Source: Halogranum gelatinilyticum
GTDB lineage: Archaea > Halobacteriota > Halobacteria > Halobacteriales > Haloferacaceae
Assembly: GCF_900103715.1 (NCBI RefSeq)
Contig: NZ_FNHL01000002.1
Span: forward strand, 744,001 to 808,000
DNA: 64,000 nt
Direction of reading: 5' to 3'
In this document: one piece after another, positions 1-64,000 of the stretch
Numbering within the stretch: position 1 is the first letter of the stretch
Layout: each line of letters opens with the position of its first letter
The notes under the pieces: model-generated
What the model was told of the DNA's origin: nothing
The model's database searches: none
What the model saw: the letters and a program-made list of their open reading frames with translations, nothing else
Made by a program: the position numbers and the translations under genes

Positions 1-720
1 ACTGGCGGTGTTCGGCAGGCCGGTCTGCCAGTACCCCCGACCACCGGTCCCGAACGTGTAGACGTCGCCCCCGCTCGTGACCGCGTAGATGAGCGGCGGG
101 TCGGAGGCAAGCGTCGACTCGATACGGCCGAAGACCGACGTTTTCCACACTGCCTCTCCCGTCTCGGGGTCGAGCGTGTAGACCGTCCCGCCAGCGGTCC
201 CGACGGTCAGGCCACGAATCGTCACCGTCGGGGTGCTGTAGATTCCCTCGAACGGCTCGCCGCCGAAGGTCCGCTGCCACAGCACCTCGCCCGTCTCGGC
301 GTCGAAGGCGCGGAGCCGTTCGTCGCCGTCGCCGAGGTAGACCACGCCCTCGTGGACGGTCGGCGGTGCCCAGTAGATCGCGCCGCGGTTGTCGGGGTCC
401 GCAGACCACTTCACGTCGCCCGACTCGGCGTCGATGGCCAGGACGTCCGCGCCGACCGGCGCGTAGACGGTGCCGTCGGCAAGGACCGGTTGGGCGGAGA
501 TTTGGAAGCTCTCGACGCGCCAGCGTTCCGTCGGCGACGCGGTCGGTGCCGACCCCTGCGGGTTGTAGTTCGTGTTCCGAGTGTCGTGGCCGAAGGTTGG
601 CCAGTCGGTCGCGTCACCCGCGGCGTCGGCAGCATCGTCGGAGTCGGAGCCGAGACAGCCCGCGATGCCGCCGGTCCCGCCAGTGGCGAGACCGGCGAGA
701 AACTGGCGTCTGGAGGGCAT
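1..720 (-). CDS. PQQ/beta-propeller repeat lipoprotein, C-terminus cut by window edge
   Basis: The visible 240 residues start MPSRRQFLAG, a twin-arginine signal, followed by the lipobox IAGC near residue 19-22 and a D-rich linker, so the protein is probably a Tat-exported lipoprotein on the cell surface. Repeats of the type 'lDaeTGeviW' with 'GTVY' strands mark PQQ-like beta-propeller blades. Such proteins often act as scaffolds or as quinoprotein-like domains, but no dehydrogenase catalytic set can be judged here because the reading frame runs off the left edge. The next gene upstream on the same strand is a paralogue with the same first six residues, so the pair looks like a tandem duplication. 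Substrate unknown. Confidence 0.85.
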   Translation of the reverse strand, partial: MPSRRQFLAGLATGGTGGIAGCLGSDSDDAADAAGDATDWPTFGHDTRNTNYNPQGSAPTASPTERWRVESFQISAQPVLADGTVYAPVGADVLAIDAESGDVKWSADPDNRGAIYWAPPTVHEGVVYLGDGDERLRAFDAETGEVLWQRTFGGEPFEGIYSTPTVTIRGLTVGTAGGTVYTLDPETGEAVWKTSVFGRIESTLASDPPLIYAVTSGGDVYTFGTGGRGYWQTGLPNTAS

Positions 721-770
721 TTTACACCACTTTCGACGGCCGTGTAATCAGTCTTCAGGTCCGCGTCGGG

Positions 771-1979
771 CTACTCCAACACGCGGAGCCGACTCGGACT
801 GCCCTGCCCACCGTCGTCGACGGCGAACAGCGCGTCGCCCGCGACGGTGACCCCGGCGGCGACGTGTCCCTCGAAGGGGTAGTGCCAGCGTTTCCCACCG
901 AACCGAAGACTGTCGACGCCGACACCGCCGTCGAGGGCGTAGGCCGTGATTCCCGTGTCGCCACCGAGATAGAGCGTGTCGCTGGCGGCCGCGGGCGGGA
1001 CGCCGTAGGTGCCATCGACGGACCACTCCGTCTCGCCGCTCCGTTCGTTCAGGACGTCGGCGGTCGAGAGGTCGGTGCCGACGACCCTGCCACCGGCGAC
1101 GACGAACGCTCCGTGCGCGACGGGACCTCGCTCGGCGTGCCATCGCGTTCGGCCCGCGTGGGCGTTGTCGCGGAGACGGAACACGCCGCCACCGAACGTG
1201 CTGGCGACGACCTCGCCGGAGGTCCCGAGCGCGGCGAGCGCGGTAATCTTCCCGGGGAGCTTCCGTCGCCACCCCCCAACACCGTCGTAGAGCGAGTAGA
1301 CCTCGCCGCCGTGGGTGCCGACGTAGACGACGCCGCCACGTGTCGCGACGCGCGACACCCGACCGTAGACCTCGAACGTCCAGCGTGGCTCGCGCTCGTC
1401 GAGGTCGAGGAGGTGAACCGTCCCGCGACCGTCGCTGACGACGAGCGACGACCAGCCGTCGTCGCTGACGTAGCCGGGAACCGGTGGGACGTCCATCCCG
1501 GCTCGCTCGCCCTCGAAACTGTACCGCCACCGTTCCTCGCCCGTCTCGGCGTCGAGCGCGAGCAGCCCGGCACTGCTGTCGACGCCGACGTAGACCGTGT
1601 CGCCGTCGACGGCCGGTGCGGTGTACTGCGGTCTGTCGTCGTCTCCGAGCGCGCCGACGCGCCACAGTTCGTCTCCGCTGTCGACGTCGAAGGCGGTGAG
1701 ATGGCCCACGGAGGACGCGTAGACGGTCCCGTCGGCGACGACGGGCCTGCCACCGAGCCAGTTGACCTCGGCGTTCCACCGCTCTGTCGGCTGCCCCGTG
1801 GGACCGTCGGCGTGCCGATTGTAACTCTGTCCCATCTGATCGAAGTTCGCCATCGGCCAGTCGGTCGTGCCGTCGTCGTCGTCGGACTGCGCATCCGTCT
1901 CGTCGTCACCGAGACAGCCGGCGACGCTTCCGGCCGAGAGCGTGCCGACGGTCGCGAGGACCTGTCGTCTGGAGGGCAT
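771..1979 (-). CDS. PQQ/beta-propeller repeat Tat lipoprotein
   Basis: 402 residues beginning MPSRRQVLATVG, a twin-arginine signal with a lipobox (VAGC at about residue 19-22), then an acidic linker (DDETDAQSDDDDG) as is usual for haloarchaeal lipoproteins. The rest is a chain of beta-propeller blades with 'FDVDSGDELWR', 'LDAETGEERWR' and 'GTVY' motifs, typical of the PQQ_2/BamB-like fold. It lies 50 bp upstream of a paralogue on the same strand. Function is likely extracellular scaffolding or binding; I see no basis for naming a cofactor or substrate. The ATG start is supported by the intact signal peptide. Confidence 0.88.
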   Translation of the reverse strand: MPSRRQVLATVGTLSAGSVAGCLGDDETDAQSDDDDGTTDWPMANFDQMGQSYNRHADGPTGQPTERWNAEVNWLGGRPVVADGTVYASSVGHLTAFDVDSGDELWRVGALGDDDRPQYTAPAVDGDTVYVGVDSSAGLLALDAETGEERWRYSFEGERAGMDVPPVPGYVSDDGWSSLVVSDGRGTVHLLDLDEREPRWTFEVYGRVSRVATRGGVVYVGTHGGEVYSLYDGVGGWRRKLPGKITALAALGTSGEVVASTFGGGVFRLRDNAHAGRTRWHAERGPVAHGAFVVAGGRVVGTDLSTADVLNERSGETEWSVDGTYGVPPAAASDTLYLGGDTGITAYALDGGVGVDSLRFGGKRWHYPFEGHVAAGVTVAGDALFAVDDGGQGSPSRLRVLE

Positions 1980-2102
1980 TTCCTCTCGCTACCGACGGCC
2001 CGAATAAATCTCTTGTCACCCGCTGGCGTGCGCGAACCACCCGCAGGAGACGACACAGACCGTCGTGCTTTTGGCCACGGGTCCGAAATTCAGGGTAACT
2101 GA

Positions 2103-3353
2103 ATGGCCCGATACCACATCGAGACCTACGGCTGTACGTCGAACCGGGGTGAGAGCCGTCACATCGAGCAGGCCCTCCGCGACGGCGGTCACCATCCCGC
2201 CGACGGGCCGGAGGACGCCGACGTGGCCATCCTCAACACCTGCACGGTCGTCGAGAAGACCGAGCGGAACATGCTGACCCGCGCGAAGGAGTTGGAGGCG
2301 GAGACGGCGGACCTCATCATCACCGGCTGCATGGCACTGGCACAGGGCGACGAGTTCCGCGAGGCTGGCGTCGACGCCGACGTCCTCCACTGGGACGAAG
2401 TGCCCCAGGCGGCGATGAACGGCGAATGTCCGACGGTCACGCCCGACACCGACCCCGTGCTCGACGGCACTGTCGGCATCCTCCCCATCGCCCGCGGCTG
2501 TATGTCGAACTGCTCGTACTGCATCACCAAGTTCGCGACCGGCCGCATCGACTCGCCGCCCGTCGAGGACAACGTCCGGAAGGCCCGCGCGCTCGTCCAC
2601 GCCGGCGCGAAGGAGATCCGGATCACGGGACAGGACACCGGTGTCTACGGCTGGGACACAGGTGATAGAAAACTGCCCGAGCTGCTGGACCGCATCTGCG
2701 ACATCGAGGGCGACTTCCGTGTTCGCGTCGGCATGGCCAACCCCGGCGGCATCCACGGGATTCAGGAGGAACTGGTCGACGTCTTCGCCCGCAACGACAA
2801 GCTCTACAACTTCATCCATCTCCCAGTACAGTCCGGCAGCGACGACGTCCTCGAAGATATGCGTCGCCAACACCGCGTCGACAAGTTCGTCGACATCGTC
2901 GAGACCTTCGACGAGCGACTGGACTACTGGACCCTCTCGACGGACTTCATCGTCGGCTTCCCCACCGAGACGGACGAGGACCACGCCATGTCGATGGCAC
3001 TCATGAAGGAGGTCCGCCCCGAGAAGATCAACGTCACGCGCTTCTCGAAGCGACCCGGCACCGACGCCGCCGACATGAAGGGGCTCGGTGGCACGCTCAA
3101 GAAAGAGCGCTCGAAGGAGATGAGTTCAGCCAAGATGGACATCGTCGCCGACGCCTACGAGCAGATGGTCGGCAGTGTCCAGGAGGTGCTCGTCGTCGAG
3201 GAGGGCACCGGCGACTCCGTGAAATGTCGCGACAGCGCGTACCGCCAGATCATCGTCCAGAACGCGAGCGAGCACGGTCTCGAACCCGGCGACTTCGCCG
3301 AGGTCGAGGTCACGAGCCACCAGACTGTCTACGCCTTCGCGACGCCGGTCTGA
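2103..3353 (+). CDS. tRNA (N6-threonylcarbamoyladenosine-37-C2)-methylthiotransferase
   Basis: 416 residues of the MiaB/RimO-type radical SAM methylthiotransferase family, archaeal/eukaryotic e-MtaB (CDKAL1) branch. The N-terminal UPF0004 domain opens with YHIETYGCTSNRGES and carries further Cys in 'LNTCTVVEKTE' and 'ITGCMALAQ' that would bind one Fe-S cluster. The radical SAM motif CMSNCSYC (CxxxCxxC) lies around residue 137-144. A C-terminal TRAM-like domain follows ('VLVVEEGTGDSVKCRD'). The enzyme converts t6A37 to ms2t6A37 in tRNAs reading ANN codons. A weak TATA-like element (2067-2075) sits about 30 nt before the ATG. It is divergent from the PQQ lipoprotein genes. Confidence 0.93.
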   Translation: MARYHIETYGCTSNRGESRHIEQALRDGGHHPADGPEDADVAILNTCTVVEKTERNMLTRAKELEAETADLIITGCMALAQGDEFREAGVDADVLHWDEVPQAAMNGECPTVTPDTDPVLDGTVGILPIARGCMSNCSYCITKFATGRIDSPPVEDNVRKARALVHAGAKEIRITGQDTGVYGWDTGDRKLPELLDRICDIEGDFRVRVGMANPGGIHGIQEELVDVFARNDKLYNFIHLPVQSGSDDVLEDMRRQHRVDKFVDIVETFDERLDYWTLSTDFIVGFPTETDEDHAMSMALMKEVRPEKINVTRFSKRPGTDAADMKGLGGTLKKERSKEMSSAKMDIVADAYEQMVGSVQEVLVVEEGTGDSVKCRDSAYRQIIVQNASEHGLEPGDFAEVEVTSHQTVYAFATPV

Positions 3354-3413
3354 ATCGAGGCGCGCGCCGGACGGTCGGGGCGGCTTCGCACCAGCGGACG
3401 ACCGACAGGACAA

Positions 3414-3421
3414 TCCTTATG
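3414..3421 (+). promoter_or_regulatory. TATA box of the CBS-domain gene
   Basis: The sequence TCCTTATG is centred about 27 nt before the ATG at 3445, which fits a leaderless transcript and favours the ATG over the in-frame TTG at 3439. Confidence 0.55.
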
Positions 3422-3444
3422 TTCGTCACAATAGTCCGTTGCGT

Positions 3445-3843
3445 ATGGACATTTTCGTCGGTCGTCTCATGTCGTCTCCCGTTCAGACCGTCTCCCGCGA
3501 CACACCCATCCAAGCGGCTGCGGATCTGATGTTGCAACACGGTATCGGCTCCGTCGTCGTCGTCGACGAGGTCGGCCATCTCGAAGGGATTCTCACGGCG
3601 ACGGACTTCGTCACCCTCGCCGCCGACGGCCAGCCGGCCGAAGACACCGAGGTCTACGAGTATATGACGACCGACGTGGTGACGACCACCGCCAACGACA
3701 CCATCACCGACGTCGCCGACGTCATGCTCTCTCGCGGCTTCCACCACGTCCCGGTCGTCGACGAGACCGAGGGCGTCGTCGGCATCATCACGACGACCGA
3801 CTTCACCGCCTACCTCTCGGAGTCGGCCGTCAGCGACGAGTAG
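3445..3843 (+). CDS. Two-CBS-domain protein
   Basis: 132 residues made of a single Bateman module: two CBS repeats covering nearly the whole protein (about residues 8-60 and 72-126), with the typical patterns 'spvqTVsrDTPIqaAADLMLQHGIGSVVVVDE' broken into 'LEGILTATDF' and 'VVGIITTTDF'. CBS pairs bind adenosine nucleotides and act as regulatory or sensing modules; no catalytic domain is attached. The start at ATG 3445 (MDIFVGRLMS) is chosen over TTG 3439 because a TATA box lies 27 nt upstream. It is convergent with the CDF transporter gene. The specific partner is unknown. Confidence 0.9.
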   Translation: MDIFVGRLMSSPVQTVSRDTPIQAAADLMLQHGIGSVVVVDEVGHLEGILTATDFVTLAADGQPAEDTEVYEYMTTDVVTTTANDTITDVADVMLSRGFHHVPVVDETEGVVGIITTTDFTAYLSESAVSDE

Positions 3844-3958
3844 CACCCACCGCGGCGGTTGCGGCGGCTGTGCCCCCGCGACCCCGGCCGACCTTCTCGG
3901 CAGATTCGACAGGACGAGCGGCGGCTGAGCGCGCGCCGCCCACAGCGGCGGACGTCGC

Positions 3959-4939
3959 TCACTCCTCGTCGGGGTCGGCCGCGCGCCACTTGCCGGCTGC
4001 CTCCTCCGCGAGCAGGCCGACCAGCCGGTCGGTCTCTTCGTCCTCCTTCCACTCGCCGAGTTCCTTCGGGTCGACGTGGACGAACACGTCGTCGACGGCG
4101 TCGAGTTCGGAGATAGACTGGACGATGTCGGACTCGATGCGGTGGGCCTCGAACAGGGTATGGTTGCCCTCGACCTCGATGTGGAGGCTGACGTCGATCT
4201 CGGGGCCGACGTAGTGGGCGATGACGTCGTGGGCTCCCTTGACGTCGGGATGGTCGAGCGCGCGCCGGAGAATCTCCGCGCGGAGTTCTTCGGGCGGGGC
4301 CGCGCCGACGAGATAGTTGACGTTGTCGCGGACGATCTCGACACCGGTGTAGAGGATGCCGAGGGAGACGACGCCCGCAGCCAGCGGGTCGAGGACGGGG
4401 AAGCCGAGTGCCGCGCCGACGACGCCGACGAGCGCGGCGGTCGCGGTCAGAATGTCGTTGCGGTTGTCGACGGCCGTCGCGACGAGCGCGGGCGAGTGTT
4501 GGTCCTCGCCGACGCTGAGGCAGTACCGGTACAGGAGATACTTCGACACCCCACCGAAGACGAGCACGCCGGCGGCGAGCGGGCTGCCACCACCGCCGTA
4601 GGAACCGGCGAGGACGGTCGTCGCCGACTGCCAGAGCACCGCGAAACCGGCCGCGAAGATACCGAGCGCGATGAAAAGCGAGACGAACGGCTCGATACGT
4701 TCGTGGCCGTGCGGATGTTCGAAGTCCGGCGGCTGGGTGGTGAGATACAGCCCGGCGACGATGACGAGGCTGTAGAGCGTGTCGGCGAGGCTGTTGACGG
4801 CCTCCGACTGGACGGCGAGGCTCCCCGTCGCGAGCCACGCGGCCGCCTTGATGCCGACGAGGAGAGCGTTGATCGCGAGGACGACGAGACCCACCCGCCG
4901 AACCGCCCGCTTTCGGTCCATTAGCGGCGGATTCGACAC
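3959..4939 (-). CDS. Cation diffusion facilitator, probably Mn2+ type
   Basis: About 320-326 residues with an N-terminal CDF membrane domain of six segments and a C-terminal cytoplasmic ferredoxin-like domain ('DVSLHIEVEGNHTLFEAHRIE'). Counting from ATG 4921, the metal site in TM2 reads N43-x3-D47 (VNSLAD) and that in TM5 reads D152-x3-D156 (DNRND). By the published classification of the family, Asn/Asp plus Asp/Asp sites go with Mn2+ export, whereas zinc carriers have HxxxD. The loop motif HPHGHERIEP is intact. Starts are possible at GTG 4939 or ATG 4921; the latter fits the family better. It follows the HIT gene on the same strand by about 70 bp. Confidence 0.88.
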   Translation of the reverse strand: MSNPPLMDRKRAVRRVGLVVLAINALLVGIKAAAWLATGSLAVQSEAVNSLADTLYSLVIVAGLYLTTQPPDFEHPHGHERIEPFVSLFIALGIFAAGFAVLWQSATTVLAGSYGGGGSPLAAGVLVFGGVSKYLLYRYCLSVGEDQHSPALVATAVDNRNDILTATAALVGVVGAALGFPVLDPLAAGVVSLGILYTGVEIVRDNVNYLVGAAPPEELRAEILRRALDHPDVKGAHDVIAHYVGPEIDVSLHIEVEGNHTLFEAHRIESDIVQSISELDAVDDVFVHVDPKELGEWKEDEETDRLVGLLAEEAAGKWRAADPDEE

Positions 4940-5008
4940 CCGGAGGGAAAGACGCTTCGGGCCGCCGCCGTCGCCGTCGCCGACCTGGTCGGTACGGCCG
5001 TCGTCGGC

Positions 5009-5557
5009 TCAGGCGTCGAGGTCGAGGACGACCGCGCCCGTCTCGTCGGAAACGGTCGCGCCCGCTTGCTCGGCGAACGCCTCGTGGAGCCGGTCGTAGG
5101 TGTCCTCCAGTGCCTCGACGATGACCTTCGTGTCCGAAATGACGGGCATGAAGTTGGTGTCGCCGTCCCACCGCGGGACGACGTGGGTGTGGAGATGGTC
5201 GCCGATGGAGCCGCCCGCGGCGTCGCCCCCGAGATTCTCGCCCGCGTTGCAGCCAGCGGGACCGAGCGCGGCGTCAAGCGCGTCGAGCGTCCGCCGCTTG
5301 AGCTTCGCGTGGTCGAGGAGTTCCGCATCCGAGAGGTCGCCGAAGTCGCCGGTGTGGCGGTTCGGGATGACCATCGCGTGGCCCGGATTGTACGGATAGT
5401 TGTTGAGCAGGACGAAGCTGTGTTCGCTGCGGGCGACGATGCGGGACTCCCGGTCGTCGTCGCGCTCGGGGAGGACGCAGAACGGACAGCCGTCGATGTC
5501 GCCCGCGTCGTCGCGCTCGATCCACTCGATTCGCCACGGGGCGAAAATCTGCTCCAT
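5009..5557 (-). CDS. HIT family nucleotide hydrolase/transferase
   Basis: 182 residues. The histidine triad is present as HLHTHVVPR (HxHxH) near residues 118-122, preceded by a zinc-site pair in 'GCPFCVLPE', which groups it with Fhit/AP4A-type and HinT-like archaeal proteins. These enzymes split or transfer AMP from dinucleoside polyphosphates or AMP-amidates. The reading frame is open a further 79 codons upstream, but that part is not family-like; the start at ATG 5557 (MEQIFAPWRIEWIER) matches the usual conserved N-terminus. Downstream on the same strand is the CDF exporter. Confidence 0.9.
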   Translation of the reverse strand: MEQIFAPWRIEWIERDDAGDIDGCPFCVLPERDDDRESRIVARSEHSFVLLNNYPYNPGHAMVIPNRHTGDFGDLSDAELLDHAKLKRRTLDALDAALGPAGCNAGENLGGDAAGGSIGDHLHTHVVPRWDGDTNFMPVISDTKVIVEALEDTYDRLHEAFAEQAGATVSDETGAVVLDLDA

Positions 5558-5748
5558 ACGGGGGTGAAATCCCTGTGAGTGGTTAGCTCTGTCCATCCCG
5601 AAGGTGCCGGAAAATATGTCTGGTATCACCTGCTTGAACAGTTTACAGCGGCCGATGAACGTTCTCGTCGCCTCTGTGGGCACGAAACCGGAAAACCCGA
5701 CGCCGTCTTGCGATGAACGGACGAAAAACGGCCGGAACTGCGCTCGCC

Positions 5749-5757
5749 CTTTATTAT
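5749..5757 (+). promoter_or_regulatory. TATA box of the zinc-ribbon gene
   Basis: CCTTTATTA lies about 30 nt before the ATG at 5783, consistent with a leaderless or nearly leaderless transcript and with rejecting the in-frame GTG at 5768. Confidence 0.5.
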
Positions 5758-5782
5758 CGAGCCGCGAGTGGCTCTCAATACT

Positions 5783-5983
5783 ATGGCAACGCAACCATCC
5801 GACCTCGACGGAGTGACAGAACTGTGTGCGGACTGTGACAACGAGACGCTACACGAGGTAAGGGTGGAACTCCGGACGGAGAGTTCCAAAGAAGAGAACG
5901 CCGAGTTCTCGCGTGAGCCGTACCGCGTGACGACCTGTCAGGAGTGCGAACGCGAGGACATCCAGCGGATGAACAACGCCTGA
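5783..5983 (+). CDS. Small putative zinc-ribbon protein
   Basis: 66 residues with two CxxC knuckles, CADC near residue 15-18 and CQEC near 52-55, separated by about 33 mostly polar residues (VRVELRTESSKEENAEFSREPYRVT is the middle part, in pieces). This is the layout of the small haloarchaeal zinc beta-ribbon family (DUF7835-like; the assignment is from memory). Such proteins are common in Halobacteria and mostly uncharacterised; a role in nucleic acid or protein binding is only a guess. The start is set by the upstream TATA box. Confidence 0.75.
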   Translation: MATQPSDLDGVTELCADCDNETLHEVRVELRTESSKEENAEFSREPYRVTTCQECEREDIQRMNNA

Positions 5984-6020
5984 AAACTGGTTCTCTGCTT
6001 CTCGCCCGACTACGAACCGC

Positions 6021-6097
6021 CGAGCGGCCGCGTCATCGACTGGAGCCGGCGAGCGGCCGCGTCATCGAATAACACCGTCAAGCGACCGCATCATCGA
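6021..6097. repeat. Imperfect tandem repeat, three copies, period 29-30 bp
   Basis: The core CGAGCGGCCGCGTCATCGA occurs at 6021-6039 and 6050-6068 exactly, and as a diverged copy (AAGCGACCGCATCATCGA) at 6080-6097. It lies between two convergent genes, the zinc-ribbon gene and map, in 165 bp with no good coding frame. It may be a terminator region or simple slippage. Confidence 0.75.
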
Positions 6098-6148
6098 CCG
6101 AAGCCGCAGAGCCGACCGGAACCGCCGAGCGACGGCACCGTGGGCCGT

Positions 6149-7042
6149 CTACTCGGTCGTGATCTCACAGCCGTCTTCGGTGACGATGACGGTGTGTTCG
6201 GCCTGGCTGATGAGCCGACCGTCTTCCTCTTTCAGGACCGGATAGCCGCGGATGACATCGGCCTGCTTCAGCCGCCGCAGTGCCATGTTGGCGCGCGGGG
6301 AGTCGACCCACCGGCCCGCGAAGGGGAGGTTGTCGAACTCGGAGGTGATCTGGTCGAGCACCTGCCGGGCCTGCCGGTTCCGGACCGACCGCTCGGCTTG
6401 CAGTTCGTAGATCTCCTCGTCGGCACCCTCTGTCACCTTGCCACGGCCGTCGGTCGCGAACGGTTCGATGGCGACGACGTCGCCGACTTGGAGTTCGACG
6501 CCGCGGTCGACGCCGCGGTTCGGGATGTTCGGTCCGGTGTGGGCGTCGTACCGCTGGACGCCGTGTCCCGAGAGGTTGAGGACGGGCGTGTAGCCGTAGC
6601 CGCGGATGACGTCCTCGATCTCCGCACCGACGACACCGGTATCGACGCCCGCTTCGACGACGTCTAGCGCGGCCTCCAGGGCCTGTTCGGACGCCTCGAC
6701 GAGTTCGTCGTTGCCGGTGAAGTCGATGGTCGTCGCCGCGTCGGCGATGTAGCCGTCGACGTGGACGCCGAGGTCGAGACAGACCATGTCGTCTTCGGTG
6801 AACACCGTCTCGTCGTCGGCACTGGGCGTGGCGTGGGAGGCCTCCTCGTTGATGGAGATGTTGGCGGGGAAGGCACAGCCGTCGGCCAACTCCTCGATGC
6901 GGGACTCGGCGTACTCGGCCACTTCGAGGTGAGTGACGCCGGGTTCGACCATCTCGGCGGCCTCGTCCATCACGGTGCGGAGGACCTCGCCTGCCTCGCG
7001 GTGCTTGTCGACCGTCTCGTCGTCGAGTGGTCCGATGCTCAT
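6149..7042 (-). CDS. map: Methionine aminopeptidase, type II
   Basis: 297 residues with the pita-bread fold of archaeal MetAP. The metal ligands are recognisable: Asp in 'DLGVHVDGYIAD', Asp in 'AATTIDF', His in 'LSGHGVQ', Glu in 'AIEPFAT', and Glu in 'SQAEHTVIV' near the C-terminus. It removes the initiator Met from nascent proteins. The start ATG 7042 (MSIGPLDDETVDKHREAG) gives the family-standard N-terminus; a longer frame back to 7171 is basic and unlike the family. It is divergent from the metallophosphoesterase, with AT-rich DNA (about 7155-7200) between them. Confidence 0.95.
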   Translation of the reverse strand: MSIGPLDDETVDKHREAGEVLRTVMDEAAEMVEPGVTHLEVAEYAESRIEELADGCAFPANISINEEASHATPSADDETVFTEDDMVCLDLGVHVDGYIADAATTIDFTGNDELVEASEQALEAALDVVEAGVDTGVVGAEIEDVIRGYGYTPVLNLSGHGVQRYDAHTGPNIPNRGVDRGVELQVGDVVAIEPFATDGRGKVTEGADEEIYELQAERSVRNRQARQVLDQITSEFDNLPFAGRWVDSPRANMALRRLKQADVIRGYPVLKEEDGRLISQAEHTVIVTEDGCEITTE

Positions 7043-7231
7043 AGCCCCCTGTTCCGCCGAAGCGGCCAAAGAGGTTCCGGCATGGCGTCTCCTCGGTCGC
7101 CGGGTTTTCCCGACGTGACGGCTCGTGCAAGGCCGTCTCATAGTTCCCACTCGGCTGACTATATAGCACACATGAGTTAACTTAGCAACTGTTTATCGGC
7201 TTGAGACACGTCCTAGAGACAGAACAGCCGC

Positions 7232-7939
7232 ATGACCCGGACACCCCGATTCAGTGAGTCTATCGAGGCACAGCACCAGCGCGTGGACGCGGACGACTGG
7301 GACGACATCTACGTCGTCGGCGACGTCCACGGCTGCCTGTCGGAGCTGGAGACGCTGCTCGACCAGCTCGACCCCAGCGACGACGACCTCGTCGTCTTCG
7401 TCGGCGACCTCGTCCGGAAGGGTCCGGACAACCACGGCGTCGTCGACCTCGTGCGCTCGTCACCGAACATGCTCTCGGTCCGCGGCAACAACGAAGAGAA
7501 GATCCTCCGCGGGGAGAAGGACCCCGACGACCTGACCGACGAGGACGTCGAGTGGATCCGCGACCTGCCGGTCGTCATCTCGTGGGAGGGTGCGACGGTC
7601 GTCCACGGCGGCATCGACCCCCGGATGTCCCGCGAGGAACACACCGTCGACGACCTCCAGAACACCCGCTCGCTCGTCCCCGGCGGCAGCTACGACCCGC
7701 CGTTCTGGTGGGAGGAGTTCGAGGGTCCCGAGACGGTCTTCTTCGGTCACACCGTCCTCGAAGCACCCGCCCTCGCCGACTACGCCGTCGGGCTCGACAC
7801 CGGCTGCGTCTACGGCGGTGAACTGACCGCGTACGACTGGCACGCGAAGGAACTCGTCACGCTCGACGTGGGACGCACCGTCGAAGAGCGGAAGGACTCG
7901 AAGTTCATCGACCCTCGGTCCCCGGTGTTGGCGAAATAG
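7232..7939 (+). CDS. Metallophosphoesterase, PPP-type protein phosphatase family
   Basis: 235 residues with the full metal-binding series of calcineurin-like/PPP phosphatases: GDVHG (about residue 30), GDLVRKGPD (about 57), RGNNE (about 86), and later 'VVHGGID' and 'FGHT'. This is the arrangement of Ser/Thr protein phosphatases and of symmetric Ap4A hydrolases; the sequence does not tell the two apart. A TATA-like element (7191-7199, GTTTATCGG) lies upstream. The next gene, ppk, starts 20 bp downstream on the same strand, so the two may be co-transcribed and share a role in phosphate metabolism. Confidence 0.88.
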   Translation: MTRTPRFSESIEAQHQRVDADDWDDIYVVGDVHGCLSELETLLDQLDPSDDDLVVFVGDLVRKGPDNHGVVDLVRSSPNMLSVRGNNEEKILRGEKDPDDLTDEDVEWIRDLPVVISWEGATVVHGGIDPRMSREEHTVDDLQNTRSLVPGGSYDPPFWWEEFEGPETVFFGHTVLEAPALADYAVGLDTGCVYGGELTAYDWHAKELVTLDVGRTVEERKDSKFIDPRSPVLAK

Positions 7940-7959
7940 TAAGGACGACGAGACACCAC

Positions 7960-10260
7960 ATGAGCCACGAGGAGACGATGGGCGAGCCGGAGCCGGAGCA
8001 GCCGACCGACGAAACGAACCAAGGCGACGCTGTCGCCGACGAGCAGCGGCCAACGGCCGACGAGGCCACGAGCGACGAAAACGTCGCCAGCGTCGACCTC
8101 GACGACCCCGCACTCTATCTCAACCGCGAACTGAGCGAGTTGGCCTTCCAGCGGCGCGTCCTCCACGAGGCGGTCGACGACCGCAACCCCCTCTTGGAGC
8201 GCGTGAAGTTCCTCGCCATCTTCACGCAGAACATGGACGAGTTCTTCATGAAGCGGGTCGGTGGGCTGAAACAGCAGATGGACGCCGGGGTGACCGAACT
8301 CACGCCCGACGGCCGGACGCCCGAAGAGCAGTGGCGCGAGATCCTCGACACCGCCCACGAACTGTTCGAATCGCAGAACGAGTGTTACCACGAGGACATC
8401 AAGCCCGCCCTCGACGAGGCGGGCATCCACGTCCGCGACCACGCCGACCTCACGAGTGACGCGCAGTCCGAACTCCGCGACTACTTCGAGAGCTCCGTGT
8501 TACCGACGCTGACGCCGCTGACGTTCGACCCGGCGCACCCCTTCCCCTTCATCTCGAATCTCAGTCTCTCGCTCGCGGTCGTCACCCGCGACGACGAGGA
8601 CGCCGACCTGAAGTTCTCGCGGGTGAAGATTCCGCGCAACCGACCCCGGTTCGTCCGCGTCGACGGCGACGGGGCGGCGACCGACGGCGAGGTCGTCTAC
8701 GTGCCGCTCGAACAGGTCGTCGAGGCCAACCTCGACCTGCTGTTTCCGAACGTCGAAGTGGTCGACACCTCGTTGTTCCGCGTCACCCGCAACGCCGAGG
8801 TGCGGCGGAACGAGGAGGTCGCCGAGGGGCTCATCGAGGTCATCGAGGACGTCCTCCGGCAGCGACGGTTCGCGACGGTCGTCCGTCTGGAAGTCGCCTC
8901 GGATATGCCGCCGGAGGCCCGCGAACTGCTCGTCGAACAGCTCGACGTCGACGAGCGCGAGGTGTTCGAACTCGACGGCCATCTCGACTACCGGGACTTC
9001 TTCGACCTGATGTCGCTGGAGCGGCCGGAGCTGAAACTCGACCCGTGGACGCCGCAGGTCCATCCGCGCTTCGCCGACATCGACCCCGAGGACTCCGCGG
9101 ACCTCTTCTCGGAGATCCGCCGCGACGACGTGCTCGTCCACCACCCCTACCACTCCTTCGACGACACGGTTCACCGCTTCCTCGACGCTGCTGCCAACGA
9201 CCCCGACGTGCTGGCCATCAAGGCCGCCATCTACCGGACGGCGTCGGACTCGCAGGTCATCGAGAGCCTCATCGACGCCGCGAAGAACGGCAAGCAGGTC
9301 GCGGTGATGGTCGAGTTGAAGGCCCGCTTCGACGAGGAGAACAACCTCCGGTGGGTCAAACGACTGGAGGAGGAGGGCATCCACGTCGCCTACGGCACTA
9401 TCGGACTGAAGACCCACTCGAAGACGGCACTCGTCGTCCGCGAGGAGGACGACGGCGTCCAGCTCTACTCACACATCGCGACGGGCAACTACCACTCGGA
9501 GACAGCGAAGACCTACGCCGACCTCGGGCTGCTCACGACCGACCGCGACATCGGCCAGGACCTCGTGAAGCTGTTCAACTTCTTCACAGGCCACTCGCTG
9601 CACGAACAGTACCGAAAGCTGCTCGTCGCCCCCGAGAACATGCGCGAAGAGTTCGTGCGGCTCATCCGCCGGGAGGCCGAGCACGCCCGCGACGGCAAGG
9701 ACGCCCGTATCGTCGCCAAGATGAACTCCTTGGAGGACCCCGACATGGTCCGAGAACTCTACGAGGCGTCGATGGCCGGTGTCGACATCGACCTCGTCGT
9801 CCGCGGCATCTGTCGGCTCCGCCCCGGTCTGGAGGGCGTGAGCGAGAACGTCGACGTCTACAGCGTCGTCGGCCGCTTCCTCGAACATTCGCGTATCTTC
9901 CGCTTCCACAACGCGGGCGACCCGGACTACTACATCGGCTCGGCCGACTGGATGACCCGGAACCTCGACCGCCGGGTCGAGGCCGTCGCGCCCGTCGAGG
10001 ACCCCGACATCCGCTCGGAACTCGATACCGTCCTCGACATCATGCTCACGGACAACCGCAAACGGTGGGAGATGGACGCCGAAGGCGACTACGAACAGCT
10101 CCGGCCCGCCGACGGCGAGGCGGTCCGAAACACCCACCAGCGGCTGATGCACCGCGCCAAGGAGTCGGTCCCCGAAGAGGAGACGAAGCCGCTGCCGGGC
10201 GAACGACAGCGGGAATCGGGCGTCGACCTCCGCGACACGTTCACCGACGGCCAGCCCTAA
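7960..10260 (+). CDS. ppk1: Polyphosphate kinase 1
   Basis: 766 residues. After about 45 acidic, low-complexity residues the four PPK1 domains follow: the N domain starts at 'YLNRELSELAFQRRVLHEA', the head domain in the middle, and two PLD-like C domains. The catalytic region 'YSHIATGNYHSETAKTY' (His near residue 505) and the second conserved His in 'RFLEHSRIFRFHN' (about 642) are present, as is 'YIGSADWMTRNLDRRVE'. The enzyme makes polyphosphate reversibly from ATP. The pst/phoU phosphate genes lie about 52 kb away in the same window. A hairpin follows the stop codon. Confidence 0.95.
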   Translation: MSHEETMGEPEPEQPTDETNQGDAVADEQRPTADEATSDENVASVDLDDPALYLNRELSELAFQRRVLHEAVDDRNPLLERVKFLAIFTQNMDEFFMKRVGGLKQQMDAGVTELTPDGRTPEEQWREILDTAHELFESQNECYHEDIKPALDEAGIHVRDHADLTSDAQSELRDYFESSVLPTLTPLTFDPAHPFPFISNLSLSLAVVTRDDEDADLKFSRVKIPRNRPRFVRVDGDGAATDGEVVYVPLEQVVEANLDLLFPNVEVVDTSLFRVTRNAEVRRNEEVAEGLIEVIEDVLRQRRFATVVRLEVASDMPPEARELLVEQLDVDEREVFELDGHLDYRDFFDLMSLERPELKLDPWTPQVHPRFADIDPEDSADLFSEIRRDDVLVHHPYHSFDDTVHRFLDAAANDPDVLAIKAAIYRTASDSQVIESLIDAAKNGKQVAVMVELKARFDEENNLRWVKRLEEEGIHVAYGTIGLKTHSKTALVVREEDDGVQLYSHIATGNYHSETAKTYADLGLLTTDRDIGQDLVKLFNFFTGHSLHEQYRKLLVAPENMREEFVRLIRREAEHARDGKDARIVAKMNSLEDPDMVRELYEASMAGVDIDLVVRGICRLRPGLEGVSENVDVYSVVGRFLEHSRIFRFHNAGDPDYYIGSADWMTRNLDRRVEAVAPVEDPDIRSELDTVLDIMLTDNRKRWEMDAEGDYEQLRPADGEAVRNTHQRLMHRAKESVPEEETKPLPGERQRESGVDLRDTFTDGQP

Positions 10261-10294
10261 CCATCAATTTACAAACTGAATATTTTTGATTGTT

Positions 10295-10312
10295 TCTTTG
10301 GTTCACCAAAGA
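10295..10312. terminator. Perfect hairpin after ppk1
   Basis: TCTTTGG (10295-10301), a 4-nt loop and CCAAAGA (10306-10312), followed by a T-rich run, in an AT-rich island between ppk1 and the next gene. It could end ppk1 transcription; since it is also only 30 nt before the next ATG it could instead be an operator. Confidence 0.45.
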
Positions 10313-10341
10313 CATTTTGTTACGGAGACAAACGGGCGGCT

Positions 10342-10755
10342 ATGAAGGGATTCGGTGATGAAGGGCTGGTAACGTTTCTGAAAGATAGTGCGGGCGAGCA
10401 GCTCCGGTGTGTCGCTCGGTACGACGACGATACCTACGAGATGCTCTACGCTCGTGACGACGTCTCGAGTGGGTACGCCGTCGATGAGTTCGCCGAAGTC
10501 GTCGACGATCTCCGCGACGTGGAGAACATGGAAGAGGAGCACACTTCGCGGCTCAAAGCCGGAAACCACCACGTCACGCTGCGGCTGTACGACCGGGCGG
10601 CCATCCTCCACTTCGGGCAGGGCGAAACCTTCGGGACGGTCGTCAGTCTCGATTCGGACGCCGCCGAGGACTTCGCCAGCTTCGTTGGTGCCTGTCTCAA
10701 GCATCTGTATCAGGACTCGCCGCAGAGCATCGAAAACGCGCCGAGCTGGGTATAA
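10342..10755 (+). CDS. Haloarchaeal conserved protein (DUF7522-like), copy 1 of tandem pair
   Basis: 137 residues, no signal peptide or membrane segment, acidic. Visible features are an N-terminal amphipathic part (FLKDSAGEQLRCVARYDDD), 'SRLKAGNHHVTLRLYDRAAI' and 'HFGQGETFGTVVSLDSDAA', ending in 'SPQSIENAPSWV'. The family is haloarchaeal and of unknown function; the DUF number is from memory. The copy immediately downstream has the same length and very similar sequence, so this is a recent tandem duplication. The start ATG is preceded by an AT-rich island with a hairpin. Confidence 0.8.
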   Translation: MKGFGDEGLVTFLKDSAGEQLRCVARYDDDTYEMLYARDDVSSGYAVDEFAEVVDDLRDVENMEEEHTSRLKAGNHHVTLRLYDRAAILHFGQGETFGTVVSLDSDAAEDFASFVGACLKHLYQDSPQSIENAPSWV

Positions 10756-10839
10756 AACGGCCGTCCGACGGCTATACTGTACTTGTCGTCGGTTCACACG
10801 ACACGCGGACTTTTGTGTCGTGCGCGCAGAGGAACAGTG

Positions 10840-11253
10840 ATGAGTTTGTTGCAAGACGAAAATCTAGTCGAATTTCTGAAACAGGAGGCGAGCGAGCATC
10901 TCCGAAGTGTGATTCGGTACGACGACGACGAGTACGACTTCCTCTACATCCGTGAAGACATCACCAGTGGATACGAGTTCGACGAGTTTGCGCGAGTCGT
11001 CGACGACCTGCGAACCGTCGAACAGTTCGAGGTCGACCATACCTCACGGCTCAAGGCTGGCAACCACCACGTCACGATGCGGCTGTACGACCGGGCGGCC
11101 ATCCTCCACTTCGGGCAGGGCGAAACCTTCGGAACGGTCGTCAGTCTGGACTCCGACGCGGCCGAGAACTTCGCTGGCTTCGTCGGCGCCTGTCTCAAAC
11201 ATCTCTACCGCGACTCGCCGCAGAGCATCGAAAACGCGCCGAGATGGGTGTGA
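10840..11253 (+). CDS. Haloarchaeal conserved protein (DUF7522-like), copy 2 of tandem pair
   Basis: 137 residues, same length as the gene just upstream. From 'HTSRLKAGNHHVT' to 'SPQSIENAP' the two proteins are almost identical, and the DNA of that part is also nearly identical, while the first 65 residues differ clearly (about half of the positions). That pattern suggests gene conversion of the 3' half. I choose ATG 10840 (MSLLQDENLVEFLKQEAS), which aligns with copy 1; the frame is open further upstream. The stop lies 9 bp from the end of the convergent asparaginase gene. Function unknown. Confidence 0.8.
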   Translation: MSLLQDENLVEFLKQEASEHLRSVIRYDDDEYDFLYIREDITSGYEFDEFARVVDDLRTVEQFEVDHTSRLKAGNHHVTMRLYDRAAILHFGQGETFGTVVSLDSDAAENFAGFVGACLKHLYRDSPQSIENAPRWV

Positions 11254-11262
11254 CCGCCCCGG

Positions 11263-12213
11263 CTACCGTCGCGCGACGCTCGTCTGCATCCCGTCGCTGT
11301 TGAACGCGCTCCCTGCTTCTCCGTCGGAATCGAGGAGGATAACGCCCGCCGAAGAGCCGGTCAGCTCGCCGAACTCGGCGATGGCCGTCTCGGCCGCCTG
11401 CTGGGCACTCAAGCCGTCTTCGAGATGTCGGACCGCCCGCCGCGAGAGTGTCACCTTCGCGATATCCTCGCCCGCGCCCGTCGCCGACGCGGCCCCGGCG
11501 GGGGCAGCGTAGAAGCCCGAACCGAGTTGGGGGACGTCGCCGACACGGCCAGCCAGCGCGAACCACCGGCCACCCGTGGAGGTCGCAGTGGCGAAGGACT
11601 CGCCGTCGAACGCGACCGCTCCGACGGTGTCGTGGTCGCTGAAATCCCCACGCTCGGTTACCGTCCCCTCCTTCTCGTCACTGTCCGCCGTCGGGTCGCT
11701 CGTCGACCCGCCGAACCGTGAGTCGAGCCACGCCAGATGCTCCTTCGGCGACCCCTGCGGCGGGTCGGCGTCGGCCCAGCGGGCTCGCGTCTCGTCGGTG
11801 AAGAGGTCGACGTCGGTGGCGACGCCGAAGTCGTCGGCGAGGTCGACGGCGTGGTCGCCAGCGACGAAGACGTGGGGTGTCTCCTCGGCGACGACGCGGG
11901 CGACCGAGACCGCGTGTTCGACGCCGGCCATCCCGGCGGCCGCACCGGCTTCACGGTCGGAGGTCATGACCCCCGCGTCGGTGCGGACGACGCCGTCGGA
12001 CTGGACCGCGCCGCCGACGCCGGCGTTGAACCGGACGTCCGATTCGAGGACTCGAACCGCGGCGTCGACCGCGTCGAGCGGGGTCGCTTCGGCCGTGCCT
12101 GCGGCGGCCGCCTCGTCGAGGACCGCCTGTCGGGGCTGGGGGTCGTCGGGGACGCCGCCCGCGCCGCCGTGAACGATGACGTGCATGGTTCCGGAGTCGC
12201 CCGTCTCCGCCAT
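11263..12213 (-). CDS. Isoaspartyl peptidase / type 2 L-asparaginase (Ntn hydrolase)
   Basis: 316 residues of the asparaginase_2 family. The N-terminal 'IVHGGAGG' and 'NAGVGGAVQSDG' motifs are typical, and the precursor would cleave itself before Thr196 in 'HDTVGAVAFD', making Thr196 the nucleophile; 'ATSTGG' and 'GRVGDVPQLGSGFYA' follow. The mature alpha/beta enzyme hydrolyses beta-aspartyl dipeptides and asparagine. Between the domains is an acidic halophilic loop (STSDPTADSDEKEG). The start could be ATG 12213 or ATG 12186 (MHVIVHGGAGG); the latter is closer to the family. It is divergent from icd. Confidence 0.92.
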   Translation of the reverse strand: MAETGDSGTMHVIVHGGAGGVPDDPQPRQAVLDEAAAAGTAEATPLDAVDAAVRVLESDVRFNAGVGGAVQSDGVVRTDAGVMTSDREAGAAAGMAGVEHAVSVARVVAEETPHVFVAGDHAVDLADDFGVATDVDLFTDETRARWADADPPQGSPKEHLAWLDSRFGGSTSDPTADSDEKEGTVTERGDFSDHDTVGAVAFDGESFATATSTGGRWFALAGRVGDVPQLGSGFYAAPAGAASATGAGEDIAKVTLSRRAVRHLEDGLSAQQAAETAIAEFGELTGSSAGVILLDSDGEAGSAFNSDGMQTSVARR

Positions 12214-12290
12214 GGACGTGTCGGTTTGGGAGCCGTGCCAACACGGCCGGAACGCGTCAATTGTTGCCTGTCGCGCGGCAGAACGGCAGG

Positions 12291-12299
12291 CCTTTTACA
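12291..12299 (+). promoter_or_regulatory. TATA box of icd
   Basis: CCTTTTACA is centred about 29 nt before the icd ATG, consistent with a leaderless transcript. Confidence 0.5.
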
Positions 12300-12324
12300 C
12301 CGCGCCGAAAACCCCCGATTGTTC

Positions 12325-13584
12325 ATGAGCCACGAGTACGACAAGGTCGAGGTCCCCGAAGAGGGCCAGCAGATCACGGTCGACGACAACGACGAACTCG
12401 ACGTCCCCGAGAATCCGATTATCCCGATCATTCACGGTGACGGGATCGGAACCGACGTCGGTCCGGCCGCACAGAAGGTCCTCGAAGCCGCCGCCGAGGC
12501 CACCGGTCGCTCCATCTCCTGGATGCGCATCTACGCCGGGCAGTCCGCCCGCGACAAGTACGACGAGAACCTCCCGGACGACACCGTCGAGGCCATCAAG
12601 GAGTTCAACGTCGCCATCAAGGGTCCGCTCACGACGCCCGTCGGTGCCGGGTTCCGCTCGCTCAACGTCGCGCTTCGCCAGAAGCTCGACATGTACGCGA
12701 ACGTCCGCCCGACCTACCACATCGACGGCGTCCCGTCGCCCGTCAAGAACCCCGAGAAGATGGACATGATCACCTTCCGTGAGAACACGGAAGACGTCTA
12801 CGCCGGCATCGAGTGGGAAGCCGGTACCGACGAAGTCCAGCAGGTCAAGGAGTTCGTCGAAGACGAGATGGGGCAGGACGACGTCATGCACGACGGTCCC
12901 ATCGGCATCGGCATCAAGCCGATTACGGAGTTCGGCACGAAGCGGCTCGTCCGCGAGGCCATCGACTACGCCATCGAGAACGACCGCCCGTCGGTCACCC
13001 TCGTCCACAAGGGCAACATCATGAAGTTCACCGAGGGTGCCTTCCGTGACTGGGGCTACGAGGTCGCAGAGGACGAGTACGACGAGACCATCACCGAGGA
13101 CGAACTCTGGGAGGAGTACGACGGTGAGGTGCCGGAAGACAAGATCGTCGTCAAGGACCGCATCGCCGACAACATGCTCCAGCAGCTCCTGACGCGGACC
13201 GACGAGTACGACGTCATCGCGACGATGAACCTCAACGGCGACTACATGTCCGACGCCGCCGGTGCGCAGATCGGTGGGCTCGGCATCGCCCCCGGTGCCA
13301 ACTTCGGGACCGCCCGCTGTCTCGCAGAGCCGGTCCACGGCTCGGCTCCGAAGTACGCCGGTCAGGACAAGGTCAACCCGACCGCGATGATCCTCTCGGG
13401 CCGCATCATGCTCGAATACATGGGCTGGAAGGACGCCGGCGAACTCGTCCGCGACGCCGTCGAGGAGACCATCTCCTCCGGAAACGTCACCTACGACCTC
13501 GAACGCCAGATCGAGGGCGGCACGAAGCTCGCGACGAGCGAGTTCGCCGACAAGGTCGTCGAGAATATCGAAAAGCTGTCGTAG
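12325..13584 (+). CDS. icd: Isocitrate dehydrogenase (NADP-dependent type)
   Basis: 419 residues. The family landmarks are present: 'IPIIHGDGIGTDVGPAAQKV', the substrate-binding stretch 'GAGFRSLNVALRQKLDMYANVRP', 'ENTEDVYAGIEW', 'LVHKGNIMKFTEGAF', the metal-binding 'MNLNGDYMSDAAGAQIGG' and 'PVHGSAPKYAGQDKVNPTAM'. It oxidises isocitrate to 2-oxoglutarate in the TCA cycle; NADP use is inferred from the type of halophilic homologues. The frame is open far upstream, but ATG 12325 (MSHEYDKVEVPEEGQ) is set by a TATA box 29 nt before it. A 13-bp perfect hairpin spans the stop codon. Confidence 0.96.
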   Translation: MSHEYDKVEVPEEGQQITVDDNDELDVPENPIIPIIHGDGIGTDVGPAAQKVLEAAAEATGRSISWMRIYAGQSARDKYDENLPDDTVEAIKEFNVAIKGPLTTPVGAGFRSLNVALRQKLDMYANVRPTYHIDGVPSPVKNPEKMDMITFRENTEDVYAGIEWEAGTDEVQQVKEFVEDEMGQDDVMHDGPIGIGIKPITEFGTKRLVREAIDYAIENDRPSVTLVHKGNIMKFTEGAFRDWGYEVAEDEYDETITEDELWEEYDGEVPEDKIVVKDRIADNMLQQLLTRTDEYDVIATMNLNGDYMSDAAGAQIGGLGIAPGANFGTARCLAEPVHGSAPKYAGQDKVNPTAMILSGRIMLEYMGWKDAGELVRDAVEETISSGNVTYDLERQIEGGTKLATSEFADKVVENIEKLS

Positions 13585-13620
13585 ACAGCTTTTCGAACCT
13601 TCACGGCAGAGCCGCGAAGG
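13568..13620 (+). terminator. Two stacked hairpins at the 3' end of icd
   Basis: The first is a perfect 13-bp inverted repeat, 13568-13580 against 13584-13596 with loop GTA, so the TAG stop lies in the loop and the first base of the right arm. The second pairs CCTTC-A-CGGC with GCCG-C-GAAGG (13598-13620). A pyrimidine-rich tract follows (about 13621-13655). Confidence 0.65.
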
Positions 13621-13690
13621 CCTCTCAAAATCCTCTCCCTGTCTTTCTCTCTCTTCACCTCGCCGAGTCACGACACCGTCGCCAGCGTCG

Positions 13691-14032
13691 CTACTCCTCC
13701 CAGGGTGCGTTCGTCCGTGGCGGGCTGAAGATGTCGACGCCGACGACCGTCTCGTCGCCGCGGTTCTCCGCCGCGTGCGGCTCCTCGCCGGGGATGACGT
13801 AGGAGTCACCGGGACCGACGACGATCTCTTCCTCGCCGTCGACGACGAAGGTCAAGGTTCCCTCGACGATGTAGCCGGTCTGTTCGTGCGGGTGGTCGTG
13901 TTTTTCGACGGCCGCGCCGGGGTCGATGACGAACTCTTGGACGCTCATCTTCTCGCCCGCTGCCATCTGTGTCAGGTGGACGCCTTCGATTGCTGCTACG
14001 GTGTCGACGTCGTCGTGGGTGACGCGCTCCAT
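13691..14032 (-). CDS. Cupin-domain protein
   Basis: 113 residues forming one small cupin barrel. Motif 1 is 'VEKHDHPHEQTGYIVEGTL' (metal ligands His, His, Glu/Gln region) and motif 2 is 'PGDSYVIPGEEPHAAEN'. Single-domain cupins of this size are metal-binding and act as isomerases, dioxygenases or sugar-binding regulators; which one cannot be told here. ATG 14032 (MERVTHDDVDTV) is the preferred start; ATG 14080 (MPTGDTLNTES) is possible. It lies 90 bp downstream of the phosphoribosyltransferase fusion gene on the same strand. Confidence 0.85.
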   Translation of the reverse strand: MERVTHDDVDTVAAIEGVHLTQMAAGEKMSVQEFVIDPGAAVEKHDHPHEQTGYIVEGTLTFVVDGEEEIVVGPGDSYVIPGEEPHAAENRGDETVVGVDIFSPPRTNAPWEE

Positions 14033-14122
14033 GAGGGCGTCTTCCCGACTCTCTGTATTCAACGTATCCCCCGTCGGCATCGGCGTCGGCGTCGACGCTG
14101 GTCCCAGTGTCCGACCATCCAC

Positions 14123-15142
14123 CTACCGTAGCTCTTCGGCGAACAGCGCGACCCGACTCCGTACCGTCGTCGTGAGATGCTGCACCGTGAGCCGGGCGAA
14201 GCCGACCGGGTTCCGCGAGAACCGTCCGAGATAGTGGCCGACCCGCTGTTCGATGGAGTAGTACGTCTCCACGGACACGCTGCTGTACTCGGTGTCGGCG
14301 TCGACCATGCTGTTGGACTCGATACAGTAGACGGGTTTGCCGGTCAGCTGTGCGATTTCGGTCGCTTGTTTCAGCGAACTCTCGACGAACAGCTCCGCGC
14401 CGGTGTCCTCGTAGATGGCCGCTTTGTATTCGCCTCGGTTGTCCAACTCGCGTCGGGTCTGTTTGTCCGGCAGATCCATCATCACCAGCTGGTCGTACTC
14501 GACACTGTGTGTCCGAAGCCACGTCTCAGTCTCCTCGCGATACTTCTCCAAGCGACACGTCACCAGCCAGCCGACTTTCTTCGTCGGGACGTACGCCGGT
14601 TCGACCGTCTCGAGGAACCGCCGGTACCGCCGCCCGTCGTCGTTCTCCTCGGGAAACGGGTCTCGGCAGAGCACCCCGTCGATGTCGACACAGGCGTTCC
14701 GAAGTCGCGGATGATGGAGGACGTTCCACTCGAAGACGCGCGGCATCTCGACGACTTCCCACCAGTGGTCGACGAGCTGTGTCCCTTTCGGCGTGACGAA
14801 GATTGCCGCGTAGTCGACGGCGACGTCGCCGAGGTCCAACTCCTCGATTCGCGCTCTGGTCGCCGTCAGCTGATTGCCCGAGTTGACGCTGTCGTCGACG
14901 ACGAGCACACGGCGCACACCGTCGAAGTCGGTCTCGCCCTCGTACCGCTCTCCGGACCCCATGATTCGCCGCTCTGCCAACCCCTCGACGTCGGAGACCG
15001 GAAGGTCGAGATACAGCGACAGCAACGTCGCTGGCGGCATCCCGCTCCGGGGAATGCCGACGATAAGATCGTACTGCCCGCACAGCTCTCGCGCCAGACC
15101 CCGACAGCCATCGTTCATCTCAGCCTGGCTACGGTATCTCAT
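14123..15142 (-). CDS. Phosphoribosyltransferase-HAD-like fusion protein
   Basis: 339 residues. Residues 1-145 form a type I phosphoribosyltransferase: the PRPP loop reads VLVVDDSVNSGNQL (about 78-91), with 'LIVGIPRSGMPPATLLSLYLDLPV' before it. From about residue 150 an HAD-like domain starts with ACVDIDGVLCRDP (DxDGV, motif I), continues through 'GWLVTCRLEKYREETETWL' and ends in 'YEDTGAELFVESSLKQATEIA'. The C-terminal 70 residues are not assigned. The reading frame continues upstream to 15721 antisense to another gene; ATG 15142 is chosen because an AT-rich promoter-like stretch (15160-15190) precedes it. No nucleotide-salvage neighbour explains it; substrate unknown. Confidence 0.8.
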   Translation of the reverse strand: MRYRSQAEMNDGCRGLARELCGQYDLIVGIPRSGMPPATLLSLYLDLPVSDVEGLAERRIMGSGERYEGETDFDGVRRVLVVDDSVNSGNQLTATRARIEELDLGDVAVDYAAIFVTPKGTQLVDHWWEVVEMPRVFEWNVLHHPRLRNACVDIDGVLCRDPFPEENDDGRRYRRFLETVEPAYVPTKKVGWLVTCRLEKYREETETWLRTHSVEYDQLVMMDLPDKQTRRELDNRGEYKAAIYEDTGAELFVESSLKQATEIAQLTGKPVYCIESNSMVDADTEYSSVSVETYYSIEQRVGHYLGRFSRNPVGFARLTVQHLTTTVRSRVALFAEELR

Positions 15143-15167
15143 TCGGTTGCTATCCAAACGTCCTTGG

Positions 15168-15186
15168 AACACATAAGCATATAGAC
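15168..15186 (-). promoter_or_regulatory. AT-rich promoter region of the phosphoribosyltransferase fusion
   Basis: On the minus strand the element reads as TATGCTTATGTG-like sequence about 30-40 nt before the ATG. The surrounding 15143-15240 is far richer in A+T than the neighbouring genes. Confidence 0.4.
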
Positions 15187-15389
15187 AATAAATGCAACAT
15201 ATCAGTACGCCAGAATTGGCAAATACACAGTGATACCGCTGATTTCCCGAACTGTCCCACAACACACCGAGAGGGACGTCGTTTTCTCCCGCTTGGAACT
15301 CGGCTGTCTCGAAGGCAGCGGCTGTCGTGCCTGTCGGGTCCAACGCCGGGGGCCGGAAGTTCAAAAGCATCGCCGACGAAGGATGCGGT

Positions 15390-15914
15390 ATGTATGCGGT
15401 GGTCGGTTGTAACAACTGCAGCAACCTCTGGCTCCTCTCGGATGCGGACACCAAGCAGACGGCGAACTGTTCGCGGTGCGGGAAGACCCACCAGATCAAG
15501 AAGCTCAAACGCTTCTTCGAGTCCGAGAACCACGCCGAAGCGCGGCAGGCGCGGGCTGCCATCCTCGCTGGCAAGCAGGGCCAAAACGAGGCGTTCCAGA
15601 AGGTCGGCCACGTCGCCGACCTCGAACGGGAGGTAGAGAACGCTGGCATCGACGACCGTGAGTATCTCGAACGGTCGGGACTCGACGCCAACGCGGTCGA
15701 AGCCGCGGGCGACGTCGACACCGGCAGTTCCTCGCGGAGTCGTCAGGAGGTCGTGACCGACGCGTTGCGCGAGCGGGACCGGCCGACCGAAGACGAGGTG
15801 GTCGACTACGCGACGGAGCACGGCGTGCCCGCCGAGGCCGCCCGCGACCTCCTGGAGAAGCTGACGCGACGCGGCGAGGTCAGCGAGAGCCGGGGTCGGT
15901 ATCGGCTGCTCTGA
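15390..15914 (+). CDS. Zinc-ribbon protein with C-terminal helix-rich domain (DUF5817-like)
   Basis: 174 residues. The N-terminus is a zinc ribbon with two knuckles, CNNC (about residues 7-10) and CSRC (about 27-30), followed by 'HQIKKLKRFFESENHAEARQARAAILA', a basic then helical segment. The C-terminal 60 residues ('EVVDYATEHGVPAEAARDLLEKLTRRGEVSESRGRYRLL') look like a winged-helix. This combination suggests a nucleic-acid-associated protein, and the family is widespread in Halobacteria; the DUF number is from memory. ATG 15390 puts the first Cys pair near the N-terminus as expected. Confidence 0.8.
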   Translation: MYAVVGCNNCSNLWLLSDADTKQTANCSRCGKTHQIKKLKRFFESENHAEARQARAAILAGKQGQNEAFQKVGHVADLEREVENAGIDDREYLERSGLDANAVEAAGDVDTGSSSRSRQEVVTDALRERDRPTEDEVVDYATEHGVPAEAARDLLEKLTRRGEVSESRGRYRLL

Positions 15915-15921
15915 GGGGTGA

Positions 15922-16053
15922 TCAGACCAGGCCGAGCAGTTTCAATAGTGTTAGGAGCGAGACGAGGACGCCGAGCAGCAGCTTCAGGACCCGGAGCCAC
16001 TGATAGGCGGGCGAGTCCGTCACGTCGTCGGGAGCGAGTAGTTCGGAGGACAT
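15922..16053 (-). CDS. Small single-pass membrane protein, 43 aa
   Basis: A short open frame coding for 43 residues: a polar N-terminus (MSSELLAPDDVTDSPAYQWL) and one strongly hydrophobic helix (LLLGVLVSLLTLLKLLGLV) ending at the stop. It lies between a DUF5817-like gene and hmgA, on the same strand as hmgA and about 110 bp downstream of it. The hydrophobic tail, the plausible ATG and the amino-acid make-up support a real gene, but nothing identifies a function. Confidence 0.5.
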   Translation of the reverse strand: MSSELLAPDDVTDSPAYQWLRVLKLLLGVLVSLLTLLKLLGLV

Positions 16054-16166
16054 GGTGGAGACGCTCGCCGGTGCTCACCGTGCGAGCGCGTCTTCCACTT
16101 CTGGACACTGCGAAGTAAGCGCGACCCAGACGCGGCGAGTGAAAGTGGACGCGAAACCGAATCTCG

Positions 16167-17378
16167 TTACCGACCGAGACTCTCGTGGGCGCTGGAGAGA
16201 TGTCGCGAGCCGAGTGCCGCGAGTAGGGAGAGCTCGCCGCCGAGCGCGCCGACCGCGATGGCCTCCGCGAGCGCGTCCGCGTTCGCCCCGGCGGGGTCGC
16301 CGCTGCCGCGGACGCCGAGGACGTCCAGCCCCTCGGCCTGCGTCGGGAGCTTCGTCCCGCCGCCGACGGTGCCGACTTCGAGACTAGCCAGAGAGACGGA
16401 GAAGTAGAGGTCGCCCTCCTTGACCTCCGCCGTCGTGATGGCGTTGGAGCCTTCGACGACCTGCGCGGCGTCCTGGCCCGTCGCGAGGAACATCGCGGCG
16501 ACGACGTTGGCGACGTGGGCGTTGAAGCCGAGACTCCCCGCTTTCGCGCTGCCGACGAGGTTCTTCCGGGTGTTGATCTCCGCGATGGCCTCCGGTGTCG
16601 TGTGGAGTTTCTCCTCGACGACTGCACGGGGAATCAGGACGTCGGCCGTGACGCTCCGGCCGCGGCCCTCGACGGCGTTGATGGCGGCGGGCTTCTTGTC
16701 CGTACAGAGGTTGCCCGAGAGCGCGACGAGGCTGGCCGTGGTCTCTTCCTCGACGACGTCCGCGGCGGCGCGGGTGGCGATGGTGGCCATGTTCATCCCC
16801 ATCGCGTCTTTGGTGTCGTAGCGGAACCGAAGAAAGACGTTGTCGCCGACGACGTACGGGGTCACGTCGAGCAGTTCGCCGTGGCTCGTCGTCTCCTCGG
16901 CAGCCTCCTTCAGTACCTGCTCGTTGTCGCGGACCCACGACACGAGGGCCTCGGCCTCGGCGACGTCAGCGACGCGGAAGACGGGCGCGCGGGTCATACC
17001 GGACTTCGTGACGCGGGCGGTCGCGCCGCCCGCGCCGTCGATGACCGAACAGCCGCGGTTGACGGAGGCGAGCAGCGCGCCCTCGGTCGTCGCCAGCGGG
17101 AGGTAGGTGTCGCCCGAGACCGCCGCGCCGTCGATACTGACCGGGCCGACGACGCCCATCGGAATCTGGGCCGCGCCGATCATGTTCTCGATGGCCGAGT
17201 CGGCCACCTCCGCCGGGAAGCCGTAGTCGCCGACGGCGTCGAGGTCGGCACCCGATTGCTCCTCGACGAGGAGGCGTCGGGCCGCCGCCGCCGTGTCCGC
17301 GTCGGCGTGTTCTTCGAGTTCGTGGAAGCGAAGCTCGCCGCTCTCGACCTTCGCTGCGAGATCTGCCGGGTCGCTCAT
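16167..17378 (-). CDS. hmgA: 3-hydroxy-3-methylglutaryl-CoA reductase
   Basis: 403 residues, class I-type HMG-CoA reductase without a membrane anchor. Visible landmarks are ENMIGAAQIPMGVVGP, 'VNRGCSVIDGAGGATARVTKSGMTRAP', DAMGMNMAT, the catalytic Lys in 'CTDKKPAAINAVEGRG', and 'VGTVGGGTKLPTQ', with the catalytic His near the end ('GSRHLSSAHESLGR'). It makes mevalonate with NADPH, the committed step to the isoprenoid chains of archaeal lipids. An AGGAG-like Shine-Dalgarno (17389-17396) precedes the ATG, unusual in a region dominated by leaderless-looking starts. Confidence 0.96.
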   Translation of the reverse strand: MSDPADLAAKVESGELRFHELEEHADADTAAAARRLLVEEQSGADLDAVGDYGFPAEVADSAIENMIGAAQIPMGVVGPVSIDGAAVSGDTYLPLATTEGALLASVNRGCSVIDGAGGATARVTKSGMTRAPVFRVADVAEAEALVSWVRDNEQVLKEAAEETTSHGELLDVTPYVVGDNVFLRFRYDTKDAMGMNMATIATRAAADVVEEETTASLVALSGNLCTDKKPAAINAVEGRGRSVTADVLIPRAVVEEKLHTTPEAIAEINTRKNLVGSAKAGSLGFNAHVANVVAAMFLATGQDAAQVVEGSNAITTAEVKEGDLYFSVSLASLEVGTVGGGTKLPTQAEGLDVLGVRGSGDPAGANADALAEAIAVGALGGELSLLAALGSRHLSSAHESLGR

Positions 17379-17503
17379 GACTCACTCTCCTCGTGGCGGT
17401 CGCTAAGGACTGTCGGTTGCGGGTGAAAAGAGTGCCACGACGACGCGTGGCGATGGGAGACTCAGACTCCCTGCGGCGTCAGCGAGACTGCTGCCGCGCT
17501 GCG

Positions 17504-18709
17504 TCAGTTGGTCCGTCGCGTAGCGAAGGCTGCGGCCGCGAGGACTGCCAGGGCAGTGACGACGACACCGAAGCCGGGCGAGGTGGTCTCCGTCGTCTCA
17601 CCGTCGGAGCCGTCCGAACCGTCCGAGCTACCGCCGTCCTCGGCGTCCTCGGACATCTCGGTCGTCGAGTCCGAGCTGTCGGAGCTATCCGAACTATCCG
17701 AGTCGCTCGAACTGTCCGAGTCGTCCGAGCTGTCGGAATCATCCATGTCGCTGGCCGTGGTCGTGGTGTCCGTCGGCGTCGCAGTCGTCGTATCCGTCGA
17801 CTGCGTCGAGCCGATGGTCAGGTAGGCCGTGTCCGAGCCGATGGGGTTGCCGTCGGCGTTCAGGTAGAGACCGTCCTCCTCCCCACCACTGTCGACGTAG
17901 TTGTAGCGGAGGTCACCGTCGGTGTCCATGTAGGACTGGACGACGACCGACTGATTCTCCTCCAGGGACTCGTCGAGTTCGACCGTCACGTCCGAGTGCT
18001 GACCGGCTTCGAGATAGCCCGACGTGCCGACGACGCTACCGGGGTTCGCACCCGACTGCGTCTGGACGGCGACGAAGCCGCCCTCCGAGAGGTTGACGGA
18101 GTCGACCGTCACCGTCTCACCGCTCGTCGTCTGGTTGGTGACAGACGCCATGGCGTCGTGCGCCTCGTAGCTCACCGTCGCGTTGGCCGTGTCGGCCGCG
18201 CTCTGGCTGTTGATGGTCGTGGTGACCGTCGCGCTCCCCGCGTTCTGCGGGTTCTGGACCGGGGTCAGGACGAGCACGACCTCGTCACCTTCTTCGAGCG
18301 TGAGGTTGCCAGCGAGCGACACCTGCACGGCGGCACCGTTCTTCATGCCGGTGACGCTCGAGATGGTCGCGTTCTCGTCGATACGCGTCCCCATGTTGTC
18401 GCCACCGCGGTCGACGCCGACGCGTTCGATGGTGTCGGCACCGACGTTACTGACGCCCGCGGTGGGCTGGTCGACGCTGTAGTCGACGACGACGTCGTTC
18501 AGCTGCTGCCCGGTGCTCCCTGCGTCTGCTCCCAGTTCGACCACGACGGTGTGGGTCGACTCGGAGTTGTTCGGACCGGACGGTGTGGCGTCGATAGTCG
18601 CAGTCGCCCCTGCGGCCGCCACGGGGGTCGCGGCGGCAGCACTACCGAGCACCGTCATCAGTACGAGTAATCCAGCAACGAATCCGTCTCTGCTGCCATC
18701 TGGCAACAT
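17504..18709 (-). CDS. Secreted cell-surface protein with DUF7282-like domain and PGF-CTERM anchor
   Basis: 401 residues. An N-terminal Sec signal (GFVAGLLVLMTVLGSAAAATPVAAA) is followed by beta-rich domains; residues from about 205 to 305 ('VTVDSVNLSEGGFVAVQTQ' ... 'GSDTAYLTIG') match the DUF7282 type found in halophile surface proteins. A T-rich and then S/D-rich linker leads to the C-terminal tripartite signal SPGFGVVVTALAVLAAAAF-ATRRTN. Proteins with this tail are processed by archaeosortase A and lipid-anchored. Several N-x-S/T sites could be glycosylated. The start at ATG 18709 gives a compact signal peptide; a TATA-like ATTAAACT sits too close, so the exact start is uncertain. Confidence 0.85.
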   Translation of the reverse strand: MLPDGSRDGFVAGLLVLMTVLGSAAAATPVAAAGATATIDATPSGPNNSESTHTVVVELGADAGSTGQQLNDVVVDYSVDQPTAGVSNVGADTIERVGVDRGGDNMGTRIDENATISSVTGMKNGAAVQVSLAGNLTLEEGDEVVLVLTPVQNPQNAGSATVTTTINSQSAADTANATVSYEAHDAMASVTNQTTSGETVTVDSVNLSEGGFVAVQTQSGANPGSVVGTSGYLEAGQHSDVTVELDESLEENQSVVVQSYMDTDGDLRYNYVDSGGEEDGLYLNADGNPIGSDTAYLTIGSTQSTDTTTATPTDTTTTASDMDDSDSSDDSDSSSDSDSSDSSDSSDSTTEMSEDAEDGGSSDGSDGSDGETTETTSPGFGVVVTALAVLAAAAFATRRTN

Positions 18710-18852
18710 ACAGAGTTTAATCCGGACCGAAGCTGGTAATGATTTGTGGCCGAAATCGTGGTAACGTGCCACGTTGCGGCGTCTATTGCCGGATTTCGCC
18801 ACCTTCACTGTGTTCCCGAACCTCTTTGCCGCTCGCCGCGCCTTCCACGCGT

Positions 18853-20418
18853 ATGACCCAGGCCGCCGACCTCCTCCTCACGAACGCCGAGGTCCACACC
18901 CTCACCGACCCCGACGAGACCCACGAGGCCGTCGCCGTCCGCGACGGCCGAATCGTCCGCGTCGGCAACAGCTACGAACTCCGGTTTCTCGACGGCGTCG
19001 ACACCGACGTCGTCGACCTCGACGGCCGGGTGCTGCTGCCCGGCTTCATCGACGCCCACACCCATCTGACGGCGACGGGCCGGTATCTCGTCCACGCCGA
19101 CCTCTCGGGTGCCACGGGACCGGCCGAGGCCGTCGAGCGGTTGCAGACGCGAGCGGACGAGACCGCTGGCGAGAGCGATGCCGACGACGAAGACAGTCGA
19201 GACGAGTGGGTGCTCGGCTTCGGCTACGACGAGAGCACGTGGGACGAGAAACGCTATCTCACCCGCGAGGACCTCGACGCCGTCAGCGATTCGCGGCCCG
19301 TCGCCGCCTTCCGCGAGGATATGCACGTCGCCTCGCTGAACTCCGTCGCGCTCGACCGTCTACTCTCTGAGATGCCTAGCGAGGACGTCCACCGCGAGGG
19401 CGGCGAGCCGACCGGCGTCGTCGTCGAGGAGGCCGTCGACCCGGTCTACGCGACCATCGAACCCGACGCCGAGGGCACCGAGCGGCTGGTCCGCGCGGCG
19501 CAGTCGTACGCCAACAAGCGCGGCGTCACGGCCATCCACGACATGGTCCGGAAGTCCCGCGCGCCGGAGGTCTACCGCGCGCTCGACCTCGCCGACGACC
19601 TCACGGTCCGCGTCCGAATCAACTACTGGGCGGACCATCTGGATGCACTGATCGAGACTGGCGAGCGGACGAACTACGGCAGCGACTTCGTGCAGACGGG
19701 TGCCATCAAGAGCTACACCGACGGCAGCTTCGGCGGCCGGACGGCCAAGCTCTCGGAACCCTATTCGGACGCGCCCGATGAGACCGGGCAGTGGGTCGTC
19801 GGTCCCGACGAGCTGGCCGAGTACGTCGCCCGCGCCGACGAGGCGGGCTTCCAGTTCACCGCCCACGCCATCGGCGACGAGGCCATCGATGCCGTCCTCG
19901 ACGCCTACGAGAACTGCGAGGACCCCGGCGAGTCACGCCACCGAATCGAACACGTCGAACTCGCTTCCGAGGAGGCCATCGAGCGGTTCGGCGACCTCGG
20001 TGTGGTCGCCTCGGTCCAGCCCAACTTCCTGAAGTGGGCGGGCGAGACCGGTCTCTACGCCGACCGCCTCGGCGACCGCCGGACCGCGACGAACCGCTAC
20101 CCCGCCCTGCTCGATGCGGGCGCGCGGCTCGCCTTCGGCAGCGACTGTATGCCGCTGGACCCCCTGCTCGGGATTCACCACGCGGTCAACGCCCCGGCCG
20201 ACTCCCAGCGACTCGGCGTGACCGAGGCACTCCGCGCTTACACGCTCGGTGCGGCCTACGCCGGATTCGATGAAGACGAGTCGGGGACCGTCGAAGTCGG
20301 CAAACGCGCCGACCTCGTCGCACTGGACGGCTCGCCGTGGGAGACGCCCGACGCGATTCGAGACGTCGACGTCGCGCTGACCGTCGTCGACGGCGACGTC
20401 GTCTACGACGGTCGGTAG
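18853..20418 (+). CDS. Amidohydrolase family protein, YtcJ-like
   Basis: 521 residues. The metal-binding motif of the amidohydrolase superfamily, GFIDAHTHL (HxH), occurs near residue 63-71, then 'FTAHAIGDEAIDAVLDAYE' and 'HRIEHVE' supply further ligands, and 'FGSDCMPLDPLLGIHHAVN' the final Asp. 'SYTDGSFGGRTAKLSEPYSD' is characteristic of the YtcJ/exoenzyme-regulatory branch (amidohydrolase_3). Substrates for this branch are mostly unknown; hydrolysis of an N-acyl or amide bond is likely. An internal acidic insert (DETAGESDADDEDSRDEW) is a halophilic addition. It lies upstream of nadA but separated by 210 bp with its own regulatory-looking DNA. Confidence 0.88.
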   Translation: MTQAADLLLTNAEVHTLTDPDETHEAVAVRDGRIVRVGNSYELRFLDGVDTDVVDLDGRVLLPGFIDAHTHLTATGRYLVHADLSGATGPAEAVERLQTRADETAGESDADDEDSRDEWVLGFGYDESTWDEKRYLTREDLDAVSDSRPVAAFREDMHVASLNSVALDRLLSEMPSEDVHREGGEPTGVVVEEAVDPVYATIEPDAEGTERLVRAAQSYANKRGVTAIHDMVRKSRAPEVYRALDLADDLTVRVRINYWADHLDALIETGERTNYGSDFVQTGAIKSYTDGSFGGRTAKLSEPYSDAPDETGQWVVGPDELAEYVARADEAGFQFTAHAIGDEAIDAVLDAYENCEDPGESRHRIEHVELASEEAIERFGDLGVVASVQPNFLKWAGETGLYADRLGDRRTATNRYPALLDAGARLAFGSDCMPLDPLLGIHHAVNAPADSQRLGVTEALRAYTLGAAYAGFDEDESGTVEVGKRADLVALDGSPWETPDAIRDVDVALTVVDGDVVYDGR

Positions 20419-20477
20419 CCGCGGACCACCCAGAGCACCACTCCCAACGGTTTTACTCACACCAACACCCCGTTAGC

Positions 20478-20523
20478 AGTGCAATTCTCGTGTCTAAGGC
20501 ACTAATGAGCGACGAATTGCACT
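20478..20523. promoter_or_regulatory. Inverted repeat upstream of nadA
   Basis: AGTGCAATTC (20478-20487) and GAATTGCACT (20514-20523) are perfect inverted copies 26 bp apart, inside an A+T-rich 210-bp gap before the nadABC operon. A repressor or NAD-pathway regulator could bind here; no known site is claimed. Confidence 0.5.
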
Positions 20524-20628
20524 CTGATCAGCTATTCGTGAGTAGTAACTACTGGCAATTAGCTTATTGAAGACAAAATCTTTTCAATACGCGCTCCTTC
20601 GGACTAGATCACTCACAGGTGACAGCCA

Positions 20629-21759
20629 GTGCCAAAGTTAGAGACAGTCGACCTCGACACAGACCTGAGCCTCTTCAAGTACGGCAATCTCGCGCAGCTG
20701 CCGGAGGCGTACCGCGATCTGACCGAAACGGAGCGAACGGAGCGTCTCGCGGCCGCGCGTGACGAACTCGGCGAGGACGTCGTCGTCCTCGCACACAACT
20801 ACCAGCGTCGCGAACTCGTTGACGCCGCCGACTTCGTCGGTGACTCCTACGAACTATCGAAACGTGCCGCCGAATCGAGCGCGGAGTACGTCGTCTTCGC
20901 CGGGGTGACGTTCATGGCCGAGAGTGCCGACATCATCACCGACGACGACCAGACCGTCCTCCTGCCGTCGATGGAGGCCTCCTGCCCGATGGCCGGGATG
21001 GCCGAGGCCCTCCAGGTCGACGCGGCGTGGGCGGAACTCACGGAGGCCGCGGGCGACCGTGACATCGTCCCCGTGACGTACATGAACTCCTACGCCGACC
21101 TGAAGGCCTTCTGCGCCGAGCAGGGCGGGTTGGTCTGCACCTCCTCGAACGCCCACCGCGCCTTCGAGTGGGCCTTCGAACGCGGGGACGCGGTGCTCTT
21201 TCTCCCCGACAAACATCTCGGAGAGAACACCGCCCACCGACTCGGACTCGAAGACAGCACGGTCGAGTGGGACCCGTGGGACGCCGAGGGCCGCGCCGCA
21301 ACCCACGTCGCCGACGCCGACGTGATCCTCTGGGACGGCTACTGCCAGGTCCACGAACGGTTCCGCGTCGAGCACGTCGAGCAGGCGCGACGCGACCACG
21401 ACGCGAACGTCATCGTCCACCCCGAGTGCCGTCGCGAAGTCGTCGAGGCGGCCGACCGCGCTGGCTCGACGAGCGAGATCTGCGACACTGTCGCCGAGGC
21501 CGACCCCGGCGAGACGTGGGCGATTGGGACCGAAATCCATCTCGTGAAACATCTCCAGCGGTGGCATCCCGAGGTCGACGTCGTCCCGCTGTGTGGCGAC
21601 GCCTGCATGGACTGCAACGCGATGCGGCAGATCGACCCGAACTACCTCACGTGGATTCTGGAGGAACTGGCCGCAGGCCGTCCGCAGAACGCCGTCGAGG
21701 TCGCACCGCGCGAGAAAGAACTCGCCGCCGTGGCGATGGAACGGATGTTGGAGCTATGA
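20629..21759 (+). CDS. nadA: Quinolinate synthase
   Basis: 376 residues starting at GTG. The three Fe-S cluster Cys are in '[12 protein letters not shown]', '[13 protein letters not shown]' and '[13 protein letters not shown]' near the C-terminus, and the repeated '[12 protein letters not shown]' / '[11 protein letters not shown]' motifs of NadA are intact. It condenses iminoaspartate with dihydroxyacetone phosphate to give quinolinate for NAD. Its stop overlaps the nadB start (ATGA), so the two are translationally coupled and iminoaspartate can be passed on directly. A perfect inverted repeat lies upstream. Confidence 0.96.
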
Positions 21760-23291
21760 CGGACGAGAAGCCTGACGTCCTCGTCGTCGGCAGCGGGATC
21801 GCCGGCTGTGCGGCCGCGCTCGGTGCGGCCCGCGAGGGCGCAGATGTCCTCGTCGCGACGAAAGCCACGAAGCCAGAGGACGCCACCTCGGACTGGGCGC
21901 AGGGCGGTATCGCCGTCACGCGCGACGACCCGGCGTCGTTCGCCGCGGATATCCGCGCCGCCAGCGACGGCGAGGCCGACCCCGAATCGGTCGATACGCT
22001 CGTCGCGAATGCGCGCGAGGCCGTCGACGACGTGCTGCTCGACACGCTGGGCGTCGAGTTCGACGGCGACGGCGACGGCTACGACTTCGGCCGGGAGGCG
22101 GCCCACTCGGCCCGCCGTATCCTCCACGTCGACGCCAGCACCGGCCGACACGTTCTCCGGCCGTTCCTCGCACACTTGCAGGCCCACGACCGTGTGACGG
22201 TTCTCGAAGACACGGCCGCCCTGGACCTAATCACCCACGAGGGCCGGGTTCACGGCGCGTATCTGGACCGCGGTGATGGAATCGACGGGGAGGCGGCCGT
22301 CGAGTCGGTCTTCGCCGGGGCGACCGTGCTCGCGACGGGCGGTATCGGTGCCTGTTACGGCCGGTCGACCAACCCCGAGGGCGCGACGGGCGATGGGGTC
22401 GCGATGGCCGCCCTCGCCGGAGCGGAGACGGCCGATATGCAGTACGTGCAGTTCCATCCGACCGCTTACGTCGGTAGCGACGGCGAGAGCGACGAGCCGT
22501 TCCTCGTCAGCGAGGCCGTCCGTGGCGAGGGTGGGGTTCTCGTCAACGCCGACGGCGAGCGGTTCATGCCCGGGGTCCATCCGGACGCCGAGTTGGCTCC
22601 GCGCGACGTCGTCGCCCGCGCCGTCGCCCGCGAACGCGAGCGGACCGGCGAGGTGCGACTCGACGTCTCGAAGCTCGACTTCGCCGCGGAGTTTCCGGAC
22701 CTCGCGGCACTCTGTGCGGACCGCGGCGTCGACCCGGCCGAGGGCATCCCGGTTGCCCCGAGCGAACACTTCCTCTGTGGCGGCGTCGCCGTCGACGGCC
22801 GCGGCCGGACGAGCCTCGACCGCCTCTTTGCGGCTGGCGAGTGTGCCCGGACGGGCGTCCACGGAGCGAACCGCCTCGCCTCGACGAGCCTGCTCGAAGG
22901 GCTCGTCTGGGGGCTTCGGGCGGGCGAGGCGGCCACTGGCCACGAGGTCGAGCGAGTCGAGGCACCGCTGCCCCGAGACAGCGACCCGGCACTGCCCCCG
23001 TCCTTCGCGGAGACGAAGTTCCGACGGCTGCAGACGCTCATGGACGAGTACGTCGGGCTCGAGCGCGACTCGGCGGACTTACAGCGGGCGACCGCCGCGC
23101 TCATGCGACTGAAGGGCGAGGTCGACGCCTACACCCGGACACGCACGTCGCGCGGGCTGTACGAGCTTCGGAACGCCTGCGTCACGGCGTTGCTCGTCGC
23201 GCGGGCGGCCAGCGAGTCGCCGTCGGCGGGCTGTCACCGGCTCGTCGACGGCGAGGGAGACACACAGGAGGAGCCACGTGCGCGTCCCTGA
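21756..23291 (+). CDS. nadB: L-aspartate oxidase
   Basis: 511 residues of the succinate dehydrogenase/L-aspartate oxidase flavoprotein family. The FAD Rossmann motif [12 protein letters not shown] is at the N-terminus, 'DWAQGGIAV' follows, and the active-site region contains 'QFHPTAY', '[13 protein letters not shown]' and '[26 protein letters not shown]'. It oxidises L-aspartate to iminoaspartate, the substrate of NadA. The start ATG 21756 overlaps the nadA stop by 4 nt; its own end overlaps nadC by 14 nt. The long frame upstream of 21756 is a shadow of nadA. Confidence 0.96.
23266..23272 (+). promoter_or_regulatory. Shine-Dalgarno site of nadC
   Basis: AGGAGGA, 5 nt before the GTG start, inside the last codons of nadB. 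It supports the 14-nt overlap between the two genes. Confidence 0.7.
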
Positions 23292-24096
23292 CTCGACGGT
23301 CGAGCGGTGGCTGGAGGAGGACCTCGGCCACCACGACGTGACGAACCACGTCCCCGGCGAGACCGCGGGCCGACTGGTCGCGAAAGAGTCGGGCGTCGCA
23401 GCCGGACTCGACGAGGCGGTCGCCGTCTTCGACTACTTCGACCTCGACGCGGAGCCGACGGTCGACGTCGGTGAGGCGGTCGAACCGGGCGACGTCGTCC
23501 TGACCGTCTCGGGCCGCGCTCGCGACGTGCTCCGCGGCGAGCGGGTCGCGGTCAACGTCGCTGGCCACGCCTCGGGTATCGCGACGGCGACGCGCCGCGC
23601 CGTCGACGCCGCCCGCGAGGGCAGCGACTCGGTTCGGGTGGCGGCGACGCGCAAGACCACCCCCGGCCTGCGCGGCGTCGAGAAACGCGCCGTCGTCGCT
23701 GGCGGCGGCGACACCCACCGGCTGGACCTCTCGGGGCTGGTGATGGTCAAGGACAACCACGTCGCCGAGATGGGGCTCGAAGAAGCGATTGACCACTTCG
23801 CGGCGCGCAAGTCGTTCGTCACGAAGCTGGAAGTCGAAGTCGAGAACCCGGAGGACGGCGCGCGGGCCGCCGCGGCCGGGGCGGACATCGTCCTCTTCGA
23901 CAATATGGCTCCTGCCGAGGTCGCCCGCGGGGTCGACGCGTTGCCCGAGGAGACGCTCGCGGAGGCCAGCGGCGGCATCACCGTCGCCGACGTGCCAGCC
24001 TACGCCGAGACGGGCGTCGACGTGATCTCGATGGGGTCGCTCACCCACAGCGCGCCCAGTCTGGACTACTCGTTTCGGACTGGCGGTGGAGAGTAG
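23278..24096 (+). CDS. nadC: Nicotinate-nucleotide pyrophosphorylase (quinolinate phosphoribosyltransferase)
   Basis: 272 residues starting at GTG. Family motifs are present: 'VALNVAGHASGIAT'-like 'RVAVNVAGHASGIATATRR', 'ATRKTTPGLRGVEKRAV', 'MVKDNHVAE', 'KLEVEVENPED', 'LFDNMAP' and 'ASGGITVADV'. It converts quinolinate and PRPP to nicotinate mononucleotide. An AGGAGGA Shine-Dalgarno at 23266-23272, inside the end of nadB, decides the GTG start. This completes a nadA-nadB-nadC de novo NAD operon. Confidence 0.95.
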   Translation: MRVPDSTVERWLEEDLGHHDVTNHVPGETAGRLVAKESGVAAGLDEAVAVFDYFDLDAEPTVDVGEAVEPGDVVLTVSGRARDVLRGERVAVNVAGHASGIATATRRAVDAAREGSDSVRVAATRKTTPGLRGVEKRAVVAGGGDTHRLDLSGLVMVKDNHVAEMGLEEAIDHFAARKSFVTKLEVEVENPEDGARAAAAGADIVLFDNMAPAEVARGVDALPEETLAEASGGITVADVPAYAETGVDVISMGSLTHSAPSLDYSFRTGGGE

Positions 24097-24153
24097 CGGA
24101 GAAGCGACACCGAGCGAGACGTGCGCTCAGGTATGAGACGTGGTGGATTCGGG

Positions 24154-25050
24154 TCAGGAACGGTCGACGTCAAGCACACTCAGCGTCTCGTCGAGCGTCA
24201 CGCTGAGGACGTCACCGTCGCAGGGGATGTCGAGGCGGACCTCCAGAGGGTCTTCCGAGAGGACCGTCGTCCGCTGGTCGCTGACGCACCAGTCGAACGT
24301 CCAGAAGGGGCGAGTGCTGAGGTCGACGCCACGGTCGGCGTGGAAGGTCAGCACGTCGGCGTTGTCCAGCAGATTGACCCCCACGGCAGAGTAGAGGTGG
24401 GTCTGACACCGTTGACAGACGTGGTCGACGCGGACGTCGAGACCGGGCAGGTCGTCGTCGTGCGACAGCGTCGTCGACATCTTGCCCATACATTCGGGGC
24501 AGACGCCGTCGGCGGCGAGACAGTAGTGGTGTCGGACGTGGTGGTGGAAGGCGTCGAGCAGTTCCTCGGGCGTGCGGTCCTCCAGTCCGCCCGGCGGGAA
24601 CGAGTAGCTCAGATGGGTCCGGCCGCAGTCGACGCATTCGATGGTCAGATACTCGTCGGCGTACCACGCCTGCAGGTCGCCGCCGCAGTCGTAGCAGTCC
24701 CCCGGTGCTGCGAAGGGGTCGAGTTCGGCGTGGTCGGTGAACGTCCCGGCGAAGACCGCGCGGACGACCTTCCGGCCGGGATACTGGAAGAGATAGCCCT
24801 CGTCGGTCTTGCGGACGAAGTGGTCGGTCAGTTTCTTCAGATGGTAGTTGAAGTGCGCGCTGTCGTCGATGTCGACGCGGGCGTAGAGATCCGAGAAGGC
24901 GACGGGCGTGTCGTCGCCACCGGCGTCGAGCAGACCCTGGAGGATCTCGATGCGCGTGTCGTTGCCGAGGAGGGCGAAGGCCTCGGCGGGCGCGAGGTTC
25001 GAGCGGCCGGAGGGGGGACTCGGCGGCTCGCTCTCGGCTGGTTGGCTCAT
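24154..25050 (-). CDS. Winged-helix regulator with zinc-ribbon domains (DUF7351-like)
   Basis: 298 residues. Residues about 20-110 are an ArsR-like winged helix ('AEAFALLGNDTRIEILQGLLDAGG', 'FNYHLKKLTDHFVRKTDEGYLF'). Then come two Cys pairs that would form a zinc ribbon, CYDC and CVDC (about 135-165), and a second set, CPEC and CQRC (about 200-235). The C-terminal part is beta-rich. The layout fits a haloarchaeal DNA-binding family of unknown effector; the DUF number is from memory. It is convergent with the nad operon, so a role in NAD regulation is possible but not shown. ATG 25050 is chosen; the frame upstream is basic and not family-like. Confidence 0.82.
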   Translation of the reverse strand: MSQPAESEPPSPPSGRSNLAPAEAFALLGNDTRIEILQGLLDAGGDDTPVAFSDLYARVDIDDSAHFNYHLKKLTDHFVRKTDEGYLFQYPGRKVVRAVFAGTFTDHAELDPFAAPGDCYDCGGDLQAWYADEYLTIECVDCGRTHLSYSFPPGGLEDRTPEELLDAFHHHVRHHYCLAADGVCPECMGKMSTTLSHDDDLPGLDVRVDHVCQRCQTHLYSAVGVNLLDNADVLTFHADRGVDLSTRPFWTFDWCVSDQRTTVLSEDPLEVRLDIPCDGDVLSVTLDETLSVLDVDRS

Positions 25051-25200
25051 TGGCCCTGAGTTTCCCCGCGACGCACAAAACGGTTGCCCCCCTCGGAGCC
25101 GTGACTCGGAGCCGCCTCGGGATGGCGGTTCCACGCTCGGCCGATGGCGGCTACGAGTGGGTCGGGACAGCGTGTCAGCCACTCGGGGACGGCGTGTCGG

Positions 25201-26850
25201 TCACTCGGGACGTGGCGTCACCGTGTCCGGAGCCGCGTCGTACCGGAACTCGAACCGCGCACCCGTCTCGGCGTGTTCGGCGTCGGTCACGTCGACGGCC
25301 CAGCCGTGGGCTTCGGCGATGCGGCGTACGATGGGCAGGCCGAAACCGGTCCCCTCCTTGCGACTCGTCACTCCCGGCTCGAACACGCGGCTGTGCTCGC
25401 CTTCGGGGATGCCCGGCCCGTCGTCCTCAACGTAGAACCCGGCGTCGTCGTCCAGCAGGCCGACCGTGATACGGACGTCCGTCTCCGGTTCGTTGTCGGC
25501 CGTTGCCGTCCCGTGTTTCGTGCTGTCGTCGGGCCATGCCCGGGTACGCGTGGAACCGCGTTCCACGCTATCCTCGGCCTGTGGCCGACTGCTCGTGGAG
25601 CCGTGCTCGACCGAATTCCGAAACAGGTTCTCGAGCAGTTCGCGGAGGCGGCTCTCGTCGGCTCGGGCCGTCCCGAGCGGGCTAGCGACGTCGAGCGTCG
25701 CGCCCGGCTCGCAACAGATCTCCCAGGCGTCGGCGACGACGGACGCCAGGTCGACGTCGGTGCAGTCGGCGACGTCGGTGCCCGTCCGCGCCAGCGTGAG
25801 GACGTCGGCGATGAGCTCTTCCATCCGCTTGTGGGCGTCAGCGACACGGTCGAAATACTCGTCGTCGCCCGTCTCGCGGGCGAGTTCGAGATAGCCCTGT
25901 GCGGTGTTGAGCGGGTTCCGCAGGTCGTGGGTGACGACGCTCGCGAACTCGCTCAGCCGCTCGTTCTGTCGTTCGAGCAGCCGCCGGTAGGCCTCCTGCT
26001 GGCTCACGTCGACCGTCACGCCGATGAGTCCGGCGACGGTACCGTCGGCGTCGTACCACGGCACCTTCGAGGTGAGAACCCACCCCTCGTGGCCGTCTTC
26101 TAGGGTGTCGGCGTCGTCAAGCAAGTCGCTGTCGAGCAACGTCTCGTCGCCAAAGGGGTCGTCGCTGTAGTGGTCTCGGAGTCCGGTGGCGTCGAACCGC
26201 CCCTCGTCGTCGTGGATGAGCGGTTCGCGTTTGTGGAGGATGGGCTCGTTTTCGGTGATGACCCGCATATCGTCCGCGTGGGCGTTCCCGCTGTTCGCGT
26301 TGTCGTACAGTTCGACGTCGGTCTTGCCGACGAACTGCTCGGGGTCGTCCGTGTACGCGCTGCTGACGCGGAGATGTCTGCCTTCGGTGTCCTTGACGTA
26401 CAGATGGAGGGGAATCCGTTCGAAGAGCGCGTCGAGCAGGTTCGTCGTCTCCACGTGTTCGCGCTCGCGCCGACGGTTCTCGACGGCTGCCTCGACGCGG
26501 GCGACGAGCAGCCGCGTCGCGTCGGCCACGTCGGCAGGGACGACGTCCGTCGCTCCGGCGTCGAGTGCCGCACCGGGTGTCACGGCCGTCGTCGGCCGAA
26601 AGACGACGATGGGCACGTCGGTGTCGACCTCGCGAACCGCCTCGACGACCGTCGAGACGGGAGTCTCCCCCGGCGCGACGACGACGCAGTCAACCGTCTC
26701 TATCGAGCACGCCGTTGTGACGTCGGCCGCTTCCTCGACTTCGATCCCGTCAAGCGCGTCTGTGAGTGCCGAGACGGCCGGCTCCGTCGACTCACCGACT
26801 ACGAGCACGCTCCTGTTGGCCGTCTCGAGTATAGACACTTCTTGATTCAA
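25201..26850 (-). CDS. Orphan PAS-containing sensor histidine kinase
   Basis: 549 residues. Residues about 14-125 resemble a degenerate receiver domain ('VLVVGESTEPAVSALTDAL', 'TDVPIVVFRP'); 135-285 are a PAS domain ('LFERIPLHLYVKDTEGRHLRVS' ... 'IGVTVDVSQQEAYRRLLERQNERL'); the HisKA box has the phospho-acceptor H308 in HDLRNPL; and the HATPase has the N box 'LLENLFRNSVEHG', 'VEDDGPGIP' and 'GTGFGLPIV'. Between N and G boxes is a low-complexity insert that repeats the N box. No membrane segment and no response regulator gene nearby, so it is a cytosolic orphan kinase. The TTG start at 26850 is uncertain; GTG 26838 is an alternative. Confidence 0.88.
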   Translation of the reverse strand: MNQEVSILETANRSVLVVGESTEPAVSALTDALDGIEVEEAADVTTACSIETVDCVVVAPGETPVSTVVEAVREVDTDVPIVVFRPTTAVTPGAALDAGATDVVPADVADATRLLVARVEAAVENRRREREHVETTNLLDALFERIPLHLYVKDTEGRHLRVSSAYTDDPEQFVGKTDVELYDNANSGNAHADDMRVITENEPILHKREPLIHDDEGRFDATGLRDHYSDDPFGDETLLDSDLLDDADTLEDGHEGWVLTSKVPWYDADGTVAGLIGVTVDVSQQEAYRRLLERQNERLSEFASVVTHDLRNPLNTAQGYLELARETGDDEYFDRVADAHKRMEELIADVLTLARTGTDVADCTDVDLASVVADAWEICCEPGATLDVASPLGTARADESRLRELLENLFRNSVEHGSTSSRPQAEDSVERGSTRTRAWPDDSTKHGTATADNEPETDVRITVGLLDDDAGFYVEDDGPGIPEGEHSRVFEPGVTSRKEGTGFGLPIVRRIAEAHGWAVDVTDAEHAETGARFEFRYDAAPDTVTPRPE

Positions 26851-27005
26851 TGGGTCGGAGGGTAGTCATTAACGTTTCGTAATACCACTCGCTTCTGTCA
26901 GTTACTGCCCCTCCTCGCGGGCTGGCGGCCGCCATGCACCGCCGACCATCTCGAACGGTGGACCGTGACGGCCGCCGGTCACGGACCAGTGTCCGACGAA
27001 AGGAG

Positions 27006-27014
27006 AACACTTAG
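27006..27014 (+). promoter_or_regulatory. Possible TATA box of pyrF
   Basis: AACACTTAG lies about 28-30 nt before the pyrF ATG, the spacing of a leaderless promoter. Confidence 0.4.
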
Positions 27015-27039
27015 TCTCCCGGCCCGAGAGCCACCGCCA

Positions 27040-27837
27040 ATGAGCGAGCAGTTCTTCGACCGACTCGAAGATCGCATCGAACGTGCCGACAGCGTCGTCT
27101 CGGTCGGTCTCGACACCGACCCGAAACGGATTCCCGAGCAGCTGCAGGACAAGGACCTACCACAGTGGGCGTTCAACCGCCGCATCATCGACGCGACCCA
27201 CGAACACGCCGCCTGCTACAAGCCGAACGCGGCGTTCTACGAGGGTGCCGACGGCTGGCGGTCGCTGCGCGAGACGGTCGCCTACGCCCACGGTAAGGAC
27301 GTCCCCGTGCTCTTGGACGCCAAACGCGCTGACATCGGCAACACGACCCGGCAGTACGCCAACCTGCTCGACCACGTCGACGCCATCACGGTCAACCCCT
27401 ACATGGGTCGGGACTCGCTGCAGCCGTTCCTCGACCGCGCCGACAAAGGCGTCTTCGTCCTCTGTCGCACCTCGAACCCCGGCGGCGCGGACCTCCAGGA
27501 CCTCGAACTCGCTTCGGGCGAGACCGTCTACGAGCGGGTCGCCGCGCTCGCGGACCTCTGGAACGAACACGGCAACGTCGGGCTCGTCGTCGGCGCGACG
27601 GCACCCGAGGAACTCGAATCCATCCGCGAGCAGGTCCCGGACCTGCCGTTCCTCGTGCCCGGCGTCGGCGCGCAGGGCGGCGACGCCGAGGCGGCCGTCG
27701 AACACGGCCTCGCCGACGGGGTCGGTCTCGTCAACTCCTCGCGCGGCATCATCTTCGCGAGCGAGGGCGAGAACTTCGACAAGGCCGCGGGCAACGCGGC
27801 TCGGCGGCTGAAGCGGCGGCTCAACGAGTTCCGGTAG
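27040..27837 (+). CDS. pyrF: Orotidine 5'-phosphate decarboxylase
   Basis: 265 residues. The catalytic Lys-Asp network is in LLDAKRADIGNTT (about residues 88-100), 'SVGLDTDPKRIP' opens the barrel, 'ITVNPYMGRDSL' and 'LCRTSNPGG' follow, and 'LVPGVGAQGGD' is the phosphate-binding loop. This is the larger type 2 OMP decarboxylase form. It makes UMP, the last step of de novo pyrimidine synthesis. A 19-bp tandem repeat begins in the last codons and runs 70 bp beyond the stop. Confidence 0.95.
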   Translation: MSEQFFDRLEDRIERADSVVSVGLDTDPKRIPEQLQDKDLPQWAFNRRIIDATHEHAACYKPNAAFYEGADGWRSLRETVAYAHGKDVPVLLDAKRADIGNTTRQYANLLDHVDAITVNPYMGRDSLQPFLDRADKGVFVLCRTSNPGGADLQDLELASGETVYERVAALADLWNEHGNVGLVVGATAPEELESIREQVPDLPFLVPGVGAQGGDAEAAVEHGLADGVGLVNSSRGIIFASEGENFDKAAGNAARRLKRRLNEFR

Positions 27838-27912
27838 CCTGTACGAGTTCCGATAGTCTGTACGAGTTCCGGTAGCCAGTACGCGTTCCGGTAGCCAGTA
27901 CGCGTTCCGGTG
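27828..27912. repeat. 19-bp tandem repeat, about 4.4 copies
   Basis: Units starting GTTCCGGTAGCC at 27828, 27847, 27866 and 27885, with a partial fifth from 27904. The last two full copies are identical. The first unit includes the end and stop codon of pyrF, so the repeat seems to have grown from the gene's own 3' end. Confidence 0.85.
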
Positions 27913-27940
27913 GTGTGTCTCTATCTCTCCACGCGCGGAA

Positions 27941-28081
27941 TCAGTAGACCAGACCGACCGAGTTGACGTGGTCGGCGAGTGCCTCGGGCGTGCGAAACAG
28001 TTTCCCGCAGGCGTCACAGCGGTACCGCGGCTCCACCGTCCCGCTCGCCGTTTCGGTTGTCGTCGTCACATCTGTCGTCAT
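27941..28081 (-). CDS. Small C2H2-like zinc-finger protein, 46 aa
   Basis: 46 residues: a Thr-rich N-terminus (MTTDVTTTTETASG) and then a single finger-like element 'YRCDACGKLFRTPEALADHVNSVGLVY'. It has the CxxC knuckle, the hydrophobic Phe and Leu and the first His of a classical C2H2 finger, but the second His is missing before the stop, so zinc binding would need another ligand or a dimer. It is shorter than the usual annotation cut-off. It is convergent with pyrF and 70 bp from another small zinc protein gene. Confidence 0.6.
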   Translation of the reverse strand: MTTDVTTTTETASGTVEPRYRCDACGKLFRTPEALADHVNSVGLVY

Positions 28082-28151
28082 CACGTGGAGACGACGCGCC
28101 GTGGGGAGTTAGCCTTCGCCGTCGGCCACGTCACCAGCACCGACGGAGGGG

Positions 28152-28355
28152 TCACCGCATCCCCGTCGGCCCGGAACCGGAGCGACCGGGACCGCCGTCG
28201 TCCCCGTCGTCACCGTCGCCGAACACCGACGCACACCGGCTACAGACGCCGTGGGTCCGGTCGAAGTGTTTCTCGCAGACGTTCGTCCCACACTGCCGAC
28301 AGCCGCGGGTCGCCGTCGCCGACTCACACACCTGACAGAGACCGGTGACGCTCAT
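28152..28355 (-). CDS. Small Cys-rich putative zinc-binding protein, 67 aa
   Basis: 67 residues. The N-terminal 45 contain CQVC, CRQC, 'NVCEKHFDRTHGVCSRC', a spacing like cross-brace fingers of the HIT/B-box/AN1 kind with two zinc sites. The C-terminal part is low-complexity, rich in Gly, Asp and Ser (GDGDDGDDGGPG). Family unknown to me by name; similar small zinc proteins are abundant in Halobacteria. It is divergent from the DnaJ-domain gene and lies next to another small zinc-finger gene. Confidence 0.7.
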   Translation of the reverse strand: MSVTGLCQVCESATATRGCRQCGTNVCEKHFDRTHGVCSRCASVFGDGDDGDDGGPGRSGSGPTGMR

Positions 28356-28428
28356 GACACGGGCTTCGGCGGCCAGCCACTTGACTCCGGGGCGAGAGCC
28401 TTACAACCGTCGACTCCATAGTGCGCTC

Positions 28429-28950
28429 GTGGACCGCGACCAGCTCGTGATGGCGCTCGCCTCGGTGTTCGCAGGGCTGACCGTCCTCGTGGCGGTGCTC
28501 GGCTTCGTCTTCCAGCCGTTCCTCCTCATCGTGGCCCTGCCGTTCGGAGCGACCGCCTACTTCATGTGGTTCCAGGCCAGCGGCCGCCTCGACGACCGGA
28601 CCCGCCGCCGCGTCGGCCAAGGCCGCGACCGGGAGCCACGGGGCGGCTTCGGGGCCGGTGCCCGTCGGGAGAACGTCCGCGACAACTACCGCCGGGCGAC
28701 AAACGGTGCTCGGGGTGCGCGAGGTGCGCGGGGCGCGCGCGCTGGCGGGACCCGCGGCGCGCCGAGTGCCCGACAGGGACCGTCGCGTGCGGAGGCCTAC
28801 CGGGCACTCGGTCTCGACAGCGACGCCAGCGACGAGGACGTGAAGCGTGCCTACCGCTCGAAGGTGAAGGAAGTCCATCCCGACACCGAAGACGGCAGCG
28901 AGGAGGCGTTCAAACGGGTCAACCGAGCCTACGAGACCCTGACTGACTAA
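28429..28950 (+). CDS. Membrane-anchored J-domain protein
   Basis: 173 residues starting at GTG. Two hydrophobic helices come first (LVMALASVFAGLTVLVAVLG and FVFQPFLLIVALPFGA in pieces), then an Arg/Gly-rich linker containing GAR tripeptide repeats, and a C-terminal J domain 'EAYRALGLDSDASDEDVKRAYRSKVKEVHPDTED' with the HPD motif that stimulates DnaK. The protein probably recruits Hsp70 to the membrane. GTG 28429 (VDRDQLVMAL) is preferred over ATG 28450 because it keeps the polar start before the first helix; the ORF is open to 28345. Confidence 0.82.
   Translation: MDRDQLVMALASVFAGLTVLVAVLGFVFQPFLLIVALPFGATAYFMWFQASGRLDDRTRRRVGQGRDREPRGGFGAGARRENVRDNYRRATNGARGARGARGARAGGTRGAPSARQGPSRAEAYRALGLDSDASDEDVKRAYRSKVKEVHPDTEDGSEEAFKRVNRAYETLTD
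28705..28740. repeat. 9-bp coding microsatellite (GAR repeats)
   Basis: Four copies of a GGTGCGCGG-type unit inside the J-domain gene, coding for Gly-Ala-Arg repeats in the linker between membrane and J domain. The number of units could vary between strains. Confidence 0.7.
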
Positions 28951-29073
28951 CGCAGTAGACTGCTCGAGGCTGATTTTCACCGCGACGACGGCCGAGAAGC
29001 GCGCTGAAGGCTCCGTACGGTTGGGTTCGGACCCGAGGCCTATTGTGGTATGGGTACTCACAACACGAAAAGG

Positions 29074-29081
29074 GCTTTATC
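29074..29081 (+). promoter_or_regulatory. TATA box of the GTPBP1-like gene
   Basis: GCTTTATC lies 26-28 nt before ATG 29104, the spacing of a leaderless transcript; it supports ATG 29104 over the in-frame start at 29050. Confidence 0.55.
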
Positions 29082-29103
29082 AGGTGGTTGCCTAATCCCG
29101 TCC

Positions 29104-30738
29104 ATGAGCGCGGACCGGGCCGTTCTGAACGAGGCCCTCGAGCGCGGCGAAGAAGAGGGTGGCTCCATCGAATTCAAAGAGCGACTCTCGCGTGACCTCC
29201 ACCTTGCCGACGGCAGAATGGAGAGCCTCGCCGCCCAACTGCGACACCGTGTACTGTCCGGCGACGGCGAAGCCATGTACGTGGTCGGCGTCACCGACGA
29301 CGGCGGCATCGCCGGAATCTCCCCCGCTGCCTTCTCCGAGACGATGGACGTCCTCTCGCTCTTGGCCGAAGAAGCGGGTGCCCACATCGAGAACGTCGAG
29401 ACGTGGGGCGTCAACGGCGACGGGACGGGGACCGAGGGAGCCGAGGGCGACCGTGGTATCGTCGGTATCGCCACCATCCGAGAGGGTGCCTACCTCGAAT
29501 CCGACGACAACCACATCATCGTCGGCACCGCCGGCCACGTCGACCACGGCAAGAGCACGCTCGTCGGCTCGCTCGTCACGGGGCAGGCCGACGACGGCAA
29601 CGGCGGGACGCGCGGCTTCCTCGACGTCCAGCCCCACGAGGTCGAACGCGGCCTCTCGGCGGACCTCTCCTACGCCGTCTACGGCTTCGACGACGACGGC
29701 CCGGTCCACATGGACAACCCCCACCGCCGGACCGACCGGGCGCGAGTCGTCGAGACCGCAGACCGGCTCGTCTCCTTCGTCGACACCGTCGGCCACGAGC
29801 CGTGGCTCCGCACGACCATCCGGGGACTGGTCGGCCAGAAACTCGACTACGGAATGCTCGTCGTCGCCGCCGACGACGGCCCGACGCGGACGACCCGCGA
29901 ACATCTCGGTATCCTGCTCGCGACGGAACTCCCCACCGTGGTCGCGCTGACGAAGGTCGACGCCGTCAGCGAGGAGCGCGTCCTCGAGGTCGAACGCGAG
30001 GTCGAACGGCTCCTGCGTGACGTCGGTAAGACGCCGCTGCTCGTCGAACGCCACGGCGTCGAGGCCGCCGTCGACGAGATCAGCTCCTCGGTGGTCCCCG
30101 TCGTCCGCACGAGTGCCGTGACGATGCAGGGGCTGGACACGCTCGACCAGCTGTTCGAGCGACTCCCGAAGACGAGTGCCGAAGGCGGCCATTTCCGACT
30201 GTACATCGACCGGACCTACTCGGTCACGGGCGTCGGCGCGGTCGCGTCGGGAACCGTCACCTCGGGGTCCGTCGAGGCGGGCGACACGCTCCTCCTCGGG
30301 CCGATGTCGAACGGCGAGTTCCGCGAGGTGGAGGTCCGCTCCATCGAAATGCACTACCACCGCGTCGACCGCGCCGCAGCGGGCCGAATCGTCGGCATCG
30401 CGCTCAAGGGCGTGAAGGAGGCCGAAATCGACCGCGGGATGGTGCTCGTCGAACCCGACGCCGAACCAGCGTCGGTCCGGTCGTTCGAGGCCGACGTGAT
30501 GGTGCTCAACCATCCCACACGCATCGGCGACGGCTACGAACCCGTCATCCATCTCGAGACCGTGAGCGAGGCCGCCGTCTTCTACCCGGAGGGAGGCCAG
30601 CTGCTCCCGGGCGACACCGGCCACGCCCGCGTCGAGTTCAAGTTCCGGCCGTACCACGTTCAGGAGGGCCAGCGGTTCGTCTTCCGCGAGGGCCAGAGCA
30701 AGGGCGTCGGGACTGTGACGAAGGTCTACCGCGACTGA
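29104..30738 (+). CDS. GTPBP1-family translational GTPase
   Basis: 544 residues. The first 130 residues ('SIEFKERLSRDLHL', 'MYVVGVTDDGGIAGIS', 'LLAEEAGAHIENVE') match the N-terminal domain of GTPBP1/2-like proteins. The G domain follows: G1 GHVDHGKST (about 144-152), G3 DTVGHEPW, G4 TKVD. Two elongation-factor-type beta barrels complete the protein ('TYSVTGVGAVASGTVTSGSV', 'GDTGHARVEFKFRPYHVQEGQRFVFREG' in parts). Eukaryotic GTPBP1 acts in mRNA surveillance and non-canonical tRNA delivery; the archaeal role is not established. It is convergent with the MinD-like ATPase. Confidence 0.9.
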   Translation: MSADRAVLNEALERGEEEGGSIEFKERLSRDLHLADGRMESLAAQLRHRVLSGDGEAMYVVGVTDDGGIAGISPAAFSETMDVLSLLAEEAGAHIENVETWGVNGDGTGTEGAEGDRGIVGIATIREGAYLESDDNHIIVGTAGHVDHGKSTLVGSLVTGQADDGNGGTRGFLDVQPHEVERGLSADLSYAVYGFDDDGPVHMDNPHRRTDRARVVETADRLVSFVDTVGHEPWLRTTIRGLVGQKLDYGMLVVAADDGPTRTTREHLGILLATELPTVVALTKVDAVSEERVLEVEREVERLLRDVGKTPLLVERHGVEAAVDEISSSVVPVVRTSAVTMQGLDTLDQLFERLPKTSAEGGHFRLYIDRTYSVTGVGAVASGTVTSGSVEAGDTLLLGPMSNGEFREVEVRSIEMHYHRVDRAAAGRIVGIALKGVKEAEIDRGMVLVEPDAEPASVRSFEADVMVLNHPTRIGDGYEPVIHLETVSEAAVFYPEGGQLLPGDTGHARVEFKFRPYHVQEGQRFVFREGQSKGVGTVTKVYRD

Positions 30739-30772
30739 GAGGCAGGGGTTCTCTTTTCGACCCCGAGCCGAC

Positions 30773-31504
30773 TTACCGCGACCGCGAGACTGCGAGCGAC
30801 TTCCCGACGTCTCTGAGTGCCGTCGCGGCGCGGCTCTCGGGCGTGTGGGTGATGACAGGCTCGCCCGCGTCGGTCGCTTCGGCGACGGCGTCGTCGTCAG
30901 GGACCGCCCCGAGAAGTTTGACGCCGACGTAGTTGGCGATGCGTTGTGGCTTCGGATGGTTCCCCGGACCGGTCCGGTTGACCACGATACCGGACGGACG
31001 GCTGCCGTACTGCCGCGTCGTCGTCTCCGTCCGGCGAGCGGTGTGGACCGCTGAGAGCCGGGGCGTCGTCACGAGCAGCGTCTCGTCGGCGGCGTCGAAC
31101 GCCTGAGACGCGCCATATCCCATCGCTGGCGGCGTGTCGAGGAGCACGAGGTCGTACTGCCGCTGGAGCACTTCGACGATCCGCGGGAGCCGGTCGACGT
31201 CGCTGACGGCGGCGGCTCGTGGGTCGGAGATGGGGAGGACGCCGTAGCCGTGGGCGGTGGTCGCGATGGCGTCGAACGCGGTCGCCTCCCCGGCGAAGAC
31301 GTCGTCGAGCGTCGGCCGGTTCGCGACGTCGAGATGGAGACCGTCGGCGACGTCCGGGGCGGCGATACTCGCCTCGACGACGACGACGGAGCGCGACGTG
31401 GAGACGAGTGCCGCGGCCAGGTTGAGACTGAGCGTCGTCTTGCCGACGCCGCCTTTGACGCCTGCGATGGCGACCGCGCGGCCACCGGCCACGGTCTCAG
31501 CCAC
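30773..31504 (-). CDS. MinD/ParA-family P-loop ATPase
   Basis: 243 residues with the deviant Walker A motif KGGVGKTT (about residues 17-24), switch II 'LVLLDTPPAMGYG' and the 'VVNRTGPGN' segment of the SIMIBI class. The C-terminus ('ALRDVGKSLAVSRSR') is basic and could be an amphipathic membrane-targeting helix as in MinD. Haloarchaea have several MinD homologues that position archaella, chemosensory arrays or other surface structures; this one has no such neighbour, so its cargo is unknown. An 8-bp inverted repeat lies about 70-100 bp upstream of the start. Confidence 0.88.
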   Translation of the reverse strand: MAETVAGGRAVAIAGVKGGVGKTTLSLNLAAALVSTSRSVVVVEASIAAPDVADGLHLDVANRPTLDDVFAGEATAFDAIATTAHGYGVLPISDPRAAAVSDVDRLPRIVEVLQRQYDLVLLDTPPAMGYGASQAFDAADETLLVTTPRLSAVHTARRTETTTRQYGSRPSGIVVNRTGPGNHPKPQRIANYVGVKLLGAVPDDDAVAEATDAGEPVITHTPESRAATALRDVGKSLAVSRSR

Positions 31505-31573
31505 CCCCCGCGCTACCGTCGTGTCGCGACGGCCGACAGCCCCGCCAACGGTCCCGCCAACACCCCAGCCGTA

Positions 31574-31607
31574 TCATGTCTACCGTGTTACAAGCTGACA
31601 GACATGA
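31574..31607. promoter_or_regulatory. Inverted repeat upstream of the MinD-like gene
   Basis: TCATGTCT (31574-31581) and AGACATGA (31600-31607) are perfect inverted copies 18 bp apart in the 151-bp gap between the MinD-like gene and the next one. It could be an operator. Confidence 0.4.
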
Positions 31608-31655
31608 CTGTTTCGGTGAAATGGGGATGGGCGAGAGAAAATCGGTCGGTACGGG

Positions 31656-32159
31656 TCAGTCGTCGGCGACGACGTAGCCGTTTTCAGTCTCTTCCGCCAG
31701 GTTCACGAGCACCAGCCACTCGAGGATGTCGCCGACGCGCTCGGCCCAGACGCGCTCCCACTCGCCGGGGTTCTTGTAGTGCTCCCAGACGGGGACCCGC
31801 TCTTTGAACGCCTCGAAGGCCGCGTCGGCCGTGAGTGAGTCGCCGTGTTCGGTGGCGTCTTCGAGCGCGGCGAGTACGTTCTCGGCCCCGTAGACCCGCC
31901 GTTGGATGGCGTCACGCAGATGGTCGGCCGTCGGCTCCGTCCGCAAACGTTTGAACCCCGAGGGGGTCTCCTCGGCGAGTTCCAGCGCGCGGAGGAAGGT
32001 GAGCCACGTCCGCGCGACGTCTCTACTCGGTAGGTCGAGCCGCCGCATCAGCCGCGCACAGCAGTCGTCCTCGGTGCCCGGCACGAGCGGGACGGCCCGC
32101 TGGGCGTCGGCGACGAAGTCGAGCGAATCGGGCGCGGTCGGGACGAGTTTGAACTTCAC
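31656..32159 (-). CDS. Conserved hypothetical protein in operon with mch
   Basis: 167 residues, GTG start, no signal peptide or membrane helix. It is mostly alpha-helical by sequence ('DDCCARLMRRLDLPSRDVARTWLTFLRALELAEET' in part; 'GEWERVWAERVGDILEWLVLVNLAEETENGYVVADD'), and both segments read like two winged-helix-type units ('LTFLRALELAEETPSGFKRL', 'LEWLVLVNLAEETENGYVV'). It starts 4 nt after the stop of mch and so is part of that operon. I do not recognise a named family; the two similar 'LAEET..G' wing-like motifs suggest an internal duplication and a DNA- or protein-binding role. Confidence 0.72.
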   Translation of the reverse strand: MKFKLVPTAPDSLDFVADAQRAVPLVPGTEDDCCARLMRRLDLPSRDVARTWLTFLRALELAEETPSGFKRLRTEPTADHLRDAIQRRVYGAENVLAALEDATEHGDSLTADAAFEAFKERVPVWEHYKNPGEWERVWAERVGDILEWLVLVNLAEETENGYVVADD

Positions 32160-32163
32160 GGCG

Positions 32164-33096
32164 TCAGAGACCGAACGAGTCGGCCAGGAGGTCCTCGTCG
32201 GTCTCGCCGTGGACGTAGGTCGGCCCGTTGGCGACGTCGATGGTGACCTGTGCGGGCGCGAAGACCGTCTCCGGCACGTCGTAGAAGTCCCAGTCGGCGG
32301 CCTCGAAGATGTCGTAGAACGACGTCCCGTACTCGTCGGCGGCCGTCGAGACGACCTCGTCGAAGCGGTCGAAGTCCTCGCGGACGTGCAGGTAGACCTG
32401 CCCGCCGTAGGCCAGCGCGTCGTTCGTCCGGCCCATGGCGACGCCCTCGTCGTAGCTGACGGGCGCGACCGGCGCGGTACCGGACGCCGAGATGATGTCG
32501 AGCGGGTCGTAGCCGAGTTCCATCAGCCGGAAGGCCGCGAGTTCTGCGGCCCGAGCGGCGATAGTGACGCTGCCGACCATGCTGCCCGCGGGGTAGGTCG
32601 GCAGGAAGACGGCGGAGGGGTTGACCTCCGCGAGGTCCGCGACGTGTTGGGCCACCTCGTCGTCCGGCAACTGGACGCTCTCGATGGCGAGGACGGTCAG
32701 GTCGAACTCGTCGTAGTAGCCGAGTCGCTCGAACTCCGTCTCCTGGCCGACGAGCGCGCGGGCAGGACCGGAGCCGAGCCCGTCGAAGCCCTCGAACTCC
32801 AGCTCCCAGCCCGCCTTCTGCGACCCGAGGAGGGCGATTCCGGGGTGGTCGGTCGACAGTTCGACGTGCGGGAGGGGTGCACCGGCGACCTCGTCCATCC
32901 GAGTTTGGACGGTGGCAAGGCCGGCGGTCTGGATCTCTGCGAGGAGAAGCCCGGCCTCCATGCCGCCGTCGGCCTCGACGCCGAAGTCGAGGACCGTCGC
33001 CTCCGAGTCGAGCTCGTAGGCCGCGATGTTGAGCTCGTCGGCGAAGTCCAGGGCCTCGTCGACGAGTTCGATAGCCATCCGGTTGATGCTGTCCAT
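32164..33096 (-). CDS. mch: Methenyltetrahydromethanopterin cyclohydrolase
   Basis: 310 residues. The family pattern is clear: 'SINRMAIELVDEALDFADELN', 'LPHVELSTDHPGIALLGSQKAGWEL', 'PSAVFLPTYPAGSMVGSVTIAAR', 'DIISASGTAPVAPVSYDEGVAMGRTNDALAYGG' in parts. The enzyme interconverts methenyl- and formyl-tetrahydromethanopterin (or a folate in non-methanogens). Halobacteria keep this gene though they are not methanogens, probably for folate-type C1 metabolism. A TATA-like element on the minus strand (33118-33126) lies about 26 nt before the ATG. Confidence 0.94.
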   Translation of the reverse strand: MDSINRMAIELVDEALDFADELNIAAYELDSEATVLDFGVEADGGMEAGLLLAEIQTAGLATVQTRMDEVAGAPLPHVELSTDHPGIALLGSQKAGWELEFEGFDGLGSGPARALVGQETEFERLGYYDEFDLTVLAIESVQLPDDEVAQHVADLAEVNPSAVFLPTYPAGSMVGSVTIAARAAELAAFRLMELGYDPLDIISASGTAPVAPVSYDEGVAMGRTNDALAYGGQVYLHVREDFDRFDEVVSTAADEYGTSFYDIFEAADWDFYDVPETVFAPAQVTIDVANGPTYVHGETDEDLLADSFGL

Positions 33097-33403
33097 ACCT
33101 CCGGTTTCGGCGGTTTGGCGTAAAGGGTTTGGCGGTCTGGCCGTGTGCTGGCGTGGCTGTGGTCGGTCTCACGGCCTGCGTCAGAGAAGCACCGACCCGG
33201 CGGACGTGGCTTCGTGTTTCGACGTCCGACCTCGAAGACAGCAGCCGAAGCTGTCAACTACCGACTCCGATCTCGAAGGGAAGTGTTGTAGTGCTGGACT
33301 GTGACAGTGTGACTAGCATGATGTTCGTTAACACGAGACTAGCTGCCGGCGTTGCGGATACGCACACGGTACCGACAGCCGTCACGTCGGGGTCTCGGTG
33401 ACG
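33097..33403. other. 307-bp divergent intergenic region between mch and the HTH-10 gene
   Basis: It holds the mch TATA box (minus strand, 33118-33126) and, near the HTH gene, the inverted half-sites TTCGTTAACACGA (about 33325-33337), plus GACTAGC twice (about 33312 and 33338). No coding frame here is convincing. Confidence 0.5.
33118..33126 (-). promoter_or_regulatory. TATA box of mch
   Basis: On the minus strand it reads CCTTTACGC and is centred about 26 nt before the mch ATG, a leaderless arrangement. Confidence 0.5.
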
Positions 33404-34057
33404 ATGGCGACCCTTCTCGAACTCGACGTTCCGATGAAGAGCTTCGAACTGGGACAGGCGACCGGGTCGCTCCCCGGCAGCCACATCGAACTCGAACAGG
33501 TCGTGCCGTTGGACGACGGCGCGATTCCGTACTTCTGGGCCGAAGCGGCCGACTTCGACGCGTTCGAGGCGTCGGTCACGGAGTACGATACCGTCGAGGG
33601 ACTCGAACTGGTCGCGGCCGTGGACGGCCGTCATCTCTACCGCATCTACTGGAAGACACGCGGCGGGTTCGTCCGCGCACTGTCGGAGTCGAAGGCGACG
33701 GTCCTCGAAGGGTCGGGCAGCGACCCGTGGCGGTTCCGACTCCTGTTCCCGGCACGGTCGCACGTCACCGCGTTCCGAGACCGCTGTTCAGAAGCGGGAG
33801 TCACGTTCGAAGTCGTCCGTCTCTCACGAGTGAACGAACGGACCGGACAGCGGGAGTTCGACCTCACGGAGGAGCAACACGAGGCACTCCGGTTGGCGAT
33901 CGAGTACGGCTACTACGCCATCCCCCGCGAGATCTCCACCGCCAGCCTCGCTTCGAAGATCGGCATCTCCCAGCAGGCGATGTCCGAGCGGCTCCGTCGC
34001 GGGACGGCGAAGGTCCTCACCGCCGCCGTCGACACCGGCTCTCACTCCTCGAACTGA
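33404..34057 (+). CDS. HTH-10 (bacterio-opsin activator type) regulator
   Basis: 217 residues. The N-terminal 150 form a beta-rich domain like the one in haloarchaeal Bat-type regulators ('YFWAEAADFDAFEASVTEYDTVEGLELVA'), and the C-terminus is the HTH_10 domain: 'FDLTEEQHEALRLAIEYGYYAIPREISTASLASKIGISQQAMSERLRRG' (in parts) with a clear helix-turn-helix. There is no PAS or GAF sensor domain. ATG 33404 is chosen; GTG 33398 is also possible. Its last 16 nt overlap, tail to tail, the thiamine-binding gene on the other strand. Target genes are unknown; mch lies divergently upstream. Confidence 0.88.
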   Translation: MATLLELDVPMKSFELGQATGSLPGSHIELEQVVPLDDGAIPYFWAEAADFDAFEASVTEYDTVEGLELVAAVDGRHLYRIYWKTRGGFVRALSESKATVLEGSGSDPWRFRLLFPARSHVTAFRDRCSEAGVTFEVVRLSRVNERTGQREFDLTEEQHEALRLAIEYGYYAIPREISTASLASKIGISQQAMSERLRRGTAKVLTAAVDTGSHSSN

Positions 34058-34377
34058 GCCGTCTCGTCCCGTTCCCGCCGTGCCTCGCGGCCCAATTCCC
34101 GCTCGACGGCGTCGACCTTGTCGCGGGCACGCTGCTCACTCGTCCGCTTGTCGTCGATCTTCAGAAACGTGCTCACGCGGTCGCCGTCGACGGCCTTGTG
34201 TGCGGCAGCGACGGCAGCAAGGAGGGTGTCGATGTCGTCGGCCTCGATGACGGTTCCCATCGGGTTCGTCTCGTAGGCGACGTCGAAGTCGTCGAGCGCG
34301 GCGACGGCCTTGGCGACCTCGCCGGACATACTGCCTTCGACGACCGGTGCGACACTCAACATGGCGATGACTGTCAT
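34042..34377 (-). CDS. MTH1187-family thiamine-binding protein
   Basis: 111 residues. The small ferredoxin-like fold of this family (DUF77) is recognisable: 'VIAMLSVAPVVEGSMSGEVAKAVAALDD', 'YETNPMGTVIEADDIDTLLAAVAAAHKAV', 'DRVSTFLKIDDKRT'. Family members bind thiamine or a related pyrimidine and form tetramers. The C-terminal 30 residues (KVDAVERELGREARRERDETAQFEE) are a charged helix. The start is ATG 34377. It overlaps the 3' end of the HTH-10 gene by 16 nt on the opposite strand and is divergent from the YihY-like gene. Confidence 0.88.
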   Translation of the reverse strand: MTVIAMLSVAPVVEGSMSGEVAKAVAALDDFDVAYETNPMGTVIEADDIDTLLAAVAAAHKAVDGDRVSTFLKIDDKRTSEQRARDKVDAVERELGREARRERDETAQFEE

Positions 34378-34500
34378 ATCCGTGTGGACGTCGGCCGGAG
34401 GCGTAACTGTCGGGGTCGGTGGAAGTCCGGACGGCTGTGCAGGCGAGCGACGTCGGCGACGGCAGTCGGTGTTATCCCTCCGCCTGTCGTATCCGGTGAC

Positions 34501-35574
34501 ATGAACCGACGAGCCGAACGCGGACTGGAGGTCGGCCGCGCCATCGTCACCGAGATCCGCGTCGAGAAGATCACTTTCCTCGCGGGCAGCATCGCCTACC
34601 ACGCCTTCATCTCGCTCTTACCGCTCCTGTTGCTCATCCTCGCGGCCATCTCGGCCGTCGGCAACAGTTCGCTGGAGGCGGGCTTCATCCGCCTGCTCGA
34701 AGCCGTCCTGACGCCCGGCGCGCGACAACTGTTGCTCGACGAACTCCAGACCGCCGGGGGGTCGACGAGTCTGACGCTCGTCGGCGGCGTCGTCCTCGTC
34801 TGGGGGACGCTGCGCATCTTCCGGGGGCTGGACACCGCCTTCTCGGACATCTACGAGACGGAGGCAGAGAACACGCTCGCCGACCAGCTGTCGGACGGCA
34901 TCATCGTCCTCGTCACCTTCGGTCTCGCCGTCGTCGCCGCCGTCGTCATCCAGTCGCTCATCCCCGTCGGCAGCGACGGTCTGCTGGCGTGGACGCTCTC
35001 GCGACTCGCACTCGTCGTCGGACTCTCGCTGACGTTCTTCCCGATGTACTACATCTTCCCCGACACGGACGTGAGCACCGTCGAAGTCCTGCCGGGGACG
35101 CTCTTCGCCGCGGTCGGTCTCGTCACCTTCGAGACGCTCTTCGCCCTCTACACGCAGGGCGGCGACAAGAGCGTCGTCGGCGGGATTCTCGTCCTTCTGA
35201 CGTGGCTCTACTTCAGCGGGCTGGTCATCCTCCTCGGCGTCGTCATCAACGCGGTCCTCTCGAACCGGAGTGCCGACGTCAACATCCGCCCCGTTATCGG
35301 TGGAGTCCGTCCCGTAGCGAAGCGTGAGAAGCCCGAACGGGGGACGGTCGTCGCCGCGCTCACCGACCTGAAGCAACTGCTCGACACCGAGGAGGACGTC
35401 GTCGTCACCGTCGGCGACCGCTCGGTCACGCTCCCCGCGCCCCAGCGGTACGAGACGGACACCGAGACCGGACGGTTCGGGCTCCTCGACGGTGGCGTCG
35501 GCATCGAACTCCGGTGGTCGCCGCGCGACGACGGGGATTCGGAGACGGTCGCCGCCAGCGACAGCCCGGAGTGA
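34501..35574 (+). CDS. YihY/BrkB-family membrane protein
   Basis: 357 residues with about six membrane helices in residues 25-265. The family signatures are 'KITFLAGSIAYHAFISLLPLLLLI', 'VLVWGTLRIFRGLDTAFSDIY' and 'YYIFPDTDVSTVEVLPGTLFAAV' in parts, then 'SVVGGILVLLTWLYFSGLVILLGVVINAVL'. The C-terminal 90 residues are soluble and acidic, typical for the halophilic members. The family (once misnamed RNase BN) has no settled function. The ATG at 34501 is preceded by a short gap shared with the divergent thiamine-binding gene. Confidence 0.88.
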   Translation: MNRRAERGLEVGRAIVTEIRVEKITFLAGSIAYHAFISLLPLLLLILAAISAVGNSSLEAGFIRLLEAVLTPGARQLLLDELQTAGGSTSLTLVGGVVLVWGTLRIFRGLDTAFSDIYETEAENTLADQLSDGIIVLVTFGLAVVAAVVIQSLIPVGSDGLLAWTLSRLALVVGLSLTFFPMYYIFPDTDVSTVEVLPGTLFAAVGLVTFETLFALYTQGGDKSVVGGILVLLTWLYFSGLVILLGVVINAVLSNRSADVNIRPVIGGVRPVAKREKPERGTVVAALTDLKQLLDTEEDVVVTVGDRSVTLPAPQRYETDTETGRFGLLDGGVGIELRWSPRDDGDSETVAASDSPE

Positions 35575-35627
35575 CCCACGAGCCGCCGATTCCACGGCTT
35601 TTTCCGAGCTGACGGCGATGGCTCGGT

Positions 35628-35933
35628 ATGGCCGAACCCTATCTCTCACATCCCGTCCGTCACATCCGCGACGACCCGATCGCCGACGAGTCGGCGTCGC
35701 TCGTGGTCGAACTCGCCGCCGACGAGCACTACGACGACCTCGTCGCGACGGTCGCGAACCTCGATGGCTCCGTCGACCGCGATCTCGGCTTCTCCTCACA
35801 TCTGGTCACGCTCCCGCAGACGGCCGTCGCCGACCTCTGTTCCCTCGACTTCCTCGACCGCGTCGAGACGGCCGACACCATCTCCCTCGGCGTCGAACCC
35901 GATGCCACCGAGGGCGTCGGCGACGACGAGTAG
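35628..35933 (+). CDS. Conserved hypothetical protein, 101 aa
   Basis: 101 residues, acidic, no membrane segment. The pattern 'ASLVVELAADEHYDDLVATVANLDGSVDRDLGF' and 'LVTLPQTAVADLCSLDFLDRVETADTI' resembles the ferredoxin-like fold of subtilase propeptides/I9 inhibitors (beta strand, helix, 'G..v..dl', 'LPq..v..l..l..v..ve'). This is an inference from pattern only. It starts 53 bp after the YihY-like gene and ends 4 bp from the convergent MaoC gene. Not otherwise recognised. Confidence 0.65.
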   Translation: MAEPYLSHPVRHIRDDPIADESASLVVELAADEHYDDLVATVANLDGSVDRDLGFSSHLVTLPQTAVADLCSLDFLDRVETADTISLGVEPDATEGVGDDE

Positions 35934-35937
35934 TCTG

Positions 35938-36408
35938 TCACTCTTCTCTGCACGCGACGAGTGCTAACACGGTCCACGAAACGACGACCTCGTCGTCCTG
36001 ATTGACGCCCGTGACGTGGACGTCGACGTAGCCGCGCTCGGGATTCGATTCTGAGACCCGCATCTCGCCGAGTTCCACCCAGCCCGAGAGCGTGTCACCG
36101 GGATAGACCGGCCGGTGCCAGCGGAAATCTTCGAGACCGCGGCCGCAGAGAAAGGCGATCTCGTGGAAGAACGCCCGCGTCGCCATCGCGTTACAGACGC
36201 AGTAGGTGTGCAGCCCGCTGGCGACGAGTTCGCCGAACATCGACCGCTCGGCGGCCGCGTCGTCGACGTGAAACGGCTGGGGGTCGTACCGCTCGGCGAA
36301 GTCGACGATGGTCTCGCGGGTCAGCGTCTTCTCGCCGAACGTCCAGACGGCGTCGGGGTCGAGATCTTCGAAGTACAGGGGGTCGTCGGTGACTGCCTGT
36401 GCGTCCAT
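35938..36408 (-). CDS. MaoC-like hot-dog dehydratase
   Basis: 156 residues with the MaoC hydratase pattern: 'LTRETIVDFAERYDPQPFHVDDAAAERSMFGELVASGLHT' (in parts) holds the catalytic Asp-His pair, and 'RWHRPVYPGDTLSGWVEL' is the second conserved segment. It probably hydrates an enoyl-CoA. ATG 36408 (MDAQAVTDDPLYFEDL) is chosen; the frame is open a further 56 codons but that part is basic and unlike the family. A 10-bp perfect hairpin lies 43 bp upstream of this start. Confidence 0.88.
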   Translation of the reverse strand: MDAQAVTDDPLYFEDLDPDAVWTFGEKTLTRETIVDFAERYDPQPFHVDDAAAERSMFGELVASGLHTYCVCNAMATRAFFHEIAFLCGRGLEDFRWHRPVYPGDTLSGWVELGEMRVSESNPERGYVDVHVTGVNQDDEVVVSWTVLALVACREE

Positions 36409-36450
36409 TGGCGGCACTGGGTCGAGGTGGTCGAAAGGGATTCCGCTTCT

Positions 36451-36476
36451 CGCGTGCGCGATCGCTCGCGCACGCG
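36451..36476. promoter_or_regulatory. Perfect 10-bp hairpin between the MaoC and tRNA genes
   Basis: CGCGTGCGCG (36451-36460), a 6-nt loop and CGCGCACGCG (36467-36476). It may end the tRNA transcript that enters from the right or act on the MaoC gene. Confidence 0.5.
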
Positions 36477-36608
36477 TGGGCAAAGGAAGAAACAGTGCCA
36501 GCTGTCGGCTGCCATCTGACCGGGATTCGAGCCACGGTCGCTCTGTTCGCCGTGCTCGCGACGCTCCCTGGTTCAAACCTCAGCGTACCACACTCACTAC
36601 GGTTCGTC

Positions 36609-36630
36609 GTGCCGAGACGAGACTCGGCAC
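36609..36630 (-). terminator. Hairpin downstream of the tRNA-Gly pair
   Basis: Perfect 8-bp stem, 36609-36616 against 36623-36630, with a 6-nt loop, 25 bp past the 3' end of the second transcribed tRNA. It may be a terminator or a processing hairpin. Confidence 0.45.
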
Positions 36631-36654
36631 TCAGAACGTAGTAGATGAGAGAAG

Positions 36655-36725
36655 TGCACTGACTGGGATTTGAACCCAGGTTGTGACCATGGCAAGGTCA
36701 CGTGATACCACTACACTATCAGTGC
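36655..36725 (-). tRNA. tRNA-Gly (GCC), distal copy
   Basis: 71 nt on the minus strand with discriminator A. The acceptor arm GCACTGA pairs with TCAGTGC, the anticodon stem TGACC/GGTCA holds the loop TTGCCAT with anticodon GCC (complement at 36691-36693), and the T loop reads GGTTCAAATCC. No CCA is encoded and no intron is seen. It is identical to the copy 18 nt upstream. Confidence 0.95.
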
Positions 36726-36743
36726 GAGCAAGCGGTGTGGGAG

Positions 36744-36814
36744 TGCACTGACTGGGATTTGAACCCAGGTTGTGACCATGGCAAGGTCACGTGATACCAC
36801 TACACTATCAGTGC
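36744..36814 (-). tRNA. tRNA-Gly (GCC), proximal copy
   Basis: 71 nt, identical in sequence to the copy at 36655-36725, anticodon GCC (complement at 36780-36782). The two are separated by 18 nt and lie behind one promoter-like element, so they are probably made as one precursor and cut apart. Confidence 0.95.
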
Positions 36815-36858
36815 ACGTCCGTACCGCGTCGTGCTACAATAGCAGCTAACACGAGATT

Positions 36859-36869
36859 ACTTATTAAGG
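36859..36869 (-). promoter_or_regulatory. Promoter of the tRNA-Gly pair
   Basis: On the minus strand the element reads CCTTAATAAGT, about 50 nt before the first tRNA. Allowing about 26 nt to the start of transcription, the leader would be about 20-25 nt. Confidence 0.65.
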
Positions 36870-36969
36870 GTTCCGAAATCTCGGAGAATCGCGGGCCAGC
36901 GTGGGGGTAATTCGCACGAGACAGACACTCACGAAAACCCCACGAAACCCCATGTGACGGCCTCACAAC

Positions 36970-36998
36970 AGCGAATCCCATTCGCTACCCTTTTACGG
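36970..36998 (+). promoter_or_regulatory. Promoter and inverted repeat of the ribosomal protein operon
   Basis: A TATA-like CCTTTTACG (36989-36997) lies about 55 nt before the SPOUT methyltransferase ATG. Directly upstream is a perfect 7-bp inverted repeat, AGCGAAT (36970-36976) and ATTCGCT (36980-36986), covering the place where TFB would bind. Confidence 0.5.
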
Positions 36999-37050
36999 GA
37001 GGCTTCGGTACAATCGCTACAGTCTAGTGGCGAGACGCCAAAGGACGGCC

Positions 37051-37896
37051 ATGACAATCACCGTCTGCGTGCCGTCCTCGCTCGTCCGGGAAGCCGAGGA
37101 CAAACGCGAGGCAACTCGCAAGCTCGGCTACGTCGCCCGCGCGGCGACCGTGTTCCGGGCGGACAGACTCGTCGTCTTCCCCGACCGGGAAGGCGAAGAA
37201 CGCTGGGGTGGTGAGTTCGTCACCACCGTACTCCAGTACGCCGTGACGCCCCCCTACCTCAAGCAGGAGGCCTGGGACGTCCGCGACGAGCTGGAGTACG
37301 TTGGTGTGCTCCCGCCGCTGCGCGTCTCACCACAGACCGGCTCCGAACCAGACGGTTCGGAGTCGTTAACACAGGGAATCGTGACCGAGGTCGGACCTGA
37401 AGGCCGCGTTCGGGTCAATTGCGGAATGCAACACCCGATCTCCCTCCTCACCCCCTCCGGAATGGAGGTCGAGGCGGGGGAGCGCGTCACCGTCAGGATC
37501 TCTTCGAGAGAACCGGTCCGTGCGCGAATCGTCGATGAGACCCCTCCGGGGTACGTCGTCGAACGCACGGACCTCGCCGAAGCGCTCGACCGGGACGACG
37601 CCGGCGTCAGCATCGCCACGTCGCGACACGGGGAGGAACTCTCCGTCCAGCGACTGTCGACGCTCGTCGGCCGATTACACGACGGGATGACTGTCGTGTT
37701 CGGATCCCCCGGACGAGGGCTTCCGGACATCCTCGACATCGATGTCGAGGACCTCCCCACCGAACGTGGGGCGAGCGTCGGACCCGGCAGCGGGTTCGAC
37801 CTCTGGCTGAATACGATTCCGCGACAGGGCAGCGAGGTGGTGCGAACCGAAGAAGCGATGTTCGCCTCCCTCGCCTGCCTGACACTCACGGAGTGA
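37051..37896 (+). CDS. SPOUT-family RNA methyltransferase (DUF171 type)
   Basis: 281 residues. The archaeal family (putative RNA uridine-N3 methyltransferase) is recognisable by 'RKLGYVARAATVFRADRLVVFPD', 'VLQYAVTPPYLKQEAW' and 'LPPLRV' at the N-terminus, an OB-fold-like insert in the middle ('GIVTEVGPEGRVRVNCGMQHPISL' in parts) and the knot region 'VVFGSPGRGLPDIL' and 'NTIPRQGSEVVRTEEAMFASLACL'. It is likely to methylate rRNA. It starts the ribosomal protein block; L3 begins 5 bp after its stop. ATG 37051 (MTITVCVPSS) is preferred to GTG 37027. Confidence 0.88.
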   Translation: MTITVCVPSSLVREAEDKREATRKLGYVARAATVFRADRLVVFPDREGEERWGGEFVTTVLQYAVTPPYLKQEAWDVRDELEYVGVLPPLRVSPQTGSEPDGSESLTQGIVTEVGPEGRVRVNCGMQHPISLLTPSGMEVEAGERVTVRISSREPVRARIVDETPPGYVVERTDLAEALDRDDAGVSIATSRHGEELSVQRLSTLVGRLHDGMTVVFGSPGRGLPDILDIDVEDLPTERGASVGPGSGFDLWLNTIPRQGSEVVRTEEAMFASLACLTLTE

Positions 37897-37900
37897 AACA

Positions 37901-38917
37901 ATGCCACAACCAAGCAGACCACGAAAAGGTTCAATGGGCTTCGGCCCGCGCAAGCGCGCGACGAGCGAAGTCCCTCGTATTCGGTCGTGGCCGGATGACG
38001 AGGGCTCGCCCGCGCTGCAGGGCTTCGCTGGCTACAAAGCCGGCATGACCCACGTCGTGATGGTGAACGACGAATCCAACTCCCCGCGCGAGGGGATGGA
38101 GGAGTCGGTTCCCGTCACGGTCGTGGAGACGCCCCCGATGCGTGCGGTCGCCCTTCGAGCCTACAAGGAAACGGCGTACGGAAAGAAGCCGGTAACCGAG
38201 GTTTGGACGACCGAGTTCCACGAGGAACTCGACCGAACCCTCGACCTCCCGGCGGAGAGTACCTTCGACGAGGACGCAGACGAGCTGCGTTCGCTGCTCG
38301 ACGACGGCCAGGTGGACGATCTGCGGATGATCACCCACACCGTCCCGAGCGCGCTCAAGAACGTCCCGAAGAAGAAGCCCGACGTGATGGAGACTCGCGT
38401 CGGTGGCGGCTCCCTCGAGGAACGTGCGGACTTCGCACTCGAACTCATCGAGGAGGGCGGCGAACACGCGATGGAAGACGTCTTCCGTCCCGGCCAGTAC
38501 CTCGACGTCAGCGGTGTGACGAAGGGGAAGGGGACGCAGGGTCCCGTCAAGCGCTGGGGCGTCCAGAAGCGGAAGGGCAAGCACGCCCGTCAGGGCTGGC
38601 GGCGCCGCATCGGTAACCTCGGCCCGTGGAACCCGAGCCGCGTTCGCTCGACCGTTCCCCAGCAGGGGCAGATGGGCTACCACCAGCGGACGGAGCTCAA
38701 CAAGCGTCTCATCGACATCGGCGAGGGCGACGACGCCTCCGTCGACGGCGGCTTCGTCAACTACGGCGAAGTCACCGGCAACTACGCGCTGATCAAAGGG
38801 TCGGTTCCGGGTCCGAACAAGCGGCTCATCCGCTTCCGCTCGGCCGTCCGACCGAACGACCAGCCGCGCCTCGACCCCGAGGTGCGCTACGTTTCAACCG
38901 CATCGAACCAGGGATAA
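37901..38917 (+). CDS. rpl3: Ribosomal protein L3 (uL3)
   Basis: 338 residues. 'SRPRKGSMGFGPRKRA' at the N-terminus and 'GVTKGKGTQGPVKRWGVQKRKGKHARQG' (in parts) with 'NLGPWNPSRVRSTVPQQGQMGYHQRTELNKR' are diagnostic of archaeal/eukaryotic L3, the long form. It sits near the peptidyl transferase centre and starts 23S rRNA assembly. It follows the methyltransferase by 4 bp and is followed by L4. Confidence 0.98.
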   Translation: MPQPSRPRKGSMGFGPRKRATSEVPRIRSWPDDEGSPALQGFAGYKAGMTHVVMVNDESNSPREGMEESVPVTVVETPPMRAVALRAYKETAYGKKPVTEVWTTEFHEELDRTLDLPAESTFDEDADELRSLLDDGQVDDLRMITHTVPSALKNVPKKKPDVMETRVGGGSLEERADFALELIEEGGEHAMEDVFRPGQYLDVSGVTKGKGTQGPVKRWGVQKRKGKHARQGWRRRIGNLGPWNPSRVRSTVPQQGQMGYHQRTELNKRLIDIGEGDDASVDGGFVNYGEVTGNYALIKGSVPGPNKRLIRFRSAVRPNDQPRLDPEVRYVSTASNQG

Positions 38918-38920
38918 ATC

Positions 38921-39667
38921 ATGCAGGCAACAATTCGTGACCTGAACGGCGACGACGCCGGTACGCTCGACCTCCCCGAGGTCTTCGAGACGGTTTACCG
39001 TCCGGACCTCATCAAGCGTGCCGTCCTCGCCGCGCAGGCAAACCGGAAACAGGCCTACGGCGCGGACGAGTTCGCTGGAATGCGAACCCCCGCCGAGTCG
39101 CTCGGCAGCGGCCGCGGTATGTCGCACGACCCCCGTGAGAACGGTGTCGCGCGACGTGTCCCGCACGCCGTCAGCGGGCGCAAGGCGCACCCGCCGAAGG
39201 CCGAGAAGGAACTGGGCAAGAAGATCAACGACAAAGAGCGCAAGCTCGCCGTCCGCTCGGCACTCGCTGCCACGACGGACCCCGAGCTCGTCCGCGAACG
39301 CGGACACCGGTTCGACGACGACGTCGAACTGCCGCTCGTCGTCTCCGACGACTTCGAAGACCTGCTGAAGACGCAGGAAGTCGTCGACGTGCTCGAAGCA
39401 CTCGGTGTCTACGCCGACGTCGAGCACTCCGACGAAGGTCGGAAGGTCAAGGGCGGTCAGGGGAAGACCCGTGGCCGCAAGTACCGCCGTCCCAAGTCGA
39501 TCCTCTTCGTCACCAGCGAGGAACCGTCGCGCGCAGCGCGCAACCTCGCCGGTGCCGACGTCGCCACCGCGGCGAACGTCGGTGCAGAAGATCTCGCGCC
39601 CGGCACGCACGCCGGTCGCCTGACGATCTTCACCGAGAGTGCCCTCGCGGAGGTGGCTGACCGATGA
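38921..39667 (+). CDS. rpl4: Ribosomal protein L4 (uL4)
   Basis: 248 residues. The globular fold starts 'TIRDLNGDDAGTLDLPEVFETVYRPDLIKRAV'; the extended loop with 'GAGMRTPAESLGSGRGMSHDPRENGVARRVPHAVSGRKAHPPKAEK' (in parts) lines the exit tunnel, and the C-terminus ends 'GRLTIFTESALAEVADR'. Its stop overlaps the L23 start (ATGA). Confidence 0.98.
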   Translation: MQATIRDLNGDDAGTLDLPEVFETVYRPDLIKRAVLAAQANRKQAYGADEFAGMRTPAESLGSGRGMSHDPRENGVARRVPHAVSGRKAHPPKAEKELGKKINDKERKLAVRSALAATTDPELVRERGHRFDDDVELPLVVSDDFEDLLKTQEVVDVLEALGVYADVEHSDEGRKVKGGQGKTRGRKYRRPKSILFVTSEEPSRAARNLAGADVATAANVGAEDLAPGTHAGRLTIFTESALAEVADR

Positions 39668-39915
39668 GCGTCATCGAGCATCCGCTCGTGACGGAGAAGG
39701 CGATGAACCAGATGGACTTCGACAACAAGCTCCAGTTCATCGTCCACGTCGACGCCACGAAGGGCGACATCGTCGAGGCAATCGAGTCCCGCTACGACGT
39801 GACCATCGAGAAGGTCAACACCCAGGTCACGCCGAAGGGGAAGAAGAAAGCAACAGTCAGACTGCACGAGGACGACGACGCGCAGGAAGTCGCCTCGCGA
39901 ATCGGGGTGTTCTAA
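39664..39915 (+). CDS. rpl23: Ribosomal protein L23 (uL23)
   Basis: 83 residues, the short archaeal form: 'VIEHPLVTEKAMNQMDFDNKLQFIV', then 'GDIVEAIESRYDVTIEKVNTQVTPKGKKKATVRL'. It binds domain III of 23S rRNA at the tunnel exit and is a docking site for SRP and the Sec system. It overlaps L4 by 4 nt and is 3 bp from L2. Confidence 0.97.
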   Translation: MSVIEHPLVTEKAMNQMDFDNKLQFIVHVDATKGDIVEAIESRYDVTIEKVNTQVTPKGKKKATVRLHEDDDAQEVASRIGVF

Positions 39916-39918
39916 TCC

Positions 39919-40650
39919 ATGGGACGTCGCATTCAAGGTCAGCGTCGTGGTCGCGGTGGGCCCACGTTCCGGGCACCGTCGCACCGCTACAAGGCCGAAC
40001 TCTCGCACAAGAAGTCCGAAGAGAAAGACACGATCTCCGGCACGGTCGTCGACATCGAGCACGACCCCGCCCGGAGTGCACCCATCGCCGCCGTCGAGTT
40101 CGAAGACGGCGACCAGCGACTCATCCTCGTCCCCGAGGGCGTCGCTGTCGGCGAGACCATCCAGGTCGGTGTCTCCGCAGAGATCAAACAGGGCAACACG
40201 CTCCCGCTGTCCGAGATCCCCGAGGGGATCCCGGTCTGTAACGTCGAGCGTCAGCCCGGTGACGGCGGTAAGTTCGCCCGTTCCTCGGGCGTTTCCGCCC
40301 AGCTGCTCAGCCACGACCGTCACGTCGCAGTCGTCAAGCTGCCGAGTGGCGAGGTCAAGCGTCTGAGCCCCAACTGCCGCGCAACCATCGGCGTCGTCGC
40401 TGGTGGTGGCCGGACGGAGAAGCCGTTCGTCAAGGCAGGGAACAAGTACCACAAGATGAAGGCCCGCGGGACGAAGTGGCCTCGCGTCCGTGGTGTGGCG
40501 ATGAACGCCGTCGACCACCCGTTCGGTGGCGGTGGCCGCCAGCACCCCGGCAAGCCGAAGTCCGTCTCGCGAAACGCACCGCCGGGCCGCAAGGTCGGTG
40601 ACATCGCATCGAAGCGCACCGGTCGCGGTGGCAAGGCAGGGAACAAATAA
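39919..40650 (+). CDS. rpl2: Ribosomal protein L2 (uL2)
   Basis: 243 residues. '[27 protein letters not shown]' opens the protein; the conserved C-terminal part '[37 protein letters not shown]' (in parts) carries the His of the GGG-x-H loop near the peptidyl transferase centre. Its stop TAA shares one base with the S19 ATG. Confidence 0.98.
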
Positions 40651-41072
40651 TGAGCTCGGAATACCGAACCGGCCGTGAAGGTGAGTTCACCTACCGCGGT
40701 CACACGCTCGACGAGCTGCAGGACATGGAGCTTGACGAGGTAGCAGAACTGCTCCCCGCACGGATGCGGCGAACTATCAAACGAGGACTCGGCGTCGAGC
40801 ACGAGAAGCTGCTCGAGAAGGTCCACAACAAGACCGAAGAGGAGACGGCAAACAATCCGATCCGCACGCATCTGCGTGACATGCCCGTCCTTCCCTCGTT
40901 CGTTGGTCTGACCTTCGCCGTCTACACCGGCCAGGAGTTCGAGCGCGTCAAGATTCAGCCCGAGATGATCGGCCATTACCTTGGCGAGTTCCAGCTCACC
41001 CGTAGTTCGGTCACCCACGGCCAGGCCGGTATCGGCGCGACCCGGTCCTCGAAGTTCGTGCCACTCAAGTAA
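40650..41072 (+). CDS. rps19: Ribosomal protein S19 (uS19)
   Basis: 140 residues. '[35 protein letters not shown]' in parts is the archaeal extension; '[47 protein letters not shown]' in parts is the core with the GHYLGEF motif. It binds 16S rRNA in the head of the small subunit. It overlaps L2 by one base. Confidence 0.97.
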
Positions 41073-41075
41073 GCC

Positions 41076-41534
41076 ATGGGTATCAACTACAGCGTCGAGG
41101 CCGACCCGGAGACCACGGCCAAGGGTATGCTCCGAGAGCGGCCCATCAGTATCAAGCACAGCAAGGCCATCGCCCGCGAGATCAAGGGCATGACCGTTGC
41201 CGAAGCAGAGGAGTACCTCAACGCGGTCATCAACGAGGAGCGCTCCGTCCCGTTCAAGCAGCACAACACCGGTGTCGGACACCGTTCCGACATCGACGGC
41301 TGGGACGCAGGGCGCTACCCGAACAAGGCCAGCAAGGACTTCCTCAAACTGCTCGAGAACGTTCGCAACAACGCAAACGAGCAGGGCTTCGACGGCGAGG
41401 CCATGGAGATCATGCACGTCGCAGCACACAAGGTCGGCGAGCGACAGGGACGCAAAGCCCGCGCGATGGGCCGCGCAGACCCGTGGAACACGCCGATCTG
41501 TGACGTCGAACTCATCATCGAGGAGGCCGAATAA
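41076..41534 (+). CDS. rpl22: Ribosomal protein L22 (uL22)
   Basis: 152 residues. '[36 protein letters not shown]' in parts and '[41 protein letters not shown]' in parts mark it. The beta-hairpin tip narrows the exit tunnel. The stop overlaps the S3 start by one base. Confidence 0.97.
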
Positions 41535-42460
41535 TGGCAGACGAACACCAATTCATCGAAGACGGACTCCAGAAGTCCCAGATCGACGAGTTCTTCGCAG
41601 AAGAGCTCGGTCGAGCGGGCTACGGCGGCATGGACGTCGCCAAGACCCCGATGGGGACACAGATCGTCCTGAAGGCCGAGAAGCCCGGGATGGTCATCGG
41701 CAAGGGCGGGAAGAACATCCGCAAGATCACGCGGCAGCTCGAGGAGAAGTTCAACCTCGACGACCCGCAGATCGACGTGCAGGAGGTCGACGAACCCGAC
41801 CTGAACGCACGCATCGTCGCGGACCGACTGGCCAACGCACTCGAGCGTGGCTGGTACTTCCGGAAGGCGGGTCACACGACCATCGACCGGATCATGGACT
41901 CCGGCGCCCTCGGTGCCGAGATCGTCCTGTCCGGCAAGGTCACGGGTGCCCGCTCGCGCGTTGAGAAGTTCAACCGCGGCTACATCAAGCACAACGGCGA
42001 ACCCGCCCAGGAAGTCGTCGACGAAGGCCAGGGCGTCGCCGTCATGAAGCTCGGCACCATCGGTGTCACGGTGAAGATCATCCCGCCGGGCGCGGAGCTG
42101 CCCGACGACTTCACCATCGCCGAGGACGCCGACATCGAAGCCGTCGAGCAGGACCTCGCCGAGCCCGAGGAGGGCGTCGAGGGGCTGCTCGAGGAGCCTG
42201 AGGAAGCCGACGTCGAGGACTCCGAGACCGACGAGGTCTCCGAGACCGACGCCGAGCCTGAGGACGTCATCGACGAGGAAGTCGTCGAAGAGGTCATCGA
42301 GGAGACCGACGAGGAGCCGGTCGCCACGGGTGACGTCGACGACGACGAGGACGTCGAGGACATCGAAGAGGAACTCGACGCACTGGACGAGGAGGTCGAG
42401 GCGGAAGCCGCCGACCTCGTCGCCGAGATGGAAGACGACGAAGAGGAGGAGGATAACTGA
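41534..42460 (+). CDS. rps3: Ribosomal protein S3 (uS3) with long acidic tail
   Basis: 308 residues. The KH domain has [20 protein letters not shown] (about residues 55-75), and the C domain '[25 protein letters not shown]'-type motif and '[24 protein letters not shown]' in parts follow. From about residue 195 to the end the protein is an almost uninterrupted acidic tail of Glu, Asp and Val, about 110 residues, common in haloarchaeal S3. S3 forms part of the mRNA entry tunnel. Its stop overlaps the L29 start by one base. Confidence 0.97.
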
Positions 42461-42666
42461 TGGCGATTCTCTACCCCGACGAGATCCGTGACATGACCCC
42501 CGCCGAGCGTGAGGCCGAAGTCGAGGAGCTCGAGACCGAGCTGCTCAACACGAAGGCCGTGCAGGCAGCGGGTGGCGCGCCGGAGAACCCCGGCCGAGTC
42601 AAGGAGCTCAAGAAGACCATCGCTCGGATCAAGACGATCCAGCAAGAAGAAGGCGACAACGAGTAA
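42460..42666 (+). CDS. rpl29: Ribosomal protein L29 (uL29)
   Basis: 68 residues forming the two-helix L29 fold: '[56 protein letters not shown]' in parts. It lies next to L23 at the tunnel exit in the assembled ribosome. It overlaps S3 by one base and is followed 3 bp later by the RNase P gene. Confidence 0.96.
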
Positions 42667-42669
42667 CCA

Positions 42670-43161
42670 ATGGCACTGACACCCGAGACCCTGCTGCGAC
42701 ACGAACTCAACGGCCTCCCGGTGCGGGTCGTTGACGCCGCTAACCCCGACCTCGTCGGGATAGCCGGCCGTGTCGTCGTCGAGACGATGCAGACGCTGCA
42801 CGTCGACGACGGGACTCGGGTGCGTCAGGTGCCGAAGCGAGGGGCGACCCTCGAATTCGCGCTCACCCAGGGTGAGCCAGCGTCCGTCGACACCCTATCG
42901 ACGGACCGAACACGCACAGATGAAGCCGCTGTGGGCCGCAAGGCCTCAGGGTCCACGTCCAAACGGGAGTCGGAAACTGCCGGGGTATTACCCGGTCAGT
43001 CTGGTTCGACCCGAGAGGGCTCGCCGGAGGTCGACGAACACCCTAGTTCGTCGCACGCCGGTGACTGCCAGGACGTGGTCTACGTTACGGTGGATGGCGT
43101 ACGACTGCTCTCACGACCCGCCAACCGCACCGAAGTCACAGGTGATTCGAAATGGCGTTAG
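42670..43161 (+). CDS. rnp1: RNase P protein component 1 (Rpp29/Pop4) with a long linker insert
   Basis: 163 residues. The Sm-like barrel is seen as '[58 protein letters not shown]' in parts and resumes with '[21 protein letters not shown]'. Between them (about residues 78-135) is a polar, Ser/Thr/Glu-rich stretch that typical archaeal Rpp29 lacks. The protein helps the catalytic RNA cut tRNA leaders. It lies between L29 and S17 as usual in archaea; its end overlaps S17 by 10 nt. Confidence 0.92.
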
Positions 43162-43484
43162 GATTGAACGTACCAGAACCGGAGGAAGCCTGCTCCGACG
43201 AGAACTGCCCGTTCCACGGAACCCTTTCCGTGCGCGGTCAGACGCTCGAGGGCACCGTTGCCTCCACAGACATGGACAAAACCGTCGTTGTTGAACGCGA
43301 ATACGACGTTCGCGTTCCCAAGTACGACCGCTACATGAAGCGGCGTAGTCGCGTTCCGGCCCACGCACCCCCGTGCATGGACCTCGAGGAAGGCGACACG
43401 GTTCGTATCGCAGAGACCCGACCACTGTCGAAGACGAAGTCGCACGTGGTCGTCGCAACGCTCGCTGATGAGGGTGATGCCTGA
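43152..43484 (+). CDS. rps17: Ribosomal protein S17 (uS17)
   Basis: 110 residues. '[66 protein letters not shown]' in parts is the archaeal S17 pattern with its N-terminal extension. It is an early assembly protein of the small subunit. It overlaps rnp1 by 10 nt and shares one base with L14. Confidence 0.97.
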
Positions 43485-43882
43485 TGGAAGCACTGAAGGC
43501 TGACGTCACGCAGGGCCTGGAGAAAGGCTCCCTCATCACGTGCGCAGACAACACCGGAGCCCGCCAGCTGAAGGTTATCAGCGTCTCGGGCTACTCCGGA
43601 ACGAAGAATCGACACCCCAAAGCGGGAATCGCCGACAAGGTGACCGTCTCGGTCACCAAGGGCACGCCGGAGATGCGGCGTCAGGTGCTGGAGGCCGTCG
43701 TGGTCCGCCAGCGCAAGCCCATCCGGCGTCCCGACGGCACGCGCCTGAAGTTCGAGGACAATGCAGCCGTCATCATCGACGAGATGGAAGAGCCTCGCGG
43801 GACCGAAATCAAGGGTCCCATCGCGCGTGAAGTCGCAGAGCGCTTCGGGAGCATCGCCAGCACGGCAACCATGATCGTATAG
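43484..43882 (+). CDS. rpl14: Ribosomal protein L14 (uL14)
   Basis: 132 residues. '[85 protein letters not shown]' in parts is the L14 signature. It forms an intersubunit bridge and binds translational GTPases' site region. It is followed 3 bp later by L24. Confidence 0.98.
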
Positions 43883-43885
43883 ACC

Positions 43886-44242
43886 ATGAGTAAACAGCCA
43901 CGCAAACAGCGAACCCAGAAGCGAGACGCGCCGCTCCACAAGCGGCAGAATCAGGTTCGTGCGACGCTGTCCGACGACCTCCGCGAGGAGTACGGCCAGC
44001 GAAACGTGCGCGTCAACGCCGGAGACACCGTCGAGGTGCTCCGCGGTGACCACGCGGGTACGGAAGGTGAAGTCCTCAAGGTTGACCTCAAAGACGAGGT
44101 CATCCACGTCGAGGACGTCACCGTCGAGAAGGCAGACGGCGAGGAGACGCCTCGTCCGCTCGTCGCCTCGAACGTCCGCGTCACGGAGCTCGACCTGGAA
44201 GACGACCGCCGGGAGGCGCGTCTCGAGGAGGGTAACGAATGA
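43886..44242 (+). CDS. rpl24: Ribosomal protein L24 (uL24)
   Basis: 118 residues. A basic N-terminus '[66 protein letters not shown]' in parts has the KOW motif. It is one of the two initiator proteins of large-subunit assembly. Its stop overlaps S4e by 4 nt. Confidence 0.97.
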
Positions 44243-44940
44243 GTAACCACCAGAAGCGACTCTCGGTTCCGAAGTCTTGGCCGATCGAGCGGAAGGAATC
44301 GACGTTCACCGTCAAAGCCGATGCCGGACCGCACGGTGAGGCTGGCGTCCCGCTAGTCATCATCCTGCGCGACGTCCTCGGCTACGTCGACTCCGTGAAG
44401 GAGGCGCGCTACGCGCTCAACCAGGGGACGGTTCTCGTCAACGGCGAGAAGTCCGTCGACCACCGTCGCCCCATCGGCATGTTCGACATCCTCGCGTTCA
44501 CGCAACGCGAAGAGTACTACCGCGTCTTCCCCGGCGAGGGCGGTCGGCTCAGCCTGACCCCCATCGACGCCGACGCGGCCTCCAGCCGACTCGGCAAGGT
44601 CGTCGGCAAGCGCCAGGTCAAAGGTGGCGACTTCCAGCTGCAGCTCCACGACGGGACGAACGTCCGCGTCGAGGACGGCAGCGAATACGGCACCAACGAC
44701 TCGGTCGTCGTCGACAACGAGTCCAAGGAGATCGTCGCCCACTTCACCTACGAAGAGGGCGCGCTCGTGACCGCCGTCGCCGGCGGCCACGCGGGCAACA
44801 TCGGCACGCTCGACGAGATCGTCGTCACGGCCGGCAGTGGTCCGAACACGGTCCACGTCGAGACCGACGACGGCGAGTTCGAGACGGTCGAAGACTACGT
44901 CGTCGTCATCGACGAGAACTTCACGGGTGATGACGAATGA
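44239..44940 (+). CDS. rps4e: Ribosomal protein S4e (eS4)
   Basis: 233 residues. '[82 protein letters not shown]' in parts shows the S4-type RNA-binding domain, followed by the eS4 central domain and a KOW domain ('[11 protein letters not shown]'). It is found only in archaea and eukaryotes. It overlaps both L24 and L5 by 4 nt. Confidence 0.97.
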
Positions 44941-45455
44941 GCGAGGCAGAGTTCCACGAGATGCGCCAGCCGCGCATCGAGAAGGTCGTCGTCCACATGG
45001 GCGTCGGCGAAGGTGGGCGTACCCTCGCGAAGGCAGAGGACATCCTCGAGGACATCACAGGCCAGGAGAGCGTCCGGACGCAGTCCGGCCGCGCCGGCCA
45101 AGACTTCGGTGTCCGCCGTGGGACCCCCGTCGGCGCGAAGGTCACCCTTCGTGACGACGCGGCCCACGAGTTCCTCGAGACGGCGCTCCCGATCACCGAC
45201 CTGAAGACGAAGCAGTTCGACGAGAACGGCAACTTCAGCTTCGGTGTCGACGAGCACACCGACTTCCCGAGCCAAGAGTACGACCCGCAGATCGGTATCT
45301 ACGGGCTGGACGTCACGGTCAACATGGTCCGCCCCGGCTACCGTATCAAGAAGCGTGACAAGGTGACGCGCTCGATCCCGTCGAGCCACCGCCTCACGCC
45401 CGAGGACGCGGTTGCGTTCCTCGAGCAGACCTTCGACGTTGAGGTGAACGAATGA
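44937..45455 (+). CDS. rpl5: Ribosomal protein L5 (uL5)
   Basis: 172 residues. '[40 protein letters not shown]' in parts, then '[30 protein letters not shown]' in parts, identify L5. With 5S rRNA and L18 it forms the central protuberance and contacts the P-site tRNA. Its stop overlaps the S14 start by 4 nt. Confidence 0.98.
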
Positions 45456-45628
45456 GCGAAACCGAAAGCGAAGCCACGGGCGAGCACGCGACACGCCGCA
45501 CGGGCCAGCAGAACGAGTGTCGTCGATGTGGCCGTAAGCAGGGCCTCGTCGGCAAGTACGACATCAATCTCTGCCGCCAGTGCTTCCGCGAAGTCGCCCG
45601 CAGTATGGGCTTCAAGAAGTACCGATAA
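45452..45628 (+). CDS. rps14: Ribosomal protein S14, zinc type (uS14)
   Basis: 58 residues, short enough to be missed by length cut-offs. The zinc ribbon is CRRC (Cys23, Cys26) and CRQC (Cys41, Cys44), in '[20 protein letters not shown]' and '[18 protein letters not shown]'. An acidic N-terminal extension ([16 protein letters not shown]) is present. It binds 16S rRNA in the head. The ATG overlaps the L5 stop; S8 starts 2 bp after its end. Confidence 0.97.
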
Positions 45629-45630
45629 CA

Positions 45631-46023
45631 ATGGCAGGCAACGACCCACTCAGCAACGCCCTCTCCGGTGTGAACAACGCCGAGAGTGTTGGGCATCTGT
45701 CGCACACTGTTGAGCCCGCCTCGAACATCATCGGCTCCGTCCTCGAGGTCTTCTACGACCGCGGGTACGTCGACGGCTTCGAGTTCGTCGACGACGGTAA
45801 ATCGGGCCGATTCGAGGTCGAACTGAAAGGCGCTATCAACGAATGTGGCGTCGTCAAGCCCCGCTACTCCGCGGGCGCAGACGAGTTCGAGAAGTGGGAG
45901 AAGCGGTTCCTCCCCGCCCGTGACTACGGGACGCTCATCGTCACGACGAGCCACGGCGTCATGAGCCACTACGACGCCCGCGAACAGGGCATCGGTGGCC
46001 AAGTCATCGCATACGTCTACTAA
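45631..46023 (+). CDS. rps8: Ribosomal protein S8 (uS8)
   Basis: 130 residues. '[55 protein letters not shown]' in parts and the C-terminal '[36 protein letters not shown]' in parts are typical. A key 16S rRNA-binding protein; in bacteria it also autoregulates the spc operon. The frame extends upstream but ATG 45631 matches the family. Confidence 0.97.
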
Positions 46024-46024
46024 C

Positions 46025-46561
46025 ATGAACCGAGTCGAAATCGAAATCCCAGAAGACGTCTCGGCCGAGGTCGACCATCTCGACCTGACCGTGGAGGGAC
46101 CGAACGGAAGCGTCACGCGACGCCTCTGGTTCCCCGCGGTGACTGTGAGCGTCGAAGACGACCACGTCGTCATCGAGTCCGACGAAGAGGACGCGAAGAC
46201 GAACGCCACCATCGGTACGTTCGAGAGCCATGTGACGAACATGCTCCACGGCGTCACCGACGGGTGGGAGTACAAGATGGAAGTCTACTACGCTCACTTC
46301 CCGATGCAGGTCAAAGTCGAGGGCGACGAAGTCGTCATCTCGAACTTCCTCGGCGAGAAGGCGCCGCGACGCGCACAGATTCGCGGCGACACACAGGTAC
46401 AGGTCGACGGTGAAGAGCTCTCCCTGACGGGCCCCAACAAGGAGGACGTCGGGCAGACTGCCGCCGACATCGAACAGCTGACGCGCGTCTCGGACAAGGA
46501 CACTCGTGTCTTCCAGGACGGCGTCTACATCGTAGAGAAGCCCACGGCAGGAGGTGCCTAA
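46025..46561 (+). CDS. rpl6: Ribosomal protein L6 (uL6)
   Basis: 178 residues. 'MNRVEIEIPEDVSAEVDHLDLTVEGPNGSVTRRLWFP' in parts starts the first of two similar domains; 'HFPMQVKVEGDEVVISNFLGEKAPRRAQI' in parts starts the second. It binds the sarcin-ricin region. It directly precedes L32e with no gap. Confidence 0.97.
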   Translation: MNRVEIEIPEDVSAEVDHLDLTVEGPNGSVTRRLWFPAVTVSVEDDHVVIESDEEDAKTNATIGTFESHVTNMLHGVTDGWEYKMEVYYAHFPMQVKVEGDEVVISNFLGEKAPRRAQIRGDTQVQVDGEELSLTGPNKEDVGQTAADIEQLTRVSDKDTRVFQDGVYIVEKPTAGGA

Positions 46562-47269
46562 ATGGCCGACGACATTCAGGAACTCGAAGACATCAGCGGT
46601 GTCGGTCCGTCGAAGGCCGACGCACTCCGTGCGGCCGGTTACGAGACGGTCGAAGACGTAAAGGCCGCGAGCCAGTCGGAACTGGCGGAGGTCGAGGGCA
46701 TCGGTAACGCCCTTGCCGCCCGTATCAAGGCCGACGTTGGCGGTCTCGAAGTCAAAGAAGAAGAGGAGACCGAGGCAGAGGTCGAAGACGAGACCGAAGC
46801 CGAGGAAGAAGTCGAAGAGGACGTCGAGACGGAGCTGCGCCCGCGCGGCCACGTCGACAAGACGCCCAACCTGGACGCGGACACGGCTCGCGCACTCGCA
46901 CAGAAGCACCGCGAGGGCAAGCCGCAGTTCAACCGCCAGGACTACCACAAGAAGAAGCGCACCCCCACCTCGTGGCGCAAGCCCCGCGGCAACCTCTCGA
47001 AGCAGCGCCGTGGCATCAAGGGCAAGGGCCCGATGGTCGAGGCGGGCTACCGCACGCCGAAGGCCGCCCGCGGTCTGCACCCGAGCGGCTTCGAGGAAGT
47101 CTACGTGCACAACGTGGACGACCTCGAGGGTGTCGACGGCGACACCCAGGCCGTCCGCATCGCCAGCAAGGTGGGCGCTCGCAAGCGCGAGCGCATCGAA
47201 GAGGTCGCCGAGGACGAGGAGATTCGCGTCCTCAACCCGACCTACGTCGAAGTGGAGGTTGACGAATGA
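46562..47269 (+). CDS. rpl32e: Ribosomal protein L32e (eL32) with N-terminal HhH domain
   Basis: 235 residues, about twice the core length. Residues 1-60 are a helix-hairpin-helix unit ('[48 protein letters not shown]' in parts), then an acidic linker, and the L32e core '[58 protein letters not shown]' in parts. The HhH extension is a halophile feature. Its stop overlaps L19e by 4 nt. Confidence 0.97.
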
Positions 47270-47727
47270 GCAACCTGAGAGCGCAGAAGCGACTCGCCGC
47301 GGACGAACTCGACGTCGGCAAGAGCCGCGTCTGGTTCGACCCCGAGGCACAGGAAGAGATCGCCGACGCCATCACGCGCGAGGACATCCGCGAGCTCATC
47401 GAGCAGGGCACCATCAGTGCCAAGGACGCGAAGGGTAACTCCCGCGGCCGCGCTCGCGAGCGAGCCGACAAGCGCGCCTACGGTCACCGCAAGGGACCGG
47501 GCACCCGCAAGGGGAAGAAGGGCGGTCGGAAGAGCTCGAAAGACGAATGGATCAGCCGGATTCGCGCCCAGCGAAGCCGACTGAAGGAACTCCGCGACGA
47601 CGGTCCGCTGAACCGGACGCAGTACCGCACGCTCTACAACAAGGCGAGCGGTGGCGAGTTCGACAGCGTCGACCGTCTCGAGGCGTTCATCCAGAACAAC
47701 TACGATATCGAACTGGAGGAGAAGTAA
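47266..47727 (+). CDS. rpl19e: Ribosomal protein L19e (eL19)
   Basis: 153 residues. '[24 protein letters not shown]' and the basic middle '[29 protein letters not shown]' in parts are the L19e pattern, followed by a C-terminal helix. It forms an intersubunit bridge in archaea and eukaryotes. It is directly followed by L18. Confidence 0.97.
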
Positions 47728-48282
47728 ATGGCAACTGGACCACGATACAAGGTGCCCATGCGGCGCCGCCGTGAGGTCCGAACGGATTACCACCAGAGGT
47801 TGCGCCTGTTGAAATCGGGCAAGCCCCGCCTTGTCGCTCGCGTGAGCAACAAGCACGTCAGGGCGCAGCTGGCCACCCCCGGAACGGAGGGTGACGAAAT
47901 CCACGCCGCCGCATCCAGTGAGGACCTCGCTGAGTACGGCTGGGAAGCCCCGACGGGCAACATCCCCAGCGCGTACCTGACAGGGTATCTCGCCGGTCTG
48001 CGCGCGGTGGACGCTGGTCTCGAGGAAGCGGTCCTCGACATCGGTCTGAACACGGCGACGCCGGGCAACAAGGTGTTCGCAGTACAGGAAGGAGCAATCG
48101 ACGCAGGGCTCGAAATCCCGCACAACGAGAGCGTCATGGCGGACTGGTCGCGTAACCGCGGCGAGCACATCGCCGAATACGCCGAGCAGCTCGACGAGCC
48201 GCTCTACGGTCGGGACTTCGACGCCACTGAACTGCCCGGGCACTTCGACGACGTGCTCGAGCGACTTCAGGAGGACGCATGA
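47728..48282 (+). CDS. rpl18: Ribosomal protein L18 (uL18)
   Basis: 184 residues. '[45 protein letters not shown]' in parts is the 5S rRNA-binding N-terminus; '[31 protein letters not shown]' in parts follows. It brings 5S rRNA into the large subunit. Its stop overlaps S5 by 4 nt. Confidence 0.97.
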
Positions 48283-48929
48283 GCAGACGCAACAACAACG
48301 ACGGCTGGGAGCCGCGTACGCGACTCGGCCGCAAGGTACAGAACGGTGACATCACCTCGATGGACCAGGCACTCGAATCGGGTCTTCCCCTCAAGGAGCC
48401 CGAGATCGTCGACCAGCTCCTCGGTGGACTGGACGACGAGGTGCTCGACATCAACATGGTGCAGCGCATGACCGACTCCGGTCGGCGTGTCAAGTTCCGC
48501 TGTGTCTGTGCGGTCGGGAACCGCGACGGCTATCTCGGCTACGCGGAGGCACGCGACGACCAGGTCGGTGGCGCCATCCAGAAGGCCATCGAAGTGGCGA
48601 AGCTGAACATCATCAGCGTCGACCGCGGCTCGGGCTCGTGGGAGGACCGCCCCGGCGGTACCCACTCGCTCACGCGGAAGGCGAAGGGCAAGGCCGGCTC
48701 GGTCACGGTCGAGATCATCCCCGCACCGATGGGTCTCGGCCTCGCGGCCGCAGAGACCGTCCGGAAGATCCTCGAACTCGCCGGCGTGCAGGACGCCTGG
48801 ACGAAGTGTGACGGGAACACCCGGACGACGGTCAACCTCGCGAAGGCGACCTACAACGCCCTGCAGAACGCCTCGCAGTCGCGGACGCCACAGCGCGCCC
48901 GCGAGAAGCAGCGTGAGGTGAGCGACTGA
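48279..48929 (+). CDS. rps5: Ribosomal protein S5 (uS5)
   Basis: 216 residues. '[39 protein letters not shown]' in parts is the archaeal N-terminus; '[43 protein letters not shown]' in parts is the double-stranded RNA-binding-like core. It contributes to decoding fidelity. It shares one base with L30. Confidence 0.97.
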
Positions 48930-49393
48930 TGAAAGCAGTCGTCCAGATCCGTGGTGAGGTCGACCAGAGTGCCAAGGTGAACGACACCCTGGGTATGCTC
49001 AACCTCCACCGCGTCAACCACTGTACGCTCGTCCCGTGGACGGACACGTACCGTGGCATGGTGACGAAGGTCAACGACTGGGTCGCCTACGGCGAACCCA
49101 GCGTCGACGTCGTCGAGACGCTCCTCGAGAAGCGTGCCGAACCCTTCCAGGGTAAGGAAGACGTCGACGAGGAGTGGCTCTCGGAGAACACCGACTACGA
49201 CGACTTCGGCTCGCTCGCCGAGGCACTCGTCGACGAGGAGACCACGCTGAAGGAGCAGGGTCTCTCGCCGGTGCTCCGTCTGCACCCGCCCCGTGGCGGC
49301 CACGATGGCATCAAGCATCCGACGAAGGAAGGCGGTCAGCTCGGCAAGCACACGTCCGAGCAGATCGACGACCTCCTGGAGGCGATGCGATAA
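48929..49393 (+). CDS. rpl30: Ribosomal protein L30 (uL30)
   Basis: 154 residues, the long archaeal form. 'VVQIRGEVDQSAKVNDTLGMLNLHRVNHCTLVPWTDTYRGMVTKVNDWVAYGEPSVDVVETLLEKRA' in parts is diagnostic; the C-terminus has 'LRLHPPRGGHDGIKHPTKEGGQLG'. It overlaps S5 and L15 by one base each. Confidence 0.97.
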   Translation: MKAVVQIRGEVDQSAKVNDTLGMLNLHRVNHCTLVPWTDTYRGMVTKVNDWVAYGEPSVDVVETLLEKRAEPFQGKEDVDEEWLSENTDYDDFGSLAEALVDEETTLKEQGLSPVLRLHPPRGGHDGIKHPTKEGGQLGKHTSEQIDDLLEAMR

Positions 49394-49875
49394 TGACGAG
49401 CAAGAAACGACGCCAGCGCGGCTCGCGCACGCACGGCGGCGGTACCCACAAGAACCGGCGTGGTGCCGGACACCGTGGTGGCCGTGGCCGCGCCGGCCGC
49501 TCCAAGCACGAGAAGCACAACTACGCGCCGCTCGGCAAGTACGGCTTCAAGCGTCCCGAGGACGCCCAGACGACGGTGCTCGAAGTCACCGTCCAGAAGC
49601 TCGACGAGGACGCCGCGCTGCTCGCCGCAGACGGTCTCGCCGAGAAAGAGGGCGACGCGTACCACATCGACGCACGCGACGTCGTCGAGGACGGCTACGA
49701 CGCCGACGCCGTGAAGGTGCTCGGCAGCGGGCAGGTCCGTCAGGAACTGCACGTCGTCGCCGACGCGTTCACCGCGGGCGCAGTCGAACTCATCGAAGAG
49801 GCCGGCGGTAGCGCCGAACTCTCGGAGCGTGCCGAGGAAGAGGCCGACGAGGCCGACGCCGAAGACGACGAGTAA
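49393..49875 (+). CDS. rpl15: Ribosomal protein L15 (uL15)
   Basis: 160 residues. The very basic N-terminus 'KKRRQRGSRTHGGGTHKNRRGAGHRGGRGRAGRSKHEKHNYAPLGKYGF' in parts threads into 23S rRNA; the globular part follows and the last 25 residues are acidic (EEEADEADAEDDE). It is the last ribosomal protein gene of the block, and a T-rich stretch follows. Confidence 0.97.
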   Translation: MTSKKRRQRGSRTHGGGTHKNRRGAGHRGGRGRAGRSKHEKHNYAPLGKYGFKRPEDAQTTVLEVTVQKLDEDAALLAADGLAEKEGDAYHIDARDVVEDGYDADAVKVLGSGQVRQELHVVADAFTAGAVELIEEAGGSAELSERAEEEADEADAEDDE

Positions 49876-49906
49876 CTCGTCGCACGCCGAACGATACCGC
49901 TTCGCA

Positions 49907-49924
49907 CACTTTTCGATTTTTCGA
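49907..49924 (+). terminator. T-rich terminator-like stretch after L15
   Basis: CACTTTTCGATTTTTCGA-type sequence shortly after the L15 stop. T runs without a strong hairpin are the usual archaeal intrinsic terminators. It may separate the ribosomal block from secY, at least partly. Confidence 0.5.
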
Positions 49925-50065
49925 CAGCTACCGAGCGACAGCACTCCGCAGCGGTAGACGTGACAGGGGACAGTTCGTTTCAACGAACGAGTAAACGCAG
50001 TTCTCAAACCCCGAAAAGGGCTAAAGCGAAGCACCTACAAAGCACGGTGTTGAGTATGTCCGTAT

Positions 50066-51544
50066 ATGGGATGGAAAGAAGCCGCTGAACCAGTGCTGAC
50101 GCGAATGCCGTCAGTCGTCCGTCCGGAGGGTCACGTACCCTTCCGGCGGAAACTCGGCTGGACGGCGGGCATTCTGGTGTTGTATTTCTTCCTGACGAAC
50201 GTCACCCTCTTCGGGCTGGCATCGGGTCAGAGCAGCGACCTGTTCGGCCAGTTCCGGTCGATTCTCGCCGGGTCGCAGGGTTCGATTCTCCAGTTGGGTA
50301 TCGGCCCGATCGTCACGGCGAGCATTGTCTTGCAGTTGCTCGGCGGCGCGGACCTCCTCGGGCTGGACACGAACGACCCGCGTGACCAGATCCTCTATCA
50401 GGGCCTCCAGAAGGTGCTGGTGCTCGTGATGATCTGTCTGACGGGCCTGCCGATGGTCTTCGCCGGTGGCTTCCTGCCCGCGAGCCAGCAGCTCGCCGGC
50501 TCGTTCCCCGGCGGTGAGTTCGGCGTCCAGTCGCTCATCTTCGCGCAGATCGCGGTGGGCGGCATCCTCATCCTGTTCATGGACGAGATCGTGAGCAAGT
50601 GGGGCGTCGGCTCCGGGATCGGGCTGTTCATTATCGCCGGTGTGAGCCAGCAGCTCGTCGCCGGGCTGTTCAGCTGGCAGGCACTGGGCAACGTCTCGGG
50701 CTTCTTCCCGACGTGGTTCGGCATCCTGTTCGGTGACGGTCTCGGTGTACCCGTGCTCTCCACCGAGGGCATCCAGGCGCTGTTCATCGGCCAGGGCCAG
50801 CTGCTCGGTCTCGTCACGACGGTGCTCATCTTCGCCGTCGTCGTCTACGCCGAGTCGGTCCGCGTCGAGATTCCGCTCAGCCACGCCCGCGTCAAGGGCG
50901 CCCGCGGCCGCTTCCCCGTGAAGCTCATCTACGCCTCCGTCCTGCCGATGATCCTCGTTCGCGCGCTGCAGGCGAACATCCAGTTCCTCGGCCGTATCCT
51001 CGCGAGCCAGCTGGGCGACGGAATGCCCGCGTGGCTCGGGGCCTACGGCCCGAACGGCAACCCGACCGGCGGGCTGTTCTACTACTTCGCGCCGATCCAG
51101 AGTCCGGCCGACTGGATGTGGTTCACCGCGCAGACGACCGCCGAAGCGTGGCAGGTGCTCATCCGCGTCGGCATCGACCTGACGTTCATGATCATCGGTG
51201 GCGCCATCTTCGCCATCTTCTGGGTCGAGACGACGGGCATGGGTCCCGAGGCGACGGCGAAGCAGATCCAGAACTCCGGGATGCAGATCCCCGGCTTCCG
51301 TCGTAACCCGCAGGTCATCGAGAAGGTCATGGAGCGCTACATCCCGCAGGTGACGGTCATCGGCGGCGCGCTCGTCGGCCTGCTCGCTGTCGCGGCGAAC
51401 ATGCTCGGCACCATCGGTGCGGTCTCCGGAACGGGCCTGCTGCTGACGGTCTCCATCACGTACAAGCTGTACGAGGAGATCGCCGAGGAGCAGCTCATGG
51501 AGATGCATCCGATGATGCGCAACATGTTCGGCGGCGGCAACTGA
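50066..51544 (+). CDS. secY: Preprotein translocase subunit SecY
   Basis: 492 residues with about ten membrane helices. 'MPSVVRPEGHVPFRRKLGWTAGILVLYFFLTNVTLFGL' in parts is the archaeal N-terminus; 'GGILILFMDEIVSKWGVGSGIGLFIIAGVSQQL' in parts contains the GxGxG helix and the plug region is upstream; 'YAESVRVEIPLSHARVKGARGRFPVKLIYASVLP' in parts is the cytosolic loop used for ribosome docking. It is the pore of the Sec translocon. It is separated from L15 by 190 bp, more than any gap within the ribosomal block, so it may have its own promoter. ATG 50066 (MGWKEAAEPVLTRM) fits the family. Confidence 0.97.
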   Translation: MGWKEAAEPVLTRMPSVVRPEGHVPFRRKLGWTAGILVLYFFLTNVTLFGLASGQSSDLFGQFRSILAGSQGSILQLGIGPIVTASIVLQLLGGADLLGLDTNDPRDQILYQGLQKVLVLVMICLTGLPMVFAGGFLPASQQLAGSFPGGEFGVQSLIFAQIAVGGILILFMDEIVSKWGVGSGIGLFIIAGVSQQLVAGLFSWQALGNVSGFFPTWFGILFGDGLGVPVLSTEGIQALFIGQGQLLGLVTTVLIFAVVVYAESVRVEIPLSHARVKGARGRFPVKLIYASVLPMILVRALQANIQFLGRILASQLGDGMPAWLGAYGPNGNPTGGLFYYFAPIQSPADWMWFTAQTTAEAWQVLIRVGIDLTFMIIGGAIFAIFWVETTGMGPEATAKQIQNSGMQIPGFRRNPQVIEKVMERYIPQVTVIGGALVGLLAVAANMLGTIGAVSGTGLLLTVSITYKLYEEIAEEQLMEMHPMMRNMFGGGN

Positions 51545-51635
51545 ACACGCGACCGGTTTCGTTTTCTCGCGGACTATCCCCCCAGTGGCGAGCCGCGCGA
51601 GTCGGCCGTACTTACCTGTCTTGCCCACACAAGCG

Positions 51636-51646
51636 GAACGCTATAA
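51636..51646 (+). promoter_or_regulatory. TATA box of the AbrB-like gene
   Basis: AACGCTATAAC about 50 nt before ATG 51692, giving an expected leader of about 20-25 nt. Confidence 0.45.
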
Positions 51647-51691
51647 CCGCTGGCCGGTGTCGGCTCGGATACGCCATACGGCCAACCGACG

Positions 51692-51889
51692 ATGGTCAGA
51701 CGAAAGACACTCTCTCCAACCGGGGCGACAGACGACGACGGCCAGTACCGCAACGTCACGATCAACCTCCACGTCGACGAACTCACCGTCGCAGGCATGG
51801 ACGTCGGCGACGAGGTCTTCGTCCGCGTCCGCGACAACAGGATCGTCATCCAACCGGCGACGAACGCCGTGATCGAACACGACGTCTGA
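51692..51889 (+). CDS. Small AbrB/SpoVT-like protein, 65 aa
   Basis: 65 residues. The C-terminal 40 ('YRNVTINLHVDELTVAGMDVGDEVFVRVRDNRIVIQPA' in parts) show the swapped-hairpin AbrB pattern: 'v..l..l.v..Gd.v.v.v.d..i.i.p'. The N-terminus is basic (MVRRKTLSPTG). Proteins of this kind bind DNA as dimers; in halophiles several small ones are of unknown role. It stands alone after secY on the same strand. The family name is a pattern match, not a search result. Confidence 0.65.
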   Translation: MVRRKTLSPTGATDDDGQYRNVTINLHVDELTVAGMDVGDEVFVRVRDNRIVIQPATNAVIEHDV

Positions 51890-51988
51890 CGTGGAACCGA
51901 CGCTGTTTCTCGCGACCGACGTATGCTGCCGACCGATACCGTCTCAGCGCGCCGACATTGTTACTTCCACCCATGATAGTAGTTACCA

Positions 51989-51999
51989 TACACTTATAT
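51989..51999 (+). promoter_or_regulatory. TATA box before a 46-aa frame and the DUF7331-like gene
   Basis: CACTTATAT within an A+T-rich stretch (51955-52010). It lies about 30 nt before a GTG at 52026 and about 180 nt before the ATG at 52173, so either a long leader or a small leaderless gene lies between. Confidence 0.5.
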
Positions 52000-52025
52000 G
52001 CCTCCAGTTCCGAAGGAACGGTAGG

Positions 52026-52166
52026 GTGTTGGAACCGCTGGACGGAGCCGAGACGGTCGGCAGCCTGTGGGAAGGGGTCGAGACGCGCGAACGGCACAGA
52101 GTCGCGCGCGCTCGACAACGCGGGTTGTCCCGGTCGCGGCGACTTCACCGGCCGCCCTGGACGTGA
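52026..52166 (+). CDS. Candidate small protein, 46 aa (uncertain)
   Basis: Frame from GTG 52026 coding for 46 residues: an acidic first half (LEPLDGAETVGSLWEGVETRE) and an Arg-rich second half (RHRVARARQRGLSRSRRLHRPP). It would be leaderless given the TATA box about 30 nt upstream, and it ends 6 nt before the next ATG. Against it, G+C-rich DNA often stays open by chance over this length and the composition of the second half is not typical for a halophile. I record it as a candidate only. Confidence 0.25.
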   Translation: MLEPLDGAETVGSLWEGVETRERHRVARARQRGLSRSRRLHRPPWT

Positions 52167-52172
52167 CTACCG

Positions 52173-52370
52173 ATGAGTGCTATCGAACACGCAGACGCAA
52201 ATGGCAGTAGCGCGCTCGACGAACTCCCCGAATTCGAGCTGACCTATCGGTTCGACGACGAGGCGAACCCCCAGGAGGTCACACTGTTCGTGGAGGACGA
52301 CGAGGATCTCGCGACCCGGTGGCTGACGATGGACCGCGGCCACGCCGTCTCGCTGGAGACGGTCCAGTAA
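52173..52370 (+). CDS. Small acidic conserved protein (DUF7331-like)
   Basis: 65 residues, acidic, no membrane segment: 'LDELPEFELTYRFDDEANPQEVTLFVEDDEDLATRWLTMDRGHAVSLETVQ' in parts. The pattern 'fDd...P.evtvf..d...lat.Wit.d...av.l' is common among small haloarchaeal proteins; the DUF number is from memory. No function known. An upstream TATA box at 51989-51999 would give a leader of about 150 nt unless the intervening frame is translated. Confidence 0.7.
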   Translation: MSAIEHADANGSSALDELPEFELTYRFDDEANPQEVTLFVEDDEDLATRWLTMDRGHAVSLETVQ

Positions 52371-52481
52371 CGACGGCGACCCGTCCGGCGGCCACCGAAC
52401 CGCGATTTTCCGCTCTACCGACCGCCCGAGAGCCGTGCCGCCGCGGCAAGGGTTTAGCCCCCCGCGGCTGTACGAGGTGGT

Positions 52482-52853
52482 ATGACTGCCGACATGACTG
52501 ATCTGGAGGCGGAGCTCCGGAGCAACGGGATCAGCGTCGAGTCCGTCGACGTCGACGAGACCGTCCAGCTCGTCTATCTGACCTCGTTTCCCGGCCCGAC
52601 CGTCCACCACATGGAGATGGGCCGCGCGCTCAACGTCTTCATCGACCTCGCCGAGGACGACGAGTGGGACCCTGCGCCCGTCGAGGCGACGGTCCTCCGG
52701 TCGGACGACGACGTCCAGGGGACCTGGCGCGCCGAGCCGGAGTGGTTCGCCGGTCTCTTAGAGTACCGCCTGAGCGAGGAGGATTTCTCCGAGCGCGTCA
52801 TCGGGACGGTCACGAACTACGACGTCGACGAGCAGGCCGGGGAGGTCGCATGA
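52482..52853 (+). CDS. Conserved haloarchaeal protein, 123 aa
   Basis: 123 residues, acidic, no signal peptide. Recognisable blocks are 'LEAELRSNGISVESVDVDETVQLVYLTSFPGPTVHHMEMGRALNVFIDLAEDDEWDPAPVEATVL' in parts and 'GTWRAEPEWFAGLLEYRLSEEDFSERVIGTV' in parts. I know this pattern only as a conserved haloarchaeal hypothetical. Its stop overlaps the ATG of the alpha/beta hydrolase by 4 nt (ATGA), so the two are co-translated. The start may be ATG 52482 or ATG 52494. Confidence 0.75.
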   Translation: MTADMTDLEAELRSNGISVESVDVDETVQLVYLTSFPGPTVHHMEMGRALNVFIDLAEDDEWDPAPVEATVLRSDDDVQGTWRAEPEWFAGLLEYRLSEEDFSERVIGTVTNYDVDEQAGEVA

Positions 52854-53812
52854 GTCCGAGTCCCCAGTCGGCGTGGCGGTCGCGACGGGAGAGCGAGCGC
52901 GACGACTCCCCGCGTCGCCCCTCCCGGGAGGCGTTCTCGAAGGTCAGCGTCCGCTTCGACAGCGACGGCGACGACTGCGCCGGCTGGCTCTACCGTCCCG
53001 ACAGCGCGGAGAACCCGCCGGTCGTCGTGATGGCGCCCGGCCTCGGGGCCGAGCGGACCTTCGGCTACCCCCTCGTCGCCGAGCGGCTCGCCGAGGCGGG
53101 CTACGCCGTCCTGCTCTTCGACTACCGCCACTTCGGCGACAGCGAGGGCGAGCCGAGAAACCTCGTCGACCCGGCGAAACAGGTCGCCGACTGGCGAGCA
53201 GCCGTCTCGAAAGTGCGGGACCTCGACCGCGTCGACGGGAGTCGGGTGATTCTTTGGGGTTACTCCTTCGCCGGGGGGCACGCGCTGAGCGTCGCCGCCG
53301 AGGACCCCCGACTCGCCGCCGTCGTCGCCGTCGCGCCCTTCGTCGACGGTAAGGTCGCCGCGAAAGCCCGCGGGCTGAAAGGCGGCGCGAAGGCCGTCGC
53401 CGCCGGGTTCCGTGACAAACTCCAGTCACTCGTCGGCCGGCCCTACACGGTGCCTATCGTCGGCGACCCCGAGGAGTTCGCCGTCGTCGACGCTCCCGGC
53501 GCGAAGGCCAGCCTCTTCCGCCTGATTCCGAAGGGCAGCGACTGGGAGAACGCCTGTCCCGCGCGGGTGTTCCTGTCGATTCGGGGCTACCGCCCGGTCG
53601 AGTCGGCCGAGGACGTCCGGTGTCCGACGCTGTTCCTCGGCGGAGCCGACGACGACGTGGTCTCCTTGGACGCCATCGAGTCGGCGTCGGAGGCCGTCCC
53701 CAATGCGACCTTCGTCCGGCTGCCGACGGACCACTTCGGCTACTTCGACGACGCGTTCGAGTCGACGTTCGGCCACCAACTCGCCTTCCTCGACGAGGCC
53801 GTCGGGTGGTAG
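52850..53812 (+). CDS. Alpha/beta hydrolase
   Basis: 320 residues. The nucleophile elbow is GYSFAGG (Ser about residue 143), the acid is in 'FLGGADDDVVSLDAI' and the His in 'LPTDHFGYFDDAF'. 'VVMAPGLGAERTFGYPLVAERLAEAGYAVLLFDYRHFGDSEGEPRN' in parts holds the oxyanion region. The closest type is the S9/DLH-like hydrolases (peptidase or esterase); the substrate is unknown. The first 25 residues are polar and Arg/Ser/Asp-rich. It is coupled to the 123-aa gene before it. Confidence 0.88.
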   Translation: MSPSPQSAWRSRRESERDDSPRRPSREAFSKVSVRFDSDGDDCAGWLYRPDSAENPPVVVMAPGLGAERTFGYPLVAERLAEAGYAVLLFDYRHFGDSEGEPRNLVDPAKQVADWRAAVSKVRDLDRVDGSRVILWGYSFAGGHALSVAAEDPRLAAVVAVAPFVDGKVAAKARGLKGGAKAVAAGFRDKLQSLVGRPYTVPIVGDPEEFAVVDAPGAKASLFRLIPKGSDWENACPARVFLSIRGYRPVESAEDVRCPTLFLGGADDDVVSLDAIESASEAVPNATFVRLPTDHFGYFDDAFESTFGHQLAFLDEAVGW

Positions 53813-53895
53813 CTGACGGACCTCACTCCCGTTGGGAGATAGGTCGTCGCACGCGCTGTGCTGGCACATTCATTTCAAACGACACTCTCCGGAAA

Positions 53896-53905
53896 GCTTA
53901 TATTC
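53896..53905 (+). promoter_or_regulatory. TATA box of the first secreted paralogue
   Basis: GCTTATATTC about 30 nt before ATG 53930; a second A+T-rich element (AAGTATACAT, 53911-53920) follows. The spacing suggests a leaderless transcript. Confidence 0.55.
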
Positions 53906-53929
53906 TCATAAAGTATACATAGGTCGCTT

Positions 53930-54424
53930 ATGATTCACATAACTTACACACGCGTTGCGTCAGTCGCGCTCGCACTCCTCTTGGTGTTTAGCAGCGTCGG
54001 CGGCGTCGCCGCCCAGACCAGCGACTCCGAGTGGAGGCAACAAATAGTCGAGGACACGCGCTCGATGGCGGGCACCTACAATGCAAACATCGACAACGTG
54101 GACCTCGGACCCGTCAGTCTCGCGGGCATTTCGAACGTCTACATCACCGATGCGTCTACCGGCGAGGTGGCGGAGCTCCACATCAGGATGGACGAACGTA
54201 ACCATATAGTCGGTGCAAGTTGGGGGCCCAACTCCGAGGCGACCCGTAAGATTACGACCGACCGTGAGACGTACAACAACGTCATCAACGCGGACAACCC
54301 TGCCGCCGCGTTCCGTAATGCAATCGCCGACGACAAGATCGTCATCTCCGGCGACAACGGCAACATCGTCGAAGGCGTGAAGTGGAGAATCATCAACCTC
54401 CTGAAGGGCTTCGTGCTCAACTGA
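53930..54424 (+). CDS. Secreted protein of tandem pair, copy 1
   Basis: 164 residues. A clear Sec signal 'SVALALLLVFSSVGGVAAQ' precedes the mature part, which has no anchor or lipobox, so the protein should be released. The mature domain has 'YNANIDNVDLGPVSLAGISNVYITD' and 'RKITTDRETYNNVINADNPAAAFRNAIADDKIVISGD' in parts. The latter stretch resembles the end of SCP2-type lipid-binding domains (T..t......i....dp..Af..g.i.i.Gd); this is inference. It resembles the next gene along its whole length. Function unknown. Confidence 0.8.
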   Translation: MIHITYTRVASVALALLLVFSSVGGVAAQTSDSEWRQQIVEDTRSMAGTYNANIDNVDLGPVSLAGISNVYITDASTGEVAELHIRMDERNHIVGASWGPNSEATRKITTDRETYNNVINADNPAAAFRNAIADDKIVISGDNGNIVEGVKWRIINLLKGFVLN

Positions 54425-54593
54425 GCGTCCACGATATCCGTCTTTTCGCGTACTGATTTCCGAGTACCGTCCACACGTCTGCTACCGACTACCCGGCGTT
54501 CGTCACGGACGACCGCGAGGGCTACGACGCCCCACAGAATCACACAGTCGTTCGCCGACAGATGTGGTTCTGATTAGCTCGGACTTCCGCGAA

Positions 54594-54604
54594 CGTTTAT
54601 ATAT
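54594..54604 (+). promoter_or_regulatory. TATA box of the second secreted paralogue
   Basis: CGTTTATATAT about 27 nt before ATG 54628, a textbook leaderless arrangement. Confidence 0.65.
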
Positions 54605-54627
54605 CGACCGAGCATGTATGGAGTATC

Positions 54628-55110
54628 ATGTTCACTCTCAAGCGGTCACAGTTCGCAGCACTCGCCGTCGCGTTCGTCGTGCTCTTTTCGAGCGTCGGCG
54701 GCGTCGCGGCCCAGAGCGACAACCCTGAGTGGGGCCAAGAGCTGTACGAGCAAGTCGAGGGGATGCAAGAGGAGTACAACGCGAACGCCGACCAAGTCGA
54801 CCTCGGGCCAGTCAACCTCGCCGGGACGATGAACGTCTACGTCAACGACGGCGACGAGCAGGCGACGTACTCGTTCACGATGAACGAAGACAACGAGATC
54901 ACCAGCATGCAACAGGGTCTCGACCCGGACGCGCCGCGCAAGATCACGACCACCCGTGCGACGCTTGAGGACATCGCCGACTCCGACAACCCTGCCGCAG
55001 CGTTCCGTAATGCGGTCATGTCCGGCGAAATCGACATCAGCGGTGAAGACGGCGAACTCATCGAGACCATCAAGTGGGAAGTCGCAAAATTCCTGCTGGA
55101 CTACATCTGA
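54628..55110 (+). CDS. Secreted protein of tandem pair, copy 2
   Basis: 160 residues with a Sec signal 'LAVAFVVLFSSVGGVAAQ' and no anchor. The mature part parallels copy 1: 'YNANADQVDLGPVNLAGTMNVYVND', 'RKITTTRATLEDIADSDNPAAAFRNAVMSGEIDISGEDGELIETIKWEV' in parts. The middle differs most and the signal peptide least, so the two are an older duplication than the pair at 10.3-11.3 kb. Each gene has its own promoter, so expression may differ. SCP2-like fold is a guess from the 'dnPaaAFrnA...G.i.isG' pattern. Confidence 0.8.
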   Translation: MFTLKRSQFAALAVAFVVLFSSVGGVAAQSDNPEWGQELYEQVEGMQEEYNANADQVDLGPVNLAGTMNVYVNDGDEQATYSFTMNEDNEITSMQQGLDPDAPRKITTTRATLEDIADSDNPAAAFRNAVMSGEIDISGEDGELIETIKWEVAKFLLDYI

Positions 55111-55261
55111 GCGGCTGACGACGCGGTTCGGACGTTTTGCTGACTCACTTCCAGAGCAGCGACGGCGTTCGCCCGGCACGTCGCACGCTCGTGGACCCGC
55201 CTGCACCGGCATACTCACGCAGTCCACAACTCTGATACCCTTCTCCCGCGTGCTCTCGACA

Positions 55262-56491
55262 ATGACTCACTCACGCACCGTCGAGTTGGAGGGCCACATC
55301 ATCGACTCCGGGATGCTCCAGCAGGCGATGGGACTCGTGATGGACCTCGAGGGGAACTTCGACATCGAGCAGTTCGACGTCGGGACCCACAAGGAGGCCG
55401 AGTCCTACTGCCGGATGGACGTCATGGCCGACGACGAGGCCACGTTGCAGGAGATCCTCCACGAACTCCACCAGATCGGCGCGAACCTGACCGACCCCGT
55501 CGACGCCGAGCTGGTGGCCGCCCCGGCCGACCAGGTCGTCCCGACGGGCTTCTACTCGACGACGAACCACCCGACGCAGGTCCGCTACGAGGGCCAGTGG
55601 GTCGACGTCGAGAACATGGAGATGGACTGTGCCATCGTCGTGGAAGACGGCGACTCCCCGCGGGCGTACACGAAGGTCCTCAACGCCATCGAGGAGGGCG
55701 ACCTCGTCGTCACCGACGAGGCGGGCATCCGCGTCGACCCGCCGGAACGCCCCCGCGACAACTCCGGTCCGTTCGGCTTCATGCAGGGCGGCGTCTCCTC
55801 GGAGCGACCCTCCGAGTCGCTCATCCGGCAGGTCGCCGATGCACTGGAGCAGACGAAAGAAGACGGCGGCAACGTCCTCGTCGTCGCCGGACCGGCGGTC
55901 ATCCACGCCGGCGCGGGCGACGACCTCGCTCGCCTCGTCCGCGAGGGCTACATCGACATGCTCTCGGCGGGCAACGGCTTCGCCACCCACGACATCGAGC
56001 GCGGTCTCTACGGCACCTCGCTGGGGATGGACATGGAGACGATGGAACATCCCCGCAAGGGCCACAAACACCACATCTACACCATCAGCGAGGTCATCCG
56101 TGCGGGCGGCATCAGCGAGGCCGTCGACGAGGGACTCATCAAATCCGGCGTGATGTACGAGTGTATCCAAAACGACGTCTCCTACGTGCTGGCGGGGTCC
56201 ATCCGTGACGACGGCCCACTGCCGGAAACCATCACTGACGCCGTCGAGGCACAGAACGCCATCCGCGAGCAGGCACACGAGGCGGACATGGTGCTCATGC
56301 TGTCGACGCTCTTGCACTCGGTCGCCGTCGGCAACTGTCTCCCGTCGACGACGAAGGTGGTCTGCGTCGACATCAACCCCGCGACCGTCACCCAACTGCT
56401 CGACCGCGGCAGCTCGCAGGCCATCGGCATGGTCACCGACATCGGGACGTTCGTCCCGTCGCTCGCGGACAAGGTCCTCGACGACGCATAA
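55262..56491 (+). CDS. Archaeal-type ornithine cyclodeaminase (TIGR00300/LOR-SDH-like)
   Basis: 409 residues. The N-terminal 'RTVELEGHIIDSGMLQQAMGLVMDLEGNFDIEQFDVG' in parts is an ACT-like LOR domain; the C-terminal Rossmann-type domain has 'VVAGPAVIHAGAGDDLARLVREGYIDMLSAGNGFATHDIERGLYGTSLGMD' in parts and 'TKVVCVDINPATVTQLLDRGSSQAIGMVTDIGTF' in parts. Proteins of this type include an archaeal ornithine cyclodeaminase that makes proline, and the C-terminal part of cyanobacterial arginine-guanidine removal enzymes. The exact reaction here is inferred from the family. Confidence 0.88.
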   Translation: MTHSRTVELEGHIIDSGMLQQAMGLVMDLEGNFDIEQFDVGTHKEAESYCRMDVMADDEATLQEILHELHQIGANLTDPVDAELVAAPADQVVPTGFYSTTNHPTQVRYEGQWVDVENMEMDCAIVVEDGDSPRAYTKVLNAIEEGDLVVTDEAGIRVDPPERPRDNSGPFGFMQGGVSSERPSESLIRQVADALEQTKEDGGNVLVVAGPAVIHAGAGDDLARLVREGYIDMLSAGNGFATHDIERGLYGTSLGMDMETMEHPRKGHKHHIYTISEVIRAGGISEAVDEGLIKSGVMYECIQNDVSYVLAGSIRDDGPLPETITDAVEAQNAIREQAHEADMVLMLSTLLHSVAVGNCLPSTTKVVCVDINPATVTQLLDRGSSQAIGMVTDIGTFVPSLADKVLDDA

Positions 56492-56602
56492 GCCGACCCC
56501 ACCCTCTCAGGTTCGAGACTGTCCGGGTGGGTGACGGTCCGGCCAACTATTCACTACACCCGTACGATTCCTCGACATGATATGTCACCAACTAGTCTGT
56601 CG

Positions 56603-56611
56603 GTTTTATAC
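56603..56611 (+). promoter_or_regulatory. TATA box of the 104-aa gene
   Basis: GTTTTATAC about 27 nt before ATG 56634; decides this start over the in-frame ATG at 56577. Confidence 0.6.
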
Positions 56612-56633
56612 TTCTGTCAACGAATTATCTAGC

Positions 56634-56948
56634 ATGGCCGTGCACTCCTCCACATCCGACACCGCACACGACCAAGGCGTCGCCCGAGAAGCCAAAGAGC
56701 TGGTCCGTGCGGGCTGGTCAGTGACCGCGACCGTCGAGGGCTGGGACGACCCCGAACCGGTCGGGCCGGCCGTCCCCGACATCGTCGCGACGAAACGCGG
56801 GACGGTCCGCGTCGTCGAAGTGGAGACCGACGACGGCTGCGACCACGAGCGGATGCGGCGGGCCGTGAGCCGTCGCCGGAACGCGGTCTTCTACGCCGTC
56901 ATCGTCGACGACAACGGTCGGCGAATCCGCTACACGGACGCGGCGTAG
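56634..56948 (+). CDS. Small protein with PD-(D/E)XK-like pattern, 104 aa
   Basis: 104 residues. After an N-terminal helix ('DQGVAREAKELVRAGWSVTATVEGWDDPEP' in parts) the sequence reads 'VPDIVATKRGTVRVVEVETDDG', then a charged helix 'HERMRRAVSRRRNAVFYAVIVDD'. The Pro-Asp followed after about 14 residues by Glu-x-Glu on a hydrophobic strand is like the core of PD-(D/E)XK nucleases such as Hjc, except that the usual Lys is replaced by Thr. That may mean a non-catalytic relative. It ends directly next to the convergent stress-protein gene. Confidence 0.7.
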   Translation: MAVHSSTSDTAHDQGVAREAKELVRAGWSVTATVEGWDDPEPVGPAVPDIVATKRGTVRVVEVETDDGCDHERMRRAVSRRRNAVFYAVIVDDNGRRIRYTDAA

Positions 56949-57350
56949 TCAGACCTGTTCGCGCGGGACGACCGCCATCGGACGGTTCGAATGCAGGAGG
57001 ATGTCCTGTGCGACGCTGCCGAAGACGACCTTCGAGGTCGGGTTCCGCTTTCTGATGCCGATGACGATCTCGTCGGCGTCGACCTCGTCGGCGTACTCCA
57101 GCACGTCCTCGGCCGGACTCTGCTCGCGGACGAACTGATGCGTCTCCACGTCGGCCACGCCGGAAAGCCGCGACGCCACGGCGTTGAGCGCGTCCTCGCC
57201 GTCGCGAATGTCCTCGGCGGAGGTGTCGTCGCCCCCGCGGTGGGAGTTGACGGCGTGGACCGCATCGCCCTCTCCGAGTCGGTCGTCGAGGTAATCACAC
57301 AGCACGGCACTCGTGTGGACGGAGTTCGTCGCCAGTACGAACGTTGTCAT
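56949..57350 (-). CDS. Universal stress protein, UspA family
   Basis: 133 residues. 'TTFVLATNSVHTSAVLCDYLDDRLGEGDAVHAVNS' in parts is a shortened Usp start, and the ATP-binding signature is represented by 'VIGIRKRNPTSKVVFGSVAQDILLHSNRPMAVVP' in parts (G-x2-G-x9-G-S/T variant). Such proteins bind ATP or act as stress chaperones. A TATA box lies 26 nt before the ATG on the minus strand; the same A+T-rich spot may serve the divergent surface-protein gene. Confidence 0.88.
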   Translation of the reverse strand: MTTFVLATNSVHTSAVLCDYLDDRLGEGDAVHAVNSHRGGDDTSAEDIRDGEDALNAVASRLSGVADVETHQFVREQSPAEDVLEYADEVDADEIVIGIRKRNPTSKVVFGSVAQDILLHSNRPMAVVPREQV

Positions 57351-57370
57351 ATCACACAACGCGACGCCGA

Positions 57371-57382
57371 GATACATAAATG
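57371..57382 (-). promoter_or_regulatory. TATA box of the universal stress protein gene
   Basis: On the minus strand it reads CATTTATGTATC, about 26 nt before ATG 57350. It is nearly symmetric and could also serve the divergent gene starting at 57424. Confidence 0.6.
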
Positions 57383-57423
57383 ACTCCACAAAGTACTTGC
57401 CACGGACGCATCTTTTGCGTGAC

Positions 57424-58431
57424 ATGAACCGCGAAACTGCCCTGACGGCGGGTGCCGTCGGCATCGTCGCGGTCGCCCTCCTCGTCGCCGGAGTCGTCCC
57501 CGGCGTCCTGGCGGACCCGACCGACCGCGGCCCGCTCCCGCCGGGCCGCGTCGACATCGCCGACGGACTCGCCATCCAGCCGAACGAGGTGAGTGGAGAG
57601 ACCACGACCCTCCGCGTCGAGACCAGACTCAGCCACCGCGGCAACACCGCGGAGAACGTGACCGTCCGCTTCCGCGCGGTCGACGCGGAGTCCGGTTTCG
57701 TCGAGACGACGGAGACCGTCGCGCTCGGCAATCTGACCGAGGACGGTGAGATACCCGTCCGGGCCGACCTGACCGTCGAACGCGAGGGCGGCTACCGCAT
57801 CGAGACCACCGTCTTCCGCGACAGCGAGCGCGTCGACTCCGGGCGGACGACCGTCAGCGGTCTCGACGCGTTGACTCCCGCGTACGCGCGGACGAGCGTC
57901 GGCTTCACCGACTCGGACGTCCTGCCGCCCGTCGCCGTCTCCGTCGCCGACGCGGGCGACGAGCGGACGACGCTCAGACTCGGTGCCTCGCTGACCAACC
58001 GTGGCGACGAACCCTCCGAGGACCTGCGCGTGACGGTCGTCCTCCGTCAGGCCGAGTCGAACCTCGTCGCCGGCCGGACGACGGTCGACGTCGGGACCAT
58101 CCGCCCCGGGCGGACCGCCACCGTCGACGCCGAGGTCGCCGTTCCCTCCGACTACAACTACTACGTCGACGCCGTCCTCTGGAAGGACGACGTAATGGTC
58201 GACACCGCACGGACGACGGCCAACCTCGACCCCCAGCGACGCATCTCGGTCGACGAGACGACCGAGGACGTCGAACTCCGCGTCGAGGACTTCGAGTCCG
58301 ACGACGGCCGTCCACAGCCGACCAGCGAACCCGAAGCCACCACCGATACCTCCTCACCCGGTCTCGGCGTCGCCGTCGCCGTCGTCGCCCTGCTCGTGAG
58401 CGCGCTGGTCGCCCGGAGGCGGTCGCGATGA
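57424..58431 (+). CDS. Cell-surface protein with PGF-CTERM-like anchor
   Basis: 335 residues. A short N-terminal signal (ALTAGAVGIVAVALLVAGVVPGVLA) is followed by two similar beta-sandwich domains of about 110 residues ('TTLRVETRLSHRGNTAENVTVRFRAVD' and 'TTLRLGASLTNRGDEPSEDLRVTVVL'), then a Pro/Thr/Glu linker and the C-terminal tail SSPGLGVAVAVVALLVSALVARRRSR, a PGF-CTERM-type sorting signal (PGL variant). It is therefore probably an archaeosortase substrate on the cell surface. It overlaps the next gene by 4 nt. Confidence 0.85.
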   Translation: MNRETALTAGAVGIVAVALLVAGVVPGVLADPTDRGPLPPGRVDIADGLAIQPNEVSGETTTLRVETRLSHRGNTAENVTVRFRAVDAESGFVETTETVALGNLTEDGEIPVRADLTVEREGGYRIETTVFRDSERVDSGRTTVSGLDALTPAYARTSVGFTDSDVLPPVAVSVADAGDERTTLRLGASLTNRGDEPSEDLRVTVVLRQAESNLVAGRTTVDVGTIRPGRTATVDAEVAVPSDYNYYVDAVLWKDDVMVDTARTTANLDPQRRISVDETTEDVELRVEDFESDDGRPQPTSEPEATTDTSSPGLGVAVAVVALLVSALVARRRSR

Positions 58432-58853
58432 ACGACACTGACCCGAACGACCCGAACGACCCGAACGACCCGAGCGACGAGACGCAGAACGACCCCGACA
58501 CCGAAGCTATGCCCACAGACTCCACCCCCACGACCGACGACCGACAGACCACGGCCGACAGCCAGCCGACCACCGACGGCGGCGAGACGGCGAGCACGTC
58601 GACACCGTCGACGGCCGAGTCCGGCGAGACCGGTCGCAACGTCGCCCGATACGTCAACTACGCCGTCCTCGGTGGACTCTGCCTTCTGGCGTTCATCGCG
58701 GCGATACAGTTCTACCTCAGCACGTCGCAGGCGATCAACACCTGGGTGACCCGCGAGTACCGCTCGCTGTTCCAGGCGGCGTTCAATCTCGTCGTCGTCC
58801 TCCTCGCCGGGACGGGCATCGCGTTCCAACTCCGGCGGCTCTACGGCGAGTAG
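58428..58853 (+). CDS. Membrane protein with acidic repetitive N-terminus
   Basis: 141 residues. The first 70 are a low-complexity, cytosol-type acidic tail with NDP repeats and many Thr, Asp and Pro; the last 70 carry two membrane helices (VLGGLCLLAFIAAIQFYL and AAFNLVVVLLAGTGIAFQL). Start and preceding stop overlap (ATGA), so the protein is translated with the surface protein and may work with it. I recognise it only as a haloarchaeal conserved membrane protein (DUF8060-like, from memory). Confidence 0.75.
   Translation: MNDTDPNDPNDPNDPSDETQNDPDTEAMPTDSTPTTDDRQTTADSQPTTDGGETASTSTPSTAESGETGRNVARYVNYAVLGGLCLLAFIAAIQFYLSTSQAINTWVTREYRSLFQAAFNLVVVLLAGTGIAFQLRRLYGE
58441..58476. repeat. 9-bp coding tandem repeat (NDP)
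   Basis: ACCCGAACG three times and ACCCGAGCG once, coding for Asn-Asp-Pro repeats at the start of the membrane protein. The number of copies may vary. Confidence 0.8.
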
Positions 58854-58884
58854 GCCGAGGGCCGTGTTGTCACGGCTCTCCAAG

Positions 58885-58893
58885 CGTTTATTG
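58885..58893 (+). promoter_or_regulatory. TATA box of the GARS-like gene
   Basis: CGTTTATTG about 27 nt before ATG 58916; leaderless spacing. Confidence 0.6.
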
Positions 58894-58915
58894 GGCTGCT
58901 GGCCGGGATTGGTAT

Positions 58916-60229
58916 ATGGCTAATTTCTTGTTCGTCTCCGCCGACGCCGCGCTGATTACGGACCTCGCGTGGCAGGTCCACCGCGAGGGTCACGACGTCA
59001 AGTACCACATCGAGGCCGAGAGCGACAAAGAGATCGGCGACGGCTTCGTCCCCAAGACCGATGACTGGGAGGCCGAGGTCGACTGGGCCGACGTGATCAT
59101 CTTCGACGACATCTGGGTGGGTTCGGACGTCGGGACGGGCCAGTTGGCGCAGGACCTCCGCGCGGAGGGGAAGGCCGTCGTCGGCGGCACGCCGAACACC
59201 GACCGCCTCGAAGAGGACCGCGGCTACGCGATGGAGATTCTCGAAGACCACGGCGTCAACACCATCGAACACCACGTCTTCTCGGACTTCGACGCGGGCA
59301 TCCGCCACGTCGAGGAACATCCCGCCCCGTACGTCATCAAGCCGCTCGGCGAGGTTCAGAACGTCAAACGGCTGCTCTACGTCGGCAACGAGAACGACGG
59401 CAGCGACGTCGTCGACGTCCTCCGGGCGTACAAGAAGGCGTGGGGCCACCGGATGAAGGGCTTTCAGCTCCAGCGGAAGGTCGAGGGGGTCGAGATCGCC
59501 GTCTGTGGCTTCTTCAACGGCGAGGAGTTCATCGACCAAGTCAACTTCAACTTCGAGCACAAGAAGCTCTTCCCGGGCAACATCGGCCCGTCGACGGGCG
59601 AGATGGGGACTTCGATGTTCTGGGCGGGACACAACCAGCTGTTCGAGGAGACGCTCGGCAAACTGGAGGGCTGGCTCGCCAACGAGGGCTACGTCGGCAG
59701 CATCGACATCAACTGCATCGTCAACGCCAACGGCATCTATCCGCTGGAGTTCACCCCGCGGTTCGGCTATCCGACCATCGCGCTACAGGAGGAATCCTTC
59801 GAGTCCGGCACGGGGCAGTTCTTCTCCGACCTCGCGCACGGCAAGGACCCGGAACTCGAGGTCCACAGCGGCTACCAGGTGGCAGTCCGCGTCGTCCTCC
59901 CGCCGTTCCCGTTCGACGACGACAAGACCTACGCCGAGAACTCCCGGAACGCCGCGGTCGTCTTCGAGACGGAGAGCCGCGAGGGCATCCATCTCGAAGA
60001 CGCGAAGAAGGTCGACGGACAGTGGCGCGTCGCCGGGGAGAACGGGATGCCGCTCGTCGTCACCGGGAAGGGCGAGACGATGCAGGAGGCCAGAGAACAG
60101 TGTTACGGCCGCATCGACGACATCGTCATCCCGAATATGTACTACCGCGACGACATCGGCGAGCGGTGGGTCGACGGCGACGGCGACCGCTTGCTGGCGT
60201 GGGGATATCTCGGACCGCAAGCAGAGTAA
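58916..60229 (+). CDS. GARS-like ATP-grasp enzyme (purD-like, role unproven)
   Basis: 437 residues with an ATP-grasp fold: 'GYAMEILEDHGVNTIEHHVFSDFDAGIRHVEEHPAPYVIKPLGEVQNVKRLLYVG' in parts, 'QLQRKVEGVEIAVCGFFNGEEFIDQVNFNFEHKKLFPGNIGPSTGEMGT' in parts, and the metal-binding 'YPLEFTPRFGYPTIALQEE'. The order of blocks matches phosphoribosylamine-glycine ligase, as such proteins are often labelled, but the N-terminus (MANFLFVSADAALITDLAWQVHREGHDVKYHI in parts) lacks the usual GGGGREHA loop of PurD. A different amine or acid substrate is therefore possible. No purine gene is nearby. Confidence 0.8.
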   Translation: MANFLFVSADAALITDLAWQVHREGHDVKYHIEAESDKEIGDGFVPKTDDWEAEVDWADVIIFDDIWVGSDVGTGQLAQDLRAEGKAVVGGTPNTDRLEEDRGYAMEILEDHGVNTIEHHVFSDFDAGIRHVEEHPAPYVIKPLGEVQNVKRLLYVGNENDGSDVVDVLRAYKKAWGHRMKGFQLQRKVEGVEIAVCGFFNGEEFIDQVNFNFEHKKLFPGNIGPSTGEMGTSMFWAGHNQLFEETLGKLEGWLANEGYVGSIDINCIVNANGIYPLEFTPRFGYPTIALQEESFESGTGQFFSDLAHGKDPELEVHSGYQVAVRVVLPPFPFDDDKTYAENSRNAAVVFETESREGIHLEDAKKVDGQWRVAGENGMPLVVTGKGETMQEAREQCYGRIDDIVIPNMYYRDDIGERWVDGDGDRLLAWGYLGPQAE

Positions 60230-60232
60230 AAA

Positions 60233-61096
60233 TCAGGCGACGAAGACCCAGGCGACGAAGACAGCGAATCCGCCGAGGGCCGTGCTGGCGACGGCGTGGA
60301 GCCGGAGTCGGTCGAGCAGCTGGTGGGCGTCGCCCTCGACTTTCAGCACGTCGTGAATCTCGCTGCCGATCTCACAGCGCGGGAGGAAGTCCATCGCGAC
60401 GTGGAGGAAAACGCCCGCGGCGAAGCCGAAGACGACACCGCGAACCGCGCCGGACGCGGGAATCGCGACCAAACTGGAGAGGATGGCGGCGATGCCGACA
60501 CCGGCCGCCGGGAGAAGGAGGACGCTCCACCCGCGGCCGTTGCGAGCGAGGCGGTTGGCGGCGGCGTAGCCCGCGGGACCTTTGTGCGAGATGATGGCGA
60601 GTCCGAGCGTCAGCCCGACGTCCATGTTGCCGTAGATAAGACCGATGATAGCCCCCGCCGAGAGCGCGTGCGCGGAGAGTTCCGCGACGGTCCGGTCGAG
60701 CGGGAGGTCCATATGCGCCAGTCGGTGGCCGATGGTGTGTGACCCGAAGCCGACGACGAGACCGAGCGCGATGCCGAAGCCGCCGTACTGTGGGGTCCCA
60801 CCGGAGACGCCGATGGCCTGCGGGACGAGGAAGACGGCCGCGCTCGTGATCATCGCGCCGCTGGCAAGTCCGTAGCCCCAGACGAGCGACTGGGCGTGTT
60901 CTCGGTGGGTGTAGACCGCGAGGACGCCCGCGCCCGCCATCGCGGCGAACGCTGCCCACGAGATGACGAGCAGGTCCCACGTCTCCGACTGGAGGAGGGT
61001 CGCCGAGAGAACGACCAGGGCGACCAGGCTCACGACGCCGACCGTCGACAGCCCGCGGAGGCTGTCGAACGGTCCGGCGACACTGTTTCGGCTCAT
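60233..61096 (-). CDS. ZIP-family metal transporter
   Basis: 287 residues with seven or eight membrane helices. The metal-binding helices carry 'ELSAHALSAGAIIGLIYGNMDVGL' (TM4 region, HxxxxG) and 'LAIISHKGPAGYAAANRLARNG' (TM5 region, His in ISHKGPAG), the GufA/ZIP type signature. It probably imports zinc or a similar divalent ion. ATG 61096 is chosen; a TATA-like CCTATTAAC (minus strand, about 61124-61134) lies about 33 nt upstream. It is convergent with the GARS-like gene. Confidence 0.85.
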   Translation of the reverse strand: MSRNSVAGPFDSLRGLSTVGVVSLVALVVLSATLLQSETWDLLVISWAAFAAMAGAGVLAVYTHREHAQSLVWGYGLASGAMITSAAVFLVPQAIGVSGGTPQYGGFGIALGLVVGFGSHTIGHRLAHMDLPLDRTVAELSAHALSAGAIIGLIYGNMDVGLTLGLAIISHKGPAGYAAANRLARNGRGWSVLLLPAAGVGIAAILSSLVAIPASGAVRGVVFGFAAGVFLHVAMDFLPRCEIGSEIHDVLKVEGDAHQLLDRLRLHAVASTALGGFAVFVAWVFVA

Positions 61097-61246
61097 GTTA
61101 TTAATCCATTTGCTGAGGTTAATAGGGCTGTCGATGCGCCCGATTCGGTTGGCTCGACGGGGTCGTCGCTGGATTCGGGATATCAAGGGATACCAAAAGA
61201 GACCAAGGTGTGGACATCATGCCACGCGAGTCCGGTCAGGTGCCGT

Positions 61247-62248
61247 TCAGGGCGTCGGGGCGGCCTTCTGCAGGGCGGTCTCGGCGATGTTGCCGCCGTA
61301 GTCGGCGCTGCGGGAGATGGAGTCGACGATGAGTCCGAGCATCTGTGCGCGCGCCGGGTCGAGATCGCGGAGGAGTTCGTCGATGGCGCGGGCGTGCTCG
61401 TCGATCTCCTGGACGGCCTCGCGGGCCTTGTTCGCGAGCTGGCTCGCCTCGACGGAGTCCTCGGTGAAGAGCGCGTCCATCCCGTCGTCGATGACGGCGG
61501 CGGCGTCCTCGTGGAGTTCCGACAGTGCCCGGACCACGTCGTCGGGGACCGGCTCTTCCATCGTCAGCGTGAGATGGGCGATCTTCGTCGCGTGGTCGCC
61601 GATGCGCTCCATCTGGCGGGCACTGGAGTGGTAGTCGAAGCAGATCTCGCGGGGCAGTCCGAGCTCTTCGGCGGCCTTCGGCGTGCGGAGGGTCGCGCGG
61701 AAGATGCGGGAGACGACCATCCAGAGGCGGTCGACGTCGTCGTCGCGCTGGATGACGTCGCGGGCGATGTCGTCGTCGTTCTCTTCGAGGGCGACGATGG
61801 CGTCTTCGAGCATCGACAGCGCGATGAGCCGCATTCGGGTGACCGCGTTGTGAATCGACAGCTCCGAGGAGTCGAGGAGGTCGCGGATGACGACGCGGTC
61901 GCGGGTTTCTTCGAGCACTTCGAGGCCGACGAGTCCCTGCGTCGCCTTCCGAATCGTCCGCCGCTGGTCGTTCGTGATGCGGGTGTTCTCCAGGGCGATG
62001 ATGTCGAAGCCGCTGACGTACATCGTCATCACCGCGCGCGTGAGTTCGTCGCCTTCGAGGTTCGAGATGTCGAGCGTTCCTTCGGTCCGCTCTTCCTCGG
62101 TGCGTGGGGTGAGAAAGAGGGAGTCACCCTCGGGGTAGAACTCGACTTCGCTCCCGGCACTGACACCGTTCTCGGTGGCCCAGTCTTTCGGAATCGACAC
62201 CGTGTACGTCGACCCACCCGTGACTTGCACCTTGCGTGTCTCCACCAT
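61247..62248 (-). CDS. AbrB-PhoU phosphate-signalling regulator
   Basis: 333 residues. Residues 1-45 are an AbrB/SpoVT DNA-binding domain ('VETRKVQVTGGSTYTVSIPKDWATENGVSAGSEVEFYPEG' in parts); the rest holds two PhoU-type helical repeats, including 'SSARQMERIGDHATKIAHL' and 'DSISRSADYGGNIAETAL' with the acidic metal-site residues. The fusion probably senses phosphate state and represses or activates DNA directly. It is divergent from pstS-pstC, which it most likely controls. The promoter is leaderless (TATA 62272-62280). Confidence 0.92.
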   Translation of the reverse strand: MVETRKVQVTGGSTYTVSIPKDWATENGVSAGSEVEFYPEGDSLFLTPRTEEERTEGTLDISNLEGDELTRAVMTMYVSGFDIIALENTRITNDQRRTIRKATQGLVGLEVLEETRDRVVIRDLLDSSELSIHNAVTRMRLIALSMLEDAIVALEENDDDIARDVIQRDDDVDRLWMVVSRIFRATLRTPKAAEELGLPREICFDYHSSARQMERIGDHATKIAHLTLTMEEPVPDDVVRALSELHEDAAAVIDDGMDALFTEDSVEASQLANKAREAVQEIDEHARAIDELLRDLDPARAQMLGLIVDSISRSADYGGNIAETALQKAAPTP

Positions 62249-62271
62249 ATCACACGATGATACACTAGATA

Positions 62272-62280
62272 CTATAAATC
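62272..62280 (-). promoter_or_regulatory. TATA box of the AbrB-PhoU gene
   Basis: On the minus strand GATTTATAG, about 27 nt before ATG 62248. Leaderless spacing. Confidence 0.6.
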
Positions 62281-62523
62281 TGCCCCTCTCTATATACGGC
62301 GTCAAGATACTCTGGTGTCGAACCGCGTTCGAGCCATGAAAGCGTGTCAACGACGAAACCGTTTCTTGTTTTCGGTACTCTCCAGAGAGTCACGGAGAAA
62401 CCCGGGAAACAAGCGTTAGAACCCGAAAGGCGGCGACAGAGGCCAGTTTAATTGTGTCGTGAGAGACCGTCGAGAGCCCACTCAGGGGAGCAGTAGGTAC
62501 GAGATGCGTACGCAAACGTAGAA

Positions 62524-62553
62524 CTATATATTTGTCATAGTAGCGTATTTATG
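62524..62553 (+). promoter_or_regulatory. Two candidate TATA boxes of pstS
   Basis: CTATATATTT (62524-62533) would give a leader of about 20 nt; GTATTTATG (62545-62553) lies 28 nt before ATG 62577 and would give a leaderless mRNA. Two starts for different phosphate states are possible. Confidence 0.55.
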
Positions 62554-62576
62554 GATATCTCGGCTCGATACAGGTG

Positions 62577-63608
62577 ATGACGCGAAAGACGCTGACGGAC
62601 GCTGTCTCCCGGCGCAAGTTCATGATGACAACCGGTGCCGCAGGCTCCATCGCCATCGCTGGCTGTACGAGCGAGTCGAGCGACGGTGGCTCCGGCGACG
62701 GCGGCAGTTCCGACGGCGGCTCCGGTGACGGCGGTTCGGGCGGCGACGGGCTCTCGGGAACCATTGAGATTTCGGGTTCGTCGACGGTCTACCCGCTCGC
62801 GACGGCCGTCTCCGAACTGTTCCGTCAGGAGCATCCCGACGTCTCCATCAACGTGCGCTCGACGGGGTCCGGCGGTGGCTTCAACAACTTCTTCTGCGAG
62901 GGGCAGACCTCGTTCAACAACGCCTCCCGTCCAATCAAGGAGGAAGAGACGCAGCTCTGTAGCGACAACGACGTCACGCCAGTCGAGCTCAAGGTCGCGA
63001 CCGACGCGCTGACCATCGTCGCCAACCCCGAGAACGACTTCCTCGACTGTCTCACCGTCGAAGAAATCTCGATGATCTTCAGCGGCGACGCCGTCCAGCA
63101 GTGGAGCGACGTCCGCAGCGAGTGGCCCGACGAGGACATCGAGCGCTACGGTGCCGCCGAGACCTCCGGAACCTTCGACTACCTTACCGAGGTTATGGGC
63201 GAGGACGCCGGCCACACCGACGACTACCAGGCGACCGAGGACGACAACATCATCGTCGAAGGTGTCTCCGGCTCCGAGTACGCCATCGGGTACCTCGGCT
63301 TCGCGTACTACACGAACAACGAGGAGGCCGTCAAGGCGGTCAGCATCGACAACGGTGACGGCTGTATCGCTCCGACGCTGGAGACGGCCAAGGGCGGCCA
63401 GTACACGCCGCTGGCCCGACCGCTCTTCACCTACCCCGCGCAGTCGGCACTCGCTCAGGAGCACATCGCCGAGTTCGCCCGCTTCTTCGTCGAGCAGTCG
63501 ACGAACGAGGAACTCGTCGCCAACACCATCGGCTACGTCCCGAACAGTGACGAGGAACAAGAAGAGATGATGTCGCGGCTCGAAGAGGCCATCTCGAACG
63601 CACAGTAG
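62577..63608 (+). CDS. pstS: Phosphate-binding lipoprotein PstS
   Basis: 343 residues. The twin-arginine motif SRRKFMMTTGAAG and lipobox IAGC (Cys about residue 29) mark a Tat lipoprotein; a Ser/Gly/Asp linker follows, then the binding domain with 'EISGSSTVYPLATAVSELF' and 'RSTGSGGGFNNF' (phosphate-binding loops) and 'AETSGTFDYLTEVMGE'. It captures phosphate outside the cell for the Pst ABC importer. ATG 62577 is preferred to the GTG one codon upstream. It is followed after about 120 bp by pstC. Confidence 0.95.
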   Translation: MTRKTLTDAVSRRKFMMTTGAAGSIAIAGCTSESSDGGSGDGGSSDGGSGDGGSGGDGLSGTIEISGSSTVYPLATAVSELFRQEHPDVSINVRSTGSGGGFNNFFCEGQTSFNNASRPIKEEETQLCSDNDVTPVELKVATDALTIVANPENDFLDCLTVEEISMIFSGDAVQQWSDVRSEWPDEDIERYGAAETSGTFDYLTEVMGEDAGHTDDYQATEDDNIIVEGVSGSEYAIGYLGFAYYTNNEEAVKAVSIDNGDGCIAPTLETAKGGQYTPLARPLFTYPAQSALAQEHIAEFARFFVEQSTNEELVANTIGYVPNSDEEQEEMMSRLEEAISNAQ

Positions 63609-63727
63609 AATCTGACGCTCTACTGAGACCTCCCGAATCTATATCCGGGTGTTTTTGTCTATGAACGACAGACACCGGATATGGTCTGGAGCGTCGCACG
63701 ATCACCACTCATTCATACTACATACCC

Positions 63728-64000
63728 ATGACAGAACAGTCCCAGCCCCCAGACTTGTCGGGCAACCGGGGAGCGCAACAGGTTCGTGAGAAGATCTATC
63801 ACGGTCTCTTCTTTACGGCCGCCGCGCTCTCGGTGCTCACCACACTCGGCATCATCGCGGCGTTGCTCGGTGACGCGCTGTCGTTCTTCGGCGCGTACTC
63901 CATCGGCTCGTTCCTCACCGGGACCCAGTGGTCGGTCCTGTCGAACAACTACGGCGTGCTCCCGTTGGTGTACGGGACGCTCATCGTCACCTTCGGCTCG
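63728..64000 (+). CDS. pstC: Phosphate ABC transporter permease PstC, cut by window end
   Basis: Only the first 91 residues are in the window. A polar N-terminus (MTEQSQPPDLSGNRGAQQVR) leads into 'EKIYHGLFFTAAALSVLTTLGIIAALLGDALSFF' in parts, the first membrane helix of PstC, and then 'GTQWSVLSNNYGVLPLVYGTLIVTFGS' in parts, which matches PstC. The position right after pstS supports this. Further pst genes (pstA, pstB) presumably follow outside the window. Confidence 0.9.
   Translation, partial: MTEQSQPPDLSGNRGAQQVREKIYHGLFFTAAALSVLTTLGIIAALLGDALSFFGAYSIGSFLTGTQWSVLSNNYGVLPLVYGTLIVTFGS

Follow-up and report, generated by a model that had tools for sequence, protein, structure and literature searches.

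A phosphoribosyltransferase-HAD fusion protein of Halogranum gelatinilyticum as a candidate ribofuranosyltransferase for surface glycans

The gene and its upstream region

The window analysed here is a stretch of 64,000 nucleotides of Halogranum gelatinilyticum DNA (contig NZ_FNHL01000002.1, positions 744,001 to 808,000). The presence of a gene for a phosphoribosyltransferase (PRTase) joined to an HAD domain at positions 14123-15142 was confirmed, and the features of the gene and its flanks are as follows.

13691..14032, minus strand: flanking cupin gene, conserved also in relatives with no PRTase-HAD gene at that spot
14123..15142, minus strand: coding sequence of the PRTase-HAD protein, 339 aa, with ATG at 15142; homologues begin at the equivalent residue
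14126..14284, minus strand: C-terminal helical tail, residues 287-339 (from model, alignment and lengths)
14303..14707, minus strand: predicted capless HAD phosphatase domain, residues 146-280 (from model and fold searches)
14675..14686, minus strand: HAD motif I DIDG, residues 153-156 (nucleophile D153, acid/base D155), invariant in 49/49
14708..15142, minus strand: type I phosphoribosyltransferase domain, residues 1-145 (from PF00156, model and XGPRT/HGXPRT matches)
14876..14908, minus strand: PRPP loop VLVVDDSVNSG, residues 79-89
15041..15052, minus strand: PPi loop PRSG, residues 31-34, invariant in 49 homologues
15143..15242, no strand assigned: A+T-rich upstream region, 41% GC
15169..15188, minus strand: promoter core TTGTCTATAyGCTTATGTGT, 27-46 bp before the start
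15327..15914, plus strand: flanking DUF5817 gene, likewise conserved in relatives with no PRTase-HAD gene at that spot

A first-pass annotation had placed a PRPP-binding loop and an HAD-like DIDGV motif on one protein, and this was borne out: VLVVDDSVNSGNQL occupies residues 79-92 and VDIDGV residues 152-157, the protein matches PF00156, and the HAD motifs are invariant in 49 homologues. The surrounding genes encode a cupin, isocitrate dehydrogenase (named by eye from the sequence), DUF5817 and HMG-CoA reductase; no salvage or glycan gene was found among these neighbours, as had already been noticed. Across the whole 3.77-Mb genome GT2 occurs 13 times, well under 1% of genes, and the GT2 gene closest to the window copy is about 80 kb off.

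The 100 bp upstream had been described as unusually rich in A+T and read as a sign of acquisition. At 41-43% GC they are indeed the lowest among the 50 upstream regions of the window; eight others also lie below 50%, so that this region stands at the edge of an ordinary distribution. The promoter core is conserved between the window copy and its sister species while the flanks have diverged, and the upstream region thus looks like an ordinary promoter. Because it holds a normal core shared with the sister species, its base composition was set aside as a mark of acquisition. The composition of the gene itself was likewise set aside as evidence of recent transfer, GC (0.628 vs 0.661 +/- 0.030) and GC3 (0.82 vs 0.86 +/- 0.04) being not clearly foreign.

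Domain structure and active sites

An AlphaFold2 model of the window protein (pLDDT 91.8, pTM 0.80) was built on a 49-member alignment of haloarchaeal, bacterial and viral sequences and predicts two soluble domains followed by C-terminal helices; the tail is absent from the viral homologues. Structure prediction and fold search, which the first-pass annotation had proposed as a check, yielded two real domains, an XGPRT-like PRTase and a Pnkp-like capless HAD.

The N-terminal half was assigned to the type I PRTases by its Pfam match (PF00156, residues 8-134, E 7.6e-8, 32.3 bits vs a gathering cut-off of 26.3), its PRPP-loop Asp pair (D84 in 49/49 homologues, D83 in 48/49) and the predicted PRTase fold. 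In fold searches this half matched xanthine-guanine and archaeal HGX phosphoribosyltransferases (1a95, 4z1o, 1vdm) with Z about 15, and it shares with them the fold, the PPi-loop Arg and the PRPP-loop Asp pair. In 6-oxopurine PRTases such as HGPRT and XGPRT, an Asp of the PRPP loop serves as the general base and a Lys binds the purine. When these positions were mapped through HMMER alignments to solved PRTases, Asp was present at the general-base position (column 87) in 2/49 homologues and Lys at the purine-recognition position (column 117) in at most 2/49. Both residues have thus been lost family-wide, which makes a 6-oxopurine acceptor, and with it nucleobase salvage, unlikely. The family further differs from XGPRT and HGXPRT in its fused HAD and its glycan surroundings.

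Within the window protein only PF00156 scored above the Pfam cut-off, and the HAD half gave no Pfam match; weak matches to PHROG polynucleotide-kinase profiles and to bacterial Pnkp1 were obtained for it. Residues 145-278 of the model match the 3'-phosphatase domains of T4 Pnkp (Z 12.4) and Pnkp1 (Z 12.2), in agreement with a search of the HAD domain alone. The likeness lies in the capless HAD fold (Z about 12), the HAD model comprising 140 residues with no cap domain; unlike Pnkp, the domain is fused to a PRTase and has no kinase or RNA-repair partners. Its residues place it among the HAD phosphatases: D153 and D155 of motif I (DxD), K240 of motif III and E254 of the acidic motif IV (49/49 each) and T195 of motif II (47/49), with motif IV in the form E-S rather than D-D.

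Invariant in the 49 homologues are PRSG 31-34, D84, G89, W139, N140, D153, D155, G156, C159, E199, Y201, R202, K240, E254 and S255. Since both sets of active-site residues are conserved, both sites look catalytic, and the loss of metal and PRPP residues, which would have told against the annotation, did not occur. This invariance bears on a regulatory role, in which the PRTase would, like PyrR or GfcR, do no more than sense PRPP or nucleotides, with an unrelated phosphoester as the substrate of the HAD. Weak matches of the PRTase half to GfcR and PurR-type PRTases point that way, but no DNA-binding domain was found, both catalytic sites are kept, and the protein is fused to and clustered with glycan enzymes (see below); we regard such a role as very improbable.

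Distribution and insertion site

Among 391 sampled class-level genomes (Halobacteria), 41 gave strong matches; the remaining 8 of the 49 that the scan reported match other PRTases weakly. Within the genus, one of two further genomes, that of the sister species, carries a copy that is 76% identical and keeps the motifs. An alignment-based scan of bacterial and archaeal genome contigs returned over 500 loci (503 relatives), and a scan of the genome contigs from the single protein gave no match, its patterns being too specific. Homologues were further found in 22 viral contigs and on 41 alphaproteobacterial plasmids; a tblastn search of annotated phage records was negative.

In the tree all 42 haloarchaeal sequences form one clade (96/95), beside bacterial and Woesearchaeotal sequences, which suggests a single entry into Halobacteria. 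The sequences of Haloarcula rara and Halorubrum salipaludis each branch apart from their own genera, suggestive of later loss and exchange. Haloarchaeal copies are patchy and occupy many genomic sites.

The order of isocitrate dehydrogenase, cupin, DUF5817 and HMG-CoA reductase is syntenic in the taxonomic family. In L216, a relative, the match to the cupin is separated from that to DUF5817 by a gap of 93 bp that holds nothing else. The window's insertion is shared by the sister species (L036) alone of the relatives that were examined. Other genes occupy the gap in a genome of the same genus (L213), so that the spot may be a small integration site; there a secreted-looking protein and a YihY-like membrane protein, both named by eye, stand in place of the PRTase-HAD gene (L213:4644-6123). 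Homologues at the same site in all relatives, the pattern expected had the gene not been acquired, were thus not found. The empty site, the patchy spread and the occurrence of homologues in polysaccharide clusters together support the proposal, made in the first-pass annotation, that the gene was acquired alone.

Gene neighbourhoods of homologues

Bacterial copies lie mostly inside glycan clusters (capsule, LPS or EPS). Their 90 immediate neighbours include GT2 (22), a GT4-type model (20), Wzy_C (9), polysaccharide pyruvyltransferase (6) and flippase (4); these neighbours were drawn from about 50 loci and are not independent, many coming from related Bacteroidota. Glycan-gene neighbours recur in alphaproteobacteria, planctomycetes, acidobacteria and one Woesearchaeotal genome. 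On Paracoccus and Bosea plasmids the homologue is surrounded by annotated EPS or LPS genes; in contrast, a Rhizobium copy is near one glycosyltransferase. A Rhizobium copy (L180) sits between genes for a glycosyltransferase and a caspase-family protein, with type VI secretion genes nearby. A Dehalococcoidia MAG encodes a natural 1053-aa fusion in the order PRTase-HAD-FkbM methyltransferase-GT4 (L094:5735-8893), overlapping a small methyltransferase gene. Where homologues carry an annotation, it reads only 'phosphoribosyltransferase family protein'.

Some haloarchaeal copies adjoin flippases and glycosyltransferases, and others, the window and Haloarcula copies among them, are solitary. The viral copies (L156-L177) are short and have GtrB-like, glycosyltransferase and methyltransferase genes in their vicinity; they may have a part in phage-encoded glycan, capsid or DNA glycosylation.

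Three haloarchaeal paralogues have one degenerate domain each. A Haloarcula tandem copy (L055:8845-9816, minus strand), adjoining an intact one, keeps the PRTase motifs and has lost HAD motif I (VDLS-ILC, FIADS). The copies at L056:9158-10270 and L058:9464-10399 (minus strand), in order-level relatives with another copy each, combine a degenerate PRTase (VLLLTDWAET, VLALTDALLD) with an intact HAD. The two steps are therefore not always kept together.

These surroundings weigh on the role suggested in the first-pass annotation, the making of a modified nucleotide, which was not upheld. In this reading the enzyme would ribosylate a base and then remove the phosphate, and the resulting modified nucleoside or nucleotide would serve in signalling or as a building block. 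The nearest solved PRTases do act on purines, the HAD resembles Pnkp, and PRTase and HAD enzymes associated with Ter have been proposed to act in signalling (PMC7824862); however, the general-base Asp and recognition Lys for purines are lost, the neighbours are glycan genes, the Ter PRTase families were not matched in Pfam and defence models were not matched in PADLOC. Such a product is accordingly judged improbable.

Proposed function

The reading we favour, with reasonable though far from full confidence, is that the PRTase-HAD protein is a cytosolic PRPP-dependent ribofuranosyltransferase for surface glycans. It is based on the predicted fold, the conserved catalytic residues, the loss of the purine residues, the glycan-cluster context and the fusion to glycan enzymes. 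In a first step the PRTase, whose PRPP and PPi loops are intact, would use them to bind Mg-PRPP and would move the 5-phosphoribosyl group to a hydroxyl of the growing glycan instead of a nucleobase; in a second, the fused HAD, forming an aspartyl-phosphate on D153, would strip off the 5'-phosphate, and the ribofuranosyl residue that remains could be extended or exported. The glycan on which the window protein probably acts would be the product of genes located elsewhere. Counted against this function are the window and Haloarcula copies without adjoining glycan genes, the closest solved folds, which act on nucleotides and nucleic-acid ends, and the three paralogues with a degenerate domain.

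The solitary position of the gene, away from glycan genes, and the degenerate paralogues in other haloarchaea would also fit a horizontally acquired glycan gene of which H. gelatinilyticum keeps a remnant, either without function or put to another use. The frame is intact, though, the sister copy retains its motifs and the promoter core is conserved, and a remnant therefore seems a poor prospect.

Comparison with known ribosyl-transferring systems

Ribofuranose-containing O-antigens are known from Liberibacter crescens (PMC8537588) and Microbulbifer (PMC3210612). PRPP-dependent ribofuranosyltransferases such as the Klebsiella O4/O7 gPRT-PRP enzymes pair a transferase with an HAD phosphatase (PMC11127046, PMC11231755). 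The same pairing of HAD and PRPP transferase for ribofuranose occurs in Bcs3 (CrpP-CriT) of the Hib capsule (PMC10299916) and in Cj1432 of C. jejuni (PMC12096443). Because the window family unites both kinds of domain of the known enzymes in a single chain and occurs in the same sort of cluster, the same chemistry is the best-supported one.

The gPRT-PRP proteins (Klebsiella O4/O7, Thermobacillus composti) resemble the window family in carrying a PRPP transferase and an HAD on one chain, in their glycan clusters and in their two-step logic; the one-chain arrangement in glycan loci is found in the PRTase-HAD family, the window copy itself lying outside such a locus. A probable difference lies in the transferase half, which in the window family is a canonical type I PRTase resembling XGPRT, its PRPP and PPi loops being of the standard form; Kelly et al. 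2022 reportedly described gPRT as strongly unlike other PRTases. Among the matches listed in the fold searches there was no gPRT, CriT or PRP chain, an absence that does not speak for a difference. In Bcs3 and Cj1432 the HAD precedes the transferase, whereas in the window family the transferase comes first. CrpP has a large alpha-helical cap and retains only the first Asp of motif I (PMC10299916); the window-family HAD is capless with both Asp invariant, and thus departs from the CrpP type of PRP phosphatase. Given its standard type I PRTase, its domain order and its capless two-Asp HAD, the family was not filed within the known ribofuranosyltransferase families.

ORF15 of Citrobacter youngae, a UbiA-type polyprenyl-phosphoribose synthase with a PRP domain in a glycan locus, likewise combines PRPP-dependent ribosyl transfer with an HAD (PMC11127046). 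Such PPPRS-PRP proteins (PMC11127046) offer a precedent for a maker of ribose-bearing donors, in which ribose-5-phosphate would be placed on a carrier (polyprenyl phosphate or a small molecule) and dephosphorylated by the HAD for use by another glycosyltransferase. The glycan context is compatible with this, as is the flippase that adjoins several alphaproteobacterial copies. The UbiA-type enzymes, however, have an integral membrane prenyltransferase fold that is absent from the window protein: no UbiA domain appeared in the Pfam results, and a soluble, XGPRT-like two-domain fold is predicted. Donor synthesis is thus considered unlikely, if worth keeping in mind.

Only recently was it worked out how ribofuranose enters polysaccharides, and two enzyme designs emerged. 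Our judgement leans slightly towards the PRTase-HAD family, as direct ribofuranosyltransferases, forming a third, independently assembled PRPP-dependent class (XGPRT-like type I PRTase plus capless Pnkp-like HAD) common to bacteria, haloarchaea and phages, and providing the first candidate for ribofuranosylating archaeal surface glycans. If so, this third design would derive from ordinary nucleotide-salvage folds, and ribofuranose-containing glycans would be predicted for hundreds of bacterial clusters, for haloarchaea and for viruses. The literature search, outside which the founding paper on gPRT-PRP lay, returned no paper on this exact fusion in glycan clusters.

Elsewhere in the window, an Rfam match to the L4-Archaeoglobi ribosomal leader (RF03135, 75.9 bits) was located at positions 37397-37496, in the ribosomal uL3/uL4 region.
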